Below, piece by piece: positions 1 through 34,463 of a stretch of DNA of 34,463 bases. The position numbers and the translations under genes were made by a program. This DNA is from Clostridia bacterium (GTDB taxonomy: Bacteria > Bacillota > Clostridia > Oscillospirales > Acutalibacteraceae): assembly GCA_017517865.1 (NCBI GenBank), contig JAFWYB010000047.1, positions 1 to 34,463 of the forward strand, written 5' to 3'. The first letter of the stretch is position 1. Each line of letters opens with the position of its first letter. The notes under the pieces were generated by a model. That model did not search any database, was not told the origin of the DNA, and worked only from the letters and a program-made list of their open reading frames with translations.

Positions 1-60
1 CTCGAACCGTCGACCTCCAGCGTGACAGGCTGGCGTTCTAACCAACTGAACTACCGGGCC
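1..60 (-). tRNA. tRNA-Asp (anticodon GTC), 3' end cut by window edge
   Basis: Read on the minus strand the gene starts GGCCCGGTAGTTCAG. The anticodon stem CCAGC/GCTGG encloses the loop CTGTCAC, which places GTC at the anticodon, so it decodes aspartate. The T-loop GTTCGAG is present. The acceptor 3' strand and CCA lie outside the window. It is three bases downstream of tRNA-Val and is almost certainly transcribed with it. Confidence 0.93.
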
Positions 61-63
61 AAG

Positions 64-140
64 TGGTGGGAACAACAGGGCTCGAACCTGTGACCCTCTG
101 CTTGTAAGGCAGATGCTCTCCCAGCTGAGCTATGCTCCCA
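64..140 (-). tRNA. tRNA-Val (anticodon TAC)
   Basis: A complete 77-nt cloverleaf on the minus strand. The 5' acceptor TGGGAGC pairs with GTTCCCA, and CCA is encoded at 64-66. The anticodon stem TCTGC/GCAGA holds the loop CTTACAA, giving anticodon TAC (valine). The T arm carries GTTCGAG. It is the first gene of a tRNA transcript that continues into tRNA-Asp and probably beyond the window. Confidence 0.96.
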
Positions 141-170
141 CATTGTCACCGCTCTCGCAGCGACTTGTAT

Positions 171-199
171 ATAGTAGCAGATTAGTTTTAATTTGTCAA
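171..199 (-). promoter_or_regulatory. sigma-A type promoter of the tRNA-Val/Asp transcript
   Basis: Minus strand: -35 TTGACA at 194-199 and -10 TACTAT at 171-176 with a 17-bp spacer. The expected start lies about 25 bases before tRNA-Val. A consensus -35 fits a stable-RNA promoter. Confidence 0.8.
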
Positions 200-226
200 T
201 GGTATTTTGAAAAAAATTTTTATAAA

Positions 227-370
227 TTAAAAATAAATTGCGTTGTTATCTCCATAAACAGTTTCATCGTCCAAGGCAGGAAGAAACTGATTGGAAACGA
301 AGGTAAATATTTTGGTTATTCGTGAAACAAGTACCTTTAAAACCAACAGAATCTGCTGAATAATATCCAT
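227..370 (-). CDS. small hydrophobic protein, 47 aa, unknown function
   Basis: A 47-codon reading frame on the minus strand, too short for a usual ORF cutoff. It starts ATG at 370 behind an excellent Shine-Dalgarno (TAAGGAGG, 8-nt spacing) and ends TAA at 227. A promoter (TTGACA and TATAAT) lies about 40 bases upstream. The N-terminal half, beginning MDIIQQILLVLKVLV, is hydrophobic/amphipathic with scattered basic residues and could be a membrane helix. The C-terminal half is acidic (LDDETVYGD). I recognise no family. Promoter, ribosome site and an intact frame together make translation likely, but coding bias cannot be judged over so short a stretch. It could be a small membrane protein or regulatory peptide. 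Confidence 0.6.
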   Translation of the reverse strand: MDIIQQILLVLKVLVSRITKIFTFVSNQFLPALDDETVYGDNNAIYF

Positions 371-402
371 AATATAAACCTCCTTACTCTTTATGTGTTT
401 TG

Positions 403-434
403 ATTATATTATACCATATTAGCAAATATGTCAA
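403..434 (-). promoter_or_regulatory. promoter of the 47-aa small gene
   Basis: Minus strand: -35 TTGACA at 429-434. The -10 is either TATAAT at 408-413, preceded by TG-N (an extended -10 offsetting the short 15-bp spacer), or an overlapping second TATAAT at 403-408 with a 20-bp spacer. Confidence 0.65.
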
Positions 435-490
435 CAGATTTTTAACAATAAATTAATTTATGTCGCACTTCTTCAAATATTTTAAATATA

Positions 491-525
491 AAAATATAAA
501 GCGGCACGTCTAAACGTACCGCTTT
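491..525 (-). terminator. intrinsic terminator of the aro operon
   Basis: Minus strand: a 12-bp stem (498-509 with 514-525, one G-U pair) and a 4-nt loop, followed by a T-rich run. It starts 10 bases after the stop codon of the DAHP synthase gene, so it ends the nine-gene aromatic operon. Confidence 0.88.
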
Positions 526-534
526 GCATTTGAA

Positions 535-1566
535 TCAATAAATATCTGCGAGCTCGTAAATCAATTTTTCTGTTTTTTCCCAGCCTATGCAAGGGTCTGT
601 AATGCTCTTTCCGTAGCATCCCTCTCCGATTTTCTGAGCGCCGTCTTCAATATAGCTTTCAATCATAAGTCCCTTGACCATTTTGTCAATATCTGAATTA
701 TGTCTGCATGAATGCAGTATTTCTTTTGCAATTCTCGGCTGTTCAAGATATTTCTTGCCGGAGTTTGCATGGTTGGTGTCAACAATCACGGCGGGATTTG
801 CAAGATCTCTTTCAGCATAAAGCTGACAAAGATGTGCAAGATCCTCGTAATGGTAGTTAGAGAAGGACTGTCCTCTGTCATTGACGTAGCCGCGCAGAAT
901 AGCGTGTGCAAGCGGGTTACCTTTTGAACGTACCTCCCAACCCCTGTATATGAAATCGTGGCTGTGCTGAGCAGCAGTAATTGAATTCATCATAACGGAA
1001 AGGTCACCGCCTGTAGGATTTTTCATACCTACAGGAACATCCATACCGCTCGCAGTAAGTCTGTGCTGTTGATTTTCAACACTTCTTGCACCTACTGCAA
1101 CATAAGAGAGAACATCAGAAAGATAGCGATGATTTTCGGGATAAAGCATTTCATCGGCGCAGCAGAACCCGGTTTCGTTAACCGCCCTCATATGAAGCTT
1201 TCTTATTGCAACAATACCCTTGATGAGGTCTGCCGCTCTGTTCGGGTCAGGCTGATGGAGCATACCCTTGTAGCCGTCACCGGTGGTACGCGGCTTGTTT
1301 GTATATATTCTGGGGATAATAAGAATCTTATCCTTAACCTTTTCCTGAACGGGTACAAGTCGTGTTATGTAATCCATAACCGTATCCTCGTTATCCGCAG
1401 AGCAGGGGCCGATAACGAGAATAAGCTTTCTCTCTCTGCCCTCAAAAATATCCTTGATTTCTTTATCCTTCTGATGCTTTATCCTTTCTGCCTCAGCAGT
1501 CATCGGGAACTCCTCTTTAATAAGCTTCGGTATAGGAAGCTTGCAAACGAATTCCATATTATCCAT
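535..1566 (-). CDS. aroF: 3-deoxy-7-phosphoheptulonate (DAHP) synthase, class I alpha
   Basis: 343 aa. It condenses phosphoenolpyruvate with erythrose 4-phosphate to DAHP, the entry step of the shikimate pathway, in the cytosol. It matches the AroF/AroG/AroH type by the GPCS motif at residues 53-56 and KPRTT at 91-95, which bind phosphate and PEP, and by normal family length. The start is ATG at 1566 with AAAGGAG 9 bases upstream. It is the last gene of the operon, 15 bases after tyrA, and is followed directly by the terminator. Enzymes of this class are feedback-inhibited by Phe, Tyr or Trp; which one applies cannot be read from sequence. The aroF symbol (versus aroG or aroH) is therefore nominal. 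Confidence 0.94.
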   Translation of the reverse strand: MDNMEFVCKLPIPKLIKEEFPMTAEAERIKHQKDKEIKDIFEGRERKLILVIGPCSADNEDTVMDYITRLVPVQEKVKDKILIIPRIYTNKPRTTGDGYKGMLHQPDPNRAADLIKGIVAIRKLHMRAVNETGFCCADEMLYPENHRYLSDVLSYVAVGARSVENQQHRLTASGMDVPVGMKNPTGGDLSVMMNSITAAQHSHDFIYRGWEVRSKGNPLAHAILRGYVNDRGQSFSNYHYEDLAHLCQLYAERDLANPAVIVDTNHANSGKKYLEQPRIAKEILHSCRHNSDIDKMVKGLMIESYIEDGAQKIGEGCYGKSITDPCIGWEKTEKLIYELADIY

Positions 1567-1581
1567 ATTAAATCTACTCCT

Positions 1582-2436
1582 TTATTTGTCAAACAGTTTT
1601 CTGCGTTCAGTTGAAGTTATCATCATATCAATAAGGCCCTGACGGTCATCGTTTTTTAAATATCCGTGCAGCTTTTCAAGCTGAGTCTGAAAAAGCTCCA
1701 TTTCCTCAAGAAGAGCTTCCTTGTTAGCGAGGAAAAGCTCGCTCCACATCTTTTCGTTGATTTTTGCAATTCTTGTTAAATCTCTGAAGGAATCTGCAGT
1801 ATAGTTTTCAAGGCTTGCATGCTCATAACAATTCATAAGTGCCACGGCGATGCAGTGTGTAAGCTGAGAAACAAAGCCTATCATCTTATCGTGGTTTTCA
1901 GGCGATATTTCGGAAATGCGTCCGAAACCGAGAATTTCACCAATTCTCTTGCAGGCCTCTATACCCTCGTCTGTGTTTCTTTCAGTAGGCACAACAAGAT
2001 AGTTCATACCGTAAAATATACGTTCATCACTGTTTGTTATTCCTGAGGTTTCTTTTCCCGCCATCGGATGTGCGGAAATGAATTCAACCATAGGCGGCAG
2101 AAGCCTCTGTATCTTATCAACAATACAGCCCTTGACACCGGTTACGTCTGTAATTATTGTTCCGGGCTTTATCAAATGTCCGTTTTGTTCTATCCAACCG
2201 ACAAAGGTTTCGGGATAAAGCGTAAAGATAATTATATCAGCCTGCCTTATCATAGTCTCGTCAACCTCAGTGCTGACCTTTTTTACCATATCGTGTTCAA
2301 GCGCGTAATCCATAGCTTCTTTATTATCTACAAGAGCTTCCACGTAATAACCCTTACCCGTAAGTCCTCTTGCATAGCTGCCGCCGAGAAGGCCGAGACC
2401 AACTATAAGAAAGCGTGTATTTTTGTTAATCGTCAT
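1582..2436 (-). CDS. tyrA: prephenate dehydrogenase
   Basis: 284 aa. It oxidises and decarboxylates prephenate to 4-hydroxyphenylpyruvate with NAD(P)+, the committed step to tyrosine. The N-terminal Rossmann fingerprint GLGLLG is at residues 13-18. The SAHPMAG motif at 121-127 carries the catalytic-type histidine H123, followed by the helical dimerisation half. There is no C-terminal ACT domain, so tyrosine feedback, if any, must act otherwise. The ATG at 2436 lies inside the end of aroA (11-base overlap) and uses a GGAGG within aroA, a translational-coupling arrangement. Confidence 0.94.
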   Translation of the reverse strand: MTINKNTRFLIVGLGLLGGSYARGLTGKGYYVEALVDNKEAMDYALEHDMVKKVSTEVDETMIRQADIIIFTLYPETFVGWIEQNGHLIKPGTIITDVTGVKGCIVDKIQRLLPPMVEFISAHPMAGKETSGITNSDERIFYGMNYLVVPTERNTDEGIEACKRIGEILGFGRISEISPENHDKMIGFVSQLTHCIAVALMNCYEHASLENYTADSFRDLTRIAKINEKMWSELFLANKEALLEEMELFQTQLEKLHGYLKNDDRQGLIDMMITSTERRKLFDK

Positions 2437-3637
2437 TTATTATCGCCTCCATACCAAGCTTTGCCGTATGCACAAAAAAGTCCGGATAACTCTTTTTTAC
2501 GGCTTCAGCACCTTTTATTTCTCCGCCGTACTTGCTGCACAAAACGGCAAGGCTCATCACAACCCTATGGTCGTTATGTGAGTAAAGCAGCTCTGACGGA
2601 GCGGAAAGCCCGCTTTTATTTATTACTATTTTATTATCAGAAAGCTCTATTTCAGCGCCGAATTTTGAAAGCTCACGCTTCATAACCAGACCCCGGTCGC
2701 TTTCTTTTATTCTCAGTCTTGCCGTACCCTCAAGCACTGCACCGTTAAGCTCTGCAGCAAGAGCCATAAGTATCGGTGCGAGATCGGGACAGTTACTTAT
2801 ATCAAGTGTAGGCTTACCATCTTTAAGAAGAGAAAAGAGACTCTTATAAACCTTATCACCCTGCCCGGTGTCTTCTCTCAGTCCTTTAACAGTAACATCA
2901 CCGCCAACAAGGTTAAAGGCTTCAAAAAAAGCTGCATTTGAATAATCACCTTCAACATTAAGCTCAGTGCATTTATAGCTCTGACCGCCTCTTATATAAA
3001 GGCTGTCGTCCCGCCACGAGGCAGATACACCGAACATTTTCATTGCTTCAAGAGTCAAATCTATATAGCTTCGGCTTTCAATTTTCCCCTCAAGTATAAT
3101 TTCACTGTCACCGTCACATAAAGGCAGTGCAAAAAGCAGACCGCTTATAAACTGACTGCTTATATCTGCCGAAACCTTATATGTTCCGGCTTTAAGCTTA
3201 CCCCTTACACGAAGCAGACCGTCTGATGATTTTTCGTAAAACAGACCCCTTTGTTCGGCAATTTTTTTATAGACCGACATAGGTCTTTCCATAAGTCTTT
3301 CACTGCCCGAAAAGATACTTTCACATTCAGAAAGCATAGCAAGAGGAAGAAAAAATCTTAACGTACTGCCGCTTTCACGGCAGAAATATCTGCCGCCCTT
3401 GCTTTTTAACGGTGAAGCTCCTTTAATTCTGATGAAATCTGCACCGCGGGTAACCGACGCACCAATAGCCTCAAGACAGTCAATAGTGGCAAGCACGTCT
3501 TCACTGTATGCAATATTTTTAATTACGCTGTAACCATCCGAAAGGCCTGCACAAATAAGCAGTCTGTGAGCCATACTTTTTGACGGAGGGGCTTTGACCT
3601 CACCCGAAAGTATTGATGGTTTTATTTTCACTGTCAT
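2426..3637 (-). CDS. aroA: 3-phosphoshikimate 1-carboxyvinyltransferase (EPSP synthase)
   Basis: 403 aa. It transfers enolpyruvate from PEP to shikimate 3-phosphate, giving EPSP. Two-lobed EPSP synthase hallmarks are visible: PPSKSMAHR at residues 17-25, SGSTLRF at 89-95, and near the C-terminus RIKESDR and HNDHRVVM. The start is ATG at 3637, four bases after the aroQ stop. The ribosome site is weak (AAGAAGTGA), which suggests coupling to aroQ translation. Class I/II (glyphosate response) was not assigned from sequence. Confidence 0.95.
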   Translation of the reverse strand: MTVKIKPSILSGEVKAPPSKSMAHRLLICAGLSDGYSVIKNIAYSEDVLATIDCLEAIGASVTRGADFIRIKGASPLKSKGGRYFCRESGSTLRFFLPLAMLSECESIFSGSERLMERPMSVYKKIAEQRGLFYEKSSDGLLRVRGKLKAGTYKVSADISSQFISGLLFALPLCDGDSEIILEGKIESRSYIDLTLEAMKMFGVSASWRDDSLYIRGGQSYKCTELNVEGDYSNAAFFEAFNLVGGDVTVKGLREDTGQGDKVYKSLFSLLKDGKPTLDISNCPDLAPILMALAAELNGAVLEGTARLRIKESDRGLVMKRELSKFGAEIELSDNKIVINKSGLSAPSELLYSHNDHRVVMSLAVLCSKYGGEIKGAEAVKKSYPDFFVHTAKLGMEAIINDD

Positions 3638-3641
3638 TTTA

Positions 3642-4076
3642 TCACTTCTTCAAATAATCAATAAGAAAATCTATTGCTCTGAGATATCCGTCAGTACCGA
3701 GTCCGGAAACCGTCCTGACCGCAGCGAGTCGTATAAAGCTTACCTGACGGAAATCCTCTCTTTCTTCGAGTTTGGAAATATGCACCTCAACAGTGGGAAG
3801 CATAACAGCCTTTACTGCGTCAAGTATAGCAACCGAGGTATGAGTATAAGCCCCCGGATTTATCACTATACCGTCAGAATCACCGTAGGCCTGCTGAATT
3901 TTATCAACTATATCACCCTCGTGATTGGACTGAAAGCACTCACACTCAATACTTTTTTCCGCACAGTATTTTTCGATTTTATTTATTAGGTCACTGTAGG
4001 TTTCTCTGCCGTAATGCTCAGGCTCTCTTATACCGAGCATATTAAGATTCGGTCCGTTTATTACAAGTATTTTCAT
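3642..4076 (-). CDS. aroQ: 3-dehydroquinate dehydratase, type II
   Basis: 144 aa. It removes water from 3-dehydroquinate to give 3-dehydroshikimate. Type II signature: NGPNLNMLG at residues 7-15, the catalytic tyrosine Y22 in the HYG segment, NPGAYTH at 73-79, and VEVH with the catalytic histidine H99. Length is normal for the dodecameric type II enzyme. An upstream in-frame GTG adds three residues, but the ATG at 4076 is preferred: it overlaps the aroE-aroK stop as TAATG and has GGAG 8 bases upstream. Confidence 0.94.
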   Translation of the reverse strand: MKILVINGPNLNMLGIREPEHYGRETYSDLINKIEKYCAEKSIECECFQSNHEGDIVDKIQQAYGDSDGIVINPGAYTHTSVAILDAVKAVMLPTVEVHISKLEEREDFRQVSFIRLAAVRTVSGLGTDGYLRAIDFLIDYLKK

Positions 4077-5299
4077 TATAAACACTCCAGGATTCTCTTT
4101 ACTGTACTGTCAACATCACCGTCAACATAAATTTCTTTATCCGCCGAAGATAAGTATATATCAAATCTTTCGTCAAAGCGTTTTTTCAGCGCTTCACAGT
4201 CGCTTGAAAGCGGTCTGTCAGAAGTGGGTATTATGTCTTCAAGAGGTCGGTTGAGAAAGAAAAGCTTACCGTTCTGCCTGAGAAAATCAACATTCTCTTT
4301 TCTCAGAACTGCACCGCCGCCCGTAGCAATTACGGCACCGTTAAGCTTTGAGGCTTCTTTAACAGCCTCTGTCTCCGCATCGCGGAAAAACGTCTCACCT
4401 CTGACAGCAAAAATATCACTTATATTGCCGTAGCCGGAAACGATTATTTCATCTGTATCAACAAAGGTTTTTCCTGTTTTTTCCGCAAGAGCCTTGCCCG
4501 TTGTTGTTTTGCCGCTGCCGGGCATACCTATAAGTACAATATTCTGCTTTTCCCTTAACAGATCACTGTATATTTCATCAGAAATCTTTTTTATATCAGG
4601 CTTCTCACCTGTGAAAAGCGAGCCGGCAAGCACCGCCTGGCAGACAAGCATATAAAGCCCGCCGACAGTTTTTACACCCGATTTTTCAGCTTCAAGACAA
4701 AGCTTTGTTTTCAGAGGATTATAAACAACGTCTGTAATACCCGAAAGCTTTTCAAACCTTCCTGCCGATACGGCAACGGAACCGTTGTCCGGGTACATTC
4801 CTACGGGAGTGGTGTTTATGATAAAATCCGCATCAGCGTGAAGTGAATAGAGGTTTTCGTAGTTGACCTCTCCGCCTCTTGAAACTGTAACAATATCACC
4901 CGCCCCCAGAGCTTCGGCAACCGCTCTTGCAGTACGTGAGGTGCCGCCGCTTCCGAGAATAAGAACCTTTTTGCCCTTATAATCAAAGCAGGCTTTTTCT
5001 GTGAGCATTTTAAGGCCGCCGAAATCGGTATTATAGCCGAAAAGCTTACCGTTACGGTTAATAACCGTGTTAACCGCACCGATTTTCTCCGCCGCAGGGT
5101 CAATATAATCAAGATAAGGTATTACCGCGCTCTTGTAAGGTATAGTCACGTTTATACCGAGAAAATCCTTTTCACGCATAAAACAGTCAAGTCCGTCAGC
5201 CGGTATTTCCTTGAGCTCATAGGTATAATCAGCAATTTTTTCGTGTATTACCTTAGAAAAGCTGTGTCCCAACTTTTCACCGATAAGTCCGTATTTCAT
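4076..5299 (-). CDS. bifunctional shikimate dehydrogenase / shikimate kinase (AroE-AroK fusion)
   Basis: 407 aa, two enzymes in one chain. Residues 1-250 are shikimate dehydrogenase: the HSFSK substrate motif at 12-16, catalytic Lys56 in NVTIPYK, Asp92 in GYNTD, and a Rossmann GSGGTSRTA at 117-125 for NADP(H). Residues 252-407 are shikimate kinase: Walker A GMPGSGKT at 258-265, DTD at 281-283, GETFFRD with the shikimate-binding Arg, and ATGGGAVLR at 325-333. The protein therefore reduces dehydroshikimate and phosphorylates the product. There is no stop or frameshift between the domains. The ATG at 5299 directly abuts the aroC stop. The order AroE-AroK differs from the better known AroD-AroE and pentafunctional AROM fusions. 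Confidence 0.93.
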   Translation of the reverse strand: MKYGLIGEKLGHSFSKVIHEKIADYTYELKEIPADGLDCFMREKDFLGINVTIPYKSAVIPYLDYIDPAAEKIGAVNTVINRNGKLFGYNTDFGGLKMLTEKACFDYKGKKVLILGSGGTSRTARAVAEALGAGDIVTVSRGGEVNYENLYSLHADADFIINTTPVGMYPDNGSVAVSAGRFEKLSGITDVVYNPLKTKLCLEAEKSGVKTVGGLYMLVCQAVLAGSLFTGEKPDIKKISDEIYSDLLREKQNIVLIGMPGSGKTTTGKALAEKTGKTFVDTDEIIVSGYGNISDIFAVRGETFFRDAETEAVKEASKLNGAVIATGGGAVLRKENVDFLRQNGKLFFLNRPLEDIIPTSDRPLSSDCEALKKRFDERFDIYLSSADKEIYVDGDVDSTVKRILECL

Positions 5300-6394
5300 T
5301 TAATCACATCCGAGATAATCTGTTCCGAAGCGTGTTGTAAGAAGGTCGCAGAGTACCAGTGCCGTAACGCTGTCTGCAACAACTCTCGCTCTGTGAATGA
5401 TTGCGGGGTCGTGTCTGCCCGTTATTTCAAGCTCCGCTTCCTCTTTGGTCATCATATCAACCGTTTTCTGTTTTTTGTATATTGAAGGGGTCGGCTTTAC
5501 GGCGAGGCTGAAGATTATTGGCATTCCGTTTGTAATGCCGCCGTTGATACCGCCGTTGTTATTGGTAAGAGTAACCGTCTTTCCCTCTCTGACCGCAAAC
5601 AGATCGTTAGCCTGACTGCCCTTCATTGTTGCAAAATCAAAGCCTTTTCCGAACTCAATACCCTTTACTGCGGGAATTGAAAACAACGCGTGAGAGAGCA
5701 CACTCTCCGCCGTATCAAACCAAGGCTCGCCAACACCCGCAGGCATACCGATTACCGCCGTAGTCAATATACCTCCGATGCTGTCACCCTCGGCTCTGAC
5801 ACTTTCGATAAGAGAAAGCATCTTTTTGCGCTTTTCCTCACAAAGCACGGGCATATCAAGGCTGTCCAGCATAACAATGTCCTCTTTTATCTTGCCGAAC
5901 TCTCTGTCGGTTATATCGCCGCAGCGTGAAATATGGGTTCCGATAAAGATGCCCTTGCTTCTGAGTGCGGAAATTGCTATCGCACCGGCCGCAACAAGAG
6001 GAGCAGTAAGTCTGCCCGAAAAATGACCGCCGCCTCTGTAATCCTGAAATCCGCGATATTTACATTCGGCAGTAAAATCAGCGTGGCCGGGTCTTGCGAG
6101 GTTACGTATAAGTGAGTAATCCTTGCTTTTGGTGTTACTGTTTTCAATCATTATACATATTGGCGTACCCGTCGTTTTACCGTTGAATACACCGCTGACT
6201 ATTTTCACCCTATCAGCTTCACGTCTGGCAGTTGATATGCTGCTTATTCCCTTGCGCTTTTCCATCTGAGAAGCAATAAACGCTTCGTCAACGGTTACAC
6301 CGGGAGCTATGCCGTCAATTACACAGCCGATTGCTTCACCGTGGCTTTCACCGAAAAGAGTAACTGAAAGATTATTCCCTATGGTGTTTTTCAT
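5300..6394 (-). CDS. aroC: chorismate synthase
   Basis: 364 aa. It eliminates phosphate from EPSP to give chorismate, using reduced FMN. Signatures: the N-terminal FGESHGEAIG, the segment RPGHADFTAECKYRG followed by DYRGGGHFSGR, which forms the FMN/EPSP site, NNNGGINGGITNG, and GRHDPAIIHRA near the C-terminus. Length is that of the bacterial enzyme. No flavin reductase domain is attached, so it is of the monofunctional type. The start is ATG at 6394 with GGGTG upstream; aroB ends 12 bases before. Confidence 0.96.
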   Translation of the reverse strand: MKNTIGNNLSVTLFGESHGEAIGCVIDGIAPGVTVDEAFIASQMEKRKGISSISTARREADRVKIVSGVFNGKTTGTPICIMIENSNTKSKDYSLIRNLARPGHADFTAECKYRGFQDYRGGGHFSGRLTAPLVAAGAIAISALRSKGIFIGTHISRCGDITDREFGKIKEDIVMLDSLDMPVLCEEKRKKMLSLIESVRAEGDSIGGILTTAVIGMPAGVGEPWFDTAESVLSHALFSIPAVKGIEFGKGFDFATMKGSQANDLFAVREGKTVTLTNNNGGINGGITNGMPIIFSLAVKPTPSIYKKQKTVDMMTKEEAELEITGRHDPAIIHRARVVADSVTALVLCDLLTTRFGTDYLGCD

Positions 6395-6406
6395 TTTGTC
6401 ACACCC

Positions 6407-7399
6407 TTATAATAAATTCATAATTTCATCAACTGTAAGCTCTTCGAAATAAAAAGAGCCTATTTCATCACATTTAACGACGGTAATTTTATCTCCGCCG
6501 GATTTTTTGTCGTGAGATATTATTTCTTTTACCCTGTCACGGTCAAAATCATACTTTACGGCAAGACCTGCATCGGCCAACGTGCGTTCCACCTCGTTTC
6601 TGATTTTCTCACCGCACATCGGAAGCATTCCCAGAGCAACACACTCACCGTGATAAAGCTCACCCTCAAGCGAGGCTTCAATACCGTGACCTACCGTATG
6701 ACCGAAGTTAAGGCTCTTACGAAGACCCGACTCCTTTTCATCCTCTTCAACAACTCTTTTCTTTATAAGAAGAGAACGCATGATTATTTCGTCAATACTG
6801 CTCATACAGTCCTTTGCCGAAACAAGCCCGAACAGTTCCTTATCAAAGGTAAGAGCCATTTTTATACTTTCCGCTAGCCCGTTTTTTATATGACGGTCAG
6901 TAAGCGTAGAAAGCACATCCGGGTCAATGATTACCTTTTTCGGCTGATAAAAGGCGCCGATAATGTTCTTTACGCCTTTAAAATCAATTGCTGTTTTTCC
7001 GCCTATTGAGGAGTCAACCTGAGACAGGAGGGTAGTTGGTATATTGTAAAAATCTATACCTCTCATATAGGTTGCCGCCGCAAAGCCTGCCATATCCCCC
7101 GTCACTCCGCCGCCGACGGCAATAACGGCATCCTTGCGCGTAAAGGAGTGATTGAGAAGTGCTTCGCATATAGACATATATGTTTCAAAGCTTTTGTTTT
7201 CTTCTCCCTGTGGAAAAGTGAATATGTAGCTTTCTTTAAACTGAAAAGCAACTGTCTGAGCGTACTCGGACGGCACTCCCGAATCTGTGACGACCAGCAC
7301 CTTGCCCTTCGCACCGATGTATTCACCCGCTTTTTTCAAAGCTCCTCTTTCAAGGATTATATCGTAGCTGTCTTTACCTAAGCTTATGGGAATTATCAT
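6407..7399 (-). CDS. aroB: 3-dehydroquinate synthase
   Basis: 330 aa, slightly short for the family (about 350-360). It cyclises DAHP to 3-dehydroquinate using NAD+ and a divalent metal. GGGVTGDMAGF at residues 96-106 and LLSQVDSSIGGKTAIDF at 124-140 are the nucleotide and substrate motifs. Metal ligands lie in GLAESIK, NFGHTVGHGIE and YHGECVALGM. The start is ATG at 7399 with GAGG 7 bases upstream, formed by the end of pheA. It acts second in the pathway but is third in the operon. Confidence 0.95.
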   Translation of the reverse strand: MIIPISLGKDSYDIILERGALKKAGEYIGAKGKVLVVTDSGVPSEYAQTVAFQFKESYIFTFPQGEENKSFETYMSICEALLNHSFTRKDAVIAVGGGVTGDMAGFAAATYMRGIDFYNIPTTLLSQVDSSIGGKTAIDFKGVKNIIGAFYQPKKVIIDPDVLSTLTDRHIKNGLAESIKMALTFDKELFGLVSAKDCMSSIDEIIMRSLLIKKRVVEEDEKESGLRKSLNFGHTVGHGIEASLEGELYHGECVALGMLPMCGEKIRNEVERTLADAGLAVKYDFDRDRVKEIISHDKKSGGDKITVVKCDEIGSFYFEELTVDEIMNLL

Positions 7400-7408
7400 T
7401 ACATCGCC

Positions 7409-8491
7409 TCAAATCTTGCAGTTATCTTTAAAGGTGCCGACCATTTTAAGATTATCGCAGCACTCACTGAGCTCATCGAGCATATACATACCTCTTTTAC
7501 TCTGAAGGTCGCCCGTAATTTCAACATAAAAATAATATGTCCATATAAGGTTTTTCGTAGCACGGCTTTTTATGCTTCTCATAGAGTAGCCGTGGTGACC
7601 GATTACGTTTATTGCATGAGCAAGTGCACCGGCCTTATCGGGTACGGTAAAAACAATAACCGAATGGTCACGCTTTTCCTTACAGAGAGTTCTTGAAAGA
7701 ACAGCAAAACGCGTTGTGTTATTACTTGCCTCGTTTATGTTTTCTCTGATTATGTCAAGACCGTAAAGATCGGCAGTTTCTCTGCTGGCTATTGCTGCAA
7801 CAGACGGATCATTGAGGTCTGCAATAAATCTTGCCGCTCTTGCGGTATTTTCACAGGCCTCTGCTTTATAACCACGGTTTCTGATGTAAGATGCACATTG
7901 GTCAAGTGCCTGACGGTGGGAAACAACCTTGACTATATCCTTTTCACGTGCACCTTTTACACCTATAAGGTTGTGCCTTATATCAAGGCTGTAAATACCG
8001 TTGATGAACAGAGAGCCCGAAAAGATTAGGTCAATTGTCTGACCGACCTCACCCGCGCGGCTGTTTTCAATCGGAATTACAACGCAGTCGCACTCCCCTT
8101 TTTCAACAGCCTCATAGGCCGCTTTGAAATCGGGGTATGAGATTCTTTTTCCGTCGGGAAAAATTCTGCCGGCGGCAATATGGGCAAAGGCTCCCTCCAC
8201 ACCGCTGTACGCGATGTTTGCACCCTCAACTATACGGTGCTGAAAGCGCTTGGAAATATCCATCGTGCTTTTTATGAAGGGAACATAAAACTCCCTTATT
8301 TCCTCATCATCTATATTTGACTGAGTGCTTCTTATGATTTCTGACTCTCTTGCACTGTCAAAAATCGGAAGCCCTCTTTCCTTCTTGTATTCAGCTATTT
8401 CTCTGACTGCTGCCATTCTTTTTTCAAAAAGGACAGCTATCTCCTTATCAAGCTGATTTATCGTTTCTCTTGCCTTGTTAAGCTTTTCCAT
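7409..8491 (-). CDS. pheA: bifunctional chorismate mutase / prephenate dehydratase (P-protein)
   Basis: 360 aa. Residues 1-85 form an AroQ-class chorismate mutase helix domain (INQLDKEIAVLFEKRM). Residues 92-270 are prephenate dehydratase, with NIAYSGVEGAFAH at the start and the catalytic TRF triplet at 260-262. Residues 277-360 are an ACT regulatory domain. It converts chorismate to prephenate and on to phenylpyruvate. The ACT domain keeps GALAH (288-292), but the usual ESRP signature of Phe binding reads KSRA, within SIKSRATK at 306-313, so feedback by phenylalanine may differ. The start is ATG at 8491 with GAGG 8 bases upstream, ten bases after the aminotransferase gene. Confidence 0.93.
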   Translation of the reverse strand: MEKLNKARETINQLDKEIAVLFEKRMAAVREIAEYKKERGLPIFDSARESEIIRSTQSNIDDEEIREFYVPFIKSTMDISKRFQHRIVEGANIAYSGVEGAFAHIAAGRIFPDGKRISYPDFKAAYEAVEKGECDCVVIPIENSRAGEVGQTIDLIFSGSLFINGIYSLDIRHNLIGVKGAREKDIVKVVSHRQALDQCASYIRNRGYKAEACENTARAARFIADLNDPSVAAIASRETADLYGLDIIRENINEASNNTTRFAVLSRTLCKEKRDHSVIVFTVPDKAGALAHAINVIGHHGYSMRSIKSRATKNLIWTYYFYVEITGDLQSKRGMYMLDELSECCDNLKMVGTFKDNCKI

Positions 8492-8501
8492 TGTTATTAC
8501 C

Positions 8502-9689
8502 TCAGATTAAACCGTATTCTTTTGCGAGCTGCTCAAATTTAGCAAGCGAACGGATTATCATATCTGTGCTTACACAATATGAAAGGCGCACATAGCCGGG
8601 ATATCCGAAGGAATCACTGGGCACGAGAAGCAGATCGTATTTCTTTGCTGTTTCGCAAAACTCAGTTGCGCTTTCAACAGGGCTCTTTACAAACAGATAG
8701 AATGCACCGTCGGGCTTTGCAGTTTTAAAGCCGTACCTTTCAAAGGCTTCGAGAAGAATATCACGGTTCTTTTTATAAATTGAAATATCTCCCGTTTTGC
8801 CGACGCATTTTCTGATTACAAACTGCATCATTGAGGGAGCGCAGACGTAACCGAGAGAGCGTCCCGCACCGCACACGGCTTTATAAACAAGGCTGAAATC
8901 TTCAACCTCATCGGGAACGAGAATATAACCGATTCTGTCTCCGGGAAGGGAAAGTGACTTACTGTATGAATAACAGACAATTGTGTTTTTATAATACTTT
9001 GTAAGGAAGGGCACGGTAACATCACCGTAAACGAGTTCTCGGTAAGGCTCATCGGAAATAAGAAAAATCACTTTGCCGTATTCCTTCTGCTTTTTTTCAA
9101 GAATTTCACACATACCCTTTACCGTGGCTTCACTTAAAACTACGCCTGAGGGGTTGTTGGGCGAATTTACAACAACTGCCTTTGTTTTTGCCGTTATAGA
9201 CTTTTCAAAGGAGTCAAGATCAATCTGCAACTCATCGTTGCATTTTACTTCAACGGGCTTTCCGCCCTGCGATGTAATAAACACCTTATATTCCGGGAAA
9301 TAGGGCGCGAAAATAATTATCTCGTCGTCCCTTTGAATAATTGCTCTGAAGGTAATGCAAAGAGATGCGGCAGCACCGCAGGTCATATAAAGGTTGTTCA
9401 TTGTGAAGGCTGTACCGAAACGGCTGTTAAGGTCGTCAGCAATTGCTTTTCTGGTTTCATTATCACCCACTGCCGAGGTGTAGCCGTGAAGATCTGTTGA
9501 AAGCATATTTTCCGTAAGCTCGCGAATTGTTTCGTTGACAACGTCAGGGGCAGGAACACTGGGGTTTCCCAGACTGTAGTCGTAAACATTTTCTGCACCG
9601 ATTTCTGCCTTTCGCTTTTTTCCGTATTCAAAAATTTCTCGTATAACTGAGCTTTTTGCCCCTAATTCATACATCTCCATTGATACCAT
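8502..9689 (-). CDS. PLP-dependent aminotransferase, class I/II (probable aromatic aminotransferase)
   Basis: 395 aa from ATG at 9689. Fold-type I aminotransferase features: NNPSG at residues 178-182, ISDEPYRE with the cofactor-binding Asp, the Schiff-base lysine K244 in SYSKSLSLPGDR, and a C-terminal substrate arginine in YVRLSYCVS. By position as first gene of the Phe/Tyr operon it most likely transaminates phenylpyruvate and hydroxyphenylpyruvate. The sequence alone also fits an AspC-like aspartate aminotransferase. A GTG three codons upstream is possible, but AGGTGA is spaced correctly for the ATG. Two promoters lie upstream. Confidence 0.9.
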   Translation of the reverse strand: MVSMEMYELGAKSSVIREIFEYGKKRKAEIGAENVYDYSLGNPSVPAPDVVNETIRELTENMLSTDLHGYTSAVGDNETRKAIADDLNSRFGTAFTMNNLYMTCGAAASLCITFRAIIQRDDEIIIFAPYFPEYKVFITSQGGKPVEVKCNDELQIDLDSFEKSITAKTKAVVVNSPNNPSGVVLSEATVKGMCEILEKKQKEYGKVIFLISDEPYRELVYGDVTVPFLTKYYKNTIVCYSYSKSLSLPGDRIGYILVPDEVEDFSLVYKAVCGAGRSLGYVCAPSMMQFVIRKCVGKTGDISIYKKNRDILLEAFERYGFKTAKPDGAFYLFVKSPVESATEFCETAKKYDLLLVPSDSFGYPGYVRLSYCVSTDMIIRSLAKFEQLAKEYGLI

Positions 9690-9744
9690 AAATATCACCT
9701 GTTATCCTTATGTTTATTACCTCTTTAACGAAGCTTGAAAAGTT

Positions 9745-9773
9745 ATTATACATCATTAATTAAATCCGGTCAA
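9745..9773 (-). promoter_or_regulatory. proximal promoter (P2) of the aromatic operon
   Basis: Minus strand: -35 TTGACC at 9768-9773, 17-bp spacer, -10 TATAAT at 9745-9750. The predicted start is about 50 bases before the aminotransferase ATG. Near-consensus. Confidence 0.82.
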
Positions 9774-9787
9774 TAAAAAAACCTCAT
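9770..9787 (-). other. micro-ORF encoding M-R-F-F-Y between the two aro promoters
   Basis: ATG AGG TTT TTT TAT TGA on the minus strand: five codons, three of them for Phe and Tyr, the end products of the operon. Only transcripts from P1 contain it, and its stop codon overlaps the P2 -35 box. No convincing ribosome binding site precedes it, so translation is doubtful. The T7 run could also be a plain U-tract. Confidence 0.25.
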
Positions 9788-9850
9788 TTTGTCTGTAATA
9801 TAAGCTGTTCACTTTACCACTTTAAAGCTTTGCAGTTTTAAATTACTACA

Positions 9851-9879
9851 ATATTATCACTCCTTTTTTCGCTTGTCAA
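9851..9879 (-). promoter_or_regulatory. distal promoter (P1) of the aromatic operon
   Basis: Minus strand: -35 TTGACA at 9874-9879, 17-bp spacer, -10 TAATAT at 9851-9856 with a TG-N extension. It lies just after the WYL gene terminator and gives a leader of about 155 bases. The leader contains a direct repeat of CACTTTA (plus strand 9810-9816 and 9818-9824) and a weak AU-rich fold. No T-box consensus is present. Confidence 0.8.
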
Positions 9880-9887
9880 TAGTTTAA

Positions 9888-9923
9888 ATAAAAAAATCCT
9901 CTTTAAAATCATTTCAAAGAGGA
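9888..9923 (-). terminator. intrinsic terminator of the WYL regulator gene
   Basis: Minus strand: stem TCCTCTTT / AAAGAGGA (9916-9923 with 9897-9904) followed by a run of seven T. It begins nine bases past the stop of the regulator gene and separates it from P1 of the aro operon. Confidence 0.88.
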
Positions 9924-9931
9924 CTCTTATA

Positions 9932-10939
9932 TTAAATTCTGTAAATGCTCAGTATTTCTTCAGCCTTATCTCTTACATCTTCTCGCAGTTTTTTAGGTGC
10001 AATAACCTCTACCTTAGAGCCAAACTGCATCAACCACGAAACAAGGCCCTCACTTACAACACATTTGGCGGTAAGCATAAAACGACCCTCTCGGTTAGAT
10101 TTCTTCAATTTTGCCTCTGAGCCGAAACGGTCAAGTATTTCTTCGATTATAGAATTATCACAGCAAAGCTCAAGTCGCTGAGTGTCACCGCTGAACATAT
10201 TAAAAATCTTACCCGAATAATCGGCAGAATCGAAAAAATGCTTGTAGGGTGAAACCTCACTGAAATCTCTTGCGGGGATATCAGTAATCTCAACCTTTTT
10301 CATTCTGTCAATTCTCGTATGCATGAGGTTATCATATTTTTCATTGTTTGCAACAAGATAATAGTGGTCATTGCTCCATATAAGTGCATAGGGACTCACA
10401 CAATGCTCTCTTTCCGTTACGGTATACGCATCCTCACTTTCGTTCATCGTTCTTTTCTGGTAAATGAAGCTTACCTGCTTTCTCTTCTGAATCGCTCTGT
10501 TGAGAATGTCGATATTGTAATAAATCTCTTCATTGGTGCATTTTACGCGGTTATCAATATACACCTGGCCCTCAATCAGTCTTCTCTGACCTTCGCTGCA
10601 AAGAGTGCCTATCTTCTTGATAAGCTCCTTTGACTTTTTCTGTGTAATAAAGTTTGCAGCCTGAACAGCATCAATAAGGAGTCTCAGCTCCGGAAGCTCA
10701 AACTCTCTTGAAAGCACGCTGTAGCCTACTCTGGGAATACGCTCCGCACTTATATCAAGACCGTATTCCCTTAGTGCCTTAACGTCACCGTAAACCGACT
10801 TTCTTTCACAGCTTATCCCCTTTTCGGCGAGCATTTCAATTATCTGTTCAACACTTACGGGATTTTCCTCATCACTTACTTTTTCAAGATAATCCTTTAT
10901 GTATAAAAGCTTAAGCTTTGTATAGCCCTTGTCTGCCAT
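9932..10939 (-). CDS. WYL-domain transcriptional regulator (DeoR/HTH_11-like)
   Basis: 335 aa. Residues 1-65 form a winged helix-turn-helix (KLKLLYIKDYL...VEQIIEMLAEKGI...RKSVYGDVKALREYG), as in YafY/DeoR-type proteins. A WYL domain follows around 130-210, with PYALIWSNDHYYLVA and THRIDRM-like elements (here HTRIDRM), then a C-terminal WCX-like extension. WYL proteins bind small or nucleotide ligands and control transcription; the target is unknown. The start is ATG at 10939 behind AGAGGTG. Ten further in-frame upstream codons run into the GH2 terminator hairpin and are not favoured. Its neighbours (GH2 gene upstream, aro operon downstream) are candidate targets by proximity only. Confidence 0.86.
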   Translation of the reverse strand: MADKGYTKLKLLYIKDYLEKVSDEENPVSVEQIIEMLAEKGISCERKSVYGDVKALREYGLDISAERIPRVGYSVLSREFELPELRLLIDAVQAANFITQKKSKELIKKIGTLCSEGQRRLIEGQVYIDNRVKCTNEEIYYNIDILNRAIQKRKQVSFIYQKRTMNESEDAYTVTEREHCVSPYALIWSNDHYYLVANNEKYDNLMHTRIDRMKKVEITDIPARDFSEVSPYKHFFDSADYSGKIFNMFSGDTQRLELCCDNSIIEEILDRFGSEAKLKKSNREGRFMLTAKCVVSEGLVSWLMQFGSKVEVIAPKKLREDVRDKAEEILSIYRI

Positions 10940-10959
10940 ATGTGCACCTCTCTTATTCA

Positions 10960-10995
10960 AAATAAGCACCGCATCAGAGGGTGCAGTGCTTATTT
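10960..10995 (-). terminator. intrinsic terminator after the GH2 gene
   Basis: Minus strand: an AAATAAGCAC ... GTGCTTATTT stem with an extra GCA/TGC inner helix and an 8-nt loop, ending in TTATTTT. It lies 18 bases after the GH2 stop and just 20 bases before the WYL start codon. I see no separate promoter for the regulator, so read-through is possible. Confidence 0.75.
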
Positions 10996-11012
10996 ACAAT
11001 CGGATGATATTA

Positions 11013-12779
11013 TCAGTAGGTCATTTTTGCATTGAGGTCCTTAACTACGTCCTCATGAAGCTTTACAAGCTCACGGTCATAGGAAAGCATACCGTTAACC
11101 TCAAATTCAACATCTGAAACCTGGGTATAAACCGTAGCGGAAAGTCCATTTTTAATCTGAGGGATAATCTGCTTTTCGTGAAGCTTTCTGTAAGCCTCGG
11201 TAAGAGCATCCTTACTCTTATACATCTGATAGCCGAAGCTCTTTGAGTAATTCCATACGTGGCCCTCAATATTGTGGCTATATCCGCCGTATTCACTCAG
11301 TACAATAGGTCTGCCGTCGTACTTAGGAAGAATAACGGGAAGGATGTATTTATGCATACTTCTGAAATCCGCACCCTTCTGGTCGTACCAACCGCTTGCG
11401 TGGTCGCAGAAGCGTGAGGGATCCTTTTCCTTGGTCCAGTCGCCTATTCTCTTGGCATCAAACTGTCCCCAGCCTTCATTGAAGGGAACCCAACAGCAGA
11501 TTGAGGTGAAATTGTAAAGGTTGTCAATCATCTCCTCATATTCTTCCTCGAACTGAGTTCTCCACTCAATTTTGTCTCTGTTGAAGGTCTTATATGCATT
11601 ATCCTTCTTTGTCATATAAACAAGAGGGTTGAGTGTGCCGTGGATGTTGGGAAGTACACCGGCATGGAAAAGGTTAAGAGCCTTGCCGCCGCTTACCATA
11701 TCCTGCCATACAAGCATACCGATTTTATCGCAGAGATAATACCATCTGTGACTTTCAACCTTGATATGCTTACGAAGCATATTGAAGCCTAAATCCTTCA
11801 TCTTCTGAATGTCGTAAATCATTGCTTCCTCGGTGGGAGGAGTCATCTGGCCGTCACTCCAATAACCCTGGTCAAGAAGCCCCTTCTGAAAATAGGGCTC
11901 ATTATTAAGGAACAGACGTGCATATCCGCCGTATTCACCGATTGAGAACTTTCTCATACCGAAATAGCCCTTTACCGAGTCAACCTCTGTGCCGTCTTTA
12001 GTAAGAGTAAGCACGAAATCGTAAAGGAAGGGGCTTTCGGGGCTCCAGAGCTTTGCTTCGGGCACAGCTATTCTTGCATCGGTGCCGATTTCAGCTTCTG
12101 AAACAAGATTTTCACCGTCGAAAATCTTTATATTAAGAGTGCCCTCACCCTTAACATCGGTCTTGACAGCAATAACGCCCTCGTCAATATCAGGGGTGAG
12201 CTTATATGATGAAATATAGCTTTCGTTCACGCCCTCAAGCCAAACTGTCTGCCATATACCCGAGGTTGAGGTATACCAGAAGCCGTGTGATTCACTTGCC
12301 TGCTTACCTCTGTTCTGCCAACCGTCATCTGTGGGATCCCACACCTTAACAACAAGCTCGTTTTCACCGTCTTTAAGATAATCAGTAATATCAAAACAGA
12401 AGGGGTTATAGCCACCGATATGCTTACCGACCTTTTCGCCGTTTACATATACCTTTGCCTTCCAGTCAACAGCTTCAAAGTGAAGAAGAATCCTCTTTCC
12501 GCTGAATTCATCGGAAAGTGTAAATTTCTTTCTGTACCAGAGAAGATTATTCTTGCTTACTCTTTTGCATATACCCGAAAGACAGCTTTCAACAGCAAAG
12601 GGTACGCGGATTCTGTCGGTGTATTCATCACACCAATCCTTATCCTCGTCTGTAATTGCAAAATCAAAGAAGCCGTTAAGGTTCATCCAGCAATCTCTGA
12701 CCATCTGAGGTCTGGGATATTCGGGAAGCGGCATATCACACATAGCTGCATCTGCCCAACGTGTTTTTAATGTCATCAT
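11013..12779 (-). CDS. glycoside hydrolase family 2 enzyme (beta-galactosidase/beta-glucuronidase-like), cytoplasmic
   Basis: 588 aa with the GH2 layout: a jelly-roll sugar-binding domain at about residues 25-190 (FDFAITDE, WYRKKF, VNGEKVGKHIGGYNPF), an immunoglobulin-like domain to about 285 (AVPEAKLWSPESPFLY), then a TIM barrel. The acid/base glutamate is E435 in FNEGW and the nucleophile is E496 in VLSEYGG. There is no signal peptide, so it acts on imported sugar. Specificity (galactoside, glucuronide, mannoside) cannot be assigned. The start is ATG at 12779 with GGAGG about 10 bases upstream. The preceding SH3-protein gene ends 30 bases away with no terminator between, so the two are probably cotranscribed. 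Confidence 0.9.
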   Translation of the reverse strand: MMTLKTRWADAAMCDMPLPEYPRPQMVRDCWMNLNGFFDFAITDEDKDWCDEYTDRIRVPFAVESCLSGICKRVSKNNLLWYRKKFTLSDEFSGKRILLHFEAVDWKAKVYVNGEKVGKHIGGYNPFCFDITDYLKDGENELVVKVWDPTDDGWQNRGKQASESHGFWYTSTSGIWQTVWLEGVNESYISSYKLTPDIDEGVIAVKTDVKGEGTLNIKIFDGENLVSEAEIGTDARIAVPEAKLWSPESPFLYDFVLTLTKDGTEVDSVKGYFGMRKFSIGEYGGYARLFLNNEPYFQKGLLDQGYWSDGQMTPPTEEAMIYDIQKMKDLGFNMLRKHIKVESHRWYYLCDKIGMLVWQDMVSGGKALNLFHAGVLPNIHGTLNPLVYMTKKDNAYKTFNRDKIEWRTQFEEEYEEMIDNLYNFTSICCWVPFNEGWGQFDAKRIGDWTKEKDPSRFCDHASGWYDQKGADFRSMHKYILPVILPKYDGRPIVLSEYGGYSHNIEGHVWNYSKSFGYQMYKSKDALTEAYRKLHEKQIIPQIKNGLSATVYTQVSDVEFEVNGMLSYDRELVKLHEDVVKDLNAKMTY

Positions 12780-12809
12780 AATAATATTTCCTCCGGTTTA
12801 ATTTTTTTC

Positions 12810-14504
12810 TTATTTAAGATATTCGGTTGCTACCCAGCCGTTTATACCTGAAGTCAGGTCTGTTACATAAGCCCAGCCCGAAACACCGGATTTATAGCCG
12901 ATAATTTTCACGGGATAGTTAATGGGAACGGTCTTTATAACATCGTAGTCCTTACCGGGTCCCTTTCTCAGATTGAGAGAATAGGTTGTATATTTTGTTT
13001 CACCGCTGCCGCTCTTATCGGGCTGAACGGTATTTTTATTTACCTTTGTAGTATCCTCAATGGGGCGCTCATCCTCAATATTGCTGCTTACTACCCAGCC
13101 GTAGGTACCAAAGCGTGTTGAATAAACATAGCAATATCCTTTTTCCTTTGCAAGCACCTTAACCTCTGCGCCCTTTCCGAGAGCCTGGACCCAGTCTGAC
13201 GAAGCAGAGGGGCCACCCATCATATCGACCTTTTTGGTTGTATAGCCGAGATAGCTCTCCGAAAGATACTTTGAAGGCTTCTGAATCTTTGCATCACCGT
13301 TTATTCCGTATGGATTTACGGTAGTGTCAGGCTTTGTGGTGGAGGGGCTTGTAGTGGTCGGCCTTGTGGTTGAAGGTCTTGTGGTGGAGGGCTTTGTTGT
13401 AGAGGGCTTTGTTGTACCCTCTGCTGTGGGCTCTGTAGTACCTTCGGTTGAGGGCTCAGTTACACCTTCAGTTGAGGGCTCGGTTACTTCATCCTCTGCC
13501 GGTACAGTTGTAAGCACATCATCTGTCAGATCCTCCTCAGAGGTTTGGTCTGCCTCTGTTGTTTCATCAGCGGCATTGGTTTCGCCATCATCCTTGGCTG
13601 AAGGATTGGTTGTATTTACAACCGCAACGTTTTTATCGGTAGTGGTGTCGGGTTTTTCAGGAATAACCTTTTTAACGATGTATCCGCCTGCAACGACAAG
13701 ACAGATAAGAAGAAGACAAAGAACAACAACCCTGGCGGCTGCACCCTTTTTGCCGTTTCCTATATAGGTGTCGTTATCGTCATCGGCAACCTCTTCGAGC
13801 TCTTCCTCGGACTTTTCTTCCTTTTCCTGCTGAACGTAAGCTTCCTGCTCATCCTCGGCGGGGAGAATAACGGGTGTTATGACCTCTACATCCTCCTGCT
13901 CCTCATAAGCAATAAAGGCTTCCTCTGTATCCTCCTCATCGATATAATCTTCATATTCTTCTGCAGCTTCAGCCGATACGGAGGAAAGATCTTCATATTC
14001 GGGCTCCTCTGAGTATCCGCTCTGAGCTTCGGGTTCGTATTCGGGAGGAAGAAATTCCTCTGCAGAAATATCTTCCGCTGTTGCAGGAGCTGACTCTGCC
14101 TCAGGTTCTTCAGCTTCATCCGACTCTGCTTCGGGTTCTTCTGCTGCGGCTGACTCTGCTTCAGCTATAGGCTCTGTATCTGCTGCTTCTTGCTCTTCTG
14201 CCTGTGCAGCATCCGTTTCAGCTACTGTTACCTCTGCTTCAATTTCCTCTGCTGCAGGCTCTTGCTGAACAAGAACTATTTTTTCCGGATCGTATTCGGG
14301 CACCTCTATAACGGGCTCTTCAACAAGAATTTCCTTTACGGGCACTTCAGGAGCCTTTATTGGCTCTGAGCCGAAAATATTGGGCATATAACCGGGTATG
14401 CTTACCTCTTCCTGTTCTGAGCCGTCAAGGCTGATAATCATACCGCATTCGGGGCAAAGCTCACTGCCGTCGGGTATATTGCTTGAACAAAAACTGCACT
14501 TCAT
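12810..14504 (-). CDS. zinc-ribbon, single-pass membrane protein with extracytoplasmic tandem SH3 domains
   Basis: 564 aa. In order: an N-terminal zinc ribbon with CSFC and CPEC at residues 3-6 and 18-21; a long Glu/Ala/Pro-rich acidic stretch to about 245; one transmembrane helix at about 254-277; a Thr/Ser/Pro-rich linker at about 328-395 built of short TEPSTEGT and TKPSTTRP-type repeats; and two bacterial SH3 domains at about 416-475 and 505-564 (LNLRKGPGKDYDVI, GWVATEYL). The topology implies an inside zinc ribbon and outside SH3 domains that probably contact peptidoglycan. An in-frame GTG three codons upstream is rejected for the ATG at 14504, which has AGGAG at 8 bases. Function is unknown; an envelope-linked sensor or scaffold is inference. 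Confidence 0.82.
   Translation of the reverse strand: MKCSFCSSNIPDGSELCPECGMIISLDGSEQEEVSIPGYMPNIFGSEPIKAPEVPVKEILVEEPVIEVPEYDPEKIVLVQQEPAAEEIEAEVTVAETDAAQAEEQEAADTEPIAEAESAAAEEPEAESDEAEEPEAESAPATAEDISAEEFLPPEYEPEAQSGYSEEPEYEDLSSVSAEAAEEYEDYIDEEDTEEAFIAYEEQEDVEVITPVILPAEDEQEAYVQQEKEEKSEEELEEVADDDNDTYIGNGKKGAAARVVVLCLLLICLVVAGGYIVKKVIPEKPDTTTDKNVAVVNTTNPSAKDDGETNAADETTEADQTSEEDLTDDVLTTVPAEDEVTEPSTEGVTEPSTEGTTEPTAEGTTKPSTTKPSTTRPSTTRPTTTSPSTTKPDTTVNPYGINGDAKIQKPSKYLSESYLGYTTKKVDMMGGPSASSDWVQALGKGAEVKVLAKEKGYCYVYSTRFGTYGWVVSSNIEDERPIEDTTKVNKNTVQPDKSGSGETKYTTYSLNLRKGPGKDYDVIKTVPINYPVKIIGYKSGVSGWAYVTDLTSGINGWVATEYLK
13320..13500 (-). repeat. degenerate short tandem repeats encoding the Thr/Pro linker
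   Basis: On the plus strand the units read like GTGGTTGAAGGTCTT and GGCTCAGTTACACCTTCAGT, repeated with small changes. They encode the PSTTKPSTT and TEPSTEG segments of the SH3 protein. Such runs vary in copy number between strains by slippage. Confidence 0.7.
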
Positions 14505-14551
14505 ATATGTCACTCCTGTTATTTAAACTTTTGCACAATAATCTATGTTAT

Positions 14552-14580
14552 ATATTAGCACATAGTAAAATCAATTTCAA
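14552..14580 (-). promoter_or_regulatory. promoter of the SH3-protein / GH2 unit
   Basis: Minus strand: -35 TTGAAA at 14575-14580, 17-bp spacer, -10 TAATAT at 14552-14557, about 48 bases before the ATG of the SH3-protein gene. Confidence 0.72.
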
Positions 14581-14610
14581 TAAGAAAGTATAAATAATAA
14601 CATGTTATGA

Positions 14611-14649
14611 CATAAAAATATCTCCGACATACTGTTGTACATCGGAGAT
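14611..14649 (-). terminator. terminator closing the 14.6-15.1 kb unit (possibly bidirectional)
   Basis: Stem ATCTCCGA (14620-14627) with TCGGAGAT (14642-14649), extended by inner TAC/GTA pairs. T-rich runs follow on both sides. Read on the minus strand it ends transcripts coming from the promoter at 15116-15144. Confidence 0.78.
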
Positions 14650-14824
14650 TATATTTTTAATTTTAACTATCTGTCTTATATGTATCTCTATTTATTCAGC
14701 CTAATATGAGTTTTCTAAACAACGAACGTTTCGGCAGGTTGGCATCTGGCAACCTCTGCCCTCTTTATTTTCGTCACATCAGCTTTTTTACCTGTATTCT
14801 CTTTTATTCCTTTTTCCGAGAATC

Positions 14825-15031
14825 TTACTCCTGATCAGGTATGAGATACTTGTTTTCTTCGGCTTCAATTTCTTCCGGTATTATTAAAAGAAATTTCTCC
14901 AGAAGCCTTTATTCTTTATATATTATATTTAAATCCGCATCGTAGCGACCTGATATCATTTTATGTTCCTTAGCAAAACTTACTTCGGAAATTACCGCTT
15001 CAATTTCTTTACACTGAAACGCTTGACTCAT
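14825..15031 (-). pseudogene. remnant or unusual small gene: 40 codons, in-frame TAA, then 27 more codons
   Basis: The minus-strand frame from ATG at 15031 encodes a 40-residue piece (starting MSQAFQCKEIEAVISEVSFA) ending at TAA 14909-14911. The same frame then stays open for 27 codons (RLLEKFLLIIPEEIEAEENK...) to a second TAA at 14825. Composition looks protein-like on both sides of the stop, which suggests a gene broken by one nonsense change. There is no ribosome site before this ATG and stops lie just upstream, so the 5' end may also be damaged. No family recognised. The whole 14650-15115 stretch has a clear promoter and terminator but no intact gene, so a non-coding RNA is the alternative. 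Confidence 0.4.
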
Positions 15032-15115
15032 TTAATTTTATTTTTATGTTATCAAATCGTACGGTTTACATTAAACAGTACATTGGTAACACCCCTTTCT
15101 TTATCTTGTGGCTTC

Positions 15116-15144
15116 ATTATATATCATTTTCATCAATTCGTCAA
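15116..15144 (-). promoter_or_regulatory. strong promoter of the 14.6-15.1 kb unit
   Basis: Minus strand: -35 TTGACG at 15139-15144, 17-bp spacer, -10 TATAAT at 15116-15121. A ribosome-site-like AAGGGGTG with an ATG six bases later follows about 25 bases on, but that frame stops after five codons. Confidence 0.8.
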
Positions 15145-15199
15145 TAGTTTTCAACAAATAAATATATTTTTATTTATTTTGTATAATCAGTTATGCAAA

Positions 15200-15230
15200 A
15201 ACAGGGCTTCATACGACCTGAAACCCTGTT
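15200..15230 (-). terminator. intrinsic terminator of the FAD oxidoreductase gene
   Basis: Minus strand: a 12-bp stem AACAGGGTTTCA / TGAAGCCCTGTT (one G-U) with a 7-nt loop and a TTTT tail. It lies about 57 bases past the stop at 15287. Confidence 0.85.
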
Positions 15231-15286
15231 GATATATCTTTGCAGATATAGTGTTTTTGCTATTTTAACCAATATGCATTCTGGAC

Positions 15287-16684
15287 TCAAATAAGCTCTC
15301 TGCCCATAAGCACACCCATAACCGATGCCATCATAAGACCTCTTGTCCAGCCTGAGGAGTCGCCGAGGCAGTGAAGCCCCTTTACGTTAGTGTTGAATCT
15401 GTCGTCCATCTTAACGCGATTGGAATAAAATTTAAGCTCTGGTGAATAAAGAAGTGTTTCGGTTGAAGCAAAGCCCGGTACAACGTGATCCATGGCCTTG
15501 ATAAAATTGATTATGTTCATCATAGCACGGTACGGCATAGCGGCTGTGATGTCACCGGCAACCGCATCGGGAAGAGTAGGTCTTACATTGGACTGTGAAA
15601 GCTCCTTTTCCCAGGTTCTCTTACCGTCAAGAATATCACCGAAGCGCTGAACCATAATGTGTCCCGCTCCGAGCATATTTGTAAGCTCGCCCACCTTTTT
15701 TGCGTACTCAATGGGCTGGTTGAAGGGATAGCTGAAATTGTGCGAAACAAGAATTGCAAGGTTTGTATTGTTGCTCTTTAAATCCTTATAGCTGTGACCG
15801 TTTACAACGGCAAGGTCATTATCATAATTCTCCTGACTTACAAAGCCGCCGGGATTCTGACAGAAGGTACGCACCTTATTTTTAAAGGGACCGGGATAAC
15901 CGATAAGCTTTGACTCGTAAAGCACCTCGTTTACCTTTTCGATAATCTCATTTCTTACCTCAACACGTACACCGATATCAACAGTGCCGGGCTGATGGGC
16001 TATATCGTACTCTGCACAGATTTTCTCAAGCCAGTCAGCTCCCCTTCTGCCGGTTGCGATTACGGTATGGTCACCCTCAATTGTCATTTCGTCGCCCTTG
16101 CTGTTTCTCAGATGTACACCCTTACAGGTACCGTCCTCGAGGATGATATCGTAGCATTCGTAGCCGAAGATAATCTCCACACCGTTTGACTGAAGGTACT
16201 TTTCAATGGCAAGGTAGATATCCTGCGCCTTTTCCGTACCCATATGACGGATGGGACAGTCAACGAGCTTAAGGCCTGCCTGAATTGCACGCATACGGAT
16301 TTCCTTTACCTCCTGAGAGTTGCTGATTCCTTCAACGTGTGTATCTGCACCGAATTCAAGATATATTTTATCGGTATAGTCAATGGTTTCCTGAGCCTTC
16401 ATTTCACCTATAAGCTGAGGAAGGTCACCGCCGACCTCATAGCAGAGTGAAAGCTTACCGTCTGAGAAAGCACCTGCACCCGAAAATCCCGTTGTGATGT
16501 GACAGTAGGGCTTACAGTTAACGCATTTCTTTGTTTTGTCTTTGGGACAGTGCCTTTTTTCAACAGGCTGACCCTTTTCAACTATAACAATGCTCTTTTC
16601 TGAGCCCTTCTTGAGCATTTCAATAGCGGTGAAAATACCCGCAGGACCTGCACCGATAATTACAACGTCTTTTTTCATATTCAT
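15287..16684 (-). CDS. FAD-dependent dehydrogenase / NAD(P)/FAD oxidoreductase (HI0933/COG2509-like)
   Basis: 465 aa. The N-terminal Rossmann FAD site reads VVIIGAGPAGIFTA, with an acidic residue at the end of strand 2 (VIVEKG). A second nucleotide motif is TVIATGRRGADW, and the C-terminal FAD contact is GLHCLGDSSGWTRGLMMAS. A cysteine cluster, CPKDKTKKCVNCKPYC, follows the FAD motif and could bind a metal or take part in redox; this is typical of COG2509-like proteins, whose substrate is unknown. The ATG at 16684 has GGAGG 8 bases upstream; a TTG five codons earlier overlaps that site and is rejected. The leader carries a terminator-like hairpin. Confidence 0.85.
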   Translation of the reverse strand: MNMKKDVVIIGAGPAGIFTAIEMLKKGSEKSIVIVEKGQPVEKRHCPKDKTKKCVNCKPYCHITTGFSGAGAFSDGKLSLCYEVGGDLPQLIGEMKAQETIDYTDKIYLEFGADTHVEGISNSQEVKEIRMRAIQAGLKLVDCPIRHMGTEKAQDIYLAIEKYLQSNGVEIIFGYECYDIILEDGTCKGVHLRNSKGDEMTIEGDHTVIATGRRGADWLEKICAEYDIAHQPGTVDIGVRVEVRNEIIEKVNEVLYESKLIGYPGPFKNKVRTFCQNPGGFVSQENYDNDLAVVNGHSYKDLKSNNTNLAILVSHNFSYPFNQPIEYAKKVGELTNMLGAGHIMVQRFGDILDGKRTWEKELSQSNVRPTLPDAVAGDITAAMPYRAMMNIINFIKAMDHVVPGFASTETLLYSPELKFYSNRVKMDDRFNTNVKGLHCLGDSSGWTRGLMMASVMGVLMGRELI

Positions 16685-16715
16685 TTCAGTTTCCTCCAAA
16701 AATATTCTTTACGCA

Positions 16716-16753
16716 TAAAAAAGGACCTTTATCACGGAATAGATAAAGATCCT
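16716..16753 (-). terminator. terminator-like hairpin inside the FAD gene 5' leader (possible attenuator)
   Basis: Minus strand: a 12-bp stem AGGATCTTTATC / GATAAAGGTCCT (one G-U) with an 8-nt loop, then TTTTTT. It sits between the promoter at 16773-16801 and the ribosome site of the oxidoreductase, so a transcript from that promoter would be terminated before the gene unless the hairpin is disrupted. It may equally serve as the terminator of the sigma/anti-sigma transcript. Confidence 0.75.
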
Positions 16754-16772
16754 CTTCAAAATATTCCTCTTA

Positions 16773-16801
16773 ATTTTAACATTATTAAGAAGGTTTGTCA
16801 A
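16773..16801 (-). promoter_or_regulatory. promoter of the FAD oxidoreductase gene
   Basis: Minus strand: -35 TTGACA at 16796-16801, 17-bp spacer, -10 TAAAAT at 16773-16778. The leader to the ATG is about 80 bases and contains the hairpin at 16722-16753. Confidence 0.78.
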
Positions 16802-16844
16802 TACGCCGATGCCAGATAAGGCGGTATTTCTTCAAAATATGAAC

Positions 16845-18254
16845 TCAGCCCATTGTAACAGGCTCTTCGGGATAAAAAATACAGGACGATTTTTTAAATT
16901 CGGTCATAAAGGCATTATACTCTTCCACACCTATGTAAAAAGCTTTTTTTACTGATTTGCAGGAAACATACAAATACCCGTCACTGCAAAGATAAATTTC
17001 AGGCTTAACACCGCCGTTAACCGCTGTGTCAAACACGAGCTTATCTCCACTATCGCTTACGCGGGAAACCGCTGCAGCATCCGAGTTACTCCTGACCAGC
17101 TCATCAATAAGATTGCGGGATGCTACAGACAGCGAATACATGATAAAATCCTTGCCCGTCTCGCAATAAGTCAACAAATATGAGGACTGTACAGAAAGAG
17201 AATATATGTCGGTGAGTTCGCCGAGTGTCTGACAGCCTTCCAGTTCCTTTTCAATGTCGAAATCCTGCGGTAAGCCCAGCTTCGTGACGGAAGAAATAAA
17301 ACTCTCACATTGCTCTTTACTTATTTTAAAGAAGTCATAATCATTTATTGCAATGTAACCGTCTGTGGTTATATTGACCGACAAAGTAAATCCTTCTAAA
17401 ATTCTCACGTGAAAGCTCAGAGTGGGAGCCTCTCCCCAATTTTCGTCTTCTCTCTTGCAATACCGACTGTTTTTCAACAACGCAAAAAACTCTCTGCAGA
17501 AACCGTCAACCTGATTTTCATCAAGTATTATTCTGTCAGGTTCAATATATTGATTGCTGCCGTTGTAGTTGTAATATTGAAAATGAACGCCCTCTATTTT
17601 CGGTATAGTAATAATATCCTCGGTAAGTGTCAGCTTATCAATTATTTCACCGATTGTATCAGAATAAAGAACCCCGTTTTCTATGTAAAGAAATGTTCCT
17701 CGCATAAGACCGTCTTCACGGCCTACTGCAACCGCATAATCCTTGCTGATTCCTTTAACCTCATAAACAATCAGATCAATATATTCAGCATCCTCCTTAA
17801 CATAATCATACACATTTATTCTGCCAAGCTCTCTGAGAAGTATACTTTTATCAACAGGCTCACAGTAACTACTGTGACAGTTATATTGCACACCGTTAAT
17901 TCTTACTCCCGAAAAATATCCCGGCAGGTCTTCATTTTCCCAGTTATCATAATCCGAAGGCGGTGCTCCTTGTATTACAGAAGCCGAAGCAAATGTGGTT
18001 TTTGTTACATCCTGAGAGGTTGTACCGTTATCGGAAATTTCTGTTTCGGCGGTTATCTCTACGCCTATTTCTGAAGGTGGTTTTTGTAAGTGATTGTAAG
18101 CAAACAAAGCCGATACTGTAACTGCAATTATACAAGCGGCAACAAGAACATTTTTCCGTGAAATAAGCTTAACCTTCGGCCCATAGGACACTGCTTCCGC
18201 TATATGTTCATCACTTATTTCGTTCATCGCATCTGAAAGAAAATCGACAGTCAT
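16845..18254 (-). CDS. membrane-anchored anti-sigma-factor-like protein
   Basis: 469 aa. A short cytoplasmic N-terminus (residues 1-33) is followed by one transmembrane helix (35-53, VLVAACIIAVTVSALFAY). The remainder is a large extracytoplasmic region without a recognised domain. The start codon overlaps the stop of the ECF sigma gene (ATGA), so the pair is translationally coupled. This arrangement is usual for an anti-sigma factor that holds its sigma at the membrane. There is no HxxxCxxC zinc motif, so it is not a ZAS-type anti-sigma. The signal sensed is unknown, and the role is inferred from position and topology only. Confidence 0.7.
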   Translation of the reverse strand: MTVDFLSDAMNEISDEHIAEAVSYGPKVKLISRKNVLVAACIIAVTVSALFAYNHLQKPPSEIGVEITAETEISDNGTTSQDVTKTTFASASVIQGAPPSDYDNWENEDLPGYFSGVRINGVQYNCHSSYCEPVDKSILLRELGRINVYDYVKEDAEYIDLIVYEVKGISKDYAVAVGREDGLMRGTFLYIENGVLYSDTIGEIIDKLTLTEDIITIPKIEGVHFQYYNYNGSNQYIEPDRIILDENQVDGFCREFFALLKNSRYCKREDENWGEAPTLSFHVRILEGFTLSVNITTDGYIAINDYDFFKISKEQCESFISSVTKLGLPQDFDIEKELEGCQTLGELTDIYSLSVQSSYLLTYCETGKDFIMYSLSVASRNLIDELVRSNSDAAAVSRVSDSGDKLVFDTAVNGGVKPEIYLCSDGYLYVSCKSVKKAFYIGVEEYNAFMTEFKKSSCIFYPEEPVTMG

Positions 18255-18799
18255 AACACACCCTCCTTTTCAAGATAAGCTTTCAGTTTTTTTCGCGTAC
18301 GGGAAAGCTTCTGATAAACTGCTGCTTCACTTAATCTCATTGCCTTTGCGATTTCTCCGATTTCATCAGAAAACCAGTAACGCTTAATAAAGGCAACTCT
18401 GCTTTCTTCGTCAATACTATCAAGAAAACGATCAATCAGTCTGCCGAGTACTCTTGCATCGATTTTTTGCTCAAATGACAAGTCAGTAAGCTCGTATTCC
18501 AGTTCACTTATAGGCAAAACCTCTGCACTTCGCTTCAATGCAGTTTTGCTTCTCAGTTTTTTAAGTGAAATATTTCGGGTAATTCTGCAGATAAAAGAAA
18601 TAAAAGGGTCAGGATTATTCGGCGGAATCGTATTCCAAACGGCAAGATATGTATCGTTGACACTCTCCCTTGCATCTTCTTTGCAGTGGAGGATATTATC
18701 TGCAATACGAAAAAGCAGCTTGTCATATTTAAGGCAAAGCTCCTTTAAGGCAATGTCATTACGCTTAAAAAGCATATCGATTATTTGTCTGTCTTCCAT
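18251..18799 (-). CDS. ECF-type RNA polymerase sigma factor
   Basis: 182 aa from ATG at 18799. Region 2 lies at about residues 5-85 (YDKLLFRIADNIL ... ARESVNDTYLAVWN). Region 4 lies at about 115-175, with a helix-turn-helix IGEIAKAMRLSEAAVYQKLSRTRKKLK. Only sigma2 and sigma4 are present and the length is typical of ECF factors. It should direct RNA polymerase to a small regulon when released by the coupled membrane partner. A GTG three codons upstream is possible but too close to the AAGGA ribosome site. I could not pick out a convincing autoregulatory ECF promoter in the 70 bases upstream. Confidence 0.9.
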   Translation of the reverse strand: MEDRQIIDMLFKRNDIALKELCLKYDKLLFRIADNILHCKEDARESVNDTYLAVWNTIPPNNPDPFISFICRITRNISLKKLRSKTALKRSAEVLPISELEYELTDLSFEQKIDARVLGRLIDRFLDSIDEESRVAFIKRYWFSDEIGEIAKAMRLSEAAVYQKLSRTRKKLKAYLEKEGVL

Positions 18800-18861
18800 T
18801 TTCTTCACATTCCTTCATAAATACAACTACCCAAAAGCAATTATTTTCTGACAGTTATTTT

Positions 18862-18907
18862 AAAAAATTTTAAGGCACACCTAAAAAAACACATCAGGCA
18901 TGCCTTT
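18862..18907 (-). terminator. intrinsic terminator of the MFS transporter gene
   Basis: Minus strand: an 11-bp stem AAGGCATGCCT / AGGTGTGCCTT (two G-U pairs; 18897-18907 with 18873-18883), followed after AAAA by TTTTTT. It begins five bases past the transporter stop codon. Confidence 0.75.
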
Positions 18908-18911
18908 ATTT

Positions 18912-20141
18912 TTACTTTTTATTTCTTTTTATCGCATAATACACCGGTATTGCGCAAAGTGAGAAGAAAAACCCTACCAGCATACCCGCCTTCATACCGA
19001 GCTGCTCCGGAGAAACCGAAAGAGCTTCGGCTACTGCCGCTGTATTGCCGTCTGCTATAACTATATCAGTTATAACACCCACAAGCTGAGGTCCGACCGA
19101 GCCGCCGAGGTCGCCGCCTGCCGCCATCAGCGCAAAAACAAATACTCCGCCCTTCGGAAATCTCTCCGTAGCCACAACAAGAGTACCCGGCCAAAGCATC
19201 GCAACACAAAGTCCGGTCACGACGCAGGCAACAAGACCTATAACAGCCGATGACGAAACAACTGCAGTAAGATAACACAAAGAAGCGCCTATTGCGCTTA
19301 TGAAAAGCACCGACGTAATGTTTTTGCCTTTTTTCGCATAAAGAGTTCTGCCAAGACCAAGCATAGCGGCAAAAAGGGCAACACCGAAAATATCGCCCCA
19401 AAGCTTTTCTATACCTAACGCTCTTTCAAGGTAACCCGACACCCACTGCGCCATAGTACACTCAGCCGCACCGCCGAGAAACAGTGCAATAACACAAAGC
19501 CACAACCCTTTGTTTTTCAGAAGCTTTACAGCACCCGAGGTCTTTTCAGGGGTTTCCATATCAGGTATTTCAGACGTGAGAAACAAAACGAAGGAGGTAA
19601 AGGGTATAAGTGCAAAAATCAAAGCAAGATACTGCCAGCTTCTTTGAGAAAACAGCGAAAGAAAAACAGTTGCAAATATAACAACACCCACAACACCCCA
19701 GGCATATATTGAGTGGAGCTTACTCATTTCTCTGTCCGGGTCATCAGAAGGCAACGCCGCTATAACAGGGCTCAGAAGCACCTCGGCAAGACCGCAGCCG
19801 AGTGAAAATACAACAGTACCGATAACAAGGCCCGCATATACCTGCTCCGGAAATACAAAAGGCCAGAGCGCGTATATTATAAAACCGGTCACACAAAGCG
19901 CAGGCATTACAACAAGTGTCTTGCGCATATTGAATTTATGTGAGAAAAAAGAAAATATAAGATCAATGGTAAGTTGAGTGAAAAAGTTTATAAGCACAAG
20001 CAGACCGAGCAACGAAAAGGATATTCCGTACATTGTGCGGAAGGTAAGAAAAAGCAGAGGCGACAGATTTGCCACCACCGACATTGACATATTCGACATA
20101 TAGCAGGCTGCCTTCAGCCGCTTAACAGATGATGAACGCAT
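18912..20141 (-). CDS. MFS transporter, 12 transmembrane segments
   Basis: 409 aa, almost wholly hydrophobic, with about twelve membrane spans split by a central hydrophilic loop (around residues 192-208, EIPDMETPEKTSGAVK). An MFS-like loop 2-3 motif (FSHKFNMRKTL) follows the second span. The C-terminus is short and basic (KRNKK). General build resembles sugar or fucose-permease-like carriers, but the substrate cannot be inferred. The ATG at 20141 has AAGGAG 7 bases upstream. It is monocistronic, with its own promoter and terminator. Confidence 0.85.
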   Translation of the reverse strand: MRSSSVKRLKAACYMSNMSMSVVANLSPLLFLTFRTMYGISFSLLGLLVLINFFTQLTIDLIFSFFSHKFNMRKTLVVMPALCVTGFIIYALWPFVFPEQVYAGLVIGTVVFSLGCGLAEVLLSPVIAALPSDDPDREMSKLHSIYAWGVVGVVIFATVFLSLFSQRSWQYLALIFALIPFTSFVLFLTSEIPDMETPEKTSGAVKLLKNKGLWLCVIALFLGGAAECTMAQWVSGYLERALGIEKLWGDIFGVALFAAMLGLGRTLYAKKGKNITSVLFISAIGASLCYLTAVVSSSAVIGLVACVVTGLCVAMLWPGTLVVATERFPKGGVFVFALMAAGGDLGGSVGPQLVGVITDIVIADGNTAAVAEALSVSPEQLGMKAGMLVGFFFSLCAIPVYYAIKRNKK

Positions 20142-20171
20142 AGCTTTTCTCCTTAAGTGTATTACGGATAA

Positions 20172-20200
20172 AGTTTATCATATATATTTTTTATTTGCAA
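20172..20200 (-). promoter_or_regulatory. promoter of the MFS gene
   Basis: Minus strand: -35 TTGCAA at 20195-20200, 17-bp spacer, -10 TAAACT at 20172-20177. It directly abuts the T-tract of the preceding terminator. Confidence 0.65.
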
Positions 20201-20238
20201 GAAAAAAAGATATTTCCGCAGAAATTACGGAAATATCT
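20201..20238 (-). terminator. intrinsic terminator of the E2-like acyltransferase gene
   Basis: Minus strand: perfect 11-bp stem AGATATTTCCG / CGGAAATATCT with a 9-nt loop and a T-rich tail. It is 10 bases past the stop codon. Confidence 0.9.
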
Positions 20239-20248
20239 CTGAACTGCA

Positions 20249-21187
20249 TTACCACTCTCTGATAACCTTCGGGTTTGCAAAGATTTCGTCAAGCTTCTGA
20301 ATAAAGGGAAGAATATCACCGAAGCCGCCGACTCTGTGGTCGAAGGTGATTGTAATGGGAAGCATTGTCTTTGTACCCATATCTATTTCGCCTTTTTCAT
20401 TTCTGAACACGTAATTTTCGTCTCTTGCAACACCGACTGCCATAAGGAAAACCTGCGGGAAAAGAAGAGGTGCATTGGTAACTCTGCCGTTGAGAGTCTT
20501 ATTTACTGCACCGAGGTTTGTTAGGCATACGGTACCTTCGTTGATATCATTGGGAGTAAGATAGCCCTCCTCCCTGGGAGCGTGCTCGAAAAGTCCTTTC
20601 AGATTGGCAACCCTACCCTTGCCGACATAACCGGCAACCGTCTGAGCAACGGTAGAAATGATTTTACCGTCAAGAATAAAGCCTGCTGTACGCTTAACAA
20701 TCATATCAAAAATAACTCTGTCAACATCCTGAGTCTTGAGCATATTCACAAGCTCTGCTGTGCGCTGTGAAATCTCCTTGAGGCTTTTTTCTTCACAGGC
20801 ACTAACCTTTACAGGGAAGGTTTCACCACTGTCCAGAAGAACGGGAAGAGCAATATCAATATGCTTTTTGATAATGATTTTACCCGTTGTGCAAAGGCGG
20901 TTATATTCAATATATGAGTTAAGTCTGGGGGCAACCTTAAGACCTTCAACCATAGCCCTCATAAGAAGGTCATTGAAGGTAAGATTATAATCGCATTCCT
21001 TTTTGAATTCACGAAACTCCTTCCAGAACTCTGTTACGTCTGCATCATAGGTATATCCGGGAGTCGGCATATCCTGCGCGTTGGTAAGCACGTTAGCCGA
21101 AACCTTCGCCTTGATGTTGAAATACTCTATTCTGTCTTCCGGCTCGGGACCGTGCTTTGCTTCTCTGACAAATTCTTTAAAATCCAT
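20249..21187 (-). CDS. stand-alone 2-oxoacid dehydrogenase E2-type acyltransferase domain, no lipoyl domain
   Basis: 312 aa. It resembles the catalytic (chloramphenicol-acetyltransferase-fold) domain of E2 subunits: FNDLLMRAMVEGLKVAPRLNSYIE in the first half, a central VCLTNLGAV segment, and a C-terminal TITFDHRVGGFGD. Lipoyl and E1/E3-binding domains are missing, and no E1 or E3 gene is near, so it is unlikely to serve a normal dehydrogenase complex. The active-site motif normally reads DHRxxDG; the histidine is kept but the Asp position holds Gly (HRVGG). The acyl donor and acceptor are unknown. The ATG at 21187 has GGAG 8 bases upstream; the alternative ATG two codons earlier is too close to the ribosome site. 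Confidence 0.82.
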   Translation of the reverse strand: MDFKEFVREAKHGPEPEDRIEYFNIKAKVSANVLTNAQDMPTPGYTYDADVTEFWKEFREFKKECDYNLTFNDLLMRAMVEGLKVAPRLNSYIEYNRLCTTGKIIIKKHIDIALPVLLDSGETFPVKVSACEEKSLKEISQRTAELVNMLKTQDVDRVIFDMIVKRTAGFILDGKIISTVAQTVAGYVGKGRVANLKGLFEHAPREEGYLTPNDINEGTVCLTNLGAVNKTLNGRVTNAPLLFPQVFLMAVGVARDENYVFRNEKGEIDMGTKTMLPITITFDHRVGGFGDILPFIQKLDEIFANPKVIREW

Positions 21188-21228
21188 AATCATATCTCCG
21201 TTACAATACGGTAATTTTTGTTTTTGTT

Positions 21229-21257
21229 ATTCTATCACGTATTATAGCTTTTGTCAA
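21229..21257 (-). promoter_or_regulatory. promoter of the E2-like gene
   Basis: Minus strand: -35 TTGACA at 21252-21257, 17-bp spacer, -10 TAGAAT at 21229-21234. The start is about 35 bases upstream of the ATG. There is no strong terminator between the penicillin-binding protein gene and this promoter. Confidence 0.8.
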
Positions 21258-21307
21258 TTTCTTTTACAGAATTACAACATTTTTCAAAATCTGTTGCAAA
21301 TTTACTT

Positions 21308-22885
21308 TCAGTTTATTATTCCTTCGCAAATTCTTTTAAAAACCGGGCCGCAGTCGCTGTTACCCGCCGTTCCGTTTTCGTTGAGCACAACAACCACGTA
21401 TTCGGGATTTTCAGCAGGGAAGAAGCCCGCAAACCAGGTGCGGCATATTTCTTTGCCGTTTCTGTAAATTCCGCTCTGAGCCGTACCCGTTTTACCCGCA
21501 AGGTCAGTCTGTTTGCTTTTCGCATTGTAGGCGTTGCCGTTTTCGGTAACAGATAAGAGCATTTTTCTGAGCGTATTCACCGTAACGTCGGTAAGAAGCT
21601 TCTGCGGCACTGCGCCCGTCTGTGCGCTTACATTACCCGATGCATCAAGGGTGCCGTATATAACCGTCGGAGCAACAACGTTACCGGTAGCAAGAGTGTG
21701 ATAAGCCCTGAGCATCTGTATTGGCGTCATCATAAGCTCACCCTGACCGAAAGCAAAATTTGCAAGCTCACCTTTTATTTTTAGCACGTCTGCTTCAGGA
21801 AGACTGCCCGACGCAGCAGATAATCCGTCAGCAATACTGTCTGCTTTACCTATGCCGATATCGGAGCAGAGCTTGAGAAGATAATCGGTATCAATCTGAT
21901 TTATAAGGTTAATAAAGTAGCAGTTGCAGGAATTCTCAAGAGCAGTCTGCATATTTACCTTACCGTGTGCAGTAGAATTATAACAGCTGAAGACCTTGTC
22001 GCCGACAGTATAGGTGCCGTTACATTCGTATTCCGTTTCCTGCGATATTCCGTTTTCGAGGGCAGCAGCCGCCACAACGGGCTTGAAAACCGAGCCTACA
22101 CTGTATTGCTGAAGTGCTTTATTTATAAGCGGCGACCCCTCTGCGCCCAGAGAGGCAGCAACGTTTTCGGGGTCATAGACCGGTACGCTTGAAAGTGCAA
22201 GTATTTCACCGCTGTTTATCTTCATAACAACTGCACAGCCGCTTCCGATGCCGCTTTCACCGAGTGCCGCTTCGGTAAGCTTCTGAATACGGCTGTCCAG
22301 AGTGAGAATAATTCCCGCCTGAGAATTGAAATTTCTGTCGTTGACATATTTATCCATACCTGCAAGCACTCTGCCCTTGGCATCGACCTCAAAGGAAACG
22401 GTCAGACTGCCCGAATTTTCCGAAAGGAAACCGTCATATGCTCTTTCAATACCGCTCACGCCGCTTTTACCGTCTGCCGAAACGTAACCGATAAGATGCA
22501 CTGCAGTCGCTTCTTCACCGTATCTGACGGGTACGCTGAAGGTGCGCAGAAAATCATTGTTTATCTCTTGTTCAACCTCGACTGCAAAGGGACTGCCGCT
22601 TCGTATGCTTTCGTTAAAGGAATCCATATCCGACATAAAATCGAGATATTCCGACGAACCGACAGTAGGTGTTACAACGGCTATAAGCTTTTCTGTTTTG
22701 TCTACAAGCTTATTCAGATTACGGTCGTAGATCTTGCCTCTGGTACTGCCCACAAAAACCGTTTTCTGCCCCGACGAGGTACCCGCAAACGAATAGGCGG
22801 AAAAGTTTATAGAAGCCACCTTTGTCATAAGCCCCGTAAAGCACAGACAGAAAAATGTAAAAAGAGATATCATTCTTTTTTCCAT
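21308..22885 (-). CDS. class B penicillin-binding protein (peptidoglycan transpeptidase)
   Basis: 525 aa. An N-terminal membrane anchor (about residues 4-24), a short PBP-dimer-type region to about 165, then the transpeptidase domain. The three active-site motifs are intact: S265-V-F-K268, S319-C-N321 and K465-T-G467. It cross-links peptidoglycan outside the membrane and is a beta-lactam target. It lacks PASTA repeats and is shorter than PBP2/MrdA or SpoVD, so the exact role (elongation, division, sporulation) is open. The start is ATG at 22885 with AAAAGGTGA; a GTG three codons upstream overlaps this site. It is divergent from groES. Confidence 0.9.
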   Translation of the reverse strand: MEKRMISLFTFFCLCFTGLMTKVASINFSAYSFAGTSSGQKTVFVGSTRGKIYDRNLNKLVDKTEKLIAVVTPTVGSSEYLDFMSDMDSFNESIRSGSPFAVEVEQEINNDFLRTFSVPVRYGEEATAVHLIGYVSADGKSGVSGIERAYDGFLSENSGSLTVSFEVDAKGRVLAGMDKYVNDRNFNSQAGIILTLDSRIQKLTEAALGESGIGSGCAVVMKINSGEILALSSVPVYDPENVAASLGAEGSPLINKALQQYSVGSVFKPVVAAAALENGISQETEYECNGTYTVGDKVFSCYNSTAHGKVNMQTALENSCNCYFINLINQIDTDYLLKLCSDIGIGKADSIADGLSAASGSLPEADVLKIKGELANFAFGQGELMMTPIQMLRAYHTLATGNVVAPTVIYGTLDASGNVSAQTGAVPQKLLTDVTVNTLRKMLLSVTENGNAYNAKSKQTDLAGKTGTAQSGIYRNGKEICRTWFAGFFPAENPEYVVVVLNENGTAGNSDCGPVFKRICEGIIN

Positions 22886-22975
22886 ATTTATCACCTTTTA
22901 CTATTATTACAGTTATTCTGCCGATTATTGACGCAGAATTTTTACTAATAATTACCATTAGTTTTTTCAAAGGTA

Positions 22976-23003
22976 TTGACTTTTGCGTTTAAAAGTGTAA
23001 AAT
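22976..23003 (+). promoter_or_regulatory. groESL promoter
   Basis: -35 TTGACT at 22976-22981, 16-bp spacer, -10 TAAAAT at 22998-23003, with the CIRCE operator beginning six bases after the -10. Confidence 0.85.
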
Positions 23004-23008
23004 ATATT

Positions 23009-23035
23009 TTAGCACTCGGTAGTCAAGAGTGCTAA
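23009..23035. promoter_or_regulatory. CIRCE operator (HrcA binding site)
   Basis: Perfect inverted repeat TTAGCACTC-N9-GAGTGCTAA, the consensus CIRCE element. It covers the groESL transcription start, so HrcA should repress the operon and heat or unfolded protein should release it. Confidence 0.97.
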
Positions 23036-23073
23036 AATCAAACATACACAAATAAATTCAGGAGGATTGAATT

Positions 23074-23358
23074 ATGAATATCAGACCACTTCTTGACAGA
23101 GTTGTGCTTAAAGCAACAGAAGTTGAAGAAACCACTCAGAGCGGCTTTATCCTTACAACAGCATCTCAGGAAAAGCCTCAGTTTTCCGAGGTAGTTGCAG
23201 TTGGCCCCGGCGGAATTGTTGACGGCAAGGAAATTACTATGCTCGTCAAGGTCGGTGACAAGGTTATCACCGGCAAATACGCAGGCACAGAGGTCAAGGT
23301 TGACGGTGAGGAATATACAATCGTACGTCAGAACGACATTCTTGCAATTATTGAATAA
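23074..23358 (+). CDS. groES: co-chaperonin GroES
   Basis: 94 aa, normal length. N-terminal MNIRPLLDRVVLK, the mobile loop TEVEETTQSGFIL that docks on GroEL, VVAVGPGG, and a C-terminal GEEYTIVRQNDILAII beta segment are all present. It forms the heptameric lid of the GroEL folding chamber. ATG at 23074 with AGGAGG at 8 bases. It is first gene of the CIRCE-controlled operon and groEL follows after 23 bases. Confidence 0.98.
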   Translation: MNIRPLLDRVVLKATEVEETTQSGFILTTASQEKPQFSEVVAVGPGGIVDGKEITMLVKVGDKVITGKYAGTEVKVDGEEYTIVRQNDILAIIE

Positions 23359-23375
23359 CAGTCTTTTGGAGGTAA

Positions 23376-25019
<1,644 letters not shown>

Positions 25020-25026
25020 GAGAAAT

Positions 25027-25054
25027 GCGGAATTCGGAATGCGGAATTCGGAAT
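25027..25054. repeat. two perfect 14-bp tandem units GCGGAATTCGGAAT
   Basis: The unit occurs at 25027-25040 and 25041-25054, eight bases after the groEL stop. Each contains the palindrome GGAATTCGGAATT-like core (EcoRI-type GAATTC). I know similar GGAATTCGGAAT stretches as recurrent intergenic sequence in related clostridial genomes, but did not search. Confidence 0.8.
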
Positions 25055-25107
25055 TGCGCTGTAAGCGTTTGAAGACGAAAAGTTGTTCCCGCTGAATAAA
25101 TAAAATG

Positions 25108-25138
25108 AAAAGGAGTTCCCGTGTGGGAACTCCTTTTT
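25108..25138 (+). terminator. groESL operon terminator
   Basis: Perfect 13-bp stem AAAAGGAGTTCCC / GGGAACTCCTTTT with a 4-nt loop and a T5 tail, 88 bases after the groEL stop. Confidence 0.93.
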
Positions 25139-25143
25139 ACGTG

Positions 25144-25182
25144 CAAAAATGCCGTCTGAAGAGCAAAGCCTGCAGACGGTAT
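25144..25182 (-). terminator. terminator of the GtrA-like gene
   Basis: Minus strand: stem CCGTCTG / CAGACGG (extended to about 10 bp by AT and G-U pairs) with a 14-nt loop and TTTTT. It is convergent with the groESL terminator. Confidence 0.8.
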
Positions 25183-25192
25183 TTCGGTTATT

Positions 25193-25657
25193 TTATTCAG
25201 CCTTCTTTGTCTTTTCGGGAAGTGTGTTTTCCTGATTGCGGTAAACAACAAACTTGCAGAAAAGATATTCAAGTACGAAATTGGAAGCCATTGTAAGAGC
25301 AAGAACTATGTATTCATTTACTCCCTTATCGGCGGCAAGGTTGCCGAGAATTGTTGAAACGGGTGTGAATACAAGATAGAAGCCTGCTATCTTAGCCATA
25401 GCAACGGGAATGTTTGCCGCAGAGCGGAAGGTGTATCGGCGGTTGAGTGTGAAATTCCACAGAACCGAAAGTACAAGAGCTATAAGATAGCACACACCGT
25501 ATTCCGCACTGAGAATTGCCATAAGCTTTTCATTCTGAATGTTGATGTTGGGCAACACAAGCTCGTTGAGCAGTGTGAAGGATCCCACCTGAATTATACC
25601 CGCAGAAGCCGAGAAGAGTGCAAACTTCACAGCCTGCAGAGCGTTACTTTTTTTCAT
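25193..25657 (-). CDS. GtrA-like family membrane protein
   Basis: 154 aa with four predicted membrane helices and the family motif WNFTLNRRYTF between helices 2 and 3. GtrA-like proteins are thought to move or present undecaprenyl-linked sugars during surface glycan synthesis; no glycosyltransferase gene is adjacent here. The ATG at 25657 has AAAGGAGG 7 bases upstream. Further in-frame upstream codons exist but have no ribosome site. The promoter is at 25701-25729. Basic and charged N- and C-termini are likely cytoplasmic. Confidence 0.87.
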   Translation of the reverse strand: MKKSNALQAVKFALFSASAGIIQVGSFTLLNELVLPNINIQNEKLMAILSAEYGVCYLIALVLSVLWNFTLNRRYTFRSAANIPVAMAKIAGFYLVFTPVSTILGNLAADKGVNEYIVLALTMASNFVLEYLFCKFVVYRNQENTLPEKTKKAE

Positions 25658-25700
25658 ATTTTTTCCTCCTTTAAGCCACAGCACGGCTTTATCGTATTAT

Positions 25701-25729
25701 ATTATACTACCTGCTCAGATAAAATTCAA
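25701..25729 (-). promoter_or_regulatory. promoter of the GtrA-like gene
   Basis: Minus strand: -35 TTGAAT at 25724-25729, 17-bp spacer, -10 TATAAT at 25701-25706. It lies just past the stop codon of the fucosidase gene at 25747. Confidence 0.75.
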
Positions 25730-25746
25730 GGCTGAAAAGCTATAAT

Positions 25747-27177
25747 TTATCCGTAAATTCTTATATCTCTGAGCACGGGGGTTGACCTTGAGCGGCTTAT
25801 TATTATAGCTATTTCATCCGTGTTTATCGCTCCTCGCAGCCTTATAAGCTTTCTTGAACCTATAACCGTACCGTCATATATGCAATAATAGTCGCCCTTT
25901 TCGTTTTTCGCCAGAACCCTGTATTCTTCAATACGTTGACTGAAGCTGAGCTCTTCACGCAGAGATATAAGCTTTATTTCCTTTTTTTCGGGCAGTGTAA
26001 GAATAACCCCCTTCTCCCCTTTTGAAAGAGCCGCGTAATTTGCTTCCGTCTCCCTGGCCTTACCTTCATCTGTACAGACTGAAATTTTCACGTCTGATAT
26101 TTCATTGCTGAAGGGTTCGGTAATAAGTCGGGTGAATTTTTCAAGAGTTCTTATTTCACGCTTATTTATAAGACCGTCCTTATCGGGCGGCACGTTAAGA
26201 AGCATTGATGCATTTCCGCCGACCGTATTGAAATAAATCTCTGCAAGATCCCGTGCCGTTCTCTGCTTTTTCAAAAGATAATATAGGTTATTATGCCAGA
26301 ACCAGCCGAGATTTATTGAAACATCGGCTTCGGCAGGCTTGAAAATCAGCTTATCATATTTTCTGAGCACCGCTCCCGAGCCTAAATCTTCAGCAGTTTC
26401 ATCAAGCCTTTCAGCCATATGCTTTGTCTGAGCTTCATCTGTCTGCGAATTTTCGGCAACAGCCTCGTTGCTTTCCTTTTCTCCGGGAACAATACTCCAC
26501 TCGCTTTTTCTGACTCTGCCGCCCTCGTTGCCTATCCAGCGCACATCAGGTCCGCAGATTGATATAACCGCATCCGGATGGTATTTTCTTATCACCGCAT
26601 AATATCTGTCCCAGTCATAAACCTGCTTCCTTCCGTTTTGTCCTTCACCGCAGGCTCCGTCAAACCAGAAGCAGAAAATTTCACCGTAGTTTTCACAGAG
26701 CTCCGTAAGCTGACCGACAAAAAAATCGTTATATTTATCAGTTCCGTAGCTCTTTTCGTGTCTGTCCCAGGGAGAAAGATAAATGCCGAGCTTAAGTCCG
26801 TACCTTTTACAGCTTTCCGAAAGCATTTTCACAATATCCTTACCGAAGGGTGTATTCATAACGTTATGGCTTGTCAGCTTTGTATTAAAAAGGCAGAAGC
26901 CGTCGTGGTGCTTAGCGGTTATTATTATACCCTTACTGCCCGTAGCCTTAAGCACACTGCACCATTGGTCAGTGTCAAGCTTTTTGGGATTGAATTGAGA
27001 AATATCCTCCTTACCGTTACCCCACTCTCTGTTATTCATTGTATTCACACCGAAATGGATAAAGTTATAATATTCCAGCTTCATAAACTCAAGCTGTCTT
27101 GCGGAAGGGGTAACGCTGATATATCGTTGAGCCTCATCACTATAATCAAAAATACTTTTTATATCTGTTATTTTCAT
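25747..27177 (-). CDS. alpha-L-fucosidase, glycoside hydrolase family 29
   Basis: 476 aa, no signal peptide, so cytoplasmic. GH29 barrel motifs are clear: FIHFGVNTM near residue 40, TAKHHDGFCLF around 88-98, YLSPWDRH, and the nucleophile Asp173 in FWFDGACGEG. A C-terminal beta-sandwich follows. It releases L-fucose from glycans such as mucin or milk oligosaccharides; linkage preference (and GH29-A versus B) is not assigned. ATG at 27177 with AGGG and GGAG just upstream. It follows the GH18 gene by 53 bases across a hairpin, so it may share that gene's transcript. Together with GH2 and GH18 it points to host-glycan use. Confidence 0.9.
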   Translation of the reverse strand: MKITDIKSIFDYSDEAQRYISVTPSARQLEFMKLEYYNFIHFGVNTMNNREWGNGKEDISQFNPKKLDTDQWCSVLKATGSKGIIITAKHHDGFCLFNTKLTSHNVMNTPFGKDIVKMLSESCKRYGLKLGIYLSPWDRHEKSYGTDKYNDFFVGQLTELCENYGEIFCFWFDGACGEGQNGRKQVYDWDRYYAVIRKYHPDAVISICGPDVRWIGNEGGRVRKSEWSIVPGEKESNEAVAENSQTDEAQTKHMAERLDETAEDLGSGAVLRKYDKLIFKPAEADVSINLGWFWHNNLYYLLKKQRTARDLAEIYFNTVGGNASMLLNVPPDKDGLINKREIRTLEKFTRLITEPFSNEISDVKISVCTDEGKARETEANYAALSKGEKGVILTLPEKKEIKLISLREELSFSQRIEEYRVLAKNEKGDYYCIYDGTVIGSRKLIRLRGAINTDEIAIIISRSRSTPVLRDIRIYG

Positions 27178-27196
27178 AATACCCTACTCCGTATAA

Positions 27197-27221
27197 GAGC
27201 CTCACATTTTCAGTGAGGCTC
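27197..27221 (-). terminator. hairpin between the GH18 and fucosidase genes
   Basis: Minus strand: perfect 9-bp stem GAGCCTCAC / GTGAGGCTC with a 7-nt loop, followed only by TTATA. The weak T-tract suggests partial termination or an mRNA-processing/stability element rather than a full stop. Confidence 0.6.
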
Positions 27222-27230
27222 CGTTGTTAA

Positions 27231-28259
27231 TTAATAATTAGCTTTTACTGTTTCACCAACAGCCCTGAGAAGCGAATCCTCATGTGTTGAGGGAAGGTCG
27301 CAGTTATAGTGCCATATCATAACACCACCGAAGCCGTTGTTGATACAGTATTCTGTCTTTGCGGAAACAACGTCAGGTGTGTTAAACCAGAAATTCTTGT
27401 CCGTTTCATCACAGTGATACCAGCCGTCCTCTTTTATGTTTTCATAACAGCCGTTATAACCGTACCAATAAGATGACAGGTCTGTGGGTCTTGAATAGAA
27501 GGGAATTCCTACGTTTACCTTTTCGGCAGGTATACCTTTCAGGCCAAGCTGCCTTAACTGCTCTACGGTATCCTCATAGGTGGAATGCTTACCTTCTTCG
27601 TCAAGATTGTCGTAGCTCATAAGCTCAAAGGTATCTATAGCATCAATTGCAGCATTGGTAAATTTGATATTCCAAGCATTACCCGCAACACCGAGGGTAT
27701 ATTCGTCACCCAGTGCCTTATCAAGCGAAACAAGGAACTTGTTATAATAATGCCAAGCCTTTAAGGATATAGGATACTCATAATCAAAATGAACACCGTC
27801 AAGGTTGTATTTTTCCAGCACAGCAATAATGTTGTCTTCTAAGACTCCGCTTTCAAAGGCCTTGTTGTGCTCGTCGCTCTGAGCCTCCATCTGGTCTTCC
27901 CATACATCAGAATCAGTATTTCCCCACGGACCGATAAGGTTGAGTGTAAGGTGAACATCTCTGTTTCCTATTGCAGCGCGTACCGCAGCAAGCACGGTTT
28001 CCATTTTTTCTTCGTCATATTCAACCACGCCCTCGCTGTTGAAGGTGGCACACTCGAAAAGAATAACATCTGTGACAATGTCAAAGTCCTCTTCATATAA
28101 CTCTCCGCCCCAATACATAAGAGCGTCAGCTCTGATATATGTAGTAACCCTGAAATCGTCTACCTTGTTGCCCAGTCCCCCTTCGTAGCCGAAGAAGCCG
28201 ACTATAACGGTTGCAAGTGCAGTAAAAAAGCCGATAATTCTTTTGATAAAAGTAAGCAT
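27231..28259 (-). CDS. glycoside hydrolase family 18 protein, membrane-anchored or secreted
   Basis: 342 aa. An N-terminal hydrophobic helix (about residues 5-24, preceded by KR) serves as signal anchor. The rest is a GH18 TIM barrel with the active-site strand LDGVHFDYEYP: D154, D159 and the acid E161 match DxxDxDxE, but the middle Asp is His157. Other barrel strands are FELMSYDN and VGIPFYSRP, with GGVMIWHYNCDLP at the C-terminal Trp. The family cleaves beta-1,4-GlcNAc linkages in chitin, peptidoglycan-like or N-glycan substrates. Specificity is unknown and the D-to-H change may alter activity. ATG at 28259 with GGAG at 8 bases. Confidence 0.87.
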   Translation of the reverse strand: MLTFIKRIIGFFTALATVIVGFFGYEGGLGNKVDDFRVTTYIRADALMYWGGELYEEDFDIVTDVILFECATFNSEGVVEYDEEKMETVLAAVRAAIGNRDVHLTLNLIGPWGNTDSDVWEDQMEAQSDEHNKAFESGVLEDNIIAVLEKYNLDGVHFDYEYPISLKAWHYYNKFLVSLDKALGDEYTLGVAGNAWNIKFTNAAIDAIDTFELMSYDNLDEEGKHSTYEDTVEQLRQLGLKGIPAEKVNVGIPFYSRPTDLSSYWYGYNGCYENIKEDGWYHCDETDKNFWFNTPDVVSAKTEYCINNGFGGVMIWHYNCDLPSTHEDSLLRAVGETVKANY

Positions 28260-28308
28260 ATTGTTTTCTCCTTTGATGAATTACAGAAAATTAAACTTCT
28301 GTATTCTG

Positions 28309-28337
28309 ATTATACAACAAATGTTTTATAAAAGCAA
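28309..28337 (-). promoter_or_regulatory. promoter of the GH18 (and perhaps fucosidase) gene
   Basis: Minus strand: -35 TTGCTT at 28332-28337, 17-bp spacer, -10 TATAAT at 28309-28314, about 50 bases before the ATG. Confidence 0.72.
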
Positions 28338-28509
28338 GAAAAATATACCGGAGCGACGCAGAATGTAAAAAACGGAACGGAAAACTATTTAATTTTATCA
28401 ATAAACGAGCTGTCCGATGAGCCTTTGTTCACAATCTGATAACATATTCAAAGTGAATTATGATATTATAAAATTGCTTTTAATAATTATAATCAAAGGA
28501 GAGATAGAT

Positions 28510-30075
28510 GTGAAAAAAGCACTTAGTCTTATTCTCGCAATCATACTTTCATTAAGCTGCTTCGGTGGAGCTGCTTTGCCCGTAGGTGCAGCAAGCTTTG
28601 AAACCGAAAACAATGTGCAGGTTGAAATCGCACCGTTCCTTTATAAATCGGTACTTTATCAGATGGAATACCCCAGCCACCTTGGATATGACATAAAGGA
28701 AAAGAGCAACGAGGGCGATTACGCTATCTCACGTGAGCTCAACGACCTTTCCTACACCTTTACTTTCCCTGCAGGCACCACAAGAATTGAGTGTATGGTA
28801 TCTCTCAACGGTGAAACCGATTGGCGCGGCTTCAGAATAAACGCTGAAGAAAACCCCAACTATTGGGAAAAGAATGAGGACGGCTCAATCGATTACAGCA
28901 AGCCCCTCACCTTCAGACGTAACGAAGTAACCGCTGAGCAGGACGAGTACGGCATTCTTTACAGAGACTATCTTAAGGATACAGGTGTTGAAGGCTTCAA
29001 AAATTACGACAGAATTTACTGGCAGCTCAACTATACCTGCGACGGTGAAGAATTCAAGGAGTATTTCGACATCAGACTTTATGATTACGACAGCTCTGAA
29101 AAGTATTCACTCAAAGCAGTAAACTTTAACGTTGCAGGCCTTCCCTTTGCAGCACTTTCAGGCGAAAACGTTGCTGCCAACCAAAAGGTCGCTGCTAAGT
29201 ATCTTTCAGAAAACAGCTTTGATATCGTTGCCGTACAGGAGGACTTCGGTTATCATAATACCCTCGTAAACTCAATGAGCGGCTTCAACTATGAAACCAA
29301 CCATACGGGCGGCGTTCCCGGTGGTGACGGACTCAACATTTTCACTAAGGATATGCCTATTTACAATGAAACACGTGTTACATGGAATGAGTCCTGCGGT
29401 ATACTTTCAGACGGCTCTGACGAGCTTACTCCTAAAGGCTTTGTATATTCCGTAATTGATATCGGTAACGGCATTTATGTTGACTACTATAATATTCACG
29501 CTGACGCTTACGTCGGAGAGGGCTCAATCGCGGCAAGAACAAGCCAGTACAAGCAGCTTGCAGAGTTCATTCAGGCACGCTCGGAAGAAAACGACAGACC
29601 GGTAATCATTACCGGTGACTTCAATAACCACATTCACACAAAGGAAGACGACGCTGCTATCTATAAGATTTTTTACGAGCAGTGCGGATTCAAGGACGCT
29701 TGGGTTGAATATCACAACAACGGTGAATATTTCAATATGTACGAGTGGCACATCACAGGTCTTCCCGCATGGGGCAACTGGGACTCAGTTGAAAGATTTA
29801 TGTACAGACCCGGCGGCGGTGTTGATGTTGTCGTAAACGATTTCAGATATGTTGAGGTTAAGGACGACAGCGGCAAGGTTGTTTCTGACCACTCGGCAGC
29901 AGAGTGTGATTTCACATTTATCAAAACTGCTGACTTTGTTGAAAACACTCAGGAGCTTGAGGTAACAAAGCCCGAAGGCAACGAATTCATTCATAAAATC
30001 ATGTGGATTTTAAGAGTTCTTGTTATGGTCTTCTCAGATATCGGCAATCTGCCCGAGCTTTTTAAAGAGTTATAA
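28510..30075 (+). CDS. secreted endonuclease/exonuclease/phosphatase (EEP)-fold protein
   Basis: 521 aa from a GTG at 28510 (AAGGAG at 8 bases; the adjoining ATG is out of frame). Residues 1-28 are a signal peptide (MKKALSLILAIILSLS, then an ALPVGAA cleavage region). Residues about 35-195 are a beta-rich region of unknown type. From about 205 follows an EEP domain with its motif series: VNFNVAGLP, VAVQED (metal Glu), TGDFNNH, and SDHSAAECDF at the catalytic His. Family members include nucleases, sphingomyelinases and phosphatases; the substrate is not assigned. The C-terminus ends in a hydrophobic stretch (IMWILRVLVMVFS) that may associate with membrane. An ATG 31 codons upstream is in frame but lacks a ribosome site and would bury the signal peptide. 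Confidence 0.85.
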   Translation: MKKALSLILAIILSLSCFGGAALPVGAASFETENNVQVEIAPFLYKSVLYQMEYPSHLGYDIKEKSNEGDYAISRELNDLSYTFTFPAGTTRIECMVSLNGETDWRGFRINAEENPNYWEKNEDGSIDYSKPLTFRRNEVTAEQDEYGILYRDYLKDTGVEGFKNYDRIYWQLNYTCDGEEFKEYFDIRLYDYDSSEKYSLKAVNFNVAGLPFAALSGENVAANQKVAAKYLSENSFDIVAVQEDFGYHNTLVNSMSGFNYETNHTGGVPGGDGLNIFTKDMPIYNETRVTWNESCGILSDGSDELTPKGFVYSVIDIGNGIYVDYYNIHADAYVGEGSIAARTSQYKQLAEFIQARSEENDRPVIITGDFNNHIHTKEDDAAIYKIFYEQCGFKDAWVEYHNNGEYFNMYEWHITGLPAWGNWDSVERFMYRPGGGVDVVVNDFRYVEVKDDSGKVVSDHSAAECDFTFIKTADFVENTQELEVTKPEGNEFIHKIMWILRVLVMVFSDIGNLPELFKEL

Positions 30076-30098
30076 TATCGCTGATAAATAAAAGATAC

Positions 30099-30128
30099 AA
30101 AACGCCATTCTTAAACGAATGGCGTTTT
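30099..30128 (+). terminator. terminator of the EEP gene
   Basis: Perfect 12-bp stem AAAACGCCATTC / GAATGGCGTTTT with a 6-nt loop and a tail TTTTGTGTTT, 23 bases past the stop. Confidence 0.88.
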
Positions 30129-30147
30129 GTGTTTATAAATGTCAGCC

Positions 30148-30205
30148 AATAAAAAAGCACCCACAACAAAGTGAGTGCTTTTCGGAAAATGGTCGGAGTG
30201 ACGGG
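30148..30205. repeat. 58-bp direct repeat, copy A (tRNA-Pro acceptor end plus terminator)
   Basis: Identical over 58 bases to 30434-30491, 286 bp apart. Read on the minus strand it holds the last 16 bases of a tRNA-Pro (CCCGTCACTCCGACCA) and its terminator: AAAAGCACTCAC / GTGGGTGCTTTT followed by T. In this copy the tRNA identity ends immediately inside the T arm. Confidence 0.9.
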
Positions 30206-30433
30206 GTGCGGGTGTCCGGTGGACACCTCTGTGCGTAGCGCAGAAGCACCGACCGAGGCGGCAGCCGAGAACTTGAACCCATGGCTACCTCTTGCGGTTC
30301 CCAAAATCGCTTTTCTGCTTGGTGCGCCGAGCGATTTTGACCGCTGCGCCACAGTCGCCCTCTCTTATTCCGCCACCGGCGGTGGTCGGGCTCTGTGCCT
30401 GGTCCCTCACGTTGGTTCGGGTCCAATCGGCCA
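30206..30433. other. hairpin-rich tRNA-like spacer between the 58-bp repeats
   Basis: No credible gene, although open frames run through it on both strands. It holds several perfect inverted repeats: GGTGTCC-GGT-GGACACC (30211-30227), CAAAATCGCT and AGCGATTTTG (30302-30311 / 30330-30339) and CCACCGGCGGTGG near 30373. On the minus strand the piece CAAGAGG, TA, GCCATGGGTTCAAGT resembles the anticodon-to-T-arm part of the tRNA-Pro fragment in copy B, and a TTTGGGA loop (anticodon TGG) precedes it. It may be a decayed tRNA-Pro copy broken by insertions, or a small structured RNA. It is visibly richer in G and C than its surroundings. Confidence 0.5.
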
Positions 30434-30491
30434 AATAAAAAAGCACCCACAACAAAGTGAGTGCTTTTCGGAAAATGGTCGGAGTGACGGG
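30434..30491. repeat. 58-bp direct repeat, copy B (tRNA-Pro end plus terminator)
   Basis: Second copy of the repeat at 30148-30205. Here the tRNA identity continues into the T arm and anticodon loop (30476-30522). The hairpin at 30439-30468 is the tRNA terminator on the minus strand. Confidence 0.9.
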
Positions 30492-30522
30492 ACTTGAACC
30501 CATGGCCTCTTGGTCCCGAACC
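30476..30522 (-). pseudogene. 3'-half of tRNA-Pro(CGG): probable attachment site (att) of an integrated element
   Basis: Minus strand: anticodon loop TTCGGGA (CGG), the 3' stem strand CCAAG, variable AGGCC, T arm ATGGG-TTCAAGT-CCCGT, acceptor CACTCCG, discriminator A and encoded CCA. The 5' half is missing: beyond 30522 no D arm or CGGAGTG acceptor strand occurs. Identity breaking in the anticodon stem and running to the tRNA 3' end is the classic footprint of tyrosine-recombinase integration into a tRNA gene. The foreign DNA then lies at higher coordinates and the intact tRNA would be at the far end of the element, outside the window. No integrase gene is visible here. Confidence 0.75.
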
Positions 30523-30719
30523 GTAAAAGCCTTGTATAATAAGGGCTTTCGGGTGATTTTTAGTGCTTTTGTATCGGAAATCGGTGCTTTCCAAGGCTAC
30601 CCAACACACTGCGTCCACACAGTCCAAGTCCGTAGATGGTCAAAGGTGTGGTCAGAGCAGATTTTTACGAGAACTCGCGCACCTAACCGAGAAAGTAGTT
30701 CATCGTTCTTTCTGCCAAT

Positions 30720-30748
30720 AGTATAGCATACATTCGAAACTATTGCAA
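30720..30748 (-). promoter_or_regulatory. promoter firing toward the truncated tRNA
   Basis: Minus strand: -35 TTGCAA at 30743-30748, 17-bp spacer, -10 TATACT at 30720-30725. No gene with a ribosome site follows before the tRNA-Pro fragment, so the transcript would end at the tRNA terminator. From 30523 to 30887 I see no coding gene on either strand. Confidence 0.6.
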
Positions 30749-30793
30749 GACCCTGCTCAAAATGCAGAATTTGCGGTGCAGTAGTCAAAGAAA

Positions 30794-30834
30794 AGACCTT
30801 GCGAAAAAAGTTGAAATTGTTTCAAAAAAGGTCT
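30794..30834. repeat. nested inverted repeats upstream of the DUF6809-like gene
   Basis: Outer arms AGACCTT (30794-30800) and AAGGTCT (30828-30834); inner perfect repeat TTGAAA-TTG-TTTCAA (30811-30825). A possible promoter, TGGACT at 30834-30839 and TATTTT at 30857-30862 with a 17-bp spacer, starts at its right edge. The repeat could therefore be an operator for the next gene. Confidence 0.5.
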
Positions 30835-30887
30835 GGACTTTCCTCCCCTTCTGTGGTATTTTTGTGTGCTGACAGGAGGTGCAGACC

Positions 30888-31151
30888 ATGAAAAGTATCA
30901 TAAAGGAATTATGGCGAGGAAACGTCATGCCGCCCGAGGACGGCAGACACAACACTCCCGAGATGCAACAGCTGCTGGAATATATCAGCAGACACAACGA
31001 TGACCTGCTCAAATCCATGACGGACGAGCAGAAGAAAATCTTCGAAAAGTACCACGATTGCTGGAGCAAGTACGCAAGCCTTGCCGAAGCAGCCATCTTC
31101 GAGTATGCATTCAGATTAGGAATGCAAATTGCTATAGAGACATTAAAATAA
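30888..31151 (+). CDS. small DUF6809-like protein
   Basis: 87 aa from ATG at 30888 (GGAGG at 8 bases). The N-terminal pattern KSIIKELWRGNVMPPEDG followed by a helical MTDEQKKIFEKYHDCWSKYASLAEAAIFEYAFRLGMQI matches what I recall of the DUF6809 family, short helical proteins common in Bacillota mobile elements and of unknown function. Codon use is richer in G/C than in the next two genes, so it was probably acquired separately. A three-residue upstream extension is open but has no ribosome site. Confidence 0.72.
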   Translation: MKSIIKELWRGNVMPPEDGRHNTPEMQQLLEYISRHNDDLLKSMTDEQKKIFEKYHDCWSKYASLAEAAIFEYAFRLGMQIAIETLK

Positions 31152-31214
31152 TTTGCATCCATACAACCATGTAATGTAATTTTCACAAAACTACTATTAT
31201 TTACAATTATAACC

Positions 31215-31243
31215 TTGACAACTACAACCAAATGGTTTATAAT
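31215..31243 (+). promoter_or_regulatory. promoter of the XRE / radical SAM cassette
   Basis: -35 TTGACA at 31215-31220, 17-bp spacer, -10 TATAAT at 31238-31243: full consensus. Transcription would begin about 25 bases before the XRE ribosome site. Confidence 0.9.
31226..31237. promoter_or_regulatory. inverted repeat in the promoter spacer, candidate XRE operator
   Basis: AACCA-AA-TGGTT, a perfect dyad exactly between the -35 and -10 boxes. This is where a small XRE repressor encoded by the first gene could block RNA polymerase. Confidence 0.5.
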
Positions 31244-31276
31244 ATTATACACAAATATGTTTTTGGAAGGAATACT

Positions 31277-31516
31277 ATGACAAGATCAGAACTGATTAAA
31301 ATTATTTGTCAAAAAAACAATATCAGCCTTTCAGAACTAGCAAGACGAATTGGGCAAACACCGCAGAATTTCAGTAAAAAATTATTACGTAATACTGTTT
31401 CAGATGATGAATTATCAAAAATCTTGCTAGAACTAAACATTGAGTATGAGCAAAAAATTAAATTTTCGGACGGTACTTCAATGGAGATGAAAACTGAACA
31501 AGACTCATTACACTAA
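31277..31516 (+). CDS. XRE-family small DNA-binding regulator
   Basis: 79 aa. A compact helix-turn-helix, LSELARRIGQTPQNFSKKLLRNTVSDDELSKIL, occupies residues about 18-50. A short C-terminal extension contains a beta hairpin-like segment (EYEQKIKFSDGT). The start is ATG at 31277 with AAGGA; the longer open frame upstream lies over the promoter and is not used. It ends 22 bases before the radical SAM gene, sharing one promoter, so it is probably the cassette's own regulator. Strong A/T codon preference, unlike the host genes. Confidence 0.88.
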   Translation: MTRSELIKIICQKNNISLSELARRIGQTPQNFSKKLLRNTVSDDELSKILLELNIEYEQKIKFSDGTSMEMKTEQDSLH

Positions 31517-31538
31517 ATTAAGACTAAGGAGGTCTATC

Positions 31539-32672
31539 ATGAAAAAGAACCATAATGATGAGATGACATATACATCCGAGGAAATACTGAATGATCCCTA
31601 CGGCTTTACTCTCAAGGAGATGACCGATGTTTTGGGAGAACAAGAAGCACAAAATTTATTCAATTTGCTGTATAAAAAGAAGCCAAATCCAAAGTATCAG
31701 ACAGTTAAGATAAAGGAAATTCAACAGGGTGGTGACACAAGTAAATACGCTTTTGAGCTAACAGATGGTTACCGCATTGAAACTGTTTGCATTAAAAGAA
31801 AAACAGGAACAACAGTTTGCGTGAGTACAATGGTTGGCTGCCCTGTTGGTTGTATATTTTGCGAATCTGGTAGCAATGGATTTATTAGAAATTTAACGCC
31901 CTCAGAAATTGTTCAGCAAGTTGTTCTGCTGAAAGAAAAAGTCAATAGAATCGTCTATATGGGGATGGGAGAACCATTGTTTAACTACAATTCTCTTATA
32001 AAATCCATTCATATTTTACGTGATCGAAACGGATACAACTTCCCCACAGACGGAATTACAGTTTCAACTGTAGGCCCTTTGAAACAATTGAAAAAGTTGA
32101 GAGAAGAACACCTAAAAATTCAATTAACGCTTTCACTTCACGCAACTAATCAAACGACAAGAGACAAGGTTATACCGCACATGAGCGGAAACAAAATTGA
32201 AGATGTAGTGGAAGCGGTCCTGTCTTATTCAGAACGCCATAATAGAAAGATTACGATAGCGTATCTGTTATTACCTGGAGTTAATGACAGGCCTTCGGAT
32301 GTTCGTCAATTAAGTCGGTGGTTTCGTGGAAAAAACGTTTTAATTAACTTGTTACAATACAATAACACTAAATGCTTTGATATGAAGAGTCCAAACAAAC
32401 AACAATTGGTTGCATTTAAAAATTTGTTGGAACGTGAAGGCTTAGAGGTGAAGCTTCGTGAATCAAGAGGCGGAAAAATAAAGGCTGCGTGCGGTCAATT
32501 AGTTAGTGAACATAACAAAAAAGGGAGAGTGGCTCCTATGAGTATCCCTCAAAGTAAAAGTTCTACGCGATCGGTCCCCTCCAAAAAAGCAGAGCAGCGA
32601 GCAACCCCCAATAACCCAAACGGAAAAAAAAACAATTTTAAAAACAAAAAAACACGCCGAACCCCGTATTGA
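31539..32672 (+). CDS. radical SAM methyltransferase of the RlmN/Cfr family, divergent
   Basis: 377 aa. The CxxxCxxC [4Fe-4S] motif is C101-PVG-C105-IF-C108. MGMGEP, TVSTVG and LSLHA barrel motifs follow. The two further cysteines of the RlmN/Cfr mechanism are present: C94 seven residues before the cluster, and C318 in AACGQL, which carries the transferable methyl. Family members methylate A2503 of 23S rRNA: RlmN at C2 (housekeeping), Cfr at C8 (resistance to phenicols, lincosamides, oxazolidinones, pleuromutilins, streptogramin A). Differences from both: after the cluster the sequence reads ESGSNGFIRNL, the N-terminal domain is shorter, and about 59 residues follow C318 as a Lys/Arg/Ser/Asn-rich tail. 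Ribosome site AAGGAGG at 6 bases. The target atom cannot be told from sequence. Confidence 0.88.
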   Translation: MKKNHNDEMTYTSEEILNDPYGFTLKEMTDVLGEQEAQNLFNLLYKKKPNPKYQTVKIKEIQQGGDTSKYAFELTDGYRIETVCIKRKTGTTVCVSTMVGCPVGCIFCESGSNGFIRNLTPSEIVQQVVLLKEKVNRIVYMGMGEPLFNYNSLIKSIHILRDRNGYNFPTDGITVSTVGPLKQLKKLREEHLKIQLTLSLHATNQTTRDKVIPHMSGNKIEDVVEAVLSYSERHNRKITIAYLLLPGVNDRPSDVRQLSRWFRGKNVLINLLQYNNTKCFDMKSPNKQQLVAFKNLLEREGLEVKLRESRGGKIKAACGQLVSEHNKKGRVAPMSIPQSKSSTRSVPSKKAEQRATPNNPNGKKNNFKNKKTRRTPY

Positions 32673-32733
32673 TAATCGGCCATACAGTTAAACATTGTAT
32701 TCAGTTTGTAGTGAAGAGGAAAAGTATAAAAAC

Positions 32734-32808
32734 GTGAAAAAGCTCGAATTAATCAATATAAATAAAACTTACGAACATACAAAGCACCAAAACGGTCGAT
32801 GCCTTTGA
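32734..32808 (+). pseudogene. possible ABC-transporter ATPase, first codons only
   Basis: A GTG at 32734 opens a frame reading KKLELININKTYEHTK, the usual beginning of an ABC ATPase (LELxNIxKTY), then runs into kdpD sequence out of frame and stops at 32808. There is no Walker A. I read it as the 5' stub of an ABC gene cut off by recombination into kdpD. The match is short, so chance resemblance is possible. Confidence 0.35.
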
Positions 32809-33607
32809 AAACAGTATTCTGCTTTCGATCCTTGGAGAATGTGCCTTGGCACTTGAGAGCGAAAGAAACGCGCGAGAGAAGGAAGCCTCTGCTATCCTTG
32901 CAGAGCAAGAGAAGCTACGCGCAAATCTGCTCCGCACCATATCTCACGACCTTCGTACACCTCTGACCTCAATATCCGGCAACGCAGACAATCTGCTCGC
33001 AAATGACGAAGCATTTGATGCGGAAACACGCCGACAGATCTATACCGATATTCGTGAGGATTCCGAGTGGCTCATCAGCCTTGTGGAAAATCTTCTGTCG
33101 GTATCCCGTATGGGAGACGGAAAGAGCGACATACGGATGTCCGCCGAGCTTGTGTCCGATGTTATTGATGAAGCGGTCAGACGCACCGAGAAAAATGCAA
33201 GCGAGCATAAGCTCACCGTCAAGGAAAGCGACGGAATACTGCTTGCGCGGATGGATGCAAGACTTATCGTTCAGGTCTTGATCAATCTGATCGACAATGC
33301 GATAAAATATACGCCAAGCGGATCTGAAATAGAGATCTCGGCAGTCGAAAAGGACAATGAAATTGCAATTACCGTAGCGGATAACGGACACGGAATTGCA
33401 GACGAGATAAAGCCCCGTGTGTTCGATATGTTCTACACAGGTGCTGAAAAAATTGCCGATAGTCGCAGAAGTCTGGGTCTTGGACTGGCACTCTGCAAAT
33501 CCATTGTAAACGCTCACGGCGGTGAGATTACAGTAAGTGACAACAAGCCGCACGGTGCGGTATTTACCTTTACACTGCCAAAGGAGGATGTGGAGATCAA
33601 TGAATAA
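32762..33607 (+). pseudogene. kdpD: 5'-truncated sensor histidine kinase KdpD (C-terminal part)
   Basis: The open frame begins after a TAA at 32759; recognisable KdpD sequence starts near 32790 (VDAFENSILLSILGECALALE, in pieces). It carries the whole kinase core: the HisKA box SHDLRTPLTSIS with the phospho-accepting His, the N box NLIDNAIKYTP, the G1 box DNGHGI and the G2 box LGLGLALC. Missing are the N-terminal KdpD/Usp domains and the four membrane helices, so it cannot sense turgor or potassium normally. No kdpFABC genes are in the window. A TTG at 32846 with GGAG upstream could still give a soluble kinase of about 253 aa. Its stop overlaps the kdpE start. Confidence 0.8.
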
Positions 33608-34295
33608 ACCCTTAATACTCGTAGTCGAGGATGATGCGCCCGTTCGTAATCTTATCACAACGACCTTAAAGGCGCACGACTATAAATTTATAACGGCACA
33701 GAACGGAAACAACGCTATTATGGAGGCTTCATCGCATAATCCCGATATTGTTTTGCTTGATCTCGGACTCCCCGATATAGATGGCGTTGAGGTTATAGAG
33801 AGAATACGCACGTGGTCGGATATGCCTATCATAGTGATCAGTGCAAGAAGTGAGGATAAAGACAAAATTGATGCCCTTGATGCAGGTGCGGACGATTACT
33901 TAACAAAGCCATTCTCCGTAGAGGAACTTTTGGCAAGGCTTCGTGTTACGCAAAGAAGATTAGCCGCGAACCGTAACGAAGGCGCAAGCTCGGTGTTTAT
34001 AAACGGTGCTTTGCGAATCGACTATGCCGCAGGCTGTGCATATCTCGGTGAGGAAGAATTACATCTTACTCCCATCGAATACAAAATACTGTGCCTGCTT
34101 GCAGCAAACGTCGGGAAGGTCTTAACGCATACCTTCATTACACAAAAAATATGGGGCGCGGCGTGGGAGAATAACGTAGCCTCTCTCCGTGTCTTTATGG
34201 CAACGCTCCGCAAAAAGATCGAAGCAACCCCCGACTCACCACAGTATATCCAAACGCACATTGGCGTCGGGTACAGAATGATGAGGGTGGAGTAA
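33600..34295 (+). CDS. kdpE: response regulator KdpE (OmpR/PhoB family)
   Basis: 231 aa. The receiver domain (1-120) has the acidic pocket VEDD, the phospho-acceptor Asp54 in LLDLGLPD, and YLTKPFS with the conserved Lys. The OmpR-type winged-helix domain (130-228) contains HLTPIEYKILCLLAAN and GVGYRM. In intact systems it activates the Kdp potassium pump genes on phosphorylation by KdpD; here the kinase is truncated. The ATG at 33600 overlaps the kdpD stop and has GGAG at 4 bases. An upstream in-frame extension overlaps kdpD and is rejected. Confidence 0.9.
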   Translation: MNKPLILVVEDDAPVRNLITTTLKAHDYKFITAQNGNNAIMEASSHNPDIVLLDLGLPDIDGVEVIERIRTWSDMPIIVISARSEDKDKIDALDAGADDYLTKPFSVEELLARLRVTQRRLAANRNEGASSVFINGALRIDYAAGCAYLGEEELHLTPIEYKILCLLAANVGKVLTHTFITQKIWGAAWENNVASLRVFMATLRKKIEATPDSPQYIQTHIGVGYRMMRVE

Positions 34296-34306
34296 AGGAG
34301 AGCATT

Positions 34307-34463
34307 ATGATAGCATTTATAACTATCGCAGGTTTAGGGTTGTTGGTTTCCATACTCGGCATCATCAATATGACGGGCAATATATCCTCTCTCCATTGGT
34401 ATCATAGGCATAGAGTGACCGAAGGAAATCGAAAGCCGTTCGGCAAACTTGTTGGACTCGGCA
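34307..34463 (+). CDS. small membrane protein (DUF3784-like), cut by window end
   Basis: The first 52 codons only. ATG at 34307 with GGAG at 6 bases, 11 bases after kdpE. A hydrophobic N-terminal helix (FITIAGLGLLVSILGIINM) is followed by GNISSLHWYHRHRVTEGNRKP and FGKLVGLG. This resembles the beginning of small Bacillota membrane proteins of the DUF3784 type, as far as I recall. Function unknown; it is likely in one transcript with kdpE. Confidence 0.65.
   Translation, partial: MIAFITIAGLGLLVSILGIINMTGNISSLHWYHRHRVTEGNRKPFGKLVGLG

Follow-up and report, generated by a model that had tools for sequence, protein, structure and literature searches.

What does a radical SAM methyltransferase of the RlmN/Cfr superfamily do on a mobile element, in a bacterium that already has an rlmN of its own? 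The question is raised by a contig of a Clostridia bacterium (GTDB lineage Bacteria; Bacillota; Clostridia; Oscillospirales; Acutalibacteraceae), analysed here as one stretch of 34,463 nucleotides that we call the window (assembly GCA_017517865.1, 95.6% complete; contig JAFWYB010000047.1, positions 1-34,463, forward strand). A preliminary description took the locus for a second, mobile A2503-type methyltransferase, possibly Cfr-like, or else for an enzyme with another RNA target. Our analysis makes it likely that the enzyme, cargo of a decayed element, is of the MrmA type and that it methylates a 23S rRNA adenine and lowers macrolide binding. We regard this MrmA-type function as the best reading because clade position, mobility and macrolide-related neighbours converge on it. 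The features on which the argument draws are as follows.

30476..30522, minus strand: 3' half of a tRNA-Pro(CGG) gene, the element's left attachment site, with homology to the L107 element from 30476 on
30888..31151, plus strand: gene that opens the module, encoding a DUF6809 protein of 87 aa (Pfam PF20648, 80.9 bits, cut-off 27)
31215..31243, plus strand: sigma-70-type promoter TTGACA-17-TATAAT, 12 of 12 consensus matches
31226..31237, no strand assigned: palindrome AACCA-AA-TGGTT in the promoter spacer, probable operator of the XRE regulator
31277..31516, plus strand: XRE (HTH_26) regulator, 79 aa (Pfam HTH_26, 33.9 bits, cut-off 22)
31539..32672, plus strand: radical SAM methyltransferase of the RlmN/Cfr superfamily, 377 aa, putatively MrmA-type
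32788..33607, plus strand: 5'-truncated kdpD, kinase half only, at the right edge of the remnant and outside the cassette; start read from the sequence

The cassette is built as first described: a single promoter that matches the consensus at every position is followed by the XRE gene and, 22 bases later, by the radical SAM gene, which is preceded by AAGGAGG at 31526-31532. The DUF6809 gene, absent from that description, belongs to the same module and recurs in a second cassette copy in the same genome and in the related element L107. The cassette had also been called A/T-rich, and this is true of the 1-kb windows starting at 31001 and 31501 (GC 0.348 and 0.372, most other windows having 0.38 to 0.48), but the lowest value, 0.338, belongs to positions 14501-15500, which are unconnected with the cassette. 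Purifying selection acts on the radical SAM gene, with dN/dS of 0.105-0.153 across the three closest copies. A search of 30850-32850 for terminators found none, and we claim no RNA attenuator, as the 31251-31545 transcript folds barely better than its shuffles (z -1.78).

The five cysteines noted at the outset as the RlmN/Cfr set (C94, C101, C105, C108 and C318) are invariant in 52 of 52 sequences (alignment A1). By analogy with E. coli RlmN, we take C101, C105 and C108 to be the ligands of a 4Fe-4S cluster and C318 to be the methyl-carrying cysteine, with C94 completing the pair, so that the enzyme would use RlmN/Cfr chemistry. With RlmN the window protein also shares the CX3CX2C motif, GMGEP and ACGQL, as well as the fold, its closest solved structures being RlmN.

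In a 48-row tree the window protein falls into a clade of its own (14 rows, support 100/99), outside both the Cfr group and the group of the host's RlmN, which clusters with its genus. Within this clade, subclade A (99/97) comprises the window protein, L002, L107, L134, L103, L124 and L104, and subclade B (99/94) consists of members paired with a Cys-rich KTR gene. Between the window protein and the most frequent form in subclade B, identity is about 64%. Cfr, Cfr(B), Cfr(C), Cfr(D) and the relative L178 form a separate group of five rows (100/100). A protein from Rhodobacter plasmid NZ_CP017784 (L108, gene 7797-8807) joins the clade as its sister at 100/100. Annotated as RlmN, the gene is flanked by one of the TetR family on one side and by a LysR gene, floR and tet(G) on the other. 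The deep backbone is weak, and uniting the clade with Cfr is not rejected (p-AU 0.388). Nor is uniting it with clostridial and Bacillus RlmN when L108 and L101 are included (p 0.356); the corresponding test with clostridial RlmN gave p 0.00229 without these two sequences, a rejection that disappears once both are present.

The clade is marked by a deletion. Twenty-one residues of the N-terminal domain are missing from 12 of 12 aligned members and kept in RlmN and Cfr; L108 retains 20 of them. This loss, common to the clade, offers direct structural grounds for expecting a target other than A2503. Residues 322-377 of the window protein form a basic tail (net charge +13), disordered in subclade A and short in subclade B, which is possibly an RNA-binding substitute for the residues lost.

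These features bear on the lead reading of the preliminary description, an A2503-type or Cfr-like enzyme that would methylate C8 of A2503 and confer PhLOPSA resistance. The gene is mobile like cfr, uniting the two groups is compatible with the tree, and the window protein has A241 and K237, the residues of Cfr at two positions where RlmN carries E and R. Moreover, a genome that carries an MrmA-type gene and rlmN also encodes L178 (G093:C1:1533529-1534344), a genuine Cfr relative with 59% identity to Cfr(C) in the tree alignment, and its presence in this related genome indicates that Cfr circulates in these hosts. However, identity to the four plasmid Cfr proteins is 28-29%, and the three Cfr family models score 174.6-176.4 bits against cut-offs of 468-550, about a third of what is required, so that none is passed. 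At 10 columns that separate RlmN from Cfr the clade is RlmN-type at five, Cfr-type at three and neither at two, and it has lost the 21 residues that Cfr keeps. We therefore dropped Cfr-like as the lead reading and consider such an enzyme very unlikely here; of the options first offered, an enzyme with another RNA target fits best.

The source genome encodes three family members: the window copy, a housekeeping rlmN on contig C7, whose product is 38% identical to the window protein, and a second cassette on a 3-kb contig (C21). The C21 protein is 92% identical to the window protein over residues 1-344, and its gene has DUF6809 and XRE genes ahead and a PHP gene behind. Three loci of subclade A (L002, L103 and L124) have a PHP/histidinol-phosphatase-family gene behind that of the enzyme. 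In the same genus, 33 genomes yielded only matches of at most 40% identity and no clade member. At clade level, the order contributes 10 other genomes (of 394), the class 7 (of 391, one of them also in the order set) and the phylum 2 (of 398), giving 18 other genomes of 12 families. In a further order drawn around the positive genome G792, that genome alone was positive (1 of 28). Members also occur in three plasmid records (67.6, 66.6 and 65.5% identity) and one record of a phage collection (89.3%), to which viral contigs add more. In a genome-contig collection housekeeping RlmN prevails among the matches listed (best 40%), which has no bearing on the clade's absence there. One subclade B protein of 327 aa is identical to the letter in 10 records, nine of them genomes of seven families, and the DNA around these genes is 97.9-100% alike over 1.1-3.0 kb; together, the identical proteins and the similar surrounding DNA amount to recent transfer. 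With a separate rlmN in the host and the gene on mobile elements across 12 families, the idea of a second, mobile methyltransferase is borne out. Neither a housekeeping RlmN that is the host's sole copy nor a neighbourhood conserved in all relatives, either of which would have spoken against this idea, is what the locus shows: there is a further rlmN in the host, and the gene is absent from all 33 same-genus genomes.

Could the enzyme nevertheless be an RlmN? As the housekeeping enzyme it was rejected or at least weakened, on the host's rlmN, on the count of 0 of 33 genomes and on the 21 lost residues. A redundant mobile RlmN, making m2A2503 (and m2A37 in tRNA), has more in its favor: the best family score is that of RlmN (TIGR00048), albeit at 268.5 bits under the cut-off of 290, the nearest solved folds are those of RlmN, and the union with clostridial RlmN survives when L108 and L101 are included. 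Against it stand the rlmN already in the host, the loss of the N-terminal residues and of a glutamate at E. coli position 278 (held by 16 of 16 RlmN rows and replaced by A in the clade), and the recurrent association with macrolide genes described below. We judge this alternative unlikely.

How the gene arrived is recorded at the edges of the cassette, where the island between a tRNA scar and a broken kdpD proposed earlier is confirmed. On the left lies a 47-base tRNA-Pro(CGG) half with the core TCCCGAACC at 30514-30522. From 30476 to 32524 the window's DUF6809-XRE-rSAM block is 84% identical to L107 (MT835887), a fecal record that is labelled bacteriophage, yet is an integrative element in tRNA-Pro(CGG). 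This element, of 13.2 kb, carries a MobL relaxase and tyrosine integrases and has the same nine-base core at both ends; when its flanks are rejoined, the empty site restores an intact tRNA-Pro(cgg). On the right, the kdpD fragment aligns to positions 641-885 of the 895-position KdpD model, and the rest of the model (outside the kinase domains), including its N-terminal part, was not found in the assembled genome, which is 95.6% complete. No relaxase or integrase occurs in the window downstream of the fragment; since the kdpD fragment follows the block and neither gene comes after it, we place the block in a remnant, though the kdpD junction may be an assembly join. On a different contig, C53, there is an integrase resembling that of L107 at 63%. 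The cassette would have come as cargo of an integrative mobilizable element, now decayed, whose point of entry was tRNA-Pro(CGG). Near the left edge, identical 58-bp direct repeats (30148-30205 and 30434-30491) each hold a terminator-like stretch and the acceptor end of the tRNA; some of the sequence that separates them recurs, as roughly a dozen partial matches, in other parts of the genome.

Among published enzymes the closest, also mobile, comes from Clostridioides difficile. According to the 2025 report, which characterized it from one element, MrmA (WP_002584956.1) is an RlmN-like protein of Tn6105, listed on Tn6105, Tn6110 and Tn7806, and stands apart from RlmN and Cfr (PMC11983580). In E. 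coli tolC it raised the MIC of erythromycin from 2 to 512-1024 and that of pristinamycin IA from 64-128 to 1024, but not the MICs of tylosin, clindamycin, tiamulin, chloramphenicol or linezolid (PMC11983580). This macrolide/streptogramin B profile is not the PhLOPSA profile of Cfr, and the authors propose another adenine as the target (PMC11983580). Among the papers listed in our literature search there was no second report of a mobile RlmN-like macrolide determinant. The window enzyme shares with MrmA the superfamily, a position apart from both RlmN and Cfr, and mobility in Clostridia beside a chromosomal rlmN (PMC11983580). Tn6105 in turn encodes two large serine recombinases and a sigma factor besides having a mobilisation gene (PMC3158075), and subclade B elements likewise have a relaxase and large serine recombinases. 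The window-type element differs from these in integrating at a tRNA gene with a tyrosine integrase, and the window cassette differs from subclade B in having XRE rather than the KTR gene ahead and in its basic tail.

We infer from this likeness to the published description of MrmA that the window enzyme belongs to the same clade as MrmA. Judging by the published MrmA phenotype, its target is probably A2058 or a nearby adenine and not A2503. The methyl group, placed on an adenine carbon within the macrolide/streptogramin B pocket of 23S rRNA, would then weaken the binding of 14-membered macrolides.

The gene neighbourhoods point the same way. A Mef-type, RlmA-type, HflX or tetracycline ribosome-protection gene lies within 6 kb in 7 of 28 clade loci. 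Three of these seven had supplied the query sequences for the count, in which three viral-contig loci may duplicate genomes already counted. HflX and relatives of RlmA(II)/TlrB are linked with macrolides. In L124 a Mef-family efflux gene lies directly upstream and an RlmA-family methyltransferase gene downstream; in L104 the order is Mef-like efflux, HflX, rSAM, tetB(P), tetA(P); and in L125 a TetM/W/O/S-type protection gene (1281 bits, cut-off 1100) is followed by KTR and rSAM. The same Mef occurs in L126 and L185 (99.6-99.8%), and an RlmA-type gene in L185, L127 and L131. The Mef matches (542 and 351 bits, cut-off 675) and the RlmA match (157, cut-off 303) are under the curated cut-offs. Among 80 control loci of housekeeping RlmN, which come from other taxa and are not mobile, Mef, RlmA and HflX occur in none and weak GTPase-type matches to the tetracycline query in five. 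The KTR gene precedes the enzyme gene in 15 of 23 loci. None of the queried drug genes is found within 6 kb in the other 21 clade loci, and none beside the window copy, its nearest kin L107 or the copy on the 3-kb contig C21. The putative macrolide-resistance function of the window gene is read from MrmA and from the neighbours of the gene's relatives.

The regulator leads to a second family of comparisons. The claim that the enzyme has its own small regulator is sound, and the palindrome in the promoter spacer is its probable autoregulatory operator, judging from sequence patterns. The spacer motif AAYCA-AA-TGRTT forms a perfect 5-2-5 palindrome, at the corresponding position, in 10 of the 21 loci that have the XRE gene or its kin (three of the 10 being near-identical plasmids) and is imperfect in the host's second cassette. 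In two loci the arms co-vary (AACCA/TGGTT to AATCA/TGATT), and the window contains the 18-base pattern a single time (chance 0.02). By binding there, the XRE protein would limit expression of itself and of the enzyme. The pairing is not fixed: only 3 of 23 loci have a P0002-type XRE gene next to that of the enzyme, and in L103 a different HTH protein takes its position.

The head is also found before other methyltransferases. Positions 30960-31495 are 81.2% identical in DNA to the DUF6809-XRE stretch ahead of erm(53) on plasmid pWB2, where the gene behind likewise encodes a 23S rRNA methyltransferase; Erm, however, is an unrelated N6 methyltransferase, and a single one of 72,556 plasmid records has that cassette. 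Among 295 genomes, 10 others have XRE kin (38-56%), followed in nine of them by a DNA methyltransferase gene (five scanned, four by shared sequence): its type is N6/N4 in L166-L172 (three of these seven were scanned, the others are alike by sequence) and C5 in L173 and L174, the gene next in L175 encoding a macro-domain protein. Plasmids contribute 305 records, 296 of them from Enterococcus; in the seven examined the next gene is a nucleotidyltransferase in four (three annotated, L145 judged by length and position) and uncharacterised in two, pWB2 being the seventh. In a phage record with XRE kin a cyclase-domain gene comes next. Small HTH proteins encoded immediately before a DNA methyltransferase, these kin may be likened to the controller (C) proteins of restriction-modification systems.

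The kin that head DNA-methyltransferase operons, together with the many clade loci that have no drug gene within 6 kb, would suit a fitness or defence role of the mobile element, acting on other RNA (tRNA, phage or host mRNA) with the drug genes as fellow passengers. The MrmA phenotype and the shared head of erm(53) argue against such a role, which we hold to be quite improbable. A defence system is made less likely by the PADLOC library, in which the enzyme, XRE and DUF6809 are all without a match.

Returning to the MrmA-type function, we tentatively entertain a fuller scenario, which is possible but doubtful: a restriction-modification-type controller was captured as the head of rRNA-methyltransferase cassettes, both MrmA-type and erm(53). 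On entry into a new cell the perfect promoter would drive a burst of rRNA methylation, after which XRE would shut off its own promoter through AACCA-AA-TGGTT and limit the cost of methylated ribosomes, while the enzyme, with its reduced RNA-binding domain, would act on an adenine carbon other than that of A2503.

The clade is wide, being mobile in at least 12 families and also outside C. difficile. In both annotated plasmid records examined its genes are named RlmN; because of this naming, annotation overlooks the clade, and resistance surveys probably do so too. Finally, the head, which is shared with erm(53) and with operons of DNA methyltransferases, suggests one small switch that mobile methyltransferases of whatever substrate have borrowed.
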